From positions 1 to 51,629 of the forward strand of contig NZ_NFLU01000016.1 of assembly GCF_002161085.1 (NCBI RefSeq): a DNA stretch of 51,629 nt, written 5' to 3'. The DNA comes from Flavonifractor sp. An112. GTDB lineage: Bacteria; Bacillota; Clostridia; Oscillospirales; Oscillospiraceae. Numbering within the stretch: the stretch's first letter is position 1; each line of letters begins with the position of its first letter. Under the pieces are notes generated by a model. That model did not search any database, was not told where the DNA came from, and saw nothing but the letters and a program-made list of their open reading frames with translations. This document shows, piece after piece, positions 1 through 51,629 of the stretch. Both the position numbers and the translations under genes were made by a program.

Positions 1-1
1 C

Positions 2-673
2 ACGCCGGAGCCCACTCCCACCCCGCTGCCCCTGGAGGGGGCGGTGATCTGCGTGGACCCCGGCCACTGCGTCACCCCGCTGACCGGCACCGGCCAGCGG
101 GAGCTGGTCTCTCCCCTGTCCGATGAGACCAAGTACCTCTTTGGCGGCGGCACCGCCGGAGCCAATCAGACCGAGGAGCAGCTCAACCTGGCGGTGGGGC
201 TCCAGCTCCGGGACGCCCTGGAGGCGCTGGGAGCCGAGGTAGTGATGACCCGGGAGGTGTCCGAGATCACCCTGGGCGGCATCGACCGGTGCAAGATCGC
301 CCAGGAGGCGGGAGCCGATGTACACATCAGCATCCACGCCAACGGCTGGACCGACCCGGACTACAACGGGGCCATGGTGCTGGTGCCCTACGGGGACCTG
401 CTGGGCACCCCCTCCATCGTGGAGGAGAGCGCCCGGCTGGGAGAGCTGATGATCGAGGCGGTGTGCGAGCACACGGGGGCCAAGAATTTGGGCACCGTCC
501 AGCGGTCCGACCTGACCGCCTTCAACTTCTCCACCATGCCCTGCGTGTTCATTGAGATGGGCTTTATGACCAATCCCCGGGAGGACGCTCTCATGGAGAC
601 CCCGGAGTATCAGGCCAAGATCGTGGACGGCATGGTGGAATCCCTGCTGGCCTGGTACGGCGTAGAGGAATAA
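2..673 (+). CDS. N-acetylmuramoyl-L-alanine amidase, 3' part (5' end outside window)
   Basis: The frame is open to the left window edge, so only the C-terminal part is seen. It encodes a Thr/Pro-rich linker followed by an Amidase_3 domain, a zinc enzyme that cuts the bond between MurNAc and L-Ala in peptidoglycan. Visible family motifs are VDPGH (first zinc His), a Glu in the NQTEEQLNL region, SIHANG (second His) and the C-terminal FIEMGFMTNPRED with the catalytic Glu. A GTG at 44 lies inside the domain and is not the true start. The linker suggests an N-terminal signal or anchor upstream. The gene ends in a strong hairpin shared with proS. Confidence 0.9.
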   Translation, partial: TPEPTPTPLPLEGAVICVDPGHCVTPLTGTGQRELVSPLSDETKYLFGGGTAGANQTEEQLNLAVGLQLRDALEALGAEVVMTREVSEITLGGIDRCKIAQEAGADVHISIHANGWTDPDYNGAMVLVPYGDLLGTPSIVEESARLGELMIEAVCEHTGAKNLGTVQRSDLTAFNFSTMPCVFIEMGFMTNPREDALMETPEYQAKIVDGMVESLLAWYGVEE

Positions 674-680
674 AATAAAA

Positions 681-711
681 GGACCCGGAGCCATGCTCCG
701 GGTCCTTTTTT
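681..711. terminator. Bidirectional Rho-independent terminator
   Basis: An 11-bp perfect stem (GGACCCGGAGC, three-base loop CAT) is followed by a T run on the plus strand and preceded by an A-rich run on the other side. It serves both the amidase gene and the convergent proS gene. Confidence 0.85.
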
Positions 712-730
712 GTCGTATGGTTTTGGGTGA

Positions 731-2170
731 TTAGTAAGCCACGCCCCAGTACACCATGTGCTTGGCAGGCTTGCCGCAGACGGGACACACGTCGCCCAGG
801 TGCTCCTGCTCCAGGGGGATGCAGCGGGAGGACACGCCGGCGATCTCCTTCATCTTGAGCTCGCAGGCCTCGTCGCCGCACCACATGGTCTTGGCAAAGC
901 CGCCCTGGGTGGACATCTTCTCCTTGACCTCCTCCACGGTGGAGCAGGCATAGGTGTTCTCGTCCAGGTTCTTCTTGGCCTTGTCGTACAGGCCCTGCTG
1001 CACCGCGTCCAGCATGGTCTGGACGGTCTCCTCGATGTTGTCCAGGGAGACAAAGCTCTTCTCGCCGTTGTCCCGGCGGACCAGCACGCACTGGTTCTTC
1101 TCCATGTCCTTGGGACCCATCTCCAGACGCAGGGGCACGCCCTTCATCTCGTACTCGGCGAACTTCCAGCCGGCGGACTGCTTGGAGGCGTCCATCTTCA
1201 CCCGGATACCGGCGGCCTTCAGGCGGTTCATGACGGCCTGGTTGGCCTCGATGACGCCCTCCTTGTGCTGGGCCACGGGGATGATGATGACCTGGGTGGG
1301 GGCGATGCGGGGGGGCAGCACCAGACCGTTGTTGTCGCCGTGGGTCATGATGACGCCGCCGATGAGGCGGGTGGACACGCCCCAGGAGGTCTGGAAGGGG
1401 TGGTGGGGCTTGTTGTCCTCACCGGTAAAGGTGATGTCGAAGGCGGTGGCGAAGCCGTCGCCGAAGTAGTGGGAGGTACCGGCCTGGAGGGCCTTCTTGT
1501 CGTGCATCATGCACTCCACGGTGTAGGTGGCCTCGGCGCCGGAGAACTTCTCCTTGTCGGTCTTGCGGCCCTTCACCACGGGCATGGCCAGGTAGTTCTC
1601 GCAGAAGTCGGCGTAGATGTTGAACATCTGCTCGGTCTCGGCAATGGCCTCCTCGGCGGTGGCGTGCATGGTGTGGCCCTCCTGCCACAGGAACTCCCGG
1701 TGACGCAGGAAGGGGCGGGAGGTCTTTTCCCAACGCAGCACGGAGCACCACTGGTTGTACAGCTTGGGCAGGTCCCGGTGGGAGTGGATGATGTTCTTGT
1801 AGTGCTCACAGAACAGGGTCTCGCTGGTGGGCCGGATGCAGTAGCGCTCCTCCAGCTTCTCAGAGCCGCCCATGGTGACCCAGGCGCACTCGGGGGCGAA
1901 GCCCTCCACGTGATCCTTCTCCTTCTGGAGCAGGGACTCGGGGATGAGCAGGGGGAGGTACACGTTCTCGTGGCCGGTCTCCTTGAACTTCTCATCCAGA
2001 ATCTTCTGGAAGTTTTCCCAGATGGCGTAGCCGTAGGGGCGGTAGATAAACACGCCCTTGATGGAGGAGTAGTCGATGAGCTCCGCCTTCTTACACACGT
2101 CGGTGAACCACTTGGCGAAGTCCACCTCCATATCGGTGATCTGTTCCACCTGCTTTTTGTCCTGTGCCAT
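731..2170 (-). CDS. proS: Prolyl-tRNA synthetase, ProS type 3
   Basis: A 479-residue class II aminoacyl-tRNA synthetase that charges tRNA-Pro. Its length, the absence of the editing insertion of long bacterial ProRS, and the C-terminal zinc-binding-like region ([10 protein letters not shown]) ending in a terminal Tyr are typical of the archaeal/eukaryal-like ProS type found in many Clostridia. Class II motifs are visible: PLLIPESLL (motif 1), the RPTSE and [15 protein letters not shown] region (motif 2), and [16 protein letters not shown] (motif 3). The ATG follows AAGGATTGAG and a clear promoter. No T-box signature was found in the leader, so the mode of regulation is not evident. Confidence 0.97.
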
Positions 2171-2215
2171 ATCTATCTCAATCCTTTTTTATCAAAATAC
2201 GCATGGGTGCTACTT

Positions 2216-2244
2216 ATTTTATTCATTTGCGGCCCAAAAGTCAA
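2216..2244 (-). promoter_or_regulatory. Promoter of proS
   Basis: On the minus strand TTGACT (2239-2244) and TAAAAT (2216-2221) are separated by 17 bases, about 45 bases before the proS ATG. Confidence 0.75.
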
Positions 2245-2371
2245 GTCAAGTATAGGGCCCGGCGCATAAAAGCCGGGCTTTAACGAATTAAGCGCTCCAG
2301 GCCGAGGCTTCGGAGGGAAAGATAGTGTGAAAGAAAACCGTCAGGGTTGTCTTTCGCGTCCAGTCAATAAC

Positions 2372-2431
2372 GCCCCGATTTGTCAAAACAGTTTGACAAA
2401 TCGGGGCCCGGCTCAGATGAGTCGGGCCCCG
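2372..2431. terminator. Two overlapping, mutually exclusive hairpins after the SLH gene
   Basis: The first is a 16-bp perfect stem (2372-2387 with 2392-2407, loop ACAG). The second is a 9-bp perfect GC stem (2402-2410 with 2423-2431). They share bases 2402-2407 and cannot both form. They lie directly downstream of the SLH gene on the minus strand, so they probably end that transcript, but neither has a good T run. A further small inverted repeat (GCCCGGC/GCCGGGC) sits at about 2258-2280. The rest of 2245-2371 shows nothing recognisable. Confidence 0.5.
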
Positions 2432-2445
2432 CAAAATTTGAACAA

Positions 2446-4752
2446 TTACAGTTTGACCACCAGGGTGGCAACGAATAGATTGCCGGAGTACTGTCCGTAC
2501 AGCTGGATCCGATCTTCCGCCGCCAGCTTGCTCAGGCTGGTGGAGGAGCCGGAGATGGTAACGAAGCTGGCGTCCTCCACATCCACGGTGAGGGGGGTGC
2601 CGTCCTCCAGGCTGATCATCAGAGTGTCGTCCTTGGTGTTGACCACCAGCACCGAGCCGGTGATCTGGGTGGAAGAGGAGGAGCTGCCGGTGACCTCGAT
2701 GGCCACGATCTCATCCCCGCTGAGGGTCAAATCCACCGCGTCATTGGGCTTGAGGGAGTAGAGGGAGATGACGGAGCCCTTCTGGGTCACCGAAACACCC
2801 TCGGACACCTGGTAGGTGTCGGTGGAGCCGTCGGAGAAGCGCACGTCGATGCTGACGCCGGTGGTATCCTGAATCACCCGGGTGATGGTGCCGGACAGGG
2901 TGGCGTTCTGAGAGGTGGCCTCAATCTCATACACCTCGTTGTAGCGGACGGTGACGGTGACGCTGTCGCCGCTGCGCAGCTTGTCAATGGAGCTGGTCTT
3001 GCCGTCCCGCTCAATGTCGGGCAGGTTGGTCAGATCAATGGAGAAGGTAGCGGTGGTGCCCTGGGGGGTGCGCACCGCCAGGGTGGTGGGGCTGGCGTAG
3101 GTGATGCTCTCAATCACGCCCTGGGTGGTGGTGGAAGCGGGGTAGGTGTCCAGCAGCACCACCTGGTCGCCGGAGATCTGAAGGGTGGCAAAGTTGTTGC
3201 GGGCCACCTCCTTGACGGTGATCTCCTCTCCGTCATAGCGGGCAATGGCGTTGCTTGCGATGGGGTAGGTGCGGGAGCGGCCGGTGAGGCTGTCCTCCAC
3301 GGTGATCTCGTAGGGGTCCTTGGTGAAGCTGATGCTCTTGATGGGGCCCTGGACATAGTCGGACACGGTATCCACCGCGGCGCTCACCACGGTGCCGGCG
3401 TTATCGTTGGACACCCGCAGGCTCACATAGTCCCCCCTGTTGGACACGGTAATGGAGCCCGCCTTGCCGTTGACGGTGACGGCGGCGCCGGACACCAGGG
3501 TGTACTGGGCGCGCTGGCCGTCAAAGGCGGAGACGGTAATGGTCTGGCCGCCGGACGTGTTCTCCACGCTGGTGAGGAAGCCCTCGGCGGAACGGGTGCC
3601 GCCGGACAGCTTCAGCTCGGCCAGATGGCCCATGCCGTCCACCCAGCACTGGGCCTGGGTATAACCGGCGTCGGGCTCAATCAGGGAGGGATCGCCCACC
3701 AGCTGGCCCACCTGGACTCTGGTAAAGCGGTCAATGTCCAGCCGCTTGCTGGTGCCGCTGACACTGATGGTGATGCTGTCCTGGGATACCTCAGTGATGC
3801 TGCCGCTGAGGCTGGTCAGGGTCCCGCCCAGACGGACCGCCTGAGCCGCCCCCTTGTCGTCCAGGTTCACCCGGACATACTGGCCCGCACGCAGGGAGTT
3901 GGGGGTGGTGCGGATGTTGTTTTCATAGATGGGCACGTTGGCGGGCACGGAAATGCCAAAGGTATCGGTCAGATTGCCGGTGATGGTGAGCAGGGTGGCG
4001 CCGTTGCTGGTGGAGCTCACCGCGTCGATGACGCCGCCCACCCACTGGTAGTCGGTGTAGGCGGGCAGCTCGGCATAGATGCCCTGCTCATCCATAAAGT
4101 CGATGGCACGGCGGAGCATGGTGGCCATTTCCGCCCGGGTCAGGCTGCCCTGGGGCATAAACTCATTGGCGGTGTTGCCCTGGACAATGCCGTATGTATT
4201 GAGCAGATATACATAGGGCCGCAGCACCTGGGAGATGGAGGCGGTGTCGGCAAAGCTCATGGAATAGTTGGTCAGGTTTTTGGCCATGGGCTCCAGCTGC
4301 ATGGCCCGCACCAGATACATGGACAGGTTTTCGCGGGTGATGGACTTGAGCAGGGCCCCGGAGTCGCACATGGCCTCCAGCTCGCTGACGCTGATGATGC
4401 CGGTCTCCAGACAGACGGCCATTTCTTCCTCCGCCCAGCTGTAGACGTTCTCGGGCAGGATCTCCTTCAGCTGGTCGGCCCGGTCGGCGGCGATCTGCTT
4501 TTTATCCGCGGCGGACACGCCGGTGGCCCGGGAACAGAACAGCAGGGCCTCGCAGGCGGTCATCTTCTGAGCGGGGGCGAAGGTGGTGGCGCTGGTACCC
4601 TTGACAATGCCAAGACCAGCCAGATACTCCACGTCCTCCTGGGCCCAGTGGCCCTGCATATCCGTAAAGCTTACTGCCCCGGCGGGTACTACCAGCAGAG
4701 ACAGCATCAGAAACAGTGCCAGCCATAGGGCGGCAAATCGCTTTGCTTTCAT
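2446..4752 (-). CDS. S-layer homology (SLH) domain surface protein
   Basis: The 768-residue product starts at ATG 4752, which has GGAGGG eight bases upstream and is followed at once by a signal peptide (MKAKRFAALWLALF, ending near PAGAVS). Upstream in-frame ATGs lack this. At least two SLH repeats are visible in the first ~220 residues (FTDMQGHWAQEDVEYL..GIVKG; FADTA..LNTYGIVQG..FMPQGSLTRAEMATML), which typically bind secondary cell-wall polymer. The remaining ~530 residues are Thr/Ser/Val-rich, beta-predicted and contain imperfect repeats ending in motifs like ITGSVLVVN. No enzymatic motif was seen. It is probably a structural or adhesive surface protein. Confidence 0.88.
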   Translation of the reverse strand: MKAKRFAALWLALFLMLSLLVVPAGAVSFTDMQGHWAQEDVEYLAGLGIVKGTSATTFAPAQKMTACEALLFCSRATGVSAADKKQIAADRADQLKEILPENVYSWAEEEMAVCLETGIISVSELEAMCDSGALLKSITRENLSMYLVRAMQLEPMAKNLTNYSMSFADTASISQVLRPYVYLLNTYGIVQGNTANEFMPQGSLTRAEMATMLRRAIDFMDEQGIYAELPAYTDYQWVGGVIDAVSSTSNGATLLTITGNLTDTFGISVPANVPIYENNIRTTPNSLRAGQYVRVNLDDKGAAQAVRLGGTLTSLSGSITEVSQDSITISVSGTSKRLDIDRFTRVQVGQLVGDPSLIEPDAGYTQAQCWVDGMGHLAELKLSGGTRSAEGFLTSVENTSGGQTITVSAFDGQRAQYTLVSGAAVTVNGKAGSITVSNRGDYVSLRVSNDNAGTVVSAAVDTVSDYVQGPIKSISFTKDPYEITVEDSLTGRSRTYPIASNAIARYDGEEITVKEVARNNFATLQISGDQVVLLDTYPASTTTQGVIESITYASPTTLAVRTPQGTTATFSIDLTNLPDIERDGKTSSIDKLRSGDSVTVTVRYNEVYEIEATSQNATLSGTITRVIQDTTGVSIDVRFSDGSTDTYQVSEGVSVTQKGSVISLYSLKPNDAVDLTLSGDEIVAIEVTGSSSSSTQITGSVLVVNTKDDTLMISLEDGTPLTVDVEDASFVTISGSSTSLSKLAAEDRIQLYGQYSGNLFVATLVVKL

Positions 4753-4798
4753 ACATTTCCCTCCGTTGCCGTAAAGGTTTCCATAATTAGACGCCTTC

Positions 4799-4827
4799 AT
4801 TATACTGTCCCCTTTTAAAAAAAGCAA
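4799..4827 (-). promoter_or_regulatory. Promoter of the SLH gene
   Basis: On the minus strand TTGCTT (4822-4827) and TATAAT (4799-4804) are separated by 17 bases, with the transcription start about 40 bases before the ATG. Confidence 0.7.
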
Positions 4828-4863
4828 CCTATAAATCCCGCAGCCTTTCCCTCTGGCTAATCG

Positions 4864-4890
4864 ACATTTGTATTTTATCTTGACAAGTGT
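4864..4890. promoter_or_regulatory. Candidate TetR operator
   Basis: ACATTTGT (4864-4871) and ACAAGTGT (4883-4890) form an 8-11-8 inverted repeat with one mismatch. The repeat overlaps the -35 box of the tetR-MMPL promoter. It is a plausible autoregulatory site; this is inference. Confidence 0.4.
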
Positions 4891-4908
4891 AGCGTAAAGT
4901 GATATGCT
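4880..4908 (+). promoter_or_regulatory. Promoter of the tetR-MMPL-GLUG cassette
   Basis: A consensus TTGACA (4880-4885), a 17-base spacer and TATGCT (4903-4908) lie about 28 bases before the GTG start of the regulator. Confidence 0.75.
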
Positions 4909-4936
4909 GTTCCGGCCAACGAAAGGAGGGGTCCCT

Positions 4937-5509
4937 GTGGAGGAGAAACAAAAGGACAATCTGGATCTGCGTCAGCGCAAGACCCGGCGGCAGCTGACTC
5001 AGGCTCTGGTGGAACTGATGGAGGAGCGGCCCTTTCAGGAGCTGTCGGTGACCGATATCTGCCGGCGGGCTATGGTCCACCGCACCACCTTCTATGCCCA
5101 TTTTACCGACAAGCAGGAGCTGCTCCATTACCTGCTGACCCAGCTGGAGCGGGAGTGCATTGACGCCTGCATCCCCCAGGACGCCCCCACCCCCAGGGAG
5201 TTTTTCCTGGAGGCGGCCCGCAGCACCCTGGCCTTTTTTAAGGAGAGAAGGGCCCTGTACCGGGCCTGCCTGGAAAGCGGCGCCGACACCCAGACCCGCC
5301 TGCTGGAGGACGCGGCGGCCAACGAGCTGTGCCTGCGGATGAGCCGCCCGCCCTTCCCGGACGCACTGCCGGGGGTGGACCCCCGGATCGCCGCCCGCTT
5401 CTATGTGGGGGCCATGCTGTCCCTGCTGCACTGGTGGCTGATCAGCCCCGACCTGGTGCCGGAGGAGGTCCTGCTGGACCATCTGGCCCGCTTTATCCCC
5501 AACCATTGA
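4937..5509 (+). CDS. TetR family transcriptional regulator
   Basis: The 190-residue product starts at GTG 4937, seven bases after AGGAGG (4924-4929). The in-frame ATG at 4904 has no ribosome site and falls in the -10 region. Residues 15-60 form the TetR helix-turn-helix (RQLTQALVELME then LSVTDICRRAMVHRTTFYAHF). The C-terminal half is helical with the WWLISPD.VPEEVLLDHLARF pattern of the TetR_C group found beside efflux pumps. The MMPL gene begins 13 bases downstream, so this is probably the local repressor of the cassette. The ligand is unknown. Confidence 0.92.
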   Translation: MEEKQKDNLDLRQRKTRRQLTQALVELMEERPFQELSVTDICRRAMVHRTTFYAHFTDKQELLHYLLTQLERECIDACIPQDAPTPREFFLEAARSTLAFFKERRALYRACLESGADTQTRLLEDAAANELCLRMSRPPFPDALPGVDPRIAARFYVGAMLSLLHWWLISPDLVPEEVLLDHLARFIPNH

Positions 5510-5522
5510 GAGGAATCTGCCT

Positions 5523-7970
5523 ATGGTAACGGACAAAAAAACCGAGACACCTATGACCAAACTGGCCCGCTTTATTGTGGATAAACGGAAGGCCTTCTTT
5601 CTGGTCTTTATCGCCGCCCTCATCTTTTGCGGGGCTTCCATCAATAAGGTACAGATCAACAACGACATCACCTCCTATCTGCCGCCGGAAACCGAGACCC
5701 GGCGGGGCCTGACCCTGATGGAGGAGCAATTTGTCACCCTGGGCACCGCCGACGTGATGGTGTCCAACGTGACCTACGACACCGCCGCCGCCCTGGCCGA
5801 ACGGCTGAAGGGGGTGGAGGGGGTGTCGGAGGTGGCCTTTGACGACACCGCCGACCACTACAAGGACTCCGCCGCCCTCTTCTCCATCTCCTTTGAGGGG
5901 GAGACCGGGGATGAGGAGACGGTGGCGGCCCTCCACCGGGTGGAGGATCTGCTGGAGGGGTACGACGTATCCCTGTCCACCGAGGTGGGCCGGGACACCT
6001 CCGCCTCCCTGCGGCAGGAGATGACCGTCATCCTGGCCATCGCCGCCGCCGTGATTGTGGTGGTGCTGCTTTTTACCTCCAAGAGTTATATGGAGGTGCC
6101 CGTCTACCTCATCGTGTTTGTGGCGGCGGCGGTGCTCAACATGGGCACCAACTTCATCTTCGGCACCATCTCCTTTATTACCAACTCCATCGCCGTGGTG
6201 CTCCAGCTGGCTCTGGCCATCGACTACGCCATCATTTTCTGCCACCGGTACATGGAGGAGCGGGACAACGGCCTGGATGCCCGGGAGGCGGACATTGCCG
6301 CCCTGAGCAAGGCCATTGTGGAGATCTCTTCCTCCAGCCTGACCACCATCTCCGGCCTGGTGGCTCTGATGCTCATGCAGCTGCGCATCGGCTTTGATAT
6401 GGGTATCGTGCTGGCCAAGGGCATCGTATGCTCCATGCTGTGCGTCTTTCTGCTGATGCCCGGCCTGCTGATGGTGTTCCAGGGGCCCATCGACCGCACC
6501 CGCCACAAAAATCTGGTGCCCAAGATCAACTTCTGGGGCAAAGGGGTGGTCAAGCTGCGCTTTGTGCTCCCCCCCATCTTCCTGGTGGTGGTCATTGCCG
6601 GGGCGATTCTGTCCAGCCACTGCGCCTACGTTTTTGACACCAACGACGCCGATTTTTCCAACAAGCCAGACTGGCAGCTGGCTGCCGAAAAGGTGACCGA
6701 TACCTTTGGCAAGAAGAATACCATCGCCATGCTGGTGCCCCGGGGGGACTATCAAAAGGAGGGCCGCATCCTGGAGCGGGTGGAGGCCCTGCCCCAGGTG
6801 ACCCAGGTCACCGGCCTTGCCAACATCGAGGTGGAACCGGGCCGGATGCTCACCGACGATATCACCCCCCGGCAGTTTGCCGAGCTGGCCGGGGTGGACG
6901 TGGAGCTGGCCCGGCTGCTCTTCCAGGCCTACGGCCTGAGTGTGGAGGAGTACGGCTCCATCTTCCAGAACCCGGACGACTACTCGGTGCCTCTGCTGGA
7001 TATCTTCCAGTTCCTGCTGGAGCAGAAGGACAAGGGCGTGGTGAGCCTCACCGGCGACCAGGCCCAGAAGGTGGAGGATTTGCAGGAGCAGCTGGACGTG
7101 GGCCTCAAGCAGCTCCAGGGTACGGAGTGGTCCCGGCTGGTCTTTGTGGCTGACGTGCCCACCGAGGGGGACGACACCTACGCCCTGCTGGATGAGATCC
7201 GCGCCATCGGTGAGGACTACTATAACGACGTGGTGCTGGTGGGCAACTCCACCAACGCCTTTGACCTGGCCAGCTCCTTCTCCGGCGACAACCTGAAGAT
7301 CAGCGTACTCACCGCCCTCTTTGTCATCGTGATCCTGCTGTTCACCTTCAAGTCCGCCGGTCTGCCGGTGCTGCTGGTGCTCACCATCCAGGGCTCCATC
7401 TGGATCAACTTCTCCTTCCCGGTACTTACCGGCACCAATCTGTTTTTCCTCAGCTACTTGGTGGTCAGCTCCATCCAGATGGGCGCTACCATCGACTACG
7501 CCATCGTCATCACCAACCGCTATCTGGAGCTGAAGACCCGCATGGAGCCCCGGAAGGCGGTGGTGGAGGCCCTGAGCCAGAGCTTCCCCACCATCCTCAC
7601 TTCGGGCACCATCATGGCGGTGGCAGGCTTCCTTATCGGCGGCATCTCCACCGACGCCACCATCGGCTCGGTGGGCCTCACCCTGGGACGGGGCACCGTC
7701 ACCTCCATCTTCCTGGTGATGACCGTGCTGCCCCAGCTGCTGCTGTTGGGCGACGCCATCATCGAGCGCACCGCCATCTCCCTCAACCGGGACCGGTCCC
7801 AGCGGTTCAACAAGGGCACCATGCGGCTGGACGGTCACGTCCGGGGCCATGTATCCGGCTTTGTGGACGGCGAATTCAAGGGGGTCATCCACGGCAGTGT
7901 GGACGCCCTCATTGAGAGCAAGTATCAGGAACTCCAAATCGAGGAGCAGGAACAGGAGGATCAGCCATGA
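5523..7970 (+). CDS. MMPL/RND superfamily transporter
   Basis: The 815-residue protein has the two-fold RND layout: a first transmembrane helix at about residues 20-40, an extracytoplasmic loop, a block of helices at about 165-340, a second loop and a second block at about 590-740. It lacks the long periplasmic docking domains of Gram-negative RND pumps. MMPL relatives export lipids, drugs or small hydrophobic molecules using proton-motive force; here the substrate is unknown. GAGAGGA overlaps the tetR stop, and the stop codon overlaps the next start (ATGA), so all three genes are translationally linked. The C-terminus carries a charged tail of about 50 residues. Confidence 0.9.
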   Translation: MVTDKKTETPMTKLARFIVDKRKAFFLVFIAALIFCGASINKVQINNDITSYLPPETETRRGLTLMEEQFVTLGTADVMVSNVTYDTAAALAERLKGVEGVSEVAFDDTADHYKDSAALFSISFEGETGDEETVAALHRVEDLLEGYDVSLSTEVGRDTSASLRQEMTVILAIAAAVIVVVLLFTSKSYMEVPVYLIVFVAAAVLNMGTNFIFGTISFITNSIAVVLQLALAIDYAIIFCHRYMEERDNGLDAREADIAALSKAIVEISSSSLTTISGLVALMLMQLRIGFDMGIVLAKGIVCSMLCVFLLMPGLLMVFQGPIDRTRHKNLVPKINFWGKGVVKLRFVLPPIFLVVVIAGAILSSHCAYVFDTNDADFSNKPDWQLAAEKVTDTFGKKNTIAMLVPRGDYQKEGRILERVEALPQVTQVTGLANIEVEPGRMLTDDITPRQFAELAGVDVELARLLFQAYGLSVEEYGSIFQNPDDYSVPLLDIFQFLLEQKDKGVVSLTGDQAQKVEDLQEQLDVGLKQLQGTEWSRLVFVADVPTEGDDTYALLDEIRAIGEDYYNDVVLVGNSTNAFDLASSFSGDNLKISVLTALFVIVILLFTFKSAGLPVLLVLTIQGSIWINFSFPVLTGTNLFFLSYLVVSSIQMGATIDYAIVITNRYLELKTRMEPRKAVVEALSQSFPTILTSGTIMAVAGFLIGGISTDATIGSVGLTLGRGTVTSIFLVMTVLPQLLLLGDAIIERTAISLNRDRSQRFNKGTMRLDGHVRGHVSGFVDGEFKGVIHGSVDALIESKYQELQIEEQEQEDQP

Positions 7971-10900
7971 AGCACAACAGACCCGTAACCGCCCTGCTGC
8001 TGGCGGCTGCCCTCCTCTGCTCCCTGCTGCTTCCCGCCCGGGCGGCGGGCACGGTGACCATCGGGGACGAGTCCGCCTTCCTGGACTTTGCCCGCAGCTG
8101 TACCAAGGACACCTGGTCGGTGGGGGTGACGGCGGAGCTGACCGCCGATCTGGATCTCAGCGGCACAGACTTTACCTCCATTCCCATCTTCCAGGGTACC
8201 TTCCACGGCAATGGCCATACCATCACCGGTCTGTCCTTCTCCGACAAAGGGTCCAAGGTGGGCCTCTTCCGCACCCTCACCGAGAGCGCAGTGGTGGAGG
8301 ACCTGACGGTGGAGGGCACCCTCACACCCGGCGGCACCGGAGGCCAGGTGGGTCTGGTGGCCGGTGAGAACTACGGCACCGTGCGTAACTGTACCGTCAA
8401 GGGCTCCGCCTCCGGTCAGGCGGATGTGGGCGGCGTGGTAGGCCTTAACGGGGAGAGCGGCACCGTGACGGACTGCTCCAACCAGGCCACAATCTCCGCC
8501 CCCAGCAACGCCGGCGGCATCGCCGGGCAGAATCTGGGTACCATCACCGGCTGCACCAATGCCGGGGAGATCAATACCGCCTCCGATCAGGATATACCCT
8601 CCAACTCCGGCGGCATCGCCGGGCTGTCCCGGGGCAACATTGACGGCTGTTCCAATTCCGGAACTGTGGGCTATCAGCACCTGGGCTACAACACCGGCGG
8701 CATTGCGGGACTCCAGTCCGGCTCCATCACCAACTGCTCCAATACCGGACATATTCTGGGCCGGAAGGACGTGGGGGGCATCGTGGGCCAGTTCGAACCC
8801 AATGTGGAGGTGCGCTACGGCGACTCTCCCGCCGACAGCCTCAACGACAGTCTGGGGGTCCTCTTTGATGAGATGGAGGGCTTTGCCGACCAGCTCAGCG
8901 GCATGGTGGGCCAGGGAGTGGAGGACGCCCAGGTCATCCATGAGGCGGTGGGTCAGATCCGGGACCGGGCCCAGCAGGCCGGGGACCAGGGTCTCACTGA
9001 TTACAGCGATATGACCGACCAGCTGGACAGCCATGCCGCCGCCCTGGGGGATGCCCTGGACGGCCTGCGGGGTCATGTGGATACCTTTTCCAATGAGGCC
9101 GGGGACGACCTGGATGATCTGCTGGACGGCACCGCCCAGCTGCGCCGCAGCCTGAGCAAGATGCTGGACAGCGCCGACAGCGCCCTGGTGGAAGGGGTGG
9201 AGGCCCTGGATGATGCCGCCGAAGGCATTGAGAAGCAGGCCAATACCATCCGCACCCACCTCCAGGCCATGTCCCGTGAGCTGGACAGCCTGGGCAGCTA
9301 TCTCACCCAGGTGACCGACTGCCTGAAAAAGCTGGATCTGAAGGGAGCCCTGGCAGTACCCTTCCCCAGCGTGGACCCGGCGGGACACCTGTCCGCCATC
9401 TCCAAGGCCCTGGGCAAGCTGCCCGGCCTGGTCAGCGATCTCACCGGCCGGTGGGAAACGCTGAGCCACGATACCTCAAAAGAGATGGAGGAGGCGCGGA
9501 AGGACGCGGATCAGGCTGCCAAGGCCATCCACAGCGCCGCCAGCCATCTGGTGGGGGCGGGCAGCGCCCTGTCCAAGGACAGTAAGAAGGATCTGGACGC
9601 CGTCAGCAACGAGGCCTCCGCCATTCGTACCCTGCTGAAGGACTATTCCGACCAGCTGGGGGAGCAGACCCAGGCGGCGGCAGACGATATCGGGGACCAG
9701 CTGGATGTGATCGAGCACCGGGTGGACCAGATGACCCAGGCTGCCGGGGCGGACAACACCGCCCTCCACGCCTCCGCCCAGCGGGTGATCGGGGCTCTGG
9801 ACCAGGTGCGTCAGGCCATCTACGACATGGGCCGGGAGCCCAAACTCACCACCCAGGACCTTTCGGGGGACATTACAGAAGGCCCCGGCCTGGTCATGGC
9901 CTGTACCGCCGCCTGCACCGTGGAGGGTGACTCCAACGTGGGCGGCATTGTGGGGGCCATGGGGGCCGAGGTGGGGGACGACCCCGAGGCTACCTTTGAC
10001 ATGGAGGACATCAAACTGCTCTCCGACGTGTACGCCACCCTGCGGGCGGCAGTGCGGCAGTGCCGCTTTGACGGCGCCGTTACCGTGAGAAACGACTGCG
10101 GCGGCGGCATCGCCGGTCGGTGTACCACCGGCTCCATCCTGGACTGCGCCGCCCGGGGCACGGTGGAGACGGGCACCGACTACTGCGGCGGCATTGCAGG
10201 CCGCACCGGCGGTTCGGTGATCCGGTGCGCCGCCCTGGTGGATCTGGACGGCGGCAGCTGGCTGGGCGGCATCGCCGGTCTGGGCGGCACCCTCACCGAC
10301 TGCCGGGCCATGGTGCGGGCCCAGGGAGACGGGGAGTACCGGGGGGCCATTGCCGGTCAGTCCGACGATCCCCTCACCGGCAACCGCTACCTGCTGGAGG
10401 AGCTGGCGGGGCTGGACGGGGTGGATGTGGCCGGTCAGGCGGAGGGGCTGGAGTTTGACGCCTTCTCGGTGCTGAGCGGCATCCCCGAGGACTTCCTCAC
10501 CTTCTCCTACCGCTTTGTGGCCGACGGCAAGACTGTGGCCGAGATCCCCTTTGCCTACGGGGACGACCTGGACCAGAGCCTGGTGCCCGAGCCGCCTGCC
10601 CGGGACGGGGAGTATGGGGTGTGGCCCGACTTCCCGGTCAAGGGGCTGACCCGGTCCATGGTGCTGGAGGCCCAGTTTACCCAGCCTACCGCCACCCTCT
10701 CCTCCGGCGAGGAGCATCCCGCCCTGCTGGTGGAGGGCACTTTTGAGCCAGGCGCTGGTCTGAAGGCGGAAGGGCTGACCGAGCTGCCCGACCTGTCGGG
10801 CTACCGGAGCGTGGAGGGCTGGTCCTATACCGTGGAAGGCAGCCAGGGAGATACGGTGACCCTCCGGCTGCGGGCGGCGGACGCCGATCACCCGGCGGCG

Positions 10901-11122
10901 GCCATCCTGCAGTCCGACGGCAGCTGGCAGGTGGTGAAGGCCAGCCAGGACGGCAGCTATCTGGTCTTTGACGGCCCGGCCAGCGGGCAGGTGGTGCTGC
11001 TGGACCGCACCACGCCCAATGTTTTGCCTGTGGTGCTGCTGTGCTGCGCCGGGGCGGCTGTACTGCTCATCGCGGCGCTGGCAATCCATCGGAGAAAAAA
11101 GCGGAAAACCATCCCGGCATAA
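7967..11122 (+). CDS. Membrane-anchored surface protein with GLUG repeats flanking a long coiled-coil region
   Basis: The 1051-residue product has a signal peptide (residues 1-27). Roughly residues 80-275 contain GLUG-type beta-solenoid repeats (GGIAGL..G.I..CSN.G). A helical, heptad-like Asp/Ala/Leu-rich stretch runs from about 283 to 625. A second GLUG block follows at about 640-810, then beta-rich repeats. A C-terminal transmembrane helix (about 1015-1037) ends in a basic tail (HRRKKRK). Coiled-coil segments in proteins next to MMPL exporters recall YhgE/Pip-like partners, but solenoid-coil-solenoid is unusual. The start overlaps the MMPL stop by four bases. I infer that it is an accessory or extracellular extension of the exporter. 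Confidence 0.85.
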   Translation: MKHNRPVTALLLAAALLCSLLLPARAAGTVTIGDESAFLDFARSCTKDTWSVGVTAELTADLDLSGTDFTSIPIFQGTFHGNGHTITGLSFSDKGSKVGLFRTLTESAVVEDLTVEGTLTPGGTGGQVGLVAGENYGTVRNCTVKGSASGQADVGGVVGLNGESGTVTDCSNQATISAPSNAGGIAGQNLGTITGCTNAGEINTASDQDIPSNSGGIAGLSRGNIDGCSNSGTVGYQHLGYNTGGIAGLQSGSITNCSNTGHILGRKDVGGIVGQFEPNVEVRYGDSPADSLNDSLGVLFDEMEGFADQLSGMVGQGVEDAQVIHEAVGQIRDRAQQAGDQGLTDYSDMTDQLDSHAAALGDALDGLRGHVDTFSNEAGDDLDDLLDGTAQLRRSLSKMLDSADSALVEGVEALDDAAEGIEKQANTIRTHLQAMSRELDSLGSYLTQVTDCLKKLDLKGALAVPFPSVDPAGHLSAISKALGKLPGLVSDLTGRWETLSHDTSKEMEEARKDADQAAKAIHSAASHLVGAGSALSKDSKKDLDAVSNEASAIRTLLKDYSDQLGEQTQAAADDIGDQLDVIEHRVDQMTQAAGADNTALHASAQRVIGALDQVRQAIYDMGREPKLTTQDLSGDITEGPGLVMACTAACTVEGDSNVGGIVGAMGAEVGDDPEATFDMEDIKLLSDVYATLRAAVRQCRFDGAVTVRNDCGGGIAGRCTTGSILDCAARGTVETGTDYCGGIAGRTGGSVIRCAALVDLDGGSWLGGIAGLGGTLTDCRAMVRAQGDGEYRGAIAGQSDDPLTGNRYLLEELAGLDGVDVAGQAEGLEFDAFSVLSGIPEDFLTFSYRFVADGKTVAEIPFAYGDDLDQSLVPEPPARDGEYGVWPDFPVKGLTRSMVLEAQFTQPTATLSSGEEHPALLVEGTFEPGAGLKAEGLTELPDLSGYRSVEGWSYTVEGSQGDTVTLRLRAADADHPAAAILQSDGSWQVVKASQDGSYLVFDGPASGQVVLLDRTTPNVLPVVLLCCAGAAVLLIAALAIHRRKKRKTIPA

Positions 11123-11124
11123 AA

Positions 11125-11160
11125 AACAGGCCCCGGAACCCTGCGGTTCCGGGGCCTGTT
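11125..11160 (+). terminator. Terminator after the GLUG gene
   Basis: A 15-bp perfect stem (AACAGGCCCCGGAAC with its complement, six-base loop) follows the stop codon by three bases. Confidence 0.7.
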
Positions 11161-11173
11161 GTATTTAGCATAA

Positions 11174-11205
11174 AACACCGCCCCCGGCACGCCGGGGGCG
11201 GTGTT
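11174..11205 (-). terminator. Terminator after typA
   Basis: A 15-bp perfect GC-rich stem with a two-base loop lies ten bases beyond the typA stop. On the minus strand it is followed by a short T-rich segment. Confidence 0.7.
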
Positions 11206-11215
11206 GTTCTTATGA

Positions 11216-13042
11216 TCAGGCCTTTTTCTTGGAGGCCTCGCGCATCCGGGCCGCATGGTCCAGCAGGCGCTTACGCAGACGCAGGGACTGGGGGGTGACC
11301 TCCAGCAGCTCGTCGTCGGCCAGGAACTCCAGGCACTGCTCCAGAGACATCTGGCGGGGGGGAGTGAGGCGCAGGGCGTCGTCAGAGCCGGAGGCACGCA
11401 TATTGGTCAGCTGCTTCTTCTTGCAGACGTTGACGCTGATGTCCTCCTGCTTGGGGGTCTCGCCCACCACCATGCCGGCATAGACGGGCACGCCGGCGCC
11501 GATGAAGAGCACGCCGCGCTCCTGGGCGTTGAACAGGCCGTAGGTCACGCTCTCGCCGGTCTCGAAGGACACCAGAGAGCCGGAGTTGCGGCGCTGGATC
11601 TCGCCCTTCATGGGGGCGTAGCACTCAAAGACGGAGGCCATGATGCCCTCGCCCTTGGTGTCGGTGAGGAACTCGTTGCGGTAGCCGAACAGGCCGCGGG
11701 AGGGCACCAGGAACTCGATCTTCATACGCTCGCCCACGGGGGTCATCTCCAGCAGGTCGCCCTTGCGGGAGCCGATCTTCTCGATGACGGCGCCCACGCT
11801 GTCGGAGGGCACGTCCACCACCAGGCGCTCGATGGGCTCGCACTTCTTGCCGTCGATCTCCTGGAAGAGCACGCGGGGGGGAGACACCTGGAACTCGTAA
11901 CCCTCACGGCGCATGGTCTCGATGAGGATGGACAGGCTCATCTCGCCGCGGCCGGCCACGTTGAAGGCGTCGGTGGAGTCGGTCTCGGTGACCCGCAGGG
12001 ACACGTCCTTCATGGTCTCCCGGAACAGACGCTCACGCAGCTGGCGGGAGGTGACGAACTTGCCCTCCTTGCCGGCGAAGGGGGAGTCGTTGACGGAGAA
12101 GGTCATCTCGATGGTGGGGGCGGAGATCTTGACGAACTCGATGGGCTCCACTGCGTCGGGGGCGCAGATGGTGTCGCCGATGGTGATCTCGCCGATGCCG
12201 CTCATGGCGATGATGTTGCCGGCGTCGGCCTCGGTGACGGGCACCTTGCCCAGACCGTCAAACTGGTACAGAGCGGTGGCCTTGGCCTTCTTGGGAACGG
12301 CGTCGGGGTCGTGGTAGTTGCACACCACGATCTCCTGGTTCTGCTTCACGGTGCCACGCTCAATGCGGCCAATGGCGATCCGGCCCACGAACTCGTTGTA
12401 GTCGATGGAGGACACCAGCATCTGGAAGGGAGCGTCCACATCGGCCTCGGGGGCGGGGATATAGTTGACGATGGTCTCGAACAGGGGCACCAGGTCGGTA
12501 CCGGGCTGGTCGGGGGAGTAGGAGGCGGTGCCCTGACGGCCGGAGCAGAACAGGGTGGGGGACTCAAACTGCTCGTCGGTGGCGTTCAGGTCCAGCAGCA
12601 GCTCCAGCACCTCGTCCATGACCTCGTGGATGCGCTGGTCGGGGCGGTCGATCTTGTTGACCACCACGATGACCTTGTGGCCCAGCTCCAGGGCCTTGGA
12701 CAGCACGAAGCGGGTCTGGGGCATGGGGCCCTCAGCGGCGTCCACCAGCAGGATGACGCCGTTGACCATCTTCAGGATACGCTCCACCTCGCCGCCGAAG
12801 TCGGCGTGGCCCGGGGTGTCCACGATGTTGATCTTCACGTCCTTGTAGTGGACAGCGGTGTTCTTGGCCAGAATGGTGATGCCGCGCTCACGCTCCAGGT
12901 CGTTGGAGTCCATGACGCGCTCCACCGTGGCCTGGTTCTCACGGTAGATGCCGCCCTGCTTGAGCATTTCGTCCACCAGGGTGGTCTTGCCATGGTCGAC
13001 GTGGGCGATGATGGCTACGTTGCGTAATTTCTCGTTCTGCAT
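11216..13042 (-). CDS. typA: Translational GTPase TypA/BipA
   Basis: The 608-residue protein is the usual length for TypA/BipA, a ribosome-associated GTPase of the EF-G group involved in ribosome assembly and stress adaptation. The G1 motif AHVDHGKTT, switch [16 protein letters not shown] and G4 NKIDRPDQR are intact. They are followed by domain 2, the EF-G III/V-like domains and the TypA-specific C-terminal domain ([15 protein letters not shown]). The ATG is preceded by AAGGAGAAGGAAT. It is transcribed alone, away from the tRNA locus. Confidence 0.97.
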
Positions 13043-13110
13043 ATTCCTTCTCCTTCAGCGGCGGGGCGTCCATCCTCCGCCGCATAAGATCATAATCAGC
13101 TCGACTCTTA

Positions 13111-13140
13111 ATTATACTGCATACCTTACGGGCCATGCAA
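13111..13140 (-). promoter_or_regulatory. Promoter of typA
   Basis: On the minus strand TTGCAT (13135-13140) and TATAAT (13111-13116) are separated by 18 bases. Confidence 0.65.
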
Positions 13141-13192
13141 CAGCTTTCCGCAAAAAAACCAACAAAAACCCGCATCTTTCCCGCCCTCAGCG

Positions 13193-13221
13193 TTGACACC
13201 GCCCGGAAATTGGGTTACAAT
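13193..13221 (+). promoter_or_regulatory. Promoter of the tRNA-Arg locus
   Basis: TTGACA (13193-13198), a 17-base spacer and TACAAT (13216-13221) lie about 44 bases before the first tRNA-like sequence. Confidence 0.8.
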
Positions 13222-13264
13222 AATGCGGCATAGGCGGATTTTTGTTCCGCTGACAAAGTTAGAT

Positions 13265-13335
13265 GCGCCTGTAGCTCAGCAGGATAGAGCGACCGCCTCC
13301 TAAGCGGCAGTTCGTTCGAATCCTGTTGAGCCCGA
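13265..13335 (+). pseudogene. Degenerate tRNA-Arg(CCT)
   Basis: The 5' acceptor strand (GCGCCTG), D arm (GCTC/GAGC) and anticodon arm with loop CTCCTAA are those of a tRNA-Arg reading AGG. The 3' half fails: only one base remains for the variable loop, the T stem (GTTCG against CCTGT) has one Watson-Crick pair, the 3' acceptor strand pairs poorly, and no CCA follows. Adding four bases (CAGG) before TTCGAAT would restore the T stem, so a four-base deletion is likely. It sits directly behind the strong promoter, so it may be the original gene damaged by integration or recombination. Confidence 0.6.
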
Positions 13336-13357
13336 AAATTGAATATTTGTTGTATAA

Positions 13358-13434
13358 GCCCCCGTACCTCACCAGGATAGAGGGTCCGCCTCCTAAGCGG
13401 AATGTAGTGAGTTCGAGTCTCGCCGGGGGTGCCA
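13358..13434 (+). tRNA. tRNA-Arg (anticodon CCT)
   Basis: A complete cloverleaf: acceptor GCCCCCG with CGGGGGT, D stem CCTC/GAGG, anticodon stem TCCGC/GCGGA with loop CTCCTAA, variable ATGTA, T stem GTGAG/CTCGC with loop TTCGAGT, discriminator G and encoded CCA. It reads AGG. It lies 22 bases after the degenerate copy and shares its promoter. The integrase side of the mobile remnant begins just beyond it. Confidence 0.95.
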
Positions 13435-13438
13435 AAAC

Positions 13439-13481
13439 AACCGCTGTAAGCCGTTTTTCGCTGGTTTACAGCGGTTTTTGT
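13439..13481 (+). terminator. Terminator after tRNA-Arg
   Basis: An 11-bp stem (AACCGCTGTAA, 13439-13449, with 13466-13476) is followed by TTTTTGTTTT. Confidence 0.8.
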
Positions 13482-13611
13482 TTTAATTAAAAAGCGTATA
13501 GCAAAGGGAGGGTTTCCATTCAATTTTGTTGTATGCTTGCTAATTGGATTTGAACGGTTTACACGCGCTTGCTAAGAAAAATTACGTCCCTGCTAATTCG
13601 ATTTTTCGGAC

Positions 13612-14409
13612 TTATTTGCCGCTGGGTGTTGCCGAGAGCAGCGCCGCCAGAGTATTTGCCAGTTCCGGCGACTTGCGAAGCTGTTCCACCAGGGCTTCCA
13701 AATCCAATGCAGCGGGTGCCGGTTCCTTTGGTTCCTCCGGGGGACGAACCGAACGAAGGTCAGGATTGGCATAGAAGGCACTCTCAAACTTTTGGGCGTT
13801 GATCTTGCGGTCCTCGTCCAGAATATGCGCATACACGCTGGTAATCATGTCGATCTCTGCGTGTCCCGTATCGCCCTGAGTGGCCTTCAGATCGCCGTGG
13901 TTGAGTTTCAGCTTGTAGGTCGTGCTGGAATGTCGTAGGGAATGAAAGACGACTCTGGGCAGACCAGCTTTCTCACGCAGCTTTTCAAATTCCTTCAGAA
14001 TGATACGATCCTCACAAGGCCGACCATTTGGCAGTGCCACCACTAAATCATAGTCCTGATATTCGTCACCAAGAAATCCCCGAAGTTCATCTTGGGAGTC
14101 TTTCCATTCTCGCAAAATGTAAGCCAAGGTCTTGGGCAGCCACACCTTGCGGATACTGGAATCGGTCTTTGGCTTTTTCAAGATGACTCTGGTGCTGGTG
14201 TTGGGAAATAAGGGCGTGAACACATGGTAGATGTCCTTTTGTCCCAGCATCTCAATGGCCCGTTTGGAGGCCCGCGTCAGTTCCTTGTCGATGTAGACAT
14301 AGGCATTGTCGGCAGCAATTTCTTCATCAGAGATGTGGACGTTGCTCCAGGTCAGTCCCAGAATCTCGCCCATACGCAATGAGCAGGCAAAAGAGAGGTT
14401 CATAGCCAC
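13612..14409 (-). pseudogene. int: Tyrosine recombinase/integrase, N-terminally truncated
   Basis: The 265-residue open frame covers only the catalytic domain. Its active-site set looks complete: R12 (SLRMGEILGL), H156 and R159 (HSLRH), H183 and Y193 (SVYAHI). A normal member carries about 130-180 further residues (arm- and core-binding domains) that are absent here. The frame is in phase with the excisionase, only the TGA and ten codons separating that stop from the GTG used as start. An AAAGGAAG ribosome site remains between them. An internal deletion therefore removed the 5' part of int while keeping its ribosome site. Strand exchange is unlikely without the binding domains. Confidence 0.8.
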
Positions 14410-14439
14410 ATAGAGCTTAGCGTTACTTCCTTTCTTCTG

Positions 14440-14646
14440 TCACAAATCGAGTGACTCCAGCCACTCGTCAAATGACCGCTTGGAAATCCGTATGGCGTTA
14501 CCAATTCGTACGATTTTAAAGTGTCCTTCCTTCACGAGAAGATAGGCGGAAGTCCGACCAATGCCCAGGATATGAGCAATGTCCTCAACCGTATAAGTCC
14601 TTCGTTCTGGAGGCTCCTTCTTCGTACCGTTCCATGTTTGTGACAT
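14440..14646 (-). CDS. Excisionase-type helix-turn-helix protein
   Basis: The 68-residue protein (ATG 14646 after AAAGGGGGC) is a MerR-like DNA-binding domain: YTVEDIAHILGIGRTSAYLLVKEG then FKIVRIGNAIRISKRSFDEWLE. This is the HTH_17/excisionase pattern found directly upstream of integrases in Gram-positive integrative elements, where it directs excision. Here the downstream integrase is truncated, so the protein is probably without its partner. Confidence 0.85.
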   Translation of the reverse strand: MSQTWNGTKKEPPERRTYTVEDIAHILGIGRTSAYLLVKEGHFKIVRIGNAIRISKRSFDEWLESLDL

Positions 14647-14787
14647 GGCTGCCCCCTTTCTAATCGGAAACGGCACGCAAAAGGGTGTTCATTCATAACT
14701 TCCACCCTCATTGTAACGCGCCGTTTCGGGTTTGTCTGCTGCTAATGGAAAGTTTACGAACTATCCGTAAACAGAAAAGCAGAAGAT

Positions 14788-14931
14788 TTATCTGAAAATT
14801 AAAGAGGCAAAAAACGGATGGCTGTCGGCAAGCAGCTCCACGGGAATCTCACCCCGGCCCATGCTGATGGGTGCGCCGCGCAATGCTTTGAGGGCGTTCA
14901 ACGCGGGAGTCTCATTATCCTGTCTGTGCAT
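14788..14931 (-). CDS. Small unrecognised ORF in the mobile remnant
   Basis: A 47-codon frame (ATG 14931, TAA at 14788) encodes a peptide with the segment ISMGRGEIPVELL and a hydrophobic end (PFFASLIFR). Codon use looks coding, but the ribosome site (GTGAGG close to the ATG) is weak and the family is not recognised. It could be the 3' remnant of a longer element gene. The surrounding 14650-15150 holds nothing else I can support. Confidence 0.3.
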   Translation of the reverse strand: MHRQDNETPALNALKALRGAPISMGRGEIPVELLADSHPFFASLIFR

Positions 14932-15153
14932 CCTCACCCACAGGCTGCCACACCTGTTTTATGGCCTGGTTTTGTCGCTCACCTGTTTGGTAGGGGGCCC
15001 GTCCTGCGGACTTGCAACAGGGTCATGGCGCACCGGCCGACCGGCTCCACACAGACAGATTGTATCCGTCTGCCTTATGCTGCCCGAAGGCTTTCTTTGT
15101 CAAGGTGGGGATGGGAAGCTGTATGGAAAGGGGTTCATACAGCTTGTCCCGAA

Positions 15154-15396
15154 TCAGTTCAGATCAAATCCCAGAATAGAAACGATGAGCTTTGTTTCCA
15201 GCCGCTTGCGTAAATCTTCATCCACCTGGAAGTGGGGAAAGCCATTTGCATCATAGCTTGTCCTCATAGATAATGCGGCTATGTAACTGGAATAGTGCCG
15301 GATTACCCTTGCTATTGCGTCGGGATTTCCTCCCACCGCAGCGGCAATGACAGGGTAAGGGAGCAGCGCCACCCGCATGTTTGCAGATTTAGTCAT
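15154..15396 (-). CDS. Helix-turn-helix protein of conjugative elements (HTH_16 type)
   Basis: An 80-residue protein starting at ATG 15396, eight bases after GGAGG, overlapping the 3' end of the sigma-factor gene. The pattern LPYPVIAAAVGGNPDAIARVIRHYSSYIAAL and the end VDEDLRKRLETKLIVSILGF match the small helix-turn-helix proteins that accompany sigma factors in Tn916-like elements. It probably regulates element genes with the adjacent sigma factor. Confidence 0.8.
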   Translation of the reverse strand: MTKSANMRVALLPYPVIAAAVGGNPDAIARVIRHYSSYIAALSMRTSYDANGFPHFQVDEDLRKRLETKLIVSILGFDLN

Positions 15397-15937
15397 CCGC
15401 TTCACCTCCCATCAGCTCCTTCAGCAGCCGATAGGCACTTTGCCTGCGGGCATTGACCGTCCGGCGAACCATGTGCAGATGTTCAGCGATCTCACGGTCT
15501 GCCATTCCCAAGAACCAGTACATCAGGAAGATGTCCCGATTATCCGGAGGCAGCGCGTTCAACGCCTCGGCCAGCCGGTCATCCTTGATTAGAATGACAT
15601 CGCCTCCCACGGGGAAAGCGGTGTATTCCCAGGGATAGCGGTCATAGACCGCAAGCTGGGCCAATTCTTCCTCCGACAACTCACTGAACGGTGTTTCACG
15701 CTTCTGGCGGCGGCTGATCTCTCGATAGCCGTTATACGCTTCGCATTTCAACACCTTCTTGCAATAGCTATCAAAGGCGTGCTGTTTGTGCTCGTAGTGG
15801 CGGTCAGGTCTCAATTTCTCACCTCCCTCCGTGCCAGGAGGCAGGTCTTTTTGTCCCCTTTCGCCTACTACTCGTTCACCAAAGGGGTCTTTTGGCAGCC
15901 CTAAACCGTGTTTATCAGAAAAAATTTTGTTCTCCAT
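15389..15937 (-). CDS. Sigma-70 family RNA polymerase sigma factor of a mobile element
   Basis: A 182-residue product with AGGAG seven bases before its ATG. The C-terminal region (LPPDNRDIFLMYWFLGMADREIAEHLHMVRRTVNARRQSAYRLL) is a sigma-70 region 4 helix-turn-helix. The N-terminal 50 residues are hydrophilic and unlike housekeeping sigma factors. Such proteins occur in Gram-positive conjugative transposons. With the transfer genes lost, its targets are unknown. Confidence 0.8.
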   Translation of the reverse strand: MENKIFSDKHGLGLPKDPFGERVVGERGQKDLPPGTEGGEKLRPDRHYEHKQHAFDSYCKKVLKCEAYNGYREISRRQKRETPFSELSEEELAQLAVYDRYPWEYTAFPVGGDVILIKDDRLAEALNALPPDNRDIFLMYWFLGMADREIAEHLHMVRRTVNARRQSAYRLLKELMGGEADD

Positions 15938-16340
15938 GATTGCTCCTTTCGCTTCGTGTGGTCAATGGCTGGATCGAAGCGAAAGGGCGGAGAACGGCAG
16001 CCGACGGAAAAACAGAAAAAACGACAAAAAACGCCCGCCCGCAAGATGCGGACAGGCGTTAAGGAATTATAAGAGGTATTTACATGAATTGTGTATTCAT
16101 TTTCATAGCCGCAGCATCCCGGCGATAAAGGAAGGCTTTTTTTGATAATGTAAAGCCTCTATGATTTTGCCTAAATGCTGCTATCATGGCGGCTCCCTCC
16201 GTGGGCCGCCGCTCCTGGTATCACTCTCCTTCATGTAAAATAAGAGCGGCGGCCTTGATTGTTCAAAGCCGCCGCTGGTGGGATGGGCGTGTTAAAAGGA
16301 CTGCTGTACGACGGCTTTTTTTCTTTGCCGTCGTCCGGCA
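15938..16340. other. Non-coding right end of the mobile remnant, rich in inverted repeats
   Basis: No gene is seen. Inverted repeats are visible at about 16028-16061 (AACGCC..GGCGTT), 16245-16275 (GCGGCGG..CCGCCGC) and 16308-16333 (ACGACGGC, T-rich loop, GCCGTCGT). Any of these could be terminators or element ends. Confidence 0.5.
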
Positions 16341-16376
16341 GGTTCAATTTCATTTACTGTTGATGAGCCGCGTTAT

Positions 16377-17261
16377 GTGAGGACGGCGGACCAGATCACC
16401 GTGGAGGGTGAAAATTCCCTCCAGATCACCTGGCAGGAGGAGAGCACCAGCTACCGGGAGGAGGACCACTACTTCGTCACAGTGGACGGAGAGGCCCAGC
16501 CCCTGGATACCGGCCTGGTGGAGGACTTCCTGTATACCCTGAGTTCTCAGGATCTGACCGAGTATATGACCTACAACGCCGGGGAGGACGATCTGGCCAC
16601 TTACGGCCTGGACGACCCGGAGCGCACCATTACGCTGGACTACACCACTGAGGACGAGGACGGCAATGAGACCGCCCACACCGTGTCTCTGGCGGTGAGC
16701 CGCGCCCCGGCGGAGCGGTGGGACGACACCCAGGCCGACGCCGAAACGGAAACCGGCGAGGAAGAGGAGGTCACCGCCTACGCCCGGGTGGATGATTCCC
16801 CCATCATTTACAAGATCACCACCCAGGAATACCGGGCCCTGATGGACGCCTCCTACGACACCCTGCGGCACAAGGAGATCCTGCCCGCCGACCTGGAGAA
16901 TGTGTCCCAGGTGGACGTGACCCTGGACGGCACCTCCTATACCGTCACCGCCAGCGGCGAGGAGGAGGAGCGGATCTGGTCCTACGGAGAGCAGGAGCTG
17001 GAGACCAGCGACCTGCCGGATGCCCTCCAGGCCCTGACCGCCGACAGCTTTACCGGGGAGGAGCCCACCGGACAGGAGGAGATCTCCTTCACCCTCCACC
17101 TGTCCCTGGAGGGGGAGCCCACCGTGAGCATCCAGTTCTACCGCTATGACGGCACCTACTGTCTGGCCGTGGTGGACGGCCAGCCCACCGCCCTGGTGCC
17201 CAGAAGCCAGGTGGTGGACCTGCAGGAGGCGGTGTACGCCGTGGTGCTGGGGGAGAGCTGA
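16377..17261 (+). pseudogene. DUF4340-like protein gene lacking its 5' end
   Basis: The frame gives about 294 residues resembling the C-terminal part of DUF4340 proteins, which usually start with an N-terminal transmembrane helix and sit beside GldG/ABC-2 type transporters. Here no signal or membrane segment exists. In-frame sense (VDEPRY before the GTG) extends upstream to about 16350, then becomes unrelated sequence of the mobile remnant. The GTG at 16377 has no ribosome site. The right end (SIQFYRYDGTYCLAVVDG) is intact. I infer that the element insertion or a linked deletion removed the 5' part and any upstream transporter genes. Confidence 0.65.
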
Positions 17262-17330
17262 CCCTGTAAGAAAACTGAAAGAAATGTTCGGAAACTTGTA
17301 GGGTGCGGGAAAGAAAAAGCAAAAACATCA

Positions 17331-17376
17331 AACGCCTTGCTTTGGTACCATATGGGTATCAAAGCAAGGCGTTTTT
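17331..17376 (+). terminator. Terminator-like hairpin directly before the vanG-type gene
   Basis: A 14-bp perfect stem (17331-17344 with 17360-17373) can be extended by GTACC/GGGTA pairing in the loop and is followed by TTTTTT. It ends 22 bases before the ligase ATG with no promoter in between. It either ends the DUF4340-like transcript or acts as an attenuator for the van-type operon. Confidence 0.75.
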
Positions 17377-17398
17377 TGCCTGTTGGGAGGAATCTGCA

Positions 17399-18436
17399 AT
17401 GAAAACCATTCTGGTACTTTTCGGCGGCTGCTCCACGGAGTATGCCGTCTCGCTCCAATCGGCCTATGCCGTGGTGAGCCATATGGACCGGGAGGCCTAT
17501 ACGCCTCTGCTGGTGGGTATTACCCGCTGGGGACAGTGGCTGTACTACACCGGCCCTCTGGACCGGATGGAGGCCGACACCTGGCAGCAGGAAAACTGTA
17601 CCCCCTGCACCCTCTCCCTGGACCGGGGCCGGGGAGCGCTTCTGCTGCTGGACGGTACCGAAACGCGGCTTCATTTTGACGGGGCCTTCCCGGTGCTCCA
17701 CGGGAAAAACGGGGAGGACGGCACCCTCCAGGGTCTGTTGGAATTGGCGGGGGTGCCGGTGATCGGCTGCGGCACCCTGGCCAGCGCCCTGTGTATGGAC
17801 AAGGACCGGGCCCACAAGCTGGCCGCCCTGGCGGGGGTGAAGGTCCCCCGGGGGACGGTGGTGGACCGGAGCTGGCGGGAGGACGACCTCCAGAGGGCCG
17901 CCCAGGACCTGGGCTATCCCCTGTTCGTCAAGCCGGTGCGGGCCGGTTCCTCCTTCGGCATTACCCGGGTGACCGGGCCGGAGGCCCTGACGGGGGCGGT
18001 AAAGGAGGCCCTGAAGCACGACCGGGAGGCCCTGCTGGAGGAGGCGGTGCCCGGCTTTGAGGTGGGGTGCGCCGTGCTGGGCAACGAGGAACTGACGGTG
18101 GGGCTGGTGGATGAGATCCAGCTGTCCCAGGGCTTTTTTGACTACGAGGAGAAGTACACCCTCAAGACCTCTGCCATCCACTGTCCCGCCCGCATCAGGC
18201 CGGAGCAGGCGGCGGCCATCCAGGCGGCGGCCAGGACCATCTATCGAGCCCTGGACTGCCGGGTGTTTGCCCGGGTGGACCTGTTTCTCACCCTGGAGGG
18301 GGAGATCTACTTCAACGAGGTCAACACCATCCCCGGCTTTACCGCCCACAGCCGCTACCCCAATATGATGAAGGGGATCGGCCTGGACTTTTCCGCCCTG
18401 GTGAGCCGCCTCATTGCCCTGGGGCTGGAGCCGTGA
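17399..18436 (+). CDS. vanG: D-alanine--D-serine ligase, VanG type
   Basis: The 345-residue ATP-grasp ligase starts at ATG 17399 after GGGAGG. It carries segments characteristic of VanG: FGGCSTEYAVSLQSA, VLHGKNGEDGTLQG, ALCMDKDRAHKLAALAG, PLFVKPVRAGSSFGIT, GFFDYEEKYTLK and NEVNTIPGFTAHSRYPNMMK. VanG enzymes join D-Ala to D-Ser, giving precursors with low vancomycin affinity. A housekeeping Ddl would differ in the omega-loop (EKYTLK region) and would not be followed by VanXY and a racemase. The next gene overlaps by four bases (GTGA). It is the first gene of a four-gene operon. No vanR/vanS pair is in view, so inducibility cannot be judged. Confidence 0.9.
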   Translation: MKTILVLFGGCSTEYAVSLQSAYAVVSHMDREAYTPLLVGITRWGQWLYYTGPLDRMEADTWQQENCTPCTLSLDRGRGALLLLDGTETRLHFDGAFPVLHGKNGEDGTLQGLLELAGVPVIGCGTLASALCMDKDRAHKLAALAGVKVPRGTVVDRSWREDDLQRAAQDLGYPLFVKPVRAGSSFGITRVTGPEALTGAVKEALKHDREALLEEAVPGFEVGCAVLGNEELTVGLVDEIQLSQGFFDYEEKYTLKTSAIHCPARIRPEQAAAIQAAARTIYRALDCRVFARVDLFLTLEGEIYFNEVNTIPGFTAHSRYPNMMKGIGLDFSALVSRLIALGLEP

Positions 18437-19182
18437 GGGGGGAGGGGACGGTCCGGGACCTGACCGCCACCGGACCGCTGATTTTGGTCAACGCCGCCCA
18501 TCCTTTGAGAACTCTGGCCAATCCGGAGCTGGCGGAGCTGGAGGACGGGGTACTGCTGGAGCGCCGGGCGGCGGCGGCCCTGAGGGCCTGCCTCCGGGCG
18601 ATAGGGGGGACGGTGGGCATCCTCCCCGTGTCCGGCTGGCGCAGCCGGGCGGAGCAGCAGGCCATCTGGGACGACACCCTGGCCAAAGAGGGGTTGGTCT
18701 TCACCCAAAGCTATGTGGCCATGCCTGATTGCAGCGAGCACCAGACCGGTCTGGCCATTGACCTAGGCCGGCGGCAGGAGAATGTGGATTTCATCCGCCC
18801 CAGCTTTCCAGACAAGGGGGTGTGCCGGGCCTTCCGGCTGGCAGCCCCCCGGTACGGCTTCGTGCTGCGCTATCCCGCCGGGCGGGAGGCCGTCACAGGC
18901 ATCGCCCATGAGCCCTGGCACTTCCGCTATGTGGGTTCCATCCACGGGGAGATCATGGCCCGGCTGGACCTTACCCTGGAGGAGTATCTGGAGGAGCTGC
19001 GGAACTATCCAGCCGGTGGGGCTCCCTTCCGCTTTGCCGCGGCGGAGTGGGAGTGCGCGCTTACCTACCTCCCCGGCGGGGCGGGAGAGCCCTTCCGGCT
19101 GGCGGGCCAGCAGGGATTGCTGTGCTCCGGCGACAACTGCGGGGGCGTGGTGGCCGCCTCCTGGCGGAGCACAGGGGGGTGA
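18433..19182 (+). CDS. vanXY: VanXY-type D,D-dipeptidase/D,D-carboxypeptidase
   Basis: A 249-residue zinc peptidase of the VanY/VanXY family. It has PVSGWRSRAEQQAIWDDTL, then SEHQTGLAIDLG with zinc ligands H103 and D110, and HEPWHFRYV with catalytic E160 and zinc ligand H163. No signal peptide or membrane helix is present, so it acts in the cytoplasm as VanXY does, removing D-Ala-D-Ala dipeptide and the terminal D-Ala of pentapeptide so that D-Ser ends prevail. The start is GTG 18433, overlapping the ligase stop. A C-terminal extension of about 50 residues (APFRFAAAEWECALTYLPGG on) exceeds the usual length and is unassigned. Confidence 0.87.
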   Translation: MRGEGTVRDLTATGPLILVNAAHPLRTLANPELAELEDGVLLERRAAAALRACLRAIGGTVGILPVSGWRSRAEQQAIWDDTLAKEGLVFTQSYVAMPDCSEHQTGLAIDLGRRQENVDFIRPSFPDKGVCRAFRLAAPRYGFVLRYPAGREAVTGIAHEPWHFRYVGSIHGEIMARLDLTLEEYLEELRNYPAGGAPFRFAAAEWECALTYLPGGAGEPFRLAGQQGLLCSGDNCGGVVAASWRSTGG

Positions 19183-19186
19183 GGAC

Positions 19187-19654
19187 ATGGGAAAGGACAG
19201 GCTGGTTGCCCGGTCCAGAGGGGATGGACTGGGCTGGTTCTGGCGGCTGTACCGGCTGCGTCGGAACACAAAGCACCGGCTGGTGCGGAGCCTGTGTACC
19301 TACCTGATGTGCCGCAGCGCCCACCGCCACGGGGGCTATGTGGGGCCGGGTGCGGAGTTTGCGTCCCAACCGGTCCTCCCCCACGGCCTCCACGGGGTCT
19401 TCATTTCCCGCTACGCGGTGGTGGGGGCAGGGTGCAAAATCTATCAGAATGTGACCATCGGTGAGGTGGACGGAAAGGCCCCGGTGATCGGTCCGGACTG
19501 CCTCATCGGCGCCGGGGCGGTGCTGGTGGGAGACATCCGGGTGGGGCAGGGTGTCCGCGTCGGCGCGGGGGCGGTGGTCTGTCGGGACATCCCTGACGGC
19601 AGCACCGTGGTGGCCCCGCCGCCCCGGATCTTGGAAAGGAAGCAGAGGGTATGA
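19187..19654 (+). CDS. Serine O-acetyltransferase-like hexapeptide-repeat protein
   Basis: A 155-residue product with a left-handed beta-helix: GVFISRYAVVGAGCKIYQNVTIGEVDG, VIGPDCLIGAGAVLVGDI, GVRVGAGAVVCRDIPDGSTVVA. This is the CysE/short serine acetyltransferase pattern. The start ATG 19187 follows TGAGGAC just behind the vanXY stop, and its end overlaps the racemase start by four bases. In known vanG and vanC operons the racemase VanT carries an unrelated membrane acyltransferase domain. Here that domain is absent and this soluble acyltransferase takes its place. A role in serine supply or acylation is inference. Confidence 0.8.
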   Translation: MGKDRLVARSRGDGLGWFWRLYRLRRNTKHRLVRSLCTYLMCRSAHRHGGYVGPGAEFASQPVLPHGLHGVFISRYAVVGAGCKIYQNVTIGEVDGKAPVIGPDCLIGAGAVLVGDIRVGQGVRVGAGAVVCRDIPDGSTVVAPPPRILERKQRV

Positions 19655-20784
19655 AGTACGAGGGAGCAATGACCGCCCGGGCCTGGCGGGAGGTGGACCT
19701 GGGAGCCGTGGCCCACAACGCCGCATGGCTCCAGGGGCGGATAGGCCCCGGCTGCAGGCTGATGGCGGTGGTCAAGGCGGACGCCTACGGCCACGGGGCC
19801 GGGCCGGTGGCCCGATGCCTGGAGGAGCAGGGGGTGAAGGCCTTCGCGGTGGCCTGCCTGTCGGAGGGGATCAGCCTGCGGCGGCAGGGAGTGGAGGGGC
19901 TCATTCTGATCCTGGGCTATACCCCGCCGGAGGAGGCGGCGGAGCTGGCCCGGTGGGGGCTGACCCAGTGTGTGGCTGACGAGGCCCACGGCAGAGCCCT
20001 GTCGGCGGCGGGGGTGCCTCTGGAGGTCCACCTGGCTCTGGACACCGGGATGCACCGGCTGGGCATCCCGGCAGAGGACCATGGGGCCATTGCCCGCACC
20101 CGGACCCTGCCCAACCTCAAGTTTACCGGCACCTTTTCCCACCTGTGCGTGTCGGACGGCGCCAGCCCTGAGGACCAGGCTTTCACCCAGACCCAGCTGG
20201 ACCGGTTTTACGGGGCGGTGGCCCGGATGGCCGCCGCCGGTCTGGACCCGGGGGCCGTCCATATCCAGGCCAGCTACGGCATCCTGAATTTGCCGCACCA
20301 GCCCTGCGCCTGGGCCCGGGCGGGCATCGCCCTGTACGGCGTGTACAGCCGGGAGGAGGACCGGCCAGATTCCGACGTTCTGCGTCCCGCCCTGTCCCTG
20401 CGGGCCAGGGTGGCCGCCCTGCGTACCGTGCCCGCCGGGGAAGGGGCCGGGTACGGACTGGCCTTCCGGGCCAGGGGGGATACTAAGCTGGCGGTGGTCA
20501 CCGTGGGCTACGCCGATGGCCTGCCCCGGATGCTGGCTCAGGCGGGCGGGGAAGTGCTGATCCGGGGGGTGCGCTGCCCTATGGTGGGGCGGATGTGCAT
20601 GGACCAGCTGCTGGTGGACGTGACCGGCGTACCCCAGACCGCTCCCGGCGACGTGGTTACCCTCATCGGCCGGGACGGCGGGGCGGAGATCCGGGCGGAG
20701 GAGGTGGCCGCCCGGTGCGGCACCATCACCAACGAGCTGCTCTCCCGGCTGGGAAGCCGCCTGCCCATCCGATATTGTCCATAA
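19651..20784 (+). CDS. vanT: Alanine/serine racemase, VanT racemase-domain type
   Basis: A 377-residue PLP-dependent Alr-fold racemase with K42 (VVKADAYGHG) as Schiff-base lysine and Y268 (AGYGLAF) as the second base. In alanine racemases the C-terminal motif reads GTI.YE with a Tyr limiting the active site. Here it reads GTITNELLSRL with N361, the Asn described for VanT serine racemases that accept the larger side chain. This supports production of D-Ser for the ligase upstream. The N-terminal membrane domain of enterococcal VanT is missing. The start ATG 19651 overlaps the previous gene; ATG 19669 is an alternative. Housekeeping alanine racemase is the other possibility. Confidence 0.85.
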   Translation: MKYEGAMTARAWREVDLGAVAHNAAWLQGRIGPGCRLMAVVKADAYGHGAGPVARCLEEQGVKAFAVACLSEGISLRRQGVEGLILILGYTPPEEAAELARWGLTQCVADEAHGRALSAAGVPLEVHLALDTGMHRLGIPAEDHGAIARTRTLPNLKFTGTFSHLCVSDGASPEDQAFTQTQLDRFYGAVARMAAAGLDPGAVHIQASYGILNLPHQPCAWARAGIALYGVYSREEDRPDSDVLRPALSLRARVAALRTVPAGEGAGYGLAFRARGDTKLAVVTVGYADGLPRMLAQAGGEVLIRGVRCPMVGRMCMDQLLVDVTGVPQTAPGDVVTLIGRDGGAEIRAEEVAARCGTITNELLSRLGSRLPIRYCP

Positions 20785-20818
20785 AAAATACCCTCTGCCT
20801 TAGGCGGAGGGTATTTTT
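20785..20818. terminator. Bidirectional terminator between racemase and ferredoxin genes
   Basis: AATACCCTCTGCC pairs with GGCGGAGGGTATT around TTA, with T runs on both strands. Confidence 0.85.
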
Positions 20819-20822
20819 GCGG

Positions 20823-21575
20823 TTACAGGAAGAACTCCGGCTGACGGGGGACGCCTGCCTTTTCCGTCAGCATGGCGGTAGTGGCCTGGAGGGCAGGGGC
20901 GGGGATGGTCCGGGCCCCACGGGGGCAGAGGGAGACGCAGCGCATACAGGTGATGCACCGCTCCGGGTCGGTCTCCTTGGGGCTGCCCGCCGGAATGGCG
21001 CCCACCGGGCAGCGGGAGGCGCACAGGCCGCAGGAGATGCAGCTCTCCCCGGCGGCGGGGTGGAAGGGGACCCCCTTCCAGTCCTTGTAGGGGGTGTTTC
21101 CCGGCACAGTTACCGGGGCAAGAGGATTGGGTCCGGCCAGCTTGTCCAGCACCGCCCGGCCGAAGCTGGCGGCGGCCTCCAGATCGGCCTGGTCCGGGCG
21201 GCCCTGGGCAATGGTGGGGGCGATGGAGTGCTGGGCCACAAAGGCTGCCGCTCCGATCATCTGAAAGCCGCCCGCCTTCAGGGCGTCGGACAGCTCCAGC
21301 AGGGCGTCCTCATAGTCCCGGTTGCCGTACACCGCCACGGCGACCGCGGGGCCGCTGCCGCTGAGGGCGGCCAGCCGCTCCAGGGCCACGGCGGGGATAC
21401 GCCCGCCGAACACCGGCGCGGCGGCCAGCAGCACGGTGTTGCCCGCCACCGGCGTGGACGGCGCGGGGACGGCCAGATCCACCACATGGCCCTGGCCTCC
21501 GGTAATGGCCTTGGCGATGGCGGTGGTGCCGCCGGTGGGGCTGAACACGGCAGAAATCCAATGAAGGTCATTCAT
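20823..21575 (-). CDS. EFR1-type flavodoxin/ferredoxin protein
   Basis: A 250-residue fusion: an N-terminal flavodoxin-like domain (FSPTGGTTAIAKAI as FMN phosphate loop) and a C-terminal 2[4Fe-4S] ferredoxin domain with two Cys clusters (CISCGLCASRCPVGAI and CITCMRCVSLCPRGA). It is an intracellular electron carrier of the EFR1 group common in gut Clostridia; the partner is unknown. ATG 21575 is preceded by GAGGAGG and overlaps the psiE-like gene by eight bases. Confidence 0.88.
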   Translation of the reverse strand: MNDLHWISAVFSPTGGTTAIAKAITGGQGHVVDLAVPAPSTPVAGNTVLLAAAPVFGGRIPAVALERLAALSGSGPAVAVAVYGNRDYEDALLELSDALKAGGFQMIGAAAFVAQHSIAPTIAQGRPDQADLEAAASFGRAVLDKLAGPNPLAPVTVPGNTPYKDWKGVPFHPAAGESCISCGLCASRCPVGAIPAGSPKETDPERCITCMRCVSLCPRGARTIPAPALQATTAMLTEKAGVPRQPEFFL

Positions 21576-22014
21576 GATGGGACTCCTCCTCTTTTTTTGC
21601 AATAAACTCCTGGGAGAATTTAGCCAGCATATCCTTGGGCGGCACCGAGTCCTCCCGGCTGAGCAGGAACTTCTTGATAATGAAGATCAGGGCCACTGCC
21701 GCCACCCCCAGCAGGGTATCCATGGAACTGGAGTGGCTTACCACCAGCTGACGGGCGATGGCAAAGAGCAGCACATCGGTGACCGCCCGGGGGGTGTGGA
21801 GAATGAGCATCTTCACAAACTCCAGGCATACCACGATGTTCATGGTATTGGCCAAAAACTCGTCCAGGCTGAATTGCCCCAGGGCCAGATAGTCCAGGGA
21901 ATCCATTCCCGTCAGAACCATCTGCACCACTGTAATCACCAAAATAAACAGGGCAATGGCCAGTTCCAGAACCCAGGCGGTTTTCAGAAGGAATTTTATG
22001 ACGGTTCCTTTCAT
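21568..22014 (-). CDS. PsiE-like small membrane protein
   Basis: A 148-residue protein with four hydrophobic helices (about 13-35, 50-75, 80-97 and 103-118) and the PsiE-domain pattern VCLEFVKMLI..HTPRAVTDVLLFAIARQLVV. PsiE was named for phosphate-starvation induction in Escherichia coli; its function is unknown. It is first in a two-gene operon with the ferredoxin gene, with AAAGGAG before the ATG. Confidence 0.75.
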   Translation of the reverse strand: MKGTVIKFLLKTAWVLELAIALFILVITVVQMVLTGMDSLDYLALGQFSLDEFLANTMNIVVCLEFVKMLILHTPRAVTDVLLFAIARQLVVSHSSSMDTLLGVAAVALIFIIKKFLLSREDSVPPKDMLAKFSQEFIAKKEEESHHE

Positions 22015-22051
22015 GGAGGGCGCTCCTTTCCTGTGTGCCTTCTATCATAAA

Positions 22052-22080
22052 ATTATAACGGATGAGCCATGCGCCGTCAA
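22052..22080 (-). promoter_or_regulatory. Promoter of the psiE-like operon
   Basis: On the minus strand TTGACG (22075-22080) and TATAAT (22052-22057) are separated by 17 bases. Confidence 0.75.
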
Positions 22081-22129
22081 CGCCGGGAGGTATAGGGTGG
22101 AAAAATTCGGGTATCCTATCAAAATGAGA

Positions 22130-22158
22130 TTGACTTGCCGGTCAAACTGTGCTATGAT
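22130..22158 (+). promoter_or_regulatory. Promoter of riboswitch and P-type ATPase gene
   Basis: TTGACT (22130-22135), a 17-base spacer and TATGAT (22153-22158) lie just before the riboswitch aptamer. Confidence 0.8.
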
Positions 22159-22167
22159 GGCCGCAGT

Positions 22168-22303
22168 TGAAAAGGGAGTAGTTTAAAGTCACACTGCCAA
22201 CAATCACGGCTGTCACCAGCCTGGCTGTGTGCACCCCATGGGTAACAAGACTTTTCGACAACTGCCGTGCTATGCCCGGCGGTTGGCGGAGGGTCTTTTT
22301 TTA
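22168..22303 (+). ncRNA. yybP-ykoY (manganese) riboswitch with terminator
   Basis: The leader contains AAAGGGAGTAG (about 22171), a GGCTGTCACCAGCC arm, and GGGTAACAAGACTTTT (about 22240-22255), the conserved core of the yybP-ykoY aptamer, which senses Mn2+. The 3' part folds into a terminator: AAGAC..GGTCTT enclosing CAACTGCCG/CGGCGGTTG, then a T run at 22295-22302. Mn2+ binding is known to favour read-through in this family, which would induce the exporter downstream. Confidence 0.85.
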
Positions 22304-22344
22304 TTTGCTCTTCGCCGAAAGTAAACTGTAAGGGAATGAAAGGT

Positions 22345-24975
22345 ATGACAGAGGCTTATTACCGGAAAACCGCCCAGCAGGCGCTGGAGGCCCAGCAGGC
22401 TGGGATGTCCGGCCTCAGCGATCAGGAGGCTGGCCGGCGGCGGGAACAGTACGGCCCCAACAAGCTGTCCGAAGGGAAAAAGAAGAGCGCCATCCAGGTC
22501 TTTGCCGAGCAATTCAAGGACCTGCTGGTCATCATCCTCATCATCGCGGCCATCATCTCCGCGGTGTCGGAGAACGTGGAGAGCACCATCGTCATCTTTG
22601 CCGTGCTCATCCTCAACGCCATTCTGGGCACCGTCCAGTATCTGAAGGCGGAAAAATCACTGGAGAGTCTGAAGGCCATGTCCTCCCCCGCCGCCAAGGT
22701 GCTGCGCGGAGGCGTGCGGGTGGAGATCCCCTCCGCCGACGTGGTCCCCGGCGACATCGTGCTGCTGGAGGCCGGCGACATGGTGGTGGCCGACGGCCGT
22801 GTGCTGGAGAACTTCTCCCTCAAGGTCAATGAGTCCTCCCTCACCGGCGAGAGCGAGGGCGTGGATAAGACCGCCGACGTGATCGAAGCCGACCAGGTGG
22901 CCCTGGGCGACCAGAAGAACATGGTGTTCTCCGGCTCCCTGGTGACCTATGGTCGTGCCACCGTGCTGGTCACCGGCACCGGCATGAACACCGAGCTGGG
23001 CAAGATCGCCGCCCTCATGAACCAGACCCAGCAGCGCAAGACCCCCCTGCAGCAGAGCCTGGACAACTTCTCCGCCAAGCTGGCTATCGTCATCATGGCC
23101 ATCTGCGCCGTGGTGTTTGCCCTGTCCATTTTCCGCACCCACATGGGAGTGCTGGACTCCCTCATGTTCGCCGTGGCCCTGGCGGTGGCCGCCATCCCCG
23201 AGGCCCTCAGCTCCATCGTCACCATCGTGCTGGCTATGGGCACCCAGAAGATGGCCAAACAGAACGCCATCATCAAGGACCTGAAGGCGGTGGAGAGCCT
23301 GGGCTCCGTGTCCGTGATCTGCTCGGATAAGACGGGCACTCTGACCCAGAACAAAATGACCCCCCAGAAGGTGTACGCCGACGGCTCCCTGCTGGAGGGC
23401 GACGACCTGGAGCTGGTCAACGACGTGCAGCGGCTGCTCCTCAAGGCAGCCCTGCTGGCCAGCGACGCTACCAACAACGCCGAGACCGGCACCTCCATCG
23501 GCGACCCCACCGAGGTAGCCCTGGTGATGCTGGGCGAGAAGTTCGGCATCGACGAGGAGGTTTACCGGTCCCAGCATCCCCGTCTGGGCGAGCTGGCCTT
23601 TGACTCCGACCGTAAGCTGATGAGCACCCTCCACGACATCGACGGGACGCCCACCATGTTCACCAAGGGCGCTATCGACGTATTGCTGGACCGGTCCAAG
23701 TGGCTCCTCACCCGGCAGGGCAGAGTGGAGATGACCCCCGAGCGCAAGGAGGAGATCGCCCGGGTCAACATGGAGCTGTCCATGGAGGGCCTGCGGGTGC
23801 TGGCCTTTGCCTACCGGGAGGTGGACGCGGTCCGGCCCCTCACCCTGGAGGACGAGAACGATTTTACCTTTATCGGCCTCATCTCCATGATTGACCCGCC
23901 CCGGCCCGAGGCCATCCAGGCGGTGGCCGACGCCAAGCGGGGCGGCATCCGCACCATCATGATCACCGGCGACCACAAGGTCACCGCCTCCGCCATTGCC
24001 CGCCAGCTGGGCATCTTCCAGGACGGGGATGAGGCGGTGTCCGGCCTGGAGCTGGACCAGATGAGCGACGCCGACCTGGATGAGCGGCTGGCCAAGATCT
24101 CGGTCTACGCCCGGGTGTCCCCCGAGCACAAGATCCGCATCGTCAACGCCTGGCAGCGCCGGGGCAACATCGTGTCCATGACCGGCGACGGCGTCAACGA
24201 CGCCCCCGCCCTGAAGAAGGCGGACATCGGCGTGGCCATGGGCATCACCGGCACCGAGGTATCCAAGGACGCCGCCTCCATGATCCTGGCCGACGACAAC
24301 TTCGCCACCATCGTCCGGGCGGTGGTCAACGGCCGCAGCGTGTACGCCAATATTAAAAATGCCATCCAGTTCCTGCTCAGCGGCAACACCGCCGGCATCT
24401 TCTGTGTGCTGTACGCCTCCCTGATGGGGCTGCCGGTGCCCTTCCAGCCGGTGCATCTGCTGTTCATCAACCTGCTCACCGACTCTCTGCCCGCCATCGC
24501 CATCGGCATGGAGCCCGCCCGCAAGGGCCTGCTGGACCAGAAGCCCAGAGATCCCAAGGAGCCCATCCTGAACAAGCCCCTGCTCTCCCGCATCGGCGGG
24601 CAGGGCCTGCTCATCGCCATTGTCACCATGATCGCCTTCTACCTGGGCTACCAGAACGGGGACGCGGCGCTGGCTTCCACCATGGCCTTCTCCACCCTCA
24701 CCCTGGCCCGGCTGTTCCACGGCTTCAACTGCCGGGGCGCCGAGTCCATCTTCCGGCTGAAGCTTTCCACCAACAAGGCCTCCATCGCCGCCTTCTTCGC
24801 CGGCGTGGTGCTGCTGGCTCTGGTGCTCTTCACCCCCGGCCTCACCAGCCTCTTTATGGTCTCTCCCGCCTTCGGCTTGATGAATCTGGGCGAGATGGTG
24901 GGCCTGGCCTTCCTGCCTACTCTGGTGATCCAGATTGTCAAGGTCATTGCCGACCTGAAAAAGGGCAAGGACTAA
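22345..24975 (+). CDS. P-type cation ATPase (Ca2+/Mn2+ exporter type)
   Basis: An 876-residue P2-type ATPase. Motifs seen are the TGES actuator loop (SLTGESEGV), D328 in SDKTGTLT for phosphorylation, the hinge TGDGVNDAPALKKADIGVAMG, IPEALSS in helix M4 and NLLTDSLPA in M6 for cation binding. The overall pattern matches SERCA/PMR1-like pumps that extrude Ca2+ or Mn2+. The upstream Mn2+ riboswitch favours Mn2+ as the physiological substrate. ATG 22345 is chosen because AAGGG lies ten bases upstream and the protein then starts at the cation-ATPase N domain (MTEAYYRKTAQQALEA). Confidence 0.93.
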   Translation: MTEAYYRKTAQQALEAQQAGMSGLSDQEAGRRREQYGPNKLSEGKKKSAIQVFAEQFKDLLVIILIIAAIISAVSENVESTIVIFAVLILNAILGTVQYLKAEKSLESLKAMSSPAAKVLRGGVRVEIPSADVVPGDIVLLEAGDMVVADGRVLENFSLKVNESSLTGESEGVDKTADVIEADQVALGDQKNMVFSGSLVTYGRATVLVTGTGMNTELGKIAALMNQTQQRKTPLQQSLDNFSAKLAIVIMAICAVVFALSIFRTHMGVLDSLMFAVALAVAAIPEALSSIVTIVLAMGTQKMAKQNAIIKDLKAVESLGSVSVICSDKTGTLTQNKMTPQKVYADGSLLEGDDLELVNDVQRLLLKAALLASDATNNAETGTSIGDPTEVALVMLGEKFGIDEEVYRSQHPRLGELAFDSDRKLMSTLHDIDGTPTMFTKGAIDVLLDRSKWLLTRQGRVEMTPERKEEIARVNMELSMEGLRVLAFAYREVDAVRPLTLEDENDFTFIGLISMIDPPRPEAIQAVADAKRGGIRTIMITGDHKVTASAIARQLGIFQDGDEAVSGLELDQMSDADLDERLAKISVYARVSPEHKIRIVNAWQRRGNIVSMTGDGVNDAPALKKADIGVAMGITGTEVSKDAASMILADDNFATIVRAVVNGRSVYANIKNAIQFLLSGNTAGIFCVLYASLMGLPVPFQPVHLLFINLLTDSLPAIAIGMEPARKGLLDQKPRDPKEPILNKPLLSRIGGQGLLIAIVTMIAFYLGYQNGDAALASTMAFSTLTLARLFHGFNCRGAESIFRLKLSTNKASIAAFFAGVVLLALVLFTPGLTSLFMVSPAFGLMNLGEMVGLAFLPTLVIQIVKVIADLKKGKD

Positions 24976-24981
24976 TTGCAA

Positions 24982-25013
24982 AAAAAGGCGCGCCCGCAGG
25001 GCGCGCCTTTTTC
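24982..25013 (+). terminator. Terminator after the P-type ATPase
   Basis: AAAAGGCGCGCCC and GGGCGCGCCTTTT pair around GCA, followed by further T. A second GC hairpin (GGGGCGCGGTG, 25026-25051) follows. The rest of 25052-25281 shows no gene; the motif GGACATA occurs twice before yaaL, meaning unknown. Confidence 0.85.
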
Positions 25014-25281
25014 ACGCATAAAACCGGGGCGCGGTGTTTCCACCGCGCCCCTTACAGGATCGGAGTTCGTTTGATTCCACTCCTTTCGCCTTTCGCCAGA
25101 GGGTGAGCTCACCCGGCACCGGCTTAAAAGGAGATGCAAGAACCAGCGGTCATCCGGTCCAGCATCAGTATGCCCCAATGGCGGCCTGAAATACAGGAAA
25201 AAAACGGTATAGAACCGGACATAATTGCCCAAACTGGACATAGGATAAAACCGGAAAGCCCGGAGCAAGGAGGAGGATCGT

Positions 25282-25536
25282 ATGCCGGAAGCCACCAAGC
25301 GCTTCAGCCTGCGCCGACGGGAGAGCGAGCGGGAGGGGACCCGCCGGGTCCTGCTGGAGGGACTGAGCCAGACCAGGGCCCTTATCGCCCAGGCCTATCA
25401 GGGCTTCAACGACGCCTGTGACCCGGATCTCATCGAATCCTATGTCTTTGAGATCAACGCCCTTCAGTCCCGGTACACCTACCTGCTGCGCCAGGTCAAG
25501 GAACTGGAGGGCGGGCAGACCGTCCGCACCGGATAA
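25282..25536 (+). CDS. yaaL: YaaL-like DUF2508 protein
   Basis: An 84-residue soluble protein with AAGGAGGAGG before the ATG. The pattern LIAQAYQGFNDACDPDLIESYVFEINALQSRYTYLLRQVKE is that of DUF2508. In Bacillus subtilis yaaL lies between recR and bofA. The same pair order (yaaL-bofA) is kept here, but recR is not upstream. Function unknown. Confidence 0.85.
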   Translation: MPEATKRFSLRRRESEREGTRRVLLEGLSQTRALIAQAYQGFNDACDPDLIESYVFEINALQSRYTYLLRQVKELEGGQTVRTG

Positions 25537-25589
25537 GAGGGGTCCGCCCCGCCGCCAAGGTTCTGGCACACAGAAAGGAGGTGGCGGCG

Positions 25590-25859
25590 GTGGAACCGCT
25601 GCTCAACGCCCTGCCATGGGTGGCGGGAGGACTGTTTCTGGTGCTGCTGCTGGCAGTGCTGCGTAAGCCCCTGAGCTGGCTGGGCCGTCTGGCGGCCCGG
25701 ACAGGAGTGGGGCTGGGAGTGCTGTGGGTCCTGCGCTGGGCCGGGGGCATCCTGGGCCTCCAGCTGGGGGTCAACCTGACCAACGCCCTGGTACTGGGGC
25801 TTCTGGGGCTGCCGGGGTTCGGACTGCTGGCGGCCCTGGAGTGGATGCTGACTGTGTGA
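25590..25859 (+). CDS. bofA: BofA family protein (pro-sigma-K processing control)
   Basis: An 89-residue, almost wholly hydrophobic protein with two to three membrane helices and the BofA-like end GVNLTNALVLGLLGLPGFGLLAALEWML. In Bacillus BofA holds the SpoIVFB protease inactive in the outer forespore membrane until pro-sigma-K is cleaved. GTG 25590 is preferred over GTG 25581 because AGGAGG (25576-25581) then stands eight bases upstream. The gene indicates a sporulating ancestry. Confidence 0.85.
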   Translation: MEPLLNALPWVAGGLFLVLLLAVLRKPLSWLGRLAARTGVGLGVLWVLRWAGGILGLQLGVNLTNALVLGLLGLPGFGLLAALEWMLTV

Positions 25860-25860
25860 C

Positions 25861-25896
25861 AAAAGGACGCCGCCTGGAGGTGCGGCGTCCTTTTTG
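25861..25896 (+). terminator. Terminator after bofA
   Basis: AAAAGGACGCCGC pairs with GCGGCGTCCTTTTT. Confidence 0.85.
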
Positions 25897-25990
25897 TAAA
25901 ATTATTTATAATTGGGTCCTTTTGTGTTCATAGTTTTTTAAAATTCGTATCGTAAAATAAATAATACTCGATTATAAGGAGTGGACCCAT

Positions 25991-26605
25991 TTGAAAAGAC
26001 GACTTGCGGCGCTCACCTGCGCCCTGACTTTATGCGCCGGTCTGGCGCTGCCCGCCTCCGCGGCGAATTTTACCGACGTGCCCACCGGAGCCTGGTATGA
26101 ATCGGCGGTGAAGGAGTCGGTGGAGCAGGGGTGGATGACCGGTGTGTCCGATACCCTGTTTTCTCCCAACGCCACGGTGACCCGCTCTACCGTAGCCATG
26201 GTGCTGTGGCGGATGGAGGGGGAGCCCACCCCGGTGTGGCGGGGCCATTTCCCTGATGTGCAGATCAACAGCTGGTACGGCATCGCCGCCGACTGGGCCT
26301 GTGAGGCCCGCATTATCAACGGCACCGACAAGGGCACCTTCAGCGACGGCGTGGTGACCCGGCAGGAACTGGCGGTGATGCTCAGCCGCTATGACGAATA
26401 CAAGGGCCTCACCCTGGCGGAGGGGTCCCTGAACCTCTACAGCGACGCCAACCAGGTGGCCTCCTGGGCCCAGGAGGGCATGGCCCACGCCATCGGCATG
26501 GGCTGGATGGAGGGAGACGGCGGCAAACTCTCTCCCAAGAGCACCACCACCCGGGCCCAGCTGGCGGTCATTTTGCAGCGGATGCACACCCAGGCCATGG
26601 GCTGA
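25991..26605 (+). CDS. Secreted protein made of three SLH repeats
   Basis: A 204-residue protein starting at TTG 25991, nine bases after AAGGAG, with a signal peptide (KRRLAALTCALTLCAGLALPASA). The mature part is only three SLH repeats (FTDVPTGAWYESAVKES, FPDVQINSWYGIAADWA, YSDANQVASWAQEGMAHA). With no other domain it may be a cell-wall coat or competitor protein. The marR-type gene follows after 43 bases without a terminator. Confidence 0.87.
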   Translation: MKRRLAALTCALTLCAGLALPASAANFTDVPTGAWYESAVKESVEQGWMTGVSDTLFSPNATVTRSTVAMVLWRMEGEPTPVWRGHFPDVQINSWYGIAADWACEARIINGTDKGTFSDGVVTRQELAVMLSRYDEYKGLTLAEGSLNLYSDANQVASWAQEGMAHAIGMGWMEGDGGKLSPKSTTTRAQLAVILQRMHTQAMG

Positions 26606-26648
26606 CCGGCCCCCTACGGCACGGGCAAGAGAAAGGAGAACGCCCAAC

Positions 26649-27086
26649 ATGGAGCAAAGCAATCTGTTCGTATCCTACCTGCGGGTTACACAGCATATGT
26701 CCCAGCAGTTTCGCAGTCACTTCGGCCGGATGGACCTGACCTTTCCCCAGGCCATGGTACTTACCGTACTGGGTGAGGATGGGCCGGTGCCCATCAGCAC
26801 CCTGGCCGAGCGGACCGGCAGTGCCAACAGCACGGTGTCCGGTATTGTGGACCGGCTGGAGAAGCTGGGGCTGGCCAAGCGGCAGCGCAGCGAGACCGAC
26901 CGCCGGGTGATCTACGTCAGCGCCACCGAGAAGTACGCCGCCCTGCGGGACAAGGCGGTCACCGATGTGAACAGCTACTTTACCGCCCTGATGGGGAATA
27001 TGCCGGAGGAGGACCGGAAGCTGGTGGCTGCCGCCCTCCAGAAGCTGGACGAGGCGTTGAGCCAGGTGGAGGAAAAGGGGAAGTGA
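26649..27086 (+). CDS. MarR family transcriptional regulator
   Basis: A 145-residue winged-helix protein: TFPQAMVLTVLGEDGPVPISTLAERTGSANSTVSGIVDRLEKLGLAKRQRSETDRRVIYVSAT is the MarR DNA-binding core with the DRR wing motif. AAAGGAG precedes the ATG. It lies between an SLH gene and a glycosidase-like gene; target and ligand are unknown. Confidence 0.92.
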   Translation: MEQSNLFVSYLRVTQHMSQQFRSHFGRMDLTFPQAMVLTVLGEDGPVPISTLAERTGSANSTVSGIVDRLEKLGLAKRQRSETDRRVIYVSATEKYAALRDKAVTDVNSYFTALMGNMPEEDRKLVAAALQKLDEALSQVEEKGK

Positions 27087-27107
27087 TCCCTGATCTGAGA
27101 GGAAAGA

Positions 27108-28151
27108 GTGAGGTGTCCTGCCGTGAGGCGGAATGGTTATGAATCTTACCATGGGCGCAGCCGTGGCCGCACCGCGTTAAAGGTGCTCATCGGCGTTTTG
27201 CTGGTGCTTCTGGTGCTGTCGGTGGCGGCGCTGTTTTTCCTGGAGCCGTATATTCACTACTCGGCCGATGGAGTCCGGGTGGAGCTGCCCTTCTTCGGCG
27301 GCAGCGAGACGGAGACCGAGCCTGACCCGCCGGCCGGCACCGTTCCCATTCAGATCACCACGCCGGAGCCCACCCCCTCCCCCACGCCGGAGCCGGAGGT
27401 GGATTTCCGGGGCGTGCAGCTGCCTGCCGCCGCCCTTACCGACGGTACCGCTCAGACCCAGCTGGAGGCCAACCGCGGCACCGCCGCCATCTTCTCCATG
27501 AAGGAGGCGGACGGCACCCTGGGTTATCAGTCCCAGACTACTTTGGGCACCTCCTCCGATCAGGAGGGCATCAATGAGGCCATCCAGACCCTCAACGGAG
27601 GGGAGCTGTACACCGTGGCCCGGATCTCCTGTTTCCGGGACAACGCCCTGCCCTGGAACGACCGGGACCTGGGCATCCACAGCAATTCGGGCAACTGGCG
27701 GGACGACGAGAGCGTCCGCTGGAGCAGCCCGGCGGTGGAATCGGTGCGGACCTATGTGGCTCAGGTATGCGGCGAACTGGCCGGGCTGGGCTTTGACGAG
27801 CTGCTGCTGGACAACTGCGGCTATCCCACCCGGGGCACCGTCAGCTATATCAAGAGCGACAGCAACTACGATCCCAACACCCTGACCCAGACCATGGAGG
27901 CCTTCTTCCAGACGCTGGACCAGACGTTGGCCCAATATCCTGATATAAAGGTATCGGTGGTGACCAGCCTGACGGTGCTGGGCGGCGGCTCCGACGGCAG
28001 CGGCCTCACCCTGGACCTGCTCAAGCAGTATGCCGACCGGGTCTATGTCCAGGTGCCCGAGGGAGAGACGGTTCCCACCGTCGAGGGGCTGGAGATTGTG
28101 CCCATTGTGACCCAGGGGACGGATACCGGCAGCTGGGCCCTGCTGAGCTGA
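27108..28151 (+). CDS. Membrane-anchored glycoside-hydrolase-like protein (DUF4015-like)
   Basis: A 347-residue protein with a basic N-terminus, one transmembrane helix (about residues 24-46), a Pro/Thr/Glu linker (about 70-100) and a C-terminal TIM-barrel-like region. The segments FRGVQLPAAALTDG, YTVARISCFRDN, LGFDELLLDNCGYPTRG and YVQVPEG resemble the putative glycoside hydrolase family DUF4015. The conserved acidic residues in LLLDN fit a catalytic role, but activity is unproven. The start is GTG 27108 (GAGAGG five bases upstream); GTG 27123 is possible. Confidence 0.6.
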   Translation: MRCPAVRRNGYESYHGRSRGRTALKVLIGVLLVLLVLSVAALFFLEPYIHYSADGVRVELPFFGGSETETEPDPPAGTVPIQITTPEPTPSPTPEPEVDFRGVQLPAAALTDGTAQTQLEANRGTAAIFSMKEADGTLGYQSQTTLGTSSDQEGINEAIQTLNGGELYTVARISCFRDNALPWNDRDLGIHSNSGNWRDDESVRWSSPAVESVRTYVAQVCGELAGLGFDELLLDNCGYPTRGTVSYIKSDSNYDPNTLTQTMEAFFQTLDQTLAQYPDIKVSVVTSLTVLGGGSDGSGLTLDLLKQYADRVYVQVPEGETVPTVEGLEIVPIVTQGTDTGSWALLS

Positions 28152-28181
28152 CAAAAAAGCTGCAAAAAAGTTGAAAAATGC

Positions 28182-28210
28182 TTGACTTTTAAAGATTGCA
28201 TTGATATACT
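28182..28210 (+). promoter_or_regulatory. Promoter of rplU-prp-rpmA
   Basis: TTGACT (28182-28187), a 17-base spacer and TATACT (28205-28210). Confidence 0.8.
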
Positions 28211-28213
28211 ACT

Positions 28214-28317
28214 AGAGCCGCTTTGAATGGGAACCCAAGTGACCGACGTGACTGATGTGACGTCACGCTTCGGCCCTCCCCCGACAGCGAGCCCGTAATG
28301 AAGGAGTTGAAAACGTA
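28214..28317 (+). ncRNA. Ribosomal protein L21 leader
   Basis: The ~100-base leader between the promoter and rplU contains short pairings (GTGAC/GTCAC near 28240-28266 and GGGAACCC) in the position of the L21 leader described in Firmicutes, which is thought to let L21 repress its own operon. Assignment rests on position and general layout, not on a covariance match. Confidence 0.55.
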
Positions 28318-28629
28318 ATGCACGCAATCATCGAGACCGGCGGTAAGCAGTATAAGGTGGCTGAGGGCGATACCCTCTTCATCGAGAAGCTGCCCAACGA
28401 GGCTGGCGACAACGTGACCTTTGACAAGGTTCTGGCTGTCATCGACGGCGAGAAGATCACCGTGGGCACTCCCGTGGTGGAGGGCGCCAAGGTGGCCGCT
28501 TCCGTGGTGAAGAACGGCAAGGGCAAGAAGATCCTGGTCTTCAAGTACAAGCCCAAGAAGGGTTACCGCAAGCGTCAGGGCCATCGTCAGCCCTACACCA
28601 AGGTGACCATCGGCGCCATCTCCCTGTAA
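28318..28629 (+). CDS. rplU: 50S ribosomal protein L21
   Basis: The 103-residue protein starts [14 protein letters not shown], the L21 signature, and carries [15 protein letters not shown] and the basic [17 protein letters not shown] end that contacts 23S rRNA. AAGGAG precedes the ATG. It is the first gene of rplU-prp-rpmA. Confidence 0.98.
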
Positions 28630-28630
28630 G

Positions 28631-28963
28631 ATGACTACCGTCTCTTTTCACATGGAGGGGGACCGCATCGTGGGCTTCACTGTGAAGGGCCACAGCGGTT
28701 ACGCCGAGGCGGGGAGCGACATTGTATGCGCCGCCGTCACCAGCGCCGTCCGCCTGACCGAGTGCGCCGTCAACGACGTGCTGGGCCTGGGGGCGACCGT
28801 AAAGGTGAAGGAGCATGACGCATCCATCTCCCTGCGCATCCCCGGCGGGCTGAGCCAGACCAGCGAGAGCACCTGTCAGACCCTTCTGACTGCCCTTATG
28901 GTCCACTTTACCAGCCTGCACGAGGAGTATCCCGAAAATATTCTCGTACTGGAGGAGGATTGA
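28631..28963 (+). CDS. prp: Ribosomal-processing cysteine protease Prp
   Basis: A 110-residue protein of the YsxB/Prp family with the catalytic pair in [18 protein letters not shown] (His then Cys). Prp removes the N-terminal extension of L27 in Firmicutes. The gene lies between rplU and rpmA, one base after the rplU stop, and the L27 encoded here has a matching extension. Confidence 0.95.
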
Positions 28964-29012
28964 CCTCTCCGTACGGCGACTTTTTAACACACAAGTTTGG
29001 AGGTGTGACACC

Positions 29013-29297
29013 ATGCTGAACATCGGTCTTCAGTTCTTCGCCCATAAAAAGGGCGTGGGCTCCACCCGTAACGGCCGCGATTCCGAGGCCAAGCGTCTGG
29101 GCGTGAAGCGGGGCGACGGTCAGTTCGTTCTGGCCGGCAACATCCTGGTCCGCCAGCGGGGCACCCATATCCATCCCGGCGTCAACGTGGGCAAGGGCAG
29201 CGACGACACCCTGTTCGCCCTCAAGAGCGGCCGCGTGAAGTTTGAGCGCCTGGGCAAGGACCGCAAGCAGGTCTCTATTGTGGAGATCGCCCAGTAA
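29013..29297 (+). CDS. rpmA: 50S ribosomal protein L27 with cleavable N-terminal extension
   Basis: The 94-residue product begins [20 protein letters not shown]. The first nine residues match the Prp-cleaved leader of Firmicutes L27 (cleavage expected after LQFF), leaving Ala-His-Lys-Lys, which reaches the peptidyl-transferase centre. GGAGGTG precedes the ATG. Confidence 0.97.
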
Positions 29298-29319
29298 TTG
29301 CCCGCAATATGGGTACACT

Positions 29320-29354
29320 AAGCCCCGGACGGACTCCCGTTCCGGGGCTTTTTC
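29320..29354 (+). terminator. Terminator after rpmA
   Basis: AGCCCCGGA and TCCGGGGCT form a hairpin followed by TTTTTC. Confidence 0.8.
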
Positions 29355-29359
29355 TATCG

Positions 29360-29443
29360 CCTTCCCCTGGGGGAAGGTGGCTGGCCGTAAGGCCAGACGG
29401 ATGAGGGGAACGGCCGGGCGACCACAAGGGTCGCCCCTACGAG
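29360..29443. repeat. Short interspersed palindromic repeat, copy 1
   Basis: CCTTCCCC/GGGGAAGG and GGCC/GGCC arms are followed by GGGCGACC, a short loop and GGTCGCCCCTAC (29416-29440). The last part recurs at 32857-32882. It lies between rpmA and obgE. Confidence 0.6.
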
Positions 29444-29472
29444 ACAAATCACCCCTTGGCAAGGAGGTTTAT

Positions 29473-30753
29473 ATGGCAGCACCCTTTGTAGATACCGCCC
29501 GCATCACCGTTAAGGCGGGCAATGGCGGCAACGGCGCGGTGGCCTTCCACCGGGAGAAGTACGTGGCCGCCGGCGGCCCCGACGGCGGCGACGGCGGCCG
29601 GGGGGGCAACGTGATCCTGGAGATCAACCCCCATATGTCCACCCTGATGGACTTCCGCTACAAGCGCAAGTATGTGGCGGGCAACGGCATGGACGGCCAG
29701 GGCAAGCGCTGCTCCGGCAAGGACGGGGAGGACCTGGTCATCAAGGTGCCCCGGGGCACCGTGGTCCGGGATGCCGAGACCAATGAGATCATCTGCGATA
29801 TGTCGGAGACCGACCGCTTCGTGCTGGCCAGGGGCGGCAACGGCGGCTGGGGCAACAAGCACTTCGCCACCCCCACCCGTCAGGTGCCCCGCTTTGCCAA
29901 GGCGGGCCTGCCCGGTCAGGACCGGCAGGTCATCCTGGAGCTGAAGCTGCTGGCCGACGTGGGCCTGGTAGGCTTCCCCAACGTGGGCAAGTCCACCCTG
30001 CTCTCCGTGGTGTCCAAGGCTCGGCCCAAGATCGCCAACTACCACTTTACCACCCTCTTCCCCAACCTGGGCGTGGTCTATGTGGACGAGGGGGTGTCCT
30101 TCGTGCTGGCCGACATCCCCGGCATCATTGAGGGCGCCTCCGACGGCGCCGGTCTGGGCCACGACTTCCTGCGGCACATCGACCGCTGCCGGCTGCTCAT
30201 CCATGTGGTGGACGTGTCCGGCTGCGAGGGCCGGGATCCGGTGGAGGACTTCAAGGCCATCCAGGAGGAGCTGAAACAGTACGGCCCCGATCTGGCCTCC
30301 CGGCCCATGATCGTGGCGGGCAACAAGGTGGATATCGCCAACCACCGCACCGGTCTGGAGGCCCTGAAGGCCTATGTGGAGGGGCTGGGTATGCCCTTCT
30401 ACGAGATCTCCGCCGCCGCCCAGCTGGGCACCCGGGAGCTGATGTTCGCCGCCGCCCGGGAGCTGGAGCACCTGCCCCCCATCACGGTGTACGAGCCCAC
30501 CTATGTGGAGCGGCCCCCGGAGGTGGATACCTCCGAGCCCCTCAACATCATCCACGAGGACGATACCTGGATCGTGGAGGGCCCCTGGCTCCAGCGGCTC
30601 ATGGCCAACGTCAACTTCGGCGACTACGAGTCCCGCAACTGGTTCGACAAGATGCTCCGCCAGTCCGGCCTCTTCGACCGGCTGGAGGAGATGGGCATCA
30701 AGGATGGGGATATCGTGTCCCTGTACAACCTGGAGTTCGAGTACCAGCGCTGA
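29473..30753 (+). CDS. obgE: GTPase Obg/CgtA
   Basis: The 426-residue protein begins at ATG 29473 after AAGGAGG. It has the Gly-rich Obg fold (residues 1-158), a G domain with GFPNVGKST (about 166), DIPGIIEGA and NKVD, and a C-terminal OCT domain (about 345-426). Obg acts in late 50S assembly, stress and sporulation control. It follows rpmA as in many Firmicutes but behind a terminator and a repeat, so it may have its own promoter, which I could not identify. Confidence 0.97.
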   Translation: MAAPFVDTARITVKAGNGGNGAVAFHREKYVAAGGPDGGDGGRGGNVILEINPHMSTLMDFRYKRKYVAGNGMDGQGKRCSGKDGEDLVIKVPRGTVVRDAETNEIICDMSETDRFVLARGGNGGWGNKHFATPTRQVPRFAKAGLPGQDRQVILELKLLADVGLVGFPNVGKSTLLSVVSKARPKIANYHFTTLFPNLGVVYVDEGVSFVLADIPGIIEGASDGAGLGHDFLRHIDRCRLLIHVVDVSGCEGRDPVEDFKAIQEELKQYGPDLASRPMIVAGNKVDIANHRTGLEALKAYVEGLGMPFYEISAAAQLGTRELMFAAARELEHLPPITVYEPTYVERPPEVDTSEPLNIIHEDDTWIVEGPWLQRLMANVNFGDYESRNWFDKMLRQSGLFDRLEEMGIKDGDIVSLYNLEFEYQR

Positions 30754-30755
30754 AC

Positions 30756-30795
30756 AAACTACCGGGCTGCCTTATCGGCAGCCCGGTAGTTTTGG
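30756..30795. terminator. Bidirectional terminator after obgE
   Basis: AAACTACCGGGCTGCC and its complement pair around TTAT, with T/A runs on both sides. Confidence 0.85.
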
Positions 30796-31074
30796 TTATG
30801 GCAGAAAAAACCGCCAGTACAGCCAGCCGCCCAGGGCCAGCTGGGCGATGAGGATGGCGGGCAGGCCCCACTTGAAGTACCAGTGGCGGGTCTTGTGGCG
30901 GAAGGCGTACATACCCAGAATGGCTCCGGGGGAGCCACCCACCAGGGCGATGAGGAAAAAGGCCTTTTCCGGTACCCGCCAGCGGTGCTTTTTGGCTTTC
31001 CGTTTGTCCACACCCATGAGGACAAAGTCCAGGATGCTCCAGAAGAGCACCCACAGCGCGATCCACTTCAGCAT
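30796..31074 (-). CDS. DUF1294 small membrane protein
   Basis: A 92-residue protein with two to three membrane helices and the DUF1294 pattern DFVLMGVDKRKAKKHRWRVPEKAFFLIALVGGSPGAILGMYAFRHKTRHWYF. Function unknown. The start ATG 31074 overlaps the preceding gene by seven bases, so the two are co-translated. Confidence 0.88.
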   Translation of the reverse strand: MLKWIALWVLFWSILDFVLMGVDKRKAKKHRWRVPEKAFFLIALVGGSPGAILGMYAFRHKTRHWYFKWGLPAILIAQLALGGWLYWRFFLP

Positions 31075-31709
31075 GAGGCAAATTCCTCCCCGGCGCCCAG
31101 GGCGGACACAAAGCCGCCCCGGGTCTTGGTGGTGTCGTACCACAGGTGCAGGTCCATAGTGAAGGCCTCGCCGTTGTCCACAATGGAGGCAGTGTCGCCG
31201 TCCAGCCCGATGAGGGTCACCCAGTGCCACCGGTGGAGCTGCTTGACCTTGCCGTTGTCCAGGTTGAGAAAGGCCACCGGACAGTCCGCCTCCAGACTGG
31301 CGGTCACAAAGGAACGCAGCTGTTCCCAGGGGGGACGCTTGGTGCGGGGGGTGGGGAAGGCAAAAAGGGAGGGGGCCAGAGGTACCCCTACGGCTTTGCC
31401 GTAGTCCGTCATGCCTTCCACCATGTACTCCGGCCGGTTGAGACCGTGGCTCCGGGGGGTGATATACTCCCACACCCGACACATATGCTCCAGAAAGCCC
31501 GCCCGGTCTGTCCCCATTTTGGCTCGCAATGGGGAAAACTCGGGCCGCTGCTGGGCAAGATAGTGGAAGATGAGGGCGGCGGTGTTGGGGCCGCACCCCG
31601 CCCGCTGCTGCCAGAGATCGGGGAACCAGTCCTGATCCGCCCCGTGGGTCACGGTGCCGTCGGGGCCGGTCAGATCCAGCCGCTCCGGGTGAAGAATGAA
31701 TGTGGGCAT
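31068..31709 (-). CDS. Putative C39-like cysteine peptidase
   Basis: A 213-residue cytoplasmic-looking protein without signal peptide. It shows a papain-like pattern: QQRAGCGPNTAAL (Cys nucleophile after Gln), HRWHWVTLIGLDGD (His) and SIVDNGEAFTMD (Asn/Asp), as in Peptidase_C39-type domains. The substrate is unknown. It is paired with a DUF1294 membrane protein by a seven-base overlap. Assignment is from motif spacing only. Confidence 0.55.
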   Translation of the reverse strand: MPTFILHPERLDLTGPDGTVTHGADQDWFPDLWQQRAGCGPNTAALIFHYLAQQRPEFSPLRAKMGTDRAGFLEHMCRVWEYITPRSHGLNRPEYMVEGMTDYGKAVGVPLAPSLFAFPTPRTKRPPWEQLRSFVTASLEADCPVAFLNLDNGKVKQLHRWHWVTLIGLDGDTASIVDNGEAFTMDLHLWYDTTKTRGGFVSALGAGEEFASC

Positions 31710-31771
31710 CCGCCCACCCCCTTTTTGTAATGGTTATGACCAGTATAGCATTCCTGTCAAGGCGGCGGCAG

Positions 31772-31800
31772 TTGCCAGGGGAGAAAAACTGTGTTATCCT
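31772..31800 (+). promoter_or_regulatory. Promoter of ylmH
   Basis: TTGCCA (31772-31777), a 17-base spacer and TATCCT (31795-31800). Confidence 0.65.
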
Positions 31801-31824
31801 GTAGAGAACAACAGGAGGAAGGAT

Positions 31825-32616
31825 ATGACCAAGACCGAACTGCTGAATAAGCTGGCCCGGGACGGGGAGGAGCGGCTGCTGCTGGCCCGGGCTATGGACA
31901 AGCTGGAGCTGGCCCGTACCCGGTCGGTGCCCGGCCATACCGGCTTTTTATCCCCACAGGAGCGGGCCAGTGTGGAAAACCTGCTCAATGCCTGCGGCCA
32001 TCCCCGGCGCCTGTTCTACGGCGGGTTTGAGGGGGCGGAGCGGACGGTGTGCGCCTTCCTCCCCGACTGGCAGGAGGAGGACGTGTGGCTGGACAGCGAC
32101 TGCCCCATCAAGGCCGTCCGCTGCACCTGGTCCAATGGTACTCTAAGCCACCGGGATTTTCTGGGTTCCATTCTGGGCCTGGGGCTGGACCGGGAGAAGA
32201 TCGGGGACCTGCTGGTGGGGGACGGGGAGTGCCACATCCTGGCCCTGGAGGACGTGGCCGACTTTCTGGCCATGAATCTGGACCAGGCGGGCCGGGTGCG
32301 CCTCAAGACAGCCCCCATGGAGCTGGCCGACCTGAAGCCCCCCGAGGTGAAGGTGAAGCCCATCCGGGACACCGTCAGCTCCCTGCGGCTGGACGCGGTG
32401 GCCGCCTCCGGATTTTCCCTGTCCCGGGGCAAGGCGGCCGATCTCATTGCCTCGGGAAAGTTCCAGCTCAACCACCGGGAGTGCCTCAAGCCCGACCGCC
32501 CCGTGGCGGCGGGAGACGTGATGAGCTGCCGGGGCCTGGGCAAATGTGTCCTGAAAGAGGTGGGCGGCCCGTCCAAAAAGGGGCGAATTATGATTTTATT
32601 GGAGCGATATGTATAA
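31825..32616 (+). CDS. ylmH: YlmH-type RNA-binding protein with S4 domain
   Basis: The 263-residue protein starts at ATG 31825 after AGGAGGAAGG. The C-terminal S4 domain (about 180-255: [31 protein letters not shown]) binds RNA. The N-terminal half matches the YlmH domain ([22 protein letters not shown]). YlmH proteins are linked to translation and ribosome rescue. Usually the gene lies in the division cluster with sepF; here it is followed by a DUF896 gene overlapping by one base. Confidence 0.9.
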
Positions 32617-32822
32617 TGGATGACAAAAAGATTGCCCGTATCAACGAGCTGGCCAAGAAGGCCAAGAGCGAGGAGGGCCTGACCCCCGAAGAGATGGTGG
32701 AGCGGGACCTGCTGCGGCAGGAGTACATTGCCGCCTACCGGAACAATCTGGTGGCCCAGCTGGAGAACACCTATATTGTGGAGCCCGACGGCACCAAGCA
32801 CAAGCTGGGCAAGAAGCCCTGA
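32616..32822 (+). CDS. DUF896 (YnzC-like) small protein
   Basis: A 68-residue helical protein: [44 protein letters not shown]. This is the DUF896 hairpin; Bacillus YnzC belongs here. It begins in TAATG at the ylmH stop, with GGAG upstream. Function unclear. Confidence 0.92.
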
Positions 32823-32856
32823 AAAAACCGCCTGCCATTTGGCAGGCGGTTTTTTG
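32822..32856 (+). terminator. Terminator after the DUF896 gene
   Basis: AAAACCGCCTGCC pairs with GGCAGGCGGTTTT around ATTT and is followed by T. Confidence 0.85.
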
Positions 32857-32882
32857 CGGGCGACCATAAAGGTCGCCCCTAC
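32857..32882. repeat. Short interspersed palindromic repeat, copy 2
   Basis: GGGCGACC, ATAAA loop, GGTCGCCCCTAC repeats the sequence at 29416-29440. Its end supplies the stop codon (CTA on the plus strand, TAG on the minus) of the antiporter gene. Confidence 0.6.
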
Positions 32883-34060
32883 TTGTCTTTGGAGAGCAGC
32901 CGTTTGTAGGTGAAGTCGATGGCGAAAGCGCCCAGGGGGGCGGTGACCAGGATGGCAATGACCGCCACGGTGAGCACGATCTGCCCGCACCCCAGGCCCA
33001 TGGCCAGAGGCACGCCGCCGATGGCAGCCTGGACGGTGGCCTTGGGCAGATAGGCCAGCACCGCAAAGATCCGCTCCTTTTTGTTGAGGCGGCTGCCTGC
33101 CATGCACAGCAGCACGCCCAGGGCCCGGAAGCACAGCACCCCCAGCACCGTGGCCACGGCGGCCAGACCGGCGGCTGCGGCATAGGGCAGGTTGACCTCG
33201 GCGCCCACCAGCACGAAGAGCATGATCTCAGCGCCCACCCACAGCTTGCCGAACTTGGCGGTGAGCCGCTGGGCCACCACCAGCCGCCAGCGCCGCAGGC
33301 CCAGACCGGCCCCCAGCACCGCCAGCAGGCCGGAGAAGGGCACCCAGGCTTCCACCGCATCCTCCAGGGCCACCAGCAGGAAGGCCAGGGAGAGCAGAAT
33401 GACCACCTTCACCGAGTCCCGCATATGGAACCGGGCAAAGAACTTTGCCAGCACAAAGCCGATGAGCAGGCCGAAGGCCGCACCCAGTACAATGGACACC
33501 GGCACCCCGGCCAGGGCGGCGGGGGAGAAGGAGCCCCCCTGGGCCATGCCGGTGAAGGAGGTAAAGAGGACGATGACGAACACGTCGTCCACCGAGGCCC
33601 CTGCCAGCACCATCTGGGGAATGCCCTTGGTGGTGCCGTAGCCCTCCTCCATCAGTTTGAGCATCCGGGGCACAATGACGGCGGGGGAGACCGCCCCCAC
33701 CACCGCGCCCATGATGGCGGCGTCCAGGGTGCTCACCTCCAGCAGCCGGGGGGCCAGTACCACCATGCCCAGCACCTCAAAGGCGGCGGGCAGGAAGCAC
33801 ATGAGGATGGCGGGCCGTCCCGCCCGGCGCAGATCCTCCACATCCAGACTCAGACCCGCCCGGGTGAGGATAATGACCAGGGCCAGCTGCCGCAGGTCGG
33901 CGGAAATCCCCAGCAGGGAGGGGGAGAGCAGATTGAGGACGCAGGGCCCCAGCAGAATGCCCGCCAGCAGCATACCCACCAGGGAGGGCAGCCGCAGCCT
34001 GGTGGCCAGGGTGCCCAGGGCCAGGCCCAGCAGCAGCACAAAGCCTAAACTTGTTAACAT
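32879..34060 (-). CDS. Cation:proton antiporter (CPA family)
   Basis: The 393-residue protein starts at ATG 34060 (AAGGA ten bases upstream) and has about eleven to twelve membrane helices. LPSLVGMLLAGILLGP opens the fold and GASVDDVFVIVLF holds the paired Asp typical of CPA2-type exchangers. It lacks a C-terminal TrkA-N or USP domain. It probably exchanges Na+ or K+ for H+; ion specificity cannot be read. It is preceded by a 230-base structured leader and a consensus promoter, so it may be under leader control. Confidence 0.88.
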   Translation of the reverse strand: MLTSLGFVLLLGLALGTLATRLRLPSLVGMLLAGILLGPCVLNLLSPSLLGISADLRQLALVIILTRAGLSLDVEDLRRAGRPAILMCFLPAAFEVLGMVVLAPRLLEVSTLDAAIMGAVVGAVSPAVIVPRMLKLMEEGYGTTKGIPQMVLAGASVDDVFVIVLFTSFTGMAQGGSFSPAALAGVPVSIVLGAAFGLLIGFVLAKFFARFHMRDSVKVVILLSLAFLLVALEDAVEAWVPFSGLLAVLGAGLGLRRWRLVVAQRLTAKFGKLWVGAEIMLFVLVGAEVNLPYAAAAGLAAVATVLGVLCFRALGVLLCMAGSRLNKKERIFAVLAYLPKATVQAAIGGVPLAMGLGCGQIVLTVAVIAILVTAPLGAFAIDFTYKRLLSKDK

Positions 34061-34292
34061 ACACACATCATCCTTCCCAGAGGGCGTCACCCTTCCTGCG
34101 CGGCATTGCCGCACAGGAAGGGTTGTGCATCATTTCCGGTTGCCCCAACGGGGCGAGGAAATGGCACATCTCTCTTTTTTGTTGCGTTTTTGCGCAACAA
34201 AAAAGCCAATGCCCCCTGCAACAAATTGCAGAAGTCATCAGCCAAACGGCGGTTCGGGCAAATGCCCCGGGCGGACCTCATCCCCGTATTTC
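34061..34292 (-). ncRNA. Long structured 5' leader of the antiporter gene (unclassified)
   Basis: Between the promoter and the ATG five hairpins can be drawn: 34090-34122 (16 bp), 34132-34162, 34174-34205 (13-bp perfect stem), 34216-34231 and 34256-34267. The CCTTCC of the last hairpin before the gene could alternatively pair with the GGAAGG ribosome site. No match to ydaO, Na+ or other riboswitches that I know was seen. It could be a new cis-regulator or simply an inserted repeat. Confidence 0.45.
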
Positions 34293-34298
34293 GGTGGC

Positions 34299-34327
34299 AG
34301 TATACCACAGGCTGATCCCCTTGTCAA
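34299..34327 (-). promoter_or_regulatory. Promoter of the antiporter gene
   Basis: On the minus strand consensus TTGACA (34322-34327) and TATACT (34299-34304) are separated by 17 bases. Confidence 0.8.
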
Positions 34328-34344
34328 CTGTGGGAAAAGGGAGT

Positions 34345-34593
34345 ATGATAATGCGTACAGAGCAAAACCGAACGCACAGCAGGCCAAGGCGTTCGGTTTT
34401 GCGGCGCAAGGGGCTTGTGCGATACTGCCCCAACCCCTTGCGCCGTTCGCCGGGACGTGTTTCGTTCCGGCGAACATACGCATTGTCACAATGTCGCAAT
34501 TTCACAAAACAGCGAAGTACGCCGTTTTGTGAAATTGCGCGGCCCTGCCGCGCCAATCAACCGCGTTGCGGTTGATTCAGCAGACATTATGAT
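34345..34593 (-). repeat. Structured element, copy A
   Basis: On the plus strand: stems 34362-34375/34389-34402 (14 bp), 34403-34413/34434-34444 (11 bp), 34445-34453/34467-34475 (9 bp), 34495-34510/34524-34539 (16 bp), 34537-34543/34547-34553 (7 bp) and 34555-34564/34568-34577 (10 bp), all perfect. AATGCGTA (34350) can pair with TACGCATT (34477) to close the first three. Read on the minus strand it is homologous to copy B at 36350-36618. It fills the gap between the antiporter promoter and tatD. Confidence 0.85.
34566..34593 (+). promoter_or_regulatory. Candidate tatD promoter at the end of element A
   Basis: TTGCGG (34566-34571), a 16-base spacer and TATGAT (34588-34593) point outward from the element toward tatD. 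Confidence 0.5.
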
Positions 34594-34621
34594 GAAAAAA
34601 ACAAGACCACAGGAGGCCTTT

Positions 34622-35386
34622 ATGATCTTCGATACCCACGCCCATTACTATGACGACGCCTTTGACGCCGACCGGGATGCCCTGCTGGCCCAGCTGCCGG
34701 ACAAGGGGGTGGACCTGGTGGTGTGCCCCGGCTGCGACCTGGAGTCCTCCCGGCAGTCCATGGCCCTGGCCGAGCGCTACGACTATCTCTACTTTGCCGC
34801 CGGGTTCCATCCGGAGAACCTGGAGGGTGTGACCATGGGTCAGCTGGATGAGATCCGCGCCCTGTGTGCCCACAAGAAATGTGTGGCGGTGGGGGAGATC
34901 GGCCTGGACTACTACTGGGTCAAGACCCCCGAGGACCGGGCCAACTCCCGGGACTTTTTTGACGCCCAGCTCTCCCTGGCGGAGGAGCTGGACCTGCCCG
35001 CCATCGTCCACGACCGGGACGCCCACAAGGACTGTGTGGACATGGTCCGTGCCCATCCCAACGCCCGGGGCGTGTTCCACTGCTACGCCGGCAGCATTGA
35101 GGACGCCAAGGTGCTGGTGGACAAGGGGTGGATGCTCTCCTTCACCGGCAATATCACCTTCAAGAACGCCCGCCGGGCCCCTGAGGTGATCCGCTGGCTG
35201 CCCATGGACCGGATTATGCTGGAGACCGACGCCCCCTACATGGCCCCCGAGCCCTACCGGGGCCGCCGGTGCGACTCCTCCCTCATCCCCCTGATGGCCC
35301 AGACGGTGGCCCAGCTGAAGGGACTGACCACCGAAGAAGTATTACAGATTACCCTGGAGAATGGAAAACGGTTTTTCGGCCTGTGA
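34622..35386 (+). CDS. tatD: TatD family metal-dependent hydrolase
   Basis: The 254-residue amidohydrolase-fold protein starts at ATG 34622 after CAGGAGG. Metal ligands are seen in FDTHAHYYD (two His), GEIGLDYYW (Glu), IVHDRDAHKD (His), FHCYAGS (His) and LETDAPYMAP (Asp). TatD proteins are Mg2+-dependent DNases/3' exonucleases. The radical SAM gene that follows 16 bases later is of the TatD-linked type, so the two form one unit. Confidence 0.93.
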   Translation: MIFDTHAHYYDDAFDADRDALLAQLPDKGVDLVVCPGCDLESSRQSMALAERYDYLYFAAGFHPENLEGVTMGQLDEIRALCAHKKCVAVGEIGLDYYWVKTPEDRANSRDFFDAQLSLAEELDLPAIVHDRDAHKDCVDMVRAHPNARGVFHCYAGSIEDAKVLVDKGWMLSFTGNITFKNARRAPEVIRWLPMDRIMLETDAPYMAPEPYRGRRCDSSLIPLMAQTVAQLKGLTTEEVLQITLENGKRFFGL

Positions 35387-35402
35387 GTAAGGAGGTATTT
35401 TT

Positions 35403-36020
35403 ATGGAGACCATTTCCTATGAGTACGAAGGCGCCCTCTATGTGAACCTGACCAACCGGTGCGACTGCCGGTGCGTGTTCTGCCTGCGACACAACGGCCA
35501 TAAGGGCTCCATCTATGCCGATGATCTGTGGCTGGACCACGAGCCCACCCGGCAGGAGGCCCTGGACGACCTGCTGGCCCGGGACTACTCCAAGTACCGG
35601 GAGCTGGTGTTCTGCGGCTTCGGCGAGCCCATGTACCGCACCGACGACATCCTGTGGCTGGTGGACCAGCTGAAGGAGAAGGTGCCCAACCTGCCTCCCA
35701 TCCGCATCAATACCAACGGCCACGCCAACCTGATCCTGGGCCGGGACGTGACGCCTGAGCTGTCCGGCCGCATCGACACCGTATCCATCTCCCTCAACGG
35801 CTCCACGCCGGAGGAATACTGTGCCGTCACCCAGCCCAGGGACGGGGTCAAGGCCTGGGAGGCCATGCTGGACTTCGCCAGGAAGGCCAAGGCCCATGTG
35901 CCCCATGTGGTGATGACCATCGTGGACAAGGACAAGACCCCGGCGGAGATCGACCGCTGCCGGGCCATCACGGAGGAGCTGGGGGTCACCCTCCGTATCC
36001 GGGCCTATATCGAGGATTAA
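35403..36020 (+). CDS. TatD-associated radical SAM protein
   Basis: A 205-residue radical SAM enzyme with CDCRCVFC (CxxxCxxC) binding the 4Fe-4S cluster, FCGFGEPMYR and NTNGHANL as SAM-contacting strands. It lacks a SPASM extension. The size and its place behind tatD match the TatD-linked radical SAM family; the reaction is unknown. AAGGAGG precedes the ATG. Confidence 0.9.
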   Translation: METISYEYEGALYVNLTNRCDCRCVFCLRHNGHKGSIYADDLWLDHEPTRQEALDDLLARDYSKYRELVFCGFGEPMYRTDDILWLVDQLKEKVPNLPPIRINTNGHANLILGRDVTPELSGRIDTVSISLNGSTPEEYCAVTQPRDGVKAWEAMLDFARKAKAHVPHVVMTIVDKDKTPAEIDRCRAITEELGVTLRIRAYIED

Positions 36021-36062
36021 AAACAGCTGGGGCGCTGCAACAGCAGCGCCCCAGCTTGTTTT
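36021..36062. terminator. Bidirectional terminator
   Basis: A 14-bp perfect stem (AGCTGGGGCGCTGC, 36025-36038, with 36043-36056) is flanked by AAA and TTGTTTT; it serves the convergent radical SAM and HPr-like genes. Confidence 0.85.
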
Positions 36063-36065
36063 CCT

Positions 36066-36299
36066 TTACTTGACAAAGGCGGCTACCGCCTGACGGAAGG
36101 CGGCCTGATCGCCGTCGCTGCCGTGGAGGCGGACTGTCACCGGGTGAGACAGGTCCAGAGAAAACAGCCCCATAATGGACTTACCGTCCACCACATAGCG
36201 GCCGGACAGAATGTCCACCTCGCAGGGAGAGCGGGTGGCGGCGTTGACAAACTGGCGGACCTCCTCGATGGAGGCCAGAGAGACCTGGAATTCAGACAT
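36066..36299 (-). CDS. HPr-like protein without the phosphorylatable His
   Basis: A 77-residue HPr-fold protein with AGGAGGTG before its ATG. The segment DGKSIMGLFSLDLS keeps the Ser (S41) that HPr kinase modifies in HPr/Crh. The region that should hold the active His (His-Ala-Arg-Pro) reads NAATRSPCEV, so it cannot carry sugar phosphotransfer. It may act like Crh in regulation or be a diverged paralog. Confidence 0.82.
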   Translation of the reverse strand: MSEFQVSLASIEEVRQFVNAATRSPCEVDILSGRYVVDGKSIMGLFSLDLSHPVTVRLHGSDGDQAAFRQAVAAFVK

Positions 36300-36326
36300 G
36301 GGGCACCTCCTGAACGAATATTATCC

Positions 36327-36354
36327 TTGCAATCAAACTGGAATTCCGTATAAT
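36327..36354 (+). promoter_or_regulatory. Candidate promoter reading into element B
   Basis: TTGCAA (36327-36332), a 16-base spacer and TATAAT (36349-36354). It would transcribe the structured element from near its left end. Confidence 0.5.
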
Positions 36355-36618
36355 AATGTCTGCTGAATAAACCGCGATGCGGTTTATTCGCGCGAAGGTA
36401 GCCGCGCAATTTCATAAAAACAGCTCAAAGTGGCTGTTTTTATGAAATTCAGCCATTGTTACAATGCGTATTTCCGTTGGCGCGTCTCAACGCACCAACG
36501 GAAAGTGCGAGGTTTTTTGGACCAGATCGTCCAAAACCCTTGCACTTGAACAAAGCCATTTGGCCTTGAAAACCTTGGTTTTCAAGGCTTGTGACTTTGT
36601 TCAGTACGCATTATAATA
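36350..36618 (+). repeat. Structured element, copy B
   Basis: Stems: 36366-36375/36379-36388 (10 bp), 36390-36394/36403-36407, 36408-36424/36433-36449 (17 bp), 36454-36459/36461-36466, 36471-36480/36495-36504 (10 bp), 36504-36520 with 36531-36546 (interrupted), and 36547-36555/36595-36603 enclosing 36564-36574/36577-36587. AATGCGTA (36463) can pair with TACGCATT (36605). Unpaired segments ATAATGTCTGCTGAAT, CCGCGCAATTTCA and ACAATGCGTA are shared with copy A read on its minus strand, while most stem bases differ compensatorily. Confidence 0.85.
36589..36617 (+). promoter_or_regulatory. Candidate mtaB promoter at the right end of element B
   Basis: TTGTGA (36589-36594), a 17-base spacer and TATAAT (36612-36617) point out of the element toward mtaB. 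Confidence 0.6.
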
Positions 36619-36704
36619 GGGGATATCGAAACTCTGTCCTGTTTATTATACTGACAAGTCAGATGTTTTTCAACAGGAAAACGCCTGTAAAGAGAGGAAA
36701 GCGT

Positions 36705-37994
36705 ATGCGTACAGCGATCTATACCCTGGGCTGTAAGGTGAACCAGTACGAGACCCAGGCCATGGAGGCCGAGCTCACCCGCCGGGGCCACACTCTGGTG
36801 CCCTTTGACGGGGAGGCCGACGCCTATATCATCAACACCTGCACCGTTACGGCGGTGAGCGACAAGAAGTCCCGCCAGATGATCCGGCAGGCCCGTAAGC
36901 GCTCCCCCCACGCCATTGTGGCGGTGTGTGGCTGCTACGCCCAGACCGACCCCGAGGCGGTGGAGGCTCTGGAGGTGGACCTGGTGATGGGCACCAACGA
37001 CCGCATGGGCTTTCTGGACCGGCTGGAGGCCCTGAGCCCAGACGGGGGCCAGGTGGTGGACGTGGACGACGCCCTCCGCCGCCGCGCCTTCGAGCGGCTG
37101 CCCGCCGGCGGCCTGGAGGGCCGCACCCGGGCCATGCTGAAGGTGGAGGACGGCTGCGTCAACTTCTGCACCTACTGCATCATCCCCTACGCCCGGGGCC
37201 CCATCCGCTCCCTGCCCGCTGCCGAGGCCGCCGCCCAGGCCGCCAAGCTGGCAGAGGAGGGCTACAAAGAGCTGGTGCTTACCGGCATCGAGATCTCCTC
37301 TTGGGGCCGGGATCTGGAGGGCAAGCCGGAGCTGATGGACCTGATTGAGGCGGTGTGCGCCGCCGCGCCGGAGTGCCGGGTGCGGCTGGGCTCTCTGGAG
37401 CCCCGCACCATTACCGCCGATTTCTGCCGTCGGGGGGCGGCTATCCCCAACCTGTGCCCCCACTTCCACCTGTCCATGCAGTCGGGGTGCGACAGCGTTT
37501 TGAAGCGGATGAACCGGAAATATGATACCGCGCGGTATTATGAGAGCGTCAGATTCCTGCGGGAATACTTTGACCGGCCCGGAATCACCACAGATCTCAT
37601 TGTGGGCTTCCCCGGCGAGACCGAGGAGGAGTTTGTCCAGACTCTGGACTTTGTGCAAAAGTGCGCCTTTTCCGCCATGCACATCTTCCCCTACTCCCGC
37701 CGCTCCGGCACCCCTGCCGCCGCCATGGCCGGCCAGTGCTCCAACGCGGTGAAGGAGGAGCGGGCCCACCGGGCGGGTGAGGTGGCCCGTGGGCTCCGCC
37801 AGGCCTGGCTGGAGAGCTGGGTGGGCCAGACTCTGCCCGTTCTCTTCGAGGAGGAGAAGGACGGCCTGTGGCGGGGCCACGCCCCCAACTATACCGAGGT
37901 CTTTGTTTCGGGCCAGGGATTACACAATGTGATACAAGACGTAAAAATAACAGGCCTTCATGGAGAAGGCCTGTTGGGTGAGCTTGTGCTGTAA
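36705..37994 (+). CDS. mtaB: tRNA t6A37 methylthiotransferase MtaB
   Basis: The 429-residue protein (ATG 36705 after GAGAGGAAA) adds a methylthio group to t6A37 in tRNAs reading ANN codons. The UPF0004 domain begins YTLGCKVNQYE with Cys ligands in NTCTVT and CGCYAQ. The radical SAM cluster is CVNFCTYC (about residue 151), and a C-terminal TRAM-like domain ends the protein. The 3' end of the gene contains a perfect inverted repeat (AACAGGCCTT near 37949), possibly part of its termination. Confidence 0.95.
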   Translation: MRTAIYTLGCKVNQYETQAMEAELTRRGHTLVPFDGEADAYIINTCTVTAVSDKKSRQMIRQARKRSPHAIVAVCGCYAQTDPEAVEALEVDLVMGTNDRMGFLDRLEALSPDGGQVVDVDDALRRRAFERLPAGGLEGRTRAMLKVEDGCVNFCTYCIIPYARGPIRSLPAAEAAAQAAKLAEEGYKELVLTGIEISSWGRDLEGKPELMDLIEAVCAAAPECRVRLGSLEPRTITADFCRRGAAIPNLCPHFHLSMQSGCDSVLKRMNRKYDTARYYESVRFLREYFDRPGITTDLIVGFPGETEEEFVQTLDFVQKCAFSAMHIFPYSRRSGTPAAAMAGQCSNAVKEERAHRAGEVARGLRQAWLESWVGQTLPVLFEEEKDGLWRGHAPNYTEVFVSGQGLHNVIQDVKITGLHGEGLLGELVL

Positions 37995-38032
37995 CGGGGA
38001 CTGCGGGGCGGGGGCTGGCCTCCCGCTCTGCG

Positions 38033-38605
38033 TTACTTGTTGCGATGAAACTTTGTCTTGAACTTCTCCACCCAGGGCTCCAGACGCTCCCGGGGAAGAA
38101 GATAGTTGATGAGCAGGGACATGGCCACGCCCATGCCGGTGTCAAACATCCGGTCCAGGGCGTAGGACACATAGGTGTCCACCGGCGTGTTGAACAGGAC
38201 GATGCACAGTACCACGCCGCCGGGCTGTACCGCTCCCACCCAGAAGGTCTGGGCCAGCAGGATCAGGATGATGACGCCCACAAAGAGTAGAGGCACCAGC
38301 AGCAGCCGGTTCTCCCCGTCGGGGTAGAAGATCAGGTAGATGCGGAACAGCCCCATGCCCAGCAGGCCGCCGATGATGGTGCCGAAGAGCCGGTTGCCGC
38401 CGTGGAGTTTGGAGTGGTCCATATTGGCCCCCATGCCGAAGATGGCGCCGATGCAGGCGAAGGTGGGGTTGCGCTCACTGAGAAAGAAGTGGTAGATCAG
38501 GGCGCACAGAGAGGCGGAGAGGGCGGTTTTCAGATTGCGCAGGCCGATGTGCAGATGCAGATGGTGGGTTGTGGTGGCGGAGCCGGAGGCGGGGGCGTCT
38601 TTCAT
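38033..38605 (-). CDS. FUSC/aromatic-acid-exporter-type membrane protein
   Basis: A 190-residue protein with about six helices: LKTALSASLCALIYHFF, FACIGAIFGMG, LFGTIIGGLLGMGLFRIYL, LLLVPLLFVGVIILILLAQ and FNTPVDTYVSYALDRMFDTGMGVAMSLLINYLL. The R-x-x-D-T-x-x-G pattern is typical of the FUSC/ArAE N-terminal membrane domain; the usual cytoplasmic domain is absent. CAGGAG precedes the ATG. Substrate unknown. Confidence 0.75.
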   Translation of the reverse strand: MKDAPASGSATTTHHLHLHIGLRNLKTALSASLCALIYHFFLSERNPTFACIGAIFGMGANMDHSKLHGGNRLFGTIIGGLLGMGLFRIYLIFYPDGENRLLLVPLLFVGVIILILLAQTFWVGAVQPGGVVLCIVLFNTPVDTYVSYALDRMFDTGMGVAMSLLINYLLPRERLEPWVEKFKTKFHRNK

Positions 38606-38673
38606 GATGAGGTCACACTCCTGATGTTTGATTTTGAGATCAGTCGAGGTTTTTGAAAAACGGGAGGTACGCG

Positions 38674-39504
38674 ATGAGCAGAGCAGACGAGCTGTTTATT
38701 CAAAATTGCAAGGACATTCTTGCCCATGGGGTATGGGATACCGATCAGGAGGTGCGCCCCCGGTGGGAGGACGGTACCCCCGCCCACACCGTGAAGAAAT
38801 TTTGTATCGTCAACCGCTATGACCTGCGGGAGGAGTTTCCCGTCCAGACCATCCGGAAAATGGCCTTCAAGAGCGCGGTGGACGAGCTGTTGTGGATCTG
38901 GCAGAAGAAGTCCAACAACATCCACGACCTGAACAGCCATATCTGGGACGCCTGGGCCGATGAAAACGGCTCCATCGGCAAGGCCTACGGCTATCAGCTG
39001 GGGGTGAAGCACCAGTACACCGAGGGGATGTTTGACCAGGTGGACCGGGTGCTCTATGACCTGAAGCACAACCCGGCCTCCCGGCGGATCATGACCAACC
39101 TCTATAACCACCACGACCTCCACGAGATGGCCCTCTATCCCTGCGCCTACTCCATGACCTTCAACGTCAGCGGCAAGACCCTAAACGCCATCCTCAACCA
39201 GCGCAGCCAGGATATGCTCACCGCCAACGGCTGGAACGTGATGCAGTACGCCGCCCTGGTCCACATGATGGCCCAGGTGTCCGGCCTGGAGGCCGGCGAG
39301 CTGGTCCACGTCATTGCCGACGCCCACATCTACGACCGCCATGTGCCGGTGGTGGAGGAGATCATCGCCCGCACCCCCTACCAGGCGCCCAAGCTGTGGA
39401 TGGACCCCTCCGTCACCGACTTCTATGCCTTCACCAAGGACAGCTTCAAGCTGGAGGGCTACCAGTTCCACACCCTGGACCAGCCCATCCCGGTGGCGGT
39501 GTAA
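38674..39504 (+). CDS. thyA: Thymidylate synthase
   Basis: The 276-residue protein (ATG 38674 after GGGAGG) methylates dUMP to dTMP with methylene-tetrahydrofolate. The nucleophile is C157 in ALYPCAY. The usual motif is PPCH, so the residue after Cys is Ala rather than His, a variant seen in some clostridial enzymes. NQRSQDML and NGWNVMQYA form the phosphate and dUMP sites, and the protein ends in the folate-site tail (QPIPVAV). folA follows after 12 bases, as expected since this reaction yields dihydrofolate. Confidence 0.93.
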   Translation: MSRADELFIQNCKDILAHGVWDTDQEVRPRWEDGTPAHTVKKFCIVNRYDLREEFPVQTIRKMAFKSAVDELLWIWQKKSNNIHDLNSHIWDAWADENGSIGKAYGYQLGVKHQYTEGMFDQVDRVLYDLKHNPASRRIMTNLYNHHDLHEMALYPCAYSMTFNVSGKTLNAILNQRSQDMLTANGWNVMQYAALVHMMAQVSGLEAGELVHVIADAHIYDRHVPVVEEIIARTPYQAPKLWMDPSVTDFYAFTKDSFKLEGYQFHTLDQPIPVAV

Positions 39505-39516
39505 GGAGGATATGCC

Positions 39517-39996
39517 ATGAATCTCATTGCAGCGGTGGACCAGAACTGGGCCATCGGCAAGGACGGGGATCAGCTGTGCTACATCCCCGCCGACCTGAAG
39601 CGGTTCCAGGCCCTCACCACCGGCCACGCCGTGATTTTGGGCCGCAAGACCCTGGCCACTTTCCCCGGCGGCCGGCCCCTGAAGAACCGGCGCAACTTGA
39701 TTTTGTCCCGCAATGCCGCCTTCGCTCCCGAGGGGGCGGAGGTCTTTGCCGATGTGGACAGCCTGTTGGAGGCGGCCCCGGCGGATGCCTTCGTCATCGG
39801 CGGGGAGAGCGTGTACAAGGCTCTGCTGCCCTACTGTGACAAGGCCTATATCACCAAGATCGACAGGGCCTGGCCCGCCGATGCCTTCTTCCCCGACCTG
39901 GACGCCGACCCAGCGTGGCAGGTGACCGAGGAGGGAGAGTGGCAGGACCACGAGGGCCTGGCCTTCCGCTATGTGACCTATGAGAGGGTGAAGTGA
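39517..39996 (+). CDS. folA: Dihydrofolate reductase
   Basis: The 159-residue protein shows MNLIAAVDQNWAIGKDG, PADLKRFQALTTGHAVILGRKTLATFPGGRPL (active-site helix and NADPH loop) and FVIGGESVYKALLPYCDKAYITKI. It regenerates tetrahydrofolate consumed by the upstream ThyA. The acidic residue of the active site is the Asp in PADLKRF. The stop overlaps the next start (TGATG). Confidence 0.96.
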   Translation: MNLIAAVDQNWAIGKDGDQLCYIPADLKRFQALTTGHAVILGRKTLATFPGGRPLKNRRNLILSRNAAFAPEGAEVFADVDSLLEAAPADAFVIGGESVYKALLPYCDKAYITKIDRAWPADAFFPDLDADPAWQVTEEGEWQDHEGLAFRYVTYERVK

Positions 39997-40568
39997 TGTA
40001 CCGGGAGGAGATAGCGGCCTATGTGCCACAAAACCAGCAGGAACTTGGAGATAAGGAAATGATGCTGGAGTACCTGCGCTTGTTCCCCGATGACCTTCTG
40101 ACCCGGCAGAACAGGATCGCCCACTTTACCGCCTCCGGCTTTGTGGTCAACGCCGACGCCAGTAAGGTGCTCATGGCTCACCACAACCTCTATCAGGTAT
40201 GGGCCTGGACCGGCGGCCATGCCGACGGGGAAGCCGACCTGCTGTCGGTGGCCCTGCGGGAGGCCCGGGAGGAGACGGGGGTGGAGCACATCCGGCCCCT
40301 GAGCACGGCGCTGGCCTCCCTGGAGATCCTGCCGGTGTGGGGCCATGTGAAGCGGGGGGCGTGGGTGCCCTCCCATCAGCACCTGAATCTCACCTATCTG
40401 TTGACCGCAGACGAGACAGACCCCCTCCATTACCGGGAGGGGGAGAATACAGGGGTGGCCTGGTTGCCGGCGGACAAGCTGCTGTCCATCACCAACGAAT
40501 GGCAGATGGATGAGGTGTACACCAAGCTGCTGGAGCGGGCCCGCCGTCTGGTGGGAAAAAGACCGTAA
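39996..40568 (+). CDS. NUDIX hydrolase
   Basis: A 190-residue protein with the Nudix box GGHADGEADLLSVALREAREETGV binding divalent metal. Substrate unknown. GAGAGGG precedes ATG 39996, which overlaps the folA stop. As the third gene after thyA-folA it could clean nucleotide or pterin diphosphates, but this is inference. Confidence 0.9.
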   Translation: MYREEIAAYVPQNQQELGDKEMMLEYLRLFPDDLLTRQNRIAHFTASGFVVNADASKVLMAHHNLYQVWAWTGGHADGEADLLSVALREAREETGVEHIRPLSTALASLEILPVWGHVKRGAWVPSHQHLNLTYLLTADETDPLHYREGENTGVAWLPADKLLSITNEWQMDEVYTKLLERARRLVGKRP

Positions 40569-40669
40569 AAGATCTGCCGCACAAGGGCTGGGGCCATGCG
40601 CGGCAGACGGTTACTATATGGTAATGGTATCATGCCCGCCTGCCCGGCGCAAGTGCCGACTTGCCCAAA

Positions 40670-40850
40670 AACCAATCAATTTTTTTGACAACCTGACAAA
40701 AAATATGGGGCCATAAAATCTTTTGACACGGCATATACAGACGGGTATGCAATGTAAAAAAACGGTAAGCAAGCGGAGGCGCGTTGCCCCACAGGGTTTT
40801 CCACATTATCCACAGGGTTTTCCACACTTGTCCACACTGGTGGAAAACAA
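40670..40850. other. AT-rich stretch with a cluster of DnaA-box-like sites
   Basis: An AT-rich stretch (40670-40760) is followed by TTTTCCACA (40797-40805), TTATCCACA (40806-40814), TTTTCCACA (40818-40826) and TTGTCCACA (40828-40836), plus an inverted TGGTGGAAAA (about 40838-40847). The consensus DnaA box is TTATNCACA. The array lies just upstream of mnmE, a gene near oriC in many bacteria. No dnaA or rpmH is in view. Confidence 0.55.
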
Positions 40851-40949
40851 CCGTTATGCATATTCCGGTAGACATAAAAGTAGTCAAGGGAAAAATCCAC
40901 GGCAGAATTGCCAAAGTTTCCACACAGCGGGAGACGGGAAGGAAAGACC

Positions 40950-42320
40950 ATGTCCGACACCATCGCAGCCATCGCCACACCAGCCGTTCCCAGTGCCATC
41001 GGCATCCTCCGTCTCAGCGGGCCGGAGGCCATTGCCGCGGTCTCTGCGGTGTTTCGGCCCCTGGGGGGCAAACCTCTGACGGCATATGAGGACCGGCATC
41101 TGGTGCTGGGGGAGCTGCTGGGGCCGGGGGGCGAGGTCATCGATCAGGCCCTGGCCACCATCTCTCACGGCCCCCACAGCTATACCGGGGAGGACACGGC
41201 GGAGGTGCAGTGCCACGGCTCCCCGGCGGTGCTCTCTCTGGGGCTGGAGGCCCTCTTTGCCCAGGGGGTGCGGCAGGCGGGGCCGGGGGAGTTTACCCGC
41301 CGGGCCTTCCTCAACGGGCAGCTGGACCTGACTCAGGCGGAGGCGGTGGCCGACCTCATTGACGCCGAGACCCCCGCCGCCGTGCATCAGGCCGCCGGTC
41401 AGCTCTCCGGCGCTCTGGGCCGCCGGGTGGGGGCCATCTATGACGGCCTTACCGACCTGCTGGCCCACTTCCACGCTGTGCTGGACTATCCTGACGAGGA
41501 CATCGACCCCTTCCGGGCGGACACCATCCAGGCCGGATTGACCGGGGCCAGAACCGCCCTGGAGGACCTGCTGGCCACCTACCAGCGGGGCAAGTACATT
41601 GCCGGGGGCGTGCCCTGTGTGCTGGTGGGGCGGCCCAACGCGGGCAAGTCCTCCCTGCTCAACGCCCTGGTGGGCTACGACCGGGCCATCGTCACCGACA
41701 TCCCCGGCACCACCCGGGACACGGTGGAGGCCAAGTGCGTGCTGGGAGGCGTGACCCTGCGGCTCATCGATACCGCCGGCATCCGGGAGACCGAGGACAC
41801 CGTGGAGCGCATCGGCGTGGAACGCAGCCGTGCCGCTCTGGAGGAGGCCGCCCTGGCCCTGGTGCTGTGGGACGGCTCCACGGCCCTGGGGGAGGAGGAT
41901 TGGGACCTGCTGGCCGATGCCAGAGCCCACGCGCCGGTGATCCTGGTGCGCACCAAGGCCGACCTGCCCTCCAAGCCCATGCCGGTGCTGGGGGTGGAGG
42001 AGATGCCACCGGTGGTGTCGGTATCCGCCAAGACCGGCCAGGGGCTGGACAAGCTGGGAGAGCTGGTGGAAGGACTCTTCCCCACGGTGGGCGTGGGAGG
42101 GGCGGGAGAACTGCTCACCAACGCCCGGCAGGCGGAGGCCGCCCGGCGGGCTCTGGAGGGCGTGGCCCGGGCGGAGGAGAGCCTGGAGGCGGGGATCACC
42201 CCCGACGCCCTCCTTACCGACGTGGAGGAGGCCCTGTCCGCCCTGGGTGAGCTCACCGGAGCCAACATCCGGGAGGACATCACCGCCCGCATCTTCGAGC
42301 GGTTCTGTGTTGGAAAATAG
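40950..42320 (+). CDS. mnmE: tRNA modification GTPase MnmE
   Basis: The 456-residue protein (ATG 40950 after AAGGAAAG) has the N-terminal folate-binding domain (TIAAIATPAVPSAIGILRLSG), the helical domain, a G domain with GRPNAGKSSLLNAL (about 227) and DTAGIRET, and the catalytic C-terminal CVGK. With MnmG it makes cmnm5U34 in tRNA. mnmG, often next, is not here; a lipoprotein gene follows. Confidence 0.97.
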   Translation: MSDTIAAIATPAVPSAIGILRLSGPEAIAAVSAVFRPLGGKPLTAYEDRHLVLGELLGPGGEVIDQALATISHGPHSYTGEDTAEVQCHGSPAVLSLGLEALFAQGVRQAGPGEFTRRAFLNGQLDLTQAEAVADLIDAETPAAVHQAAGQLSGALGRRVGAIYDGLTDLLAHFHAVLDYPDEDIDPFRADTIQAGLTGARTALEDLLATYQRGKYIAGGVPCVLVGRPNAGKSSLLNALVGYDRAIVTDIPGTTRDTVEAKCVLGGVTLRLIDTAGIRETEDTVERIGVERSRAALEEAALALVLWDGSTALGEEDWDLLADARAHAPVILVRTKADLPSKPMPVLGVEEMPPVVSVSAKTGQGLDKLGELVEGLFPTVGVGGAGELLTNARQAEAARRALEGVARAEESLEAGITPDALLTDVEEALSALGELTGANIREDITARIFERFCVGK

Positions 42321-42347
42321 GGGCGGCCTTTGGCCGCTCCGTTTTTG
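42321..42347 (+). terminator. Terminator after mnmE
   Basis: GGGGCGGCC and GGCCGCTCC pair around TTT, then GTTTTT. Confidence 0.7.
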
Positions 42348-42443
42348 CGCTTTGTAACCCCTTGTCTCCACATTGGCACCGGCCCTGTAACCCTCTGTAC
42401 CACGGAACATGATAGGATGGAGGCAGAAAAGGAGGTTACTGTT

Positions 42444-43874
42444 ATGAAACACACGGTATTGCCTGCCCTGCTGCTGGCCCTTGCCCTGTGCGGCTGCGCG
42501 GCACAGACACCGCCCCCTGCATCCCCCTCTCCGGCGGCGGAGCCGCGCCCCCTAACCCAGGAGGAGATTGACCGGGTCAACGAGGCCTTCTCACCCTTGG
42601 TGGAGCAAGACGGCGTGACCTACGTTGCCCCGGTGAGCTGCTTCTTTACCTGTTATTATGACGATGTGAAAAATCTGGACTTTGCTGACTTTTTGTACTA
42701 CTTCCCCGGCGACGGCACATTGAGCGCCGAAGATGAGGCGGAGTCCGATGCCCTGAAAGCCCTGCCCGGCTACCCCTGGGGGAATTCGCCGGGTTCCGTG
42801 CCCACCCACCGCATCCTCCGCGCTTCGGTGGACCAGGCCCTGGAGCGCTACGCCGGCATCACCTCCGCCGATCTGGACACCTCCGGCGTGCCCTATCTAG
42901 AGGAGTTCGACGCCTGGTATACCTTCACCAGCGATTTTGGCCCTGGCTGTTTTGTGTGCGCCGGAGGCCAGGTGGACGAGGCTGCCGGAACCGCTCTGCT
43001 GTGGACTGACGAGGGGGAGGACGGCTCCCGTATTGAACTGGCCCTGGGAAAGGACGGGGAGAACTGGCACATCCGGTCCCACCGGAATACTGCCTCCGAC
43101 AAGCTGCTGGAGCTGCTGGCCGGGCTGGAGGGGGAGCATATCGGCTCTGTGAGCTGGTATGGGCCCAACGATCCCCTGGAGGCGGAGCAGCTGGCCGACC
43201 TTATCCGGGCCGCGGCGGCCCACCCGGTGGACCATCCTGATCTCACCCTCAATGGTTCGGACACCGACATCATATGGACCCTGGATTGCTACCTGGCCCC
43301 AAAGGATCAGGGGGCCTACTCCGAGGATGATGCGCTCCATCTCCAGGTGGAGCTGGAGGAAAACGTGGTGGAGGTCTTCGGCGGGAGCAATTTGCCCCGG
43401 AGCAAGGTCCACCTGGAGGATGAGTCCCTCTACCAGCTCATTCGCACCAGCTGTGATACCCCGGACGACATCGACCAGGAGGCCTACGCCGCCTGCCGGG
43501 AACTGACCGACGCCTACTACGATGCCCGACTGGCGCAGGTGGGCGGCGAAGGCGGCTTCGTGAGTTGGGAGCTGACCTGCTTCCGGGAGGAGGACCAGGC
43601 TTCTGCTCTGGATGCCAAGGCCTACACCATCGGTGCGGCCTTCCGCACCGATCCGCCCGAGCGGGCTCCCCAACTGCTGGCCGGGGGTGCCTATGTGGAC
43701 AGCCAGTTGCGGGTCCACGGCCTGGACTGGCAGGCCACCTATCTGGTGACCATCGGCGGCCAGCCCGCCGGAGTGCTCTGGCTGGGAGAGCCGACGGACG
43801 ACGGCCCCCTGAGCCACTTTGACAGCGTGGAGACCCTCCGGGCCGCCCTGTGGACGCCGGGAGAGGAATTGTAA
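42444..43874 (+). CDS. Secreted lipoprotein of unknown function
   Basis: A 476-residue protein starting at ATG 42444 after AGGAGG, with a type II signal peptide ending in a lipobox (LALCGC) and a Pro/Ala/Ser linker. The mature part is acidic, without recognisable catalytic motif. It contains two Cys in SCFFTCYYDD and a C-terminal segment (YLVTIGGQPAGVLWLGE). I do not recognise the family. It lies between mnmE and the htpG promoter. Confidence 0.8.
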   Translation: MKHTVLPALLLALALCGCAAQTPPPASPSPAAEPRPLTQEEIDRVNEAFSPLVEQDGVTYVAPVSCFFTCYYDDVKNLDFADFLYYFPGDGTLSAEDEAESDALKALPGYPWGNSPGSVPTHRILRASVDQALERYAGITSADLDTSGVPYLEEFDAWYTFTSDFGPGCFVCAGGQVDEAAGTALLWTDEGEDGSRIELALGKDGENWHIRSHRNTASDKLLELLAGLEGEHIGSVSWYGPNDPLEAEQLADLIRAAAAHPVDHPDLTLNGSDTDIIWTLDCYLAPKDQGAYSEDDALHLQVELEENVVEVFGGSNLPRSKVHLEDESLYQLIRTSCDTPDDIDQEAYAACRELTDAYYDARLAQVGGEGGFVSWELTCFREEDQASALDAKAYTIGAAFRTDPPERAPQLLAGGAYVDSQLRVHGLDWQATYLVTIGGQPAGVLWLGEPTDDGPLSHFDSVETLRAALWTPGEEL

Positions 43875-43891
43875 ACATTTCTTGAACCCCC

Positions 43892-43920
43892 TTGCAATTT
43901 TTCATACGAAGGATTATGAT
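43892..43920 (+). promoter_or_regulatory. Promoter of htpG
   Basis: TTGCAA (43892-43897), a 17-base spacer and TATGAT (43915-43920), directly followed by CIRCE. Confidence 0.85.
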
Positions 43921-43924
43921 AGCG

Positions 43925-43951
43925 TTAGCACTCAAGATAGTTGAGTGCTAA
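43925..43951. promoter_or_regulatory. CIRCE operator (HrcA site)
   Basis: TTAGCACTC, nine bases, GAGTGCTAA is an exact CIRCE match; the palindrome extends to AGCG/CGCT on the outside (43921-43955). It covers the expected transcription start of htpG. Confidence 0.97.
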
Positions 43952-43995
43952 CGCTATGTTTTTAAAAACACTTTCATATACAGGAGGCATTCATC

Positions 43996-45918
43996 GTGGA
44001 AAAGAAAGAATTTCAGGCGGAATCCAAGCGACTGCTGGACCTGATGATCAACTCCATCTATACCCACAAGGAGATCTTCCTGCGGGAGATCATCTCCAAC
44101 GCCAGCGACGCCATGGACAAGCTGGCCTATAAGGCCCTCACCGACGACAAGGTGGGCCTGGACCGGTCGGAGCTGAAGATTACCCTCACCCCCGACCAGA
44201 TCGCCCGTACCCTCACCATCAGCGACAACGGCATCGGTATGACCAAGGAGGAGCTGGAGCAGAACCTGGGCACCATCGCCCGCAGCGGCTCCCTCCAGTT
44301 TAAGCAGGAGATGGCCAGGCAGGAGAAGGCCGAGGGGGATACCACCGACATCATCGGTCAGTTCGGCGTGGGCTTCTATTCCGCCTTCATGGTGGCCGAC
44401 CATGTTACCGTCACCAGCAAGGCCTACGGCGCCGGCCAGGCCTGGAAGTGGGAGTCTGACGGTGCCGACGGCTACACCATCGAGCCCTGCGAGAAGGACA
44501 AGGTGGGCACCGACATCGTGCTCCACATCAAGGCCAACACCGACGACGACCACTACGACGAGTATCTGGAGCAGTACCGCATCGCCGATCTGGTGAAGAA
44601 GTACTCCGACTATATCCACTACCCCATCGTCATGCTCATGCACAAGTCCCGCTAGAAGCCTCGCCCGGAGGACGCCGGCGACGACTACAAGCCCGAGTGG
44701 GAGGACTATGACGAGTGGGAGACCCTCAACTCCATGGTGCCCCTGTGGCAGCGGCCCAAGAGCGAGGTCAAGGCTGAGGAATACAACCAGTTCTACAAGG
44801 AGAAATACGGCGACTGGGAGGACCCCCTGAGCGTGATCCACGTCTCCGCCGAGGGTACCGTGGAGTACAAGGCCATGCTCTACATCCCCTCCCACGCCCC
44901 CTACGACTTCTACACCCGGGAATATGAGAAGGGCCTGCAGCTCTACTCCTCCGGCGTGCTCATCATGGACAAGTGCGCCGACCTGCTGCCCGAGCACTTC
45001 CGCTTCGTCAAGGGCGTGGTGGACTCCCAGGACTTCTCCCTGAACATCAGCCGCGAGATGCTCCAGCACACCCGCCAGCTGAAGGTTATTGCCAACAACC
45101 TGGAGAAGAAGATCAAGGCCGAGCTGCTCCGCCTCCAGAAGGAGGACCGGGAGAAGTACGAGACCTTCTGGAAGGCCTTCGGTCCCCAGATCAAGATGGG
45201 TGTGGTGGCCGACTACGGCGTCCACAAGGACCTGCTCAGCGACCTGCTGCTGTTCTGGTCCTCCAGGGAGGGCAAGCTGACCACCCTGGCCGAGTACAAG
45301 GAGCGGATGCCCGAGGACCAGCAGTACGTCTACTTTGCCTGCGGCGAGGATACCGCCAAGCTGGACAAGCTGCCCCAGGCCGAGCGCATCCGGGACAAGG
45401 GCTACGAGATCCTCTACCTCACCGCCGAGGCCGACCAGTTCGTGATCAACGTGCTGGGCGCGGTGGACGGCAAGGCCTTCAAGTCGGTGGACGACGACGA
45501 CGCCCTGCCTGAGACCGACGAGGAGAAGGCCGCCCTGGAGCAGAAGGCGGAGGAGAACAAGCCGGTGCTGGACTTCCTGAAGGAGACCCTGGGGGGCGAC
45601 ATCCACGAAGCCCGCCTGTCCAAGATCCTGAAGAGCGGCGCCGTGTGCCTCACCACCGACGGCCCCATCACTCTGGAGATGGAGAAGTACTTCCAGCGGA
45701 TGGACCCGGACAACGCCGACAACATGAAGGCCCAGCGGGTGCTGGAGCTCAACCCCGATTCGGACGCCTTTGCCGCCCTGAAGCGGGCGGTGGCCGAGGA
45801 CAAGGACCTGGCCGCCAAGTACGCCCAGCTGCTGTATGCCCAGGCCCAGCTCATTGCCGGTCTGCCTCTGGCCGACCCCGCGGGCTACACCGAGCTGGTG
45901 TGCTCCCTGATGAAGTAA
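43996..45918 (+). pseudogene. htpG: Molecular chaperone HtpG (Hsp90) with an in-frame amber codon
   Basis: The frame from GTG 43996 (after AGGAGG) encodes a full-length 640-codon HtpG. Motifs are the ATPase N domain ([39 protein letters not shown]), the middle domain (WETLNSMVPLW, SRE in NISREML) and the C domain. At 44653-44655 a TAG follows HKSR where a Lys is normal (next codons Lys-Pro-Arg-Pro-Glu-Asp); one base change (AAG to TAG) explains it, with no frame shift. The product would stop at 219 residues. A second in-frame start at ATG 44734 lacks a ribosome site. Nonsense mutation, sequencing error or suppression are all possible. Confidence 0.9.
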
Positions 45919-45926
45919 TGAATCAC

Positions 45927-45963
45927 AAAAGGCCCCGCTGCCGTTGGCAGCGGGGCCTTTTTG
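45927..45963. terminator. Bidirectional terminator between htpG and SLH genes
   Basis: AAAAGGCCCCGCTGCC and GGCAGCGGGGCCTTTTT form a long stem. Confidence 0.9.
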
Positions 45964-45978
45964 CATGGAATTGTAAAC

Positions 45979-47487
45979 TTAGGGAGTAACTACGATCAGA
46001 ATGCCGGGAACACCGCCGGCCACGCTGGCGCCCATCATAACAAAGTAGGTGCCGTTGGTGTAAATCAGGGTGGTGCCGCCGTCGTCATTGACGAAGCTGT
46101 CCATGTACCGGAAGCCGCTGGCCACCAGGGCGGCGTCATAACGCTCGGCGAAGTCCTCGCCATGACCGGCGTTCTTGATGCTGGTGTAGGAGTAGAAGAA
46201 GCCGCCGGAGTTGTCGGAGGGATCATAGGTGCTGTCCATGGCGTAGGTGCCCATCACCAGACCGAAGTCAGGCACGCCGGCGAACCGGGAGTAGGACTGG
46301 TAACCGGAGCTGGCGGGCTTCTTCACGGTGACGGTGCAGGAAGCGCTCTTGCCGTTGGGGGTGGAGGCGGTGATGGTAACGGTACCGGGGGCCACGGCGG
46401 TGACGGTGCCGCTCCACACGGTGGCCACAGCGGTGTTGGAGGAGGTCCAGGTGATGTTCTTGTTGACGGCGTCGGCGGGCTGGACGGTGGCGGTGAGGGT
46501 GCCGGTCTTGCCCACGTCCAGGGTCATGGTAGTCTGGTTCAGGGTGACAGAGGAGACGGCCACGGGGGCGGCGGTAACGGTGACGGTGCAGGAGCCGCTG
46601 ACGCCGTTGTCGGCCACGGCGGTGATGGTGGCGGTGCCCGCCTTATGGGCGGTGACGGTGCCGTTGCTGACGCTGGCCACGCTGGCGTCGGAGGAACTCC
46701 AGGTCAGGGACTTGACGGTGGCATTGGAGGGGGCCGTCTGTACGGAGATGGCGCCGGTCTTGCCGGCCTCCAGGCTCAGGCCGGTGAGGGTCAGGCCGGT
46801 CAGGTTCACATAGGTGAGGGAGATGTTCTGCCGCAGGGCGGGGTTGGCCATACGGGAGACAATGGCGGCCACGGAGGAGCGGGTGATGGTGGTCTCGGGC
46901 TGGAAGGTGCCCTTGGAGTCGCTGCCGGTGAGGATGCCCGCCCGGTAGAGCAGGTAGATGTCGTTGTAGTTGTCGGAGCCGGCGGCCACGTCGGGGATCA
47001 TGCCGTCGTCCACGGTGTTCTTGGCCTCCAGGGCCTCGGCGGGCAGGGCACGGGCCAGGATGGCGGCAAACTGACGGCGGGTGGCCACGGCGTTGTAGTC
47101 GGTGAACTGGCCCTGGGAGATGATGCCGTTCTTCACGGCGTAGTCCACATAGACCTGGTACCAGGGATCACCCTGGACAAAGTTGGCGGCGCCGGTGTTG
47201 TAGATGCTGTGGAGACGGCAGGCCAAGGCAATGGTGGAGCCCACGGTGATGTTGCCGTCGGGGGAGAAGGCGGTGCCGCTGGTGCCCTTCATCAGGTCCA
47301 TCTCATAGGCGGTCTTGACGTTGCTGGTGTACCAGGTGTCGGCGGGCACGTCGGTAAAGGTGCCGGTGGTGTAGGTGTTGACGGACTTGAAGTTGGAAAG
47401 ACCGTCGTCGGCGGCCAGGGCGCCGGTGGTCAGCAGGGATACCGACAGGCCCACAGCCAGGAACAGGGACAGAATGCGTTTTTTCAT
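45979..47487 (-). CDS. SLH/Big2 surface protein (tandem paralog 2)
   Basis: A 502-residue secreted protein with GAAAGGAG before its ATG and a signal peptide (KKRILSLFLAVGLSVSLLTTGALA). Three SLH repeats occupy about residues 40-225 (FTDVPADTWYTSNVKTAYEMDLMKG, YVDYAVKNGIISQ, IYLLYRAGILTGSDSKGTF), followed by two Big2 domains (VTSLTW-type SSSDASVASVSNGTVTAHKAGTATITA and its repeat) and a unique 110-residue C-terminal domain. The N-terminal 230 residues are nearly the same as in the next gene upstream; only 31 bases separate them, so they are one operon made by duplication. Confidence 0.9.
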   Translation of the reverse strand: MKKRILSLFLAVGLSVSLLTTGALAADDGLSNFKSVNTYTTGTFTDVPADTWYTSNVKTAYEMDLMKGTSGTAFSPDGNITVGSTIALACRLHSIYNTGAANFVQGDPWYQVYVDYAVKNGIISQGQFTDYNAVATRRQFAAILARALPAEALEAKNTVDDGMIPDVAAGSDNYNDIYLLYRAGILTGSDSKGTFQPETTITRSSVAAIVSRMANPALRQNISLTYVNLTGLTLTGLSLEAGKTGAISVQTAPSNATVKSLTWSSSDASVASVSNGTVTAHKAGTATITAVADNGVSGSCTVTVTAAPVAVSSVTLNQTTMTLDVGKTGTLTATVQPADAVNKNITWTSSNTAVATVWSGTVTAVAPGTVTITASTPNGKSASCTVTVKKPASSGYQSYSRFAGVPDFGLVMGTYAMDSTYDPSDNSGGFFYSYTSIKNAGHGEDFAERYDAALVASGFRYMDSFVNDDGGTTLIYTNGTYFVMMGASVAGGVPGILIVVTP

Positions 47488-47518
47488 GGGAGAGAGCTCC
47501 TTTCAGTAAATGTTGAAA

Positions 47519-49783
47519 TTACAGACCTCTGACCACGCTGGAGGAGGCGTCCATGACCCCGCTCCAGGCTTTGAGAATGTAGAGGTAGGAGTTGCGGGCC
47601 TGGGAGATATCGGTGCTGGTGGGAGAGGAGCTGTTGCCCACCCGGTCAAACAGGGCGACGGCCTCCTCCACATCCTCCAACAGATTTTCAGCCAGGGTTT
47701 TGACGCCGGACCAATAGGAATTGTCGCCGCAGTTTTCGATGACCTTCTCCACGTCGGACTGGAAGCTGGTGATGCCGTCAATGGAGAACTTGACGTACTG
47801 GGAGTCGCCGTAGGGGTTTTCCGAATAGGCGGGAACCTTGCTCATGTACTCCTGCACCGGAGTCAGATGGTTCATACCGCTCTGGAAATAGCCCTCCATC
47901 CGCTCGCCGATCTCCATGGCCTCCTCCTTCTCCGGGTCCACCTCGGGCTCGGGATCGGGGGTCTCGGGCTCCACCAGGCCGGGCACGGCCTTGTCGCCGG
48001 AGTAGCTGACAAACTCGATGGAGGCGGCCTGGGACAGAGCGGTGGGGTCCACATCGAAGGTCATCTCTACCGCGAAGTCCTGATTGTTGCCCACGCTCTT
48101 GGAGCTGTAGTCGGTGTCCAGCAGCTTGCCGCTGGCGTCGTACAGATTGATGCGGACGTAGAAGTACTGGGAGCCGCTGCCCACGCTGCCCTGAGCGGTG
48201 GCCTCCAGACGGGCCTTGCCGAACTGCAGCTTGCCGCTGGTGAAGGTGAAGTCATTCACCAGGAAGTTGGTGACCGTACCGCCGGAACGATAGACGATGG
48301 TCATGGGGCCGTAGTTGTGGTTCAGCTCAGGCACGGAGAAGTCCAGCTTGGTGGAGGCCTTGACGGTCAGGCGGCAGTAGTCGTACCGGCCGTTTTCGGA
48401 GGTGGCGGTGATCCGGGCGGAGCCGGGCGCCACAGCGGTGACCTTGCCGCTGGAGTTGACGGTGGCCACGCTGGTGTCGGAGGACTCCCACTCCACGCTG
48501 TCGTCGGTGGCGTTGGCGGGATACACCGAGGCGCTGAGGTACTCGCTGTCCCCAACCTCCAGCGTCAGGCTGCTGGGGTCCACGGTGACGCTGGAGACCT
48601 TGATCTCAGGGGTGACGGTGACCTTGCAGGTGGCGGTCTTTCCGTTGTAGGTGGTGACGGTGATGGTGGCGGTGCCCTCCCGCTTGGCGGTGACGGTGCC
48701 GCCGCTGCTGACGGTGGCCACGCTGGTGTTGGAGGAGGACCAGGTGACGCTGTCATTGGTGGCGTCGCTGGGCTTCACCGTGGCGGTCAGGCGGCCGGTG
48801 GTGCCCTCCGCCAGACTCATGGTGGACTTGTTCAGGGAGACGCCGGTGACCTCCACGGGGGCGGGGGTGACGGTGACCTTGCAGGTGGCCTTGACCCCGT
48901 TGGCGGTGGTGGCGGTGATGGTGGCGGAACCCTTCTTCACGGCGGTGACCTTGCCGTTGTCCACAGTAGCCACGCTGGTGTTGGAGGACTTCCAGGTCAC
49001 GTTGGTGACAGTGGCATCAGCGGGGGAGGGGGTAACGGTAAGGGTGGAGGTCTTGCCCTCCTCCAGCGTCAGGCTGGTCTGGTTCATGGTCAGCTTGGTG
49101 GCGGGGACCACCTTCATGGTGACGGACTGCCGCAGCTGGGGCATGGCCATGCGGGAGACGATGGCGGCCACCGACGAGCGGGTGATGGTGGACTCGGGGA
49201 CGAAGGTGCCCTTGGAGTCGCTGCCGGTGAGGATGCCCGCCCGATAGAGAAGATAGATGTCGTCATAGTTGGCGGAACCGGCGGTCAGATCGGGGATAGT
49301 GCCGTCCTCCACCGTGTTTTTCTCCTCCAGAGCCTCCTCAGGCAGGGCCTTGGCCAGAATGGCGGCAAACTGCCGGCGGGTGGCCACCGCGTCATAGTTG
49401 GTAAACTGGCCCTGGGTGATGATGCCGTTTTTGAGGGCATAGTCCACATAGACCTGATACCAGGGGTTGCCCTGGATGAAGTTGGCGCCGCCGGTCTCAT
49501 AGATGCTGTGGAGCCGGCAGGCCAGAGCAATGGCGGAGCCCACGGTAATGTTGCCGTCGGGGGAGAAGGCAACGGAGCTGGTGCCCTTCATCAGACCCAG
49601 CTCATAGGCGGTCTTGACGTTTTCCGTGTACCAGGTGCTGGCAGGCACGTCGGTAAAGGTACCGGCGGTGTAGGCGGCGCTCTTCTGGAAGTTGGACAGA
49701 CCCTTGCCTGCGGCCAGAGCAGTGGGACAGAGGGCCATCACCAGCCCCAGGGTCAGCGCCAGGGACAAGATGCGTTTTTTCAT
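47519..49783 (-). CDS. SLH/Big2 surface protein (tandem paralog 1)
   Basis: A 754-residue secreted protein with GAGGAGGAAGAG before the ATG and a signal peptide. Three SLH repeats (about residues 40-225) are followed by three Big2 immunoglobulin-like domains (SSNTSVATVDNGKVTAVKKGSATITA and two similar units), a beta-rich segment and a helical C-terminal region (about 620-754) after a Pro/Glu/Asp linker. It probably anchors to cell-wall polymer by the SLH part and displays the C-terminal domain. The C-terminal domain differs from its paralog. Confidence 0.9.
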   Translation of the reverse strand: MKKRILSLALTLGLVMALCPTALAAGKGLSNFQKSAAYTAGTFTDVPASTWYTENVKTAYELGLMKGTSSVAFSPDGNITVGSAIALACRLHSIYETGGANFIQGNPWYQVYVDYALKNGIITQGQFTNYDAVATRRQFAAILAKALPEEALEEKNTVEDGTIPDLTAGSANYDDIYLLYRAGILTGSDSKGTFVPESTITRSSVAAIVSRMAMPQLRQSVTMKVVPATKLTMNQTSLTLEEGKTSTLTVTPSPADATVTNVTWKSSNTSVATVDNGKVTAVKKGSATITATTANGVKATCKVTVTPAPVEVTGVSLNKSTMSLAEGTTGRLTATVKPSDATNDSVTWSSSNTSVATVSSGGTVTAKREGTATITVTTYNGKTATCKVTVTPEIKVSSVTVDPSSLTLEVGDSEYLSASVYPANATDDSVEWESSDTSVATVNSSGKVTAVAPGSARITATSENGRYDYCRLTVKASTKLDFSVPELNHNYGPMTIVYRSGGTVTNFLVNDFTFTSGKLQFGKARLEATAQGSVGSGSQYFYVRINLYDASGKLLDTDYSSKSVGNNQDFAVEMTFDVDPTALSQAASIEFVSYSGDKAVPGLVEPETPDPEPEVDPEKEEAMEIGERMEGYFQSGMNHLTPVQEYMSKVPAYSENPYGDSQYVKFSIDGITSFQSDVEKVIENCGDNSYWSGVKTLAENLLEDVEEAVALFDRVGNSSSPTSTDISQARNSYLYILKAWSGVMDASSSVVRGL

Positions 49784-49950
49784 ACAATCTCTTCCTCCTC
49801 TTCAGGGTGCGCTCAGGCCAAACAGGGCGGGGCGCCTCCTCGCCCTGCCCTGCTGGACCTTCTTTCCAATCACAACTATATACTCTTTTTTAAGGTAAAA
49901 CAATTTGCTGGCTGCATAGTGTTTGTGGAAAGATATCCAGGGAGAAACAG

Positions 49951-49994
49951 AAAAAACCGCGCAAAGCAGTGGGCTTTTCTGCATTTTGCGCGGC
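49951..49994 (-). terminator. Terminator of the 156-residue gene
   Basis: On the minus strand CCGCGCAAAATGCAG pairs with CTGCTTTGCGCGG and is followed by TTTTTT. Nothing else is seen in 49784-49950 except the ribosome site of the SLH gene and an AT-rich stretch. Confidence 0.75.
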
Positions 49995-50030
49995 TTGTAT
50001 GAATTCAATTTTGGAAGATATTCCGACTGC

Positions 50031-50501
50031 TCAGAACTGGGAGAGGGCCTTCCACAGCTTCTTCTGATTGGGCAGCATCTGCCGGGGTGTGGTGCGCCTG
50101 GCATAGCGGCTGGCGATCTCCCGCTGCTTGTCGGGGGGGAGGAAGGGCAGCAGGGCCATGGCCCGCCCTTCAAAGGCAGACAGGGAAAAGGCCACGGTGT
50201 TGTCTTTGGGGACGGGATAGAAGAGCATCAGCTCCAGGGCCTGGACCGCCAGACGGCAGGCCTCCTCCGCCGGACAGGTCTCCAGCACGGCGGTCAGGGT
50301 GGTCAGGCGCTCTGTCATGGCGGCGTCAAACTCCTCCACCGCATAGGACACCCGGGGATTGCCCTGGGACCGGAAAAAATTGCCCATGACCTCCCCCACA
50401 CTGGAGGCCTTGCTCTTTTTCAGCTTCTCGATGAAATCCCGGTAGCAGACCTCCAGGTCCTCCAGAGCCTGGGGGGCGGATACGGGGGTGTGTTCTTCCA
50501 T
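50031..50501 (-). CDS. Conserved-looking protein of unknown function
   Basis: A 156-residue soluble, mostly helical protein starting at ATG 50501 with GGAGG upstream. Notable segments: LEDLEVCYRDFIEKLKKSK, FPVPKDNTVAFSL-like YPVPKDNTVAFSLSAFEGRAMALLPFL and a basic C-terminus (SRYARRTTPRQMLPNQKKLWKAL). No signal peptide or known motif. It stands alone with its own terminator. Confidence 0.7.
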   Translation of the reverse strand: MEEHTPVSAPQALEDLEVCYRDFIEKLKKSKASSVGEVMGNFFRSQGNPRVSYAVEEFDAAMTERLTTLTAVLETCPAEEACRLAVQALELMLFYPVPKDNTVAFSLSAFEGRAMALLPFLPPDKQREIASRYARRTTPRQMLPNQKKLWKALSQF

Positions 50502-50548
50502 GGGGATCCCTCCTTTTTTCCACATTATAGTCGCTGCCGGTGCAAAAA

Positions 50549-50581
50549 ACAAGGTCCCGGCCATAGCCGGGACCTTGTTTC
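50549..50581 (-). terminator. Terminator of the DUF4358-type gene
   Basis: AACAAGGTCCCGGC pairs with GCCGGGACCTTGTT around CATA, followed on the minus strand by TTTT. Confidence 0.85.
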
Positions 50582-50594
50582 GTGCTTGGAAGGT

Positions 50595-51425
50595 TCAGCC
50601 CTGAGCAGCCACGAAGTCGTGGAAGAGCTGCTCGGCCTGATCGGCGTTCTCACCAATGAAGAAGAACACATAGCCGTCCTCGATCACGGTGCGGGCGTCC
50701 TGCACCTTGGGCAGGTGCTGAGACAGGTACCAGGAGAAGGTGTCCTCCTGGCTCTTGCGGTAGGCCTCCAGGGCGTCGGTGACCGCCTTCTCGTCGGCGC
50801 CATCCGCCAGCTTGCCGATGATGACGGTGTCGGGGGAAGTGATCATGGGGAAGAAGGCCACGATCTGCTCAAATTCATCCACAGGGATCTTGTAGGCATC
50901 GGCCAGCATATCCTCATAGGTGCGGGAGCCGAACATCTCGCTGCTCTCCATGATGGAGTAGGCCAGCTTGACCATGGGGTCGTTGTTGGGGGTGGTGATG
51001 TCCACAGCGGTGGGGTCGGCCCAGGTGACGGTGTAGCCGTCCAGCATGGCCAGCACGCTGGCGGGCACATAGGTCACGCCGGCGGTGACCTCAGCCTGAC
51101 CCTTCACCTGCTCGTCGTTGACCAGAATGGTGTTATCGGCAAATTGCACGGTGATCCGGTCCTGGCCGAAGTTGAACCAGGCCTCGTTGCCCTCCTGGTC
51201 CCAGTACACGTTGCCGTGGTCGGACTCGGCCACCAGGCGCAGGGGCAGCATGGAGTCGGAGGCGGCGGGGAGAGCGGCGGTATCCAGCTTCTCACCGTTG
51301 AGGGTGATGGCGGTGGAGTAGCCCACCTTGGCGGAGATAAGCACGGGGGTCTCCACAGCCAGGGCGGGGAGGGTCATGGAACCGGCCAGAGTCAGGGCCA
51401 GCGCGGCGGCGCCGAATTTTTTCAT
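50595..51425 (-). CDS. Secreted protein with copper-amine-oxidase-N-like stalk and DUF4358-like domain
   Basis: A 276-residue protein with a signal peptide (KKFGAAALALTLAGSMTLPALA) and AAGGAGG before the ATG. Residues about 30-130 match the Cu_amine_oxidN1-type stalk domain (LPLRLVAESDHGNVYWDQEGNEAWFNFG, GVTYVPASVLAML). Residues about 150-275 resemble DUF4358 (SSEMFGSRTYEDMLADAYKI, VIIGKLADGADEKAV, VQDARTVIEDGYVFFFIG). No enzymatic role is known. Confidence 0.8.
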   Translation of the reverse strand: MKKFGAAALALTLAGSMTLPALAVETPVLISAKVGYSTAITLNGEKLDTAALPAASDSMLPLRLVAESDHGNVYWDQEGNEAWFNFGQDRITVQFADNTILVNDEQVKGQAEVTAGVTYVPASVLAMLDGYTVTWADPTAVDITTPNNDPMVKLAYSIMESSEMFGSRTYEDMLADAYKIPVDEFEQIVAFFPMITSPDTVIIGKLADGADEKAVTDALEAYRKSQEDTFSWYLSQHLPKVQDARTVIEDGYVFFFIGENADQAEQLFHDFVAAQG

Positions 51426-51555
51426 CGGTAAGGTCCTCCTTGCAAGTTTGTTGTCACAAGGATAGACGGGACTTTTTGAAAAAGGTTCCCCAAAAGAGGA
51501 AAAATTTTATGGGGCTGTTGCAAAATGTGCAGCTCGTACAAAGACCCGTCATTCC

Positions 51556-51590
51556 GAGAAAAACGGCCGCCCACCGGGCGGCCGTTTTTC
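51556..51590. terminator. Bidirectional-type hairpin at the right window end
   Basis: AAAAACGGCCGCCC and GGGCGGCCGTTTTT pair around ACC. It probably ends a gene beyond the window; no gene in view needs it. 51426-51555 shows only the ribosome site of the preceding gene. Confidence 0.7.
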
Positions 51591-51629
51591 GTGGGAATCC
51601 GTCCCTTTTGCCGGGGAAACGGATTGCCA

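Follow-up and report, generated by a model that had tools for sequence, protein, structure and literature searches.

A widespread Oscillospiraceae MITE in -10-like targets, with hairpin stems that probably covary by template switching

The window analysed here, a stretch of 51,629 nucleotides from Flavonifractor sp. An112 (contig NZ_NFLU01000016.1), holds two large multi-hairpin elements whose stems differ in bases but remain paired. An earlier note, made from the sequence alone, took this pattern to suggest selection on structure, either of an RNA or of a folded single-strand form of a mobile element, and knew no named family that fits. The question raised by this locus is therefore what the element is and what keeps its stems paired. 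The reading preferred here, at a probability of roughly 85%, is that it is a MITE moved into TANNNTA-like targets by an IS5-type transposase, and that its stems covary mainly by template switching.

Copies A and B are insertions at -10 boxes

Direct comparison and alignment confirmed two copies, A and B, in opposite orientation where the earlier note had placed them, and the genes between them matched TatD, radical SAM and HPr models, as it had proposed. The features at the two loci are as follows.

34321..34326, plus strand: TTGTCA, -35 hexamer in the promoter of tatD, at 17 bp from TATGAT (orthologous sites)
34344..34350, plus strand: TATGATA, left target duplication of copy A (sequence; element-free site in 13 genomes)
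34351..34587, minus strand: copy A of the MITE, core 237 bp, ATG...CAT (sequence comparison)
34588..34594, plus strand: TATGATG, other duplication of copy A, one base different (sequence, empty sites)
34622..35386, plus strand: tatD, downstream of the promoter entered by copy A (Pfam TatD_DNase)
36327..36332, plus strand: TTGCAA, -35 hexamer of the promoter in which copy B sits, at 16 bp from TATAAT (sequence)
36349..36355, plus strand: TATAATA, left target duplication of copy B and -10 box (sequence, empty sites)
36356..36611, plus strand: copy B of the MITE, core 256 bp (sequence comparison)
36612..36618, plus strand: TATAATA, right target duplication of copy B (sequence, empty sites)
36705..37994, plus strand: MiaB-like gene downstream of copy B (Pfam UPF0004 and Radical_SAM)

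The product of the MiaB-like gene is presumably MtaB. Comparison of empty sites revealed that both window copies are insertions, each duplicating 7 bp that include a -10 box. Copy A entered the tatD promoter, TTGTCA-17-TATGAT, the first six bases of its TATGATA duplication being the -10 box, and copy B entered the promoter of the MiaB-like gene, TTGCAA-16-TATAAT. Among the other 19 genomes of the genus, the copy A locus had no element and a single -10 box in 13, retained an element remnant of ~30 bases in G006, could not be aligned on the left side in four and gave no match in one; TTGTCA was present in every aligned site, and the -10 box was TATGAT except in L096 (TAAGAT). In the same 19 genomes, the copy B locus was filled in G006, whereas G002 and G016 have empty sites in which the target occurs once, with a flank overlap of exactly 7 bases. 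Moreover, the locus was without the element in G007, G009, G010, G015, and G019, in which the upstream sequence is less similar, was occupied by another MITE in the opposite orientation in G004, and was not alignable on both sides in ten genomes. The closest empty sites of this locus also contain TTGCAA.

For the family as a whole, 95 full-length copies distinct by their flanks were reduced to 83 insertions by setting aside three with short flanks and nine orthologous duplicates. Of these non-orthologous insertions, 45 of 83 have an exact 7-bp duplication, compared with a mean of 10.9 and a maximum of 19 under random pairing. A further 23 have a one-base mismatch over 7 bp, and a duplication exact over 6 bp was found in 6 more; the 32 of 83 with no exact 6- or 7-bp duplication count against the preferred reading. 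The left duplication carries T, A, T, and A at positions 1, 2, 6, and 7 in 74, 70, 77, and 83 of the 83 insertions, respectively, and reads TATAATA in 33.

Dispersed copies and an IS5-type partner

The element is non-coding and ~255 bp long (223-257 bp across the 95 full-length copies), too small for a transposase, and has imperfect terminal inverted repeats (ATGTCTGCTGAATAAAC and ATGCGTACTGAACAAAG) in which 12 of the 17 terminal bases are alike. Together with target-site duplications proven by empty sites, these properties identify it as a MITE. Alignment of A, B, and five more copies from the same genome gave the ends as ATGTCTRCTGAAT...TACGCAT with small variants, and the direct repeats around the same-genome copies change in step (TATAATA, TATACTA). 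A DNA search and a covariance model of the left half both revealed 7 full copies in the 2.96 Mb genome of the window. The covariance-model search, which the earlier note had suggested, thus found further copies: of its 20 matches at E <= 1, the best seven were these copies, 12 others lay in or overlapped them, and one lay elsewhere. This lone match spans C37:209795-209878, with an E value of 0.0027.

Within the genus, 15 of 20 genomes, among them the window's own, contained a match to the element; in the family, a different copy used as query found matches in 53 of 400 genomes and 30 of 106 genera. The left end of the element occurred in at least 116 stretches of named genomes, with Flavonifractor, Pseudoflavonifractor, Intestinimonas, and Oscillibacter among the titles. 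In viral contigs, two exact-pattern scans gave no exact match to the MITE left end or the IS end. Copies at two non-orthologous sites (L063 and L040) are 100% identical and, as identical copies at different sites indicate recent spread, this family of multiple dispersed copies has been mobile recently. Several genomes retain no more than a left stub of the element between the -10 box and the gene. The earlier note had named a lack of further copies, of covariation, and of empty sites as grounds for giving up its proposal; further copies, covariation, and empty sites were all found.

An end-pattern search led to contig edges in G004 with both kinds of IS end, this being the only genome of the genus in which IS ends were seen. 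Its IS DNA was matched at E <= 0.001 in 14 of 400 family genomes, in some over short stretches. The IS copy in G172 encodes a 477-aa transposase (P0001) of the IS5 family, as evidenced by the NCBIfam IS5 family model NF033578 (E 4.4e-124; 414.8 bits, above the cut-off of 275) and by Pfam DUF772 and DDE_Tnp_1_2. IS copies with both ends are flanked by duplications of TACGTTA (7 bp) in L328 and of 6 bp in L329 and L330; 6-bp duplications were also detected in L333 and L338, which have more distant ends and transposases with 43% identity to P0001. IS5-type copies with both ends and a duplication, present in related genera, thus represent an autonomous partner with like ends. Transposases at E <= 1e-80 were detected in 8 of 300 family genomes. 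Within the genus, at E <= 1e-10, a transposase was found in one of 20 genomes, with a partial match in G015, and a search of the window's own genome found no transposase of this type; this scarcity counts against the preferred reading. In plasmids, relatives of the transposase occurred in 293 of 72,556 records, 292 of these below 60% identity.

The likeness between MITE and IS extends inward from one end. The right end of the MITE keeps its resemblance to the transposase-side IS end when its outermost 16 bases are removed, none of 300 shuffles reaching the score for six of nine IS ends; for the other three, the score was reached by 1 (G070), 12 (G226), and 86 (G367) of 300. The MITE left end showed no such likeness to the transposase-side end, the one IS end compared. 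The part shared by the MITE right end and the IS contains the inverted repeat GTGCAAGG/CCTTGCAC; within the IS, this repeat sits between a TATAAT and the transposase start codon. Judging from these sequences, the partner transposase probably mobilises the MITE in trans and would insert it at TANNNTA-like targets, TATAATA foremost, duplicating 7 (sometimes 6) bp. The system accordingly resembles the IS5 family (NF033578) in its partner transposase above the cut-off, its like ends, and the resemblance of the MITE right half to the transposase-side end. It differs from IS5-family elements in that the MITE has no transposase, its left half is unlike the transposase-side end, and its duplications measure 6-7 bp; the classic IS5 duplication is 4 bp.

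Like Correia/NEMIS, RUP, and ERIC in the excerpts of PMC2229807, this family is short and non-autonomous with terminal inverted repeats, and its partner IS was recognised from like ends, as the same excerpts have it for RUP and IS630-Spn1. NEMIS is described there as forming RNA hairpins when transcribed. Unlike Correia/NEMIS, RUP, and ERIC, the present MITE has about six separate hairpins in two inverted-repeat-bounded halves, and its target is a 7-bp TANNNTA-like sequence, often a -10 box, whereas that of RUP is TA (PMC2229807, excerpts). The IS5-type partner and loop inversions between copies further set it apart from the bacterial MITEs reviewed in those excerpts. In the open-access literature, no description of this MITE family was found among the matches listed.

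Target motif, promoters and orientation

TATAATA is very often the -10 box in these genomes, and insertions into it thus split promoters. The native -35/-10 pair would then read into the element, and the second -10 copy would remain beside the gene, so that the element may be expected, from the sequence, to be transcribed by read-through as a 5' leader. Among the 83 insertions, a TTG at 17 bp upstream was found for 18 left and 9 right duplications, compared with 0-7 at other spacings, the 7 being at 18 bp on the left side. A -35 hexamer matching in at least 4 of 6 positions, at 16-18 bp, was found on the left in 29 insertions, compared with counts of 5-13 at control spacings, and on the right in 15, compared with 7-15; the right-side count is not in excess by itself, because a control spacing of 5-7 bp also gives 15. 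In 41 of the 83 insertions, neither side has such a -35 (4/6 matches), which, like the right-side count, weighs against the preferred reading.

The peak of TTG at 17 bp would fit a transposition system that recognises promoters, for example RNA polymerase-bound -10 boxes, beyond TANNNTA, and TACAATA targets point the same way: TTG lies at 16-18 bp for 5 of the 7 insertions vs 17 of 77 background sites. At TATAATA itself, however, TTG at 16-18 bp was present at 113 of 234 background sites (taken from the same loci, element stubs there included) vs 18 of 33 insertions with TATAATA on the left, and over nine motifs 26 of 61 insertions had it, with about 21 expected from background rates. As background TATAATA sites have a -35 nearly as often as insertions do, motif preference explains most of the promoter association; promoter recognition as such is unsupported and is considered very improbable.

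Insertions are also biased in orientation. The left duplication is TATAATA rather than TATTATA in 33 vs 6 insertions (p 1.4e-5), and of the insertions with a -35 on one side alone, 27 have it on the left and 13 on the right (p 0.038). Both counts would suit a structured RNA, that is, an element transcribed from the promoter that it entered, as a multi-hairpin leader selected at the RNA level, perhaps to limit harm to, or to regulate, the downstream gene. In addition, the element at promoters sits about where transcription would start. An IS5 insertion in E. coli is on record, in an excerpt of PMC11894529, as making a fusion promoter, and by analogy an effect of the MITE insertions on gene expression is plausible.

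Paired stem changes and their origin

The hairpins of the two window copies were placed as follows.

34495..34539, minus strand: hairpin H3 of copy A (self-pairing)
36408..36449, plus strand: hairpin H3 of copy B, a 17-bp perfect stem, strongly covarying (self-pairing, covariation)
36471..36504, plus strand: hairpin H4 of copy B (self-pairing, covariation)
36503..36547, plus strand: hairpin H5 of copy B, with a GTGCAAGG...CCTTGCAC-type stem (stretch 159-203 of the DNA-search query, matching the opposite strand of another copy)
36547..36603, plus strand: hairpin H6 of copy B (self match, opposite strand)

The earlier note was right about the order of hairpins common to both copies, the conservation of the unpaired segments, and the paired changes in the stems. 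Covariation was analysed over 103 pairs in 79 non-redundant copies (those at least 95% alike removed), to which one consensus structure fits at a median identity of 0.75 and a minimum of 0.49. Watson-Crick pairs filled 7196 of 8009 cells (0.898), compared with a mean of 0.790 and a maximum of 0.796 when the 3' letters were re-dealt. Fitch parsimony on a FastTree tree counted 262 two-sided Watson-Crick changes, 134 on internal and 128 on tip branches, vs 13-25 with partners slid by 2 or 3 columns. With these counts and the 7 full copies in the genome, the likeness of A and B and their paired stem changes lie far beyond chance. Transitions made up 156 of the 262, close to the 61.0% reported for rRNA genes in an excerpt of PMC8794818, and the transition/transversion share was dropped as a test between explanations. 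H3, H4, and H5 together hold 200 of the 262 changes and the two closing stems 6; in H4, each of the 14 pairs occurs as two or more Watson-Crick types. The domain-closing repeat proposed earlier, AATGCGTA/TACGCATT, does exist, but it hardly varies (two Watson-Crick types in 2 of 7 pairs; 5 two-sided changes) and thus lends little covariation support.

Strong two-sided changes are what a structured RNA would show, and such stems tolerate G-U half-steps and not A-C. On internal branches, changes from Watson-Crick to G-U and to A-C numbered 34 and 35 over all 103 pairs (129 and 123 on tip branches), whereas 15 distinct tRNAs from the same loci gave 23 and 0, ARAGORN itself favouring G-U. Standing states over the 103 pairs were 310 G-U vs 206 A-C, and 216 vs 204 after setting aside two helix-end pairs rich in G-U (61 and 33 copies). 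With these two pairs likewise left out, G-U:A-C counts by promoter side were 70:60 in sense copies (24), 26:35 in antisense copies (11), and 120:109 in undecided ones (44). The strand-specific tolerance of G-U over A-C that marks an RNA family was therefore not detected in these stems. A scan of the window with Rfam 15 found no family at gathering score over the copies, and a described RNA family was set aside.

The loops, moreover, occur inverted. With loops of fewer than 3 bases left out, a reverse-complement partner was found for 42 distinct loops, a reverse partner for 12, and a complement partner for 12; the 42 are not in excess, as the column-shuffle null has a mean of 56.1. Counted by copies, 179 carried reverse-complement-partnered loops vs a null mean of 115.0 and maximum of 158. 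In 32 copy pairs at least 95% alike outside the loops, 10 of 31 loop differences were exact reverse complements, with no reverse and no complement cases. At 90% identity, 55 of 1199 differences were inverted (complement 9) and at 85%, 149 of 5413 (complement 32, reverse 1); these pair counts, restricted to loops with at least 2 differences and without short loops, include orthologues and are not independent. Exact inversions also separate orthologous insertions: the H4 loop reads GCAGGAC in L073 and GTCCTGC in L006/L058, and that of H5 is ACGATCTCGT in L002, from this genome, and ACGAGATCGT in L037.

Equal G-U and A-C half-steps together with inverted loops are marks of template switching, and the covariation hence does not prove an RNA. 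Template switching is described as homogenising hairpin arms and inverting spacers (PMC8604942, excerpt) and as maintaining hairpins with multibase compensatory changes (PMC8794818, excerpt). The two-sided multibase changes, arm homogenisation, and loop (spacer) inversion in those excerpts are shared by the present family; the cases treated there are RNA genes, those for rRNA among them, and coding DNA of yeast, whereas here they are a dispersed bacterial MITE and its orthologous resident copies. In the MITE, hairpin arms would template each other during DNA synthesis, with the result that both sides change together and stems stay paired, and the same process would invert loops. Template switching thus explains the paired changes, and RNA-level selection is disfavoured: besides the strand symmetry, the inverted loops, and the Rfam result, copies lie at many unrelated places and some are cut down to stubs, and a structured RNA is regarded as improbable. 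Of the two possibilities in the earlier note, the mobile element is borne out by empty sites, target duplications, dispersed copies, and the partner IS, and selection on RNA structure is not.

A folded single strand of DNA, the other form that the earlier note considered, may be involved; as an explanation it comes near to template switching. A stronger version holds that extruded or single-stranded hairpins are needed for transposition and kept by mobile lineages. This would accord with the like treatment of both strands, with the single consensus structure of 79 copies at pairwise identities down to 0.49, and with one-sided:two-sided changes of 365:128 on tips vs 111:134 on internal branches, as if broken hairpins left fewer descendants. 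A lag in correction, however, would give the same contrast between tips and internal branches, and DDE transposition of an IS5-type element is not known to rely on internal hairpins. Furthermore, two-sided changes also occur between resident orthologues: the older pair L070 and L006 differs by 6 one-sided and 6 two-sided changes. The other older pair (L215/L258) differs by 11 and 1, so that two-sided changes rise with divergence in the former locus and not in the latter. Five comparisons of close orthologues gave 17 one-sided changes and 1 two-sided change (not Watson-Crick to Watson-Crick), hinting at two-sided changes limited to the mobile phase, against which the 6 and 6 of L070/L006 speak. 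The almost wholly one-sided changes of the close orthologues and of L215/L258 count against the preferred reading. A need for hairpins in transposition is thus thought unlikely; under template switching, selection on the DNA hairpin may contribute and would not be needed. A combined version, in which a promoter-splitting element lying mostly with its left end towards the promoter needs extruded hairpins to move and template switching supplies the changes, is slightly more doubtful still. If true, it would provide a bacterial family showing DNA-level hairpin selection, readable from many insertions.

In summary, this MITE family, its landing in -10-like TATAATA, and its natural record of hairpin template switching are new as far as the open-access papers listed show. 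The family, found in gut bacteria, represents a widespread mobile element of Oscillospiraceae that splits the promoters of genes such as tatD. It also serves as a warning about strong covariation, which is commonly accepted as proving an RNA structure but which template switching can produce in mobile DNA. The many insertions of the family, some with orthologous resident copies, constitute a natural data set in which template switching can be measured.

Riboswitch and RNA motif matches

Matches from an Rfam scan of the window include the two listed here, the first of which adjoins MITE copy A and lies upstream of an exchanger-type gene.

34222-34294 (-), fluoride riboswitch, 40.6 bits
32882-34060, Na+/H+ exchanger-type gene, downstream of the fluoride riboswitch
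14838-14918 (-), pemK RNA motif, 45.1 bits

Two-part build of the MITE

Copy B (36356-36611) falls into two halves, one enclosed by the inverted repeat GCTGAAT/ATTCAGC and the other by ATGCGTA/TACGCAT. The 7-base spacer TGTTACA separates them, as if two smaller elements had been fused in tandem.

MITEs and stubs at promoter sites

The orthologous promoters at insertion sites L031 and L033, with flanks 87% alike, are MITE-filled in both of two species, and the two MITEs, which share the same orientation, are only 65% alike. Either one -10 box may have been hit repeatedly by insertion, or copies may have converted one another. In genome G004, a MITE (L038, G004:C240:9848-10117) occupies the HPr-like/MiaB-like intergenic region, as does copy B, with a close insertion place and the opposite orientation. 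An identical left-end stub, TATGATAATGTCTGCTGAATCGACC, preceded by a promoter-like site (TTGACA-17-TATGAT), was identified at L155 and L175 in two species, and perhaps represents an old insertion common to both.
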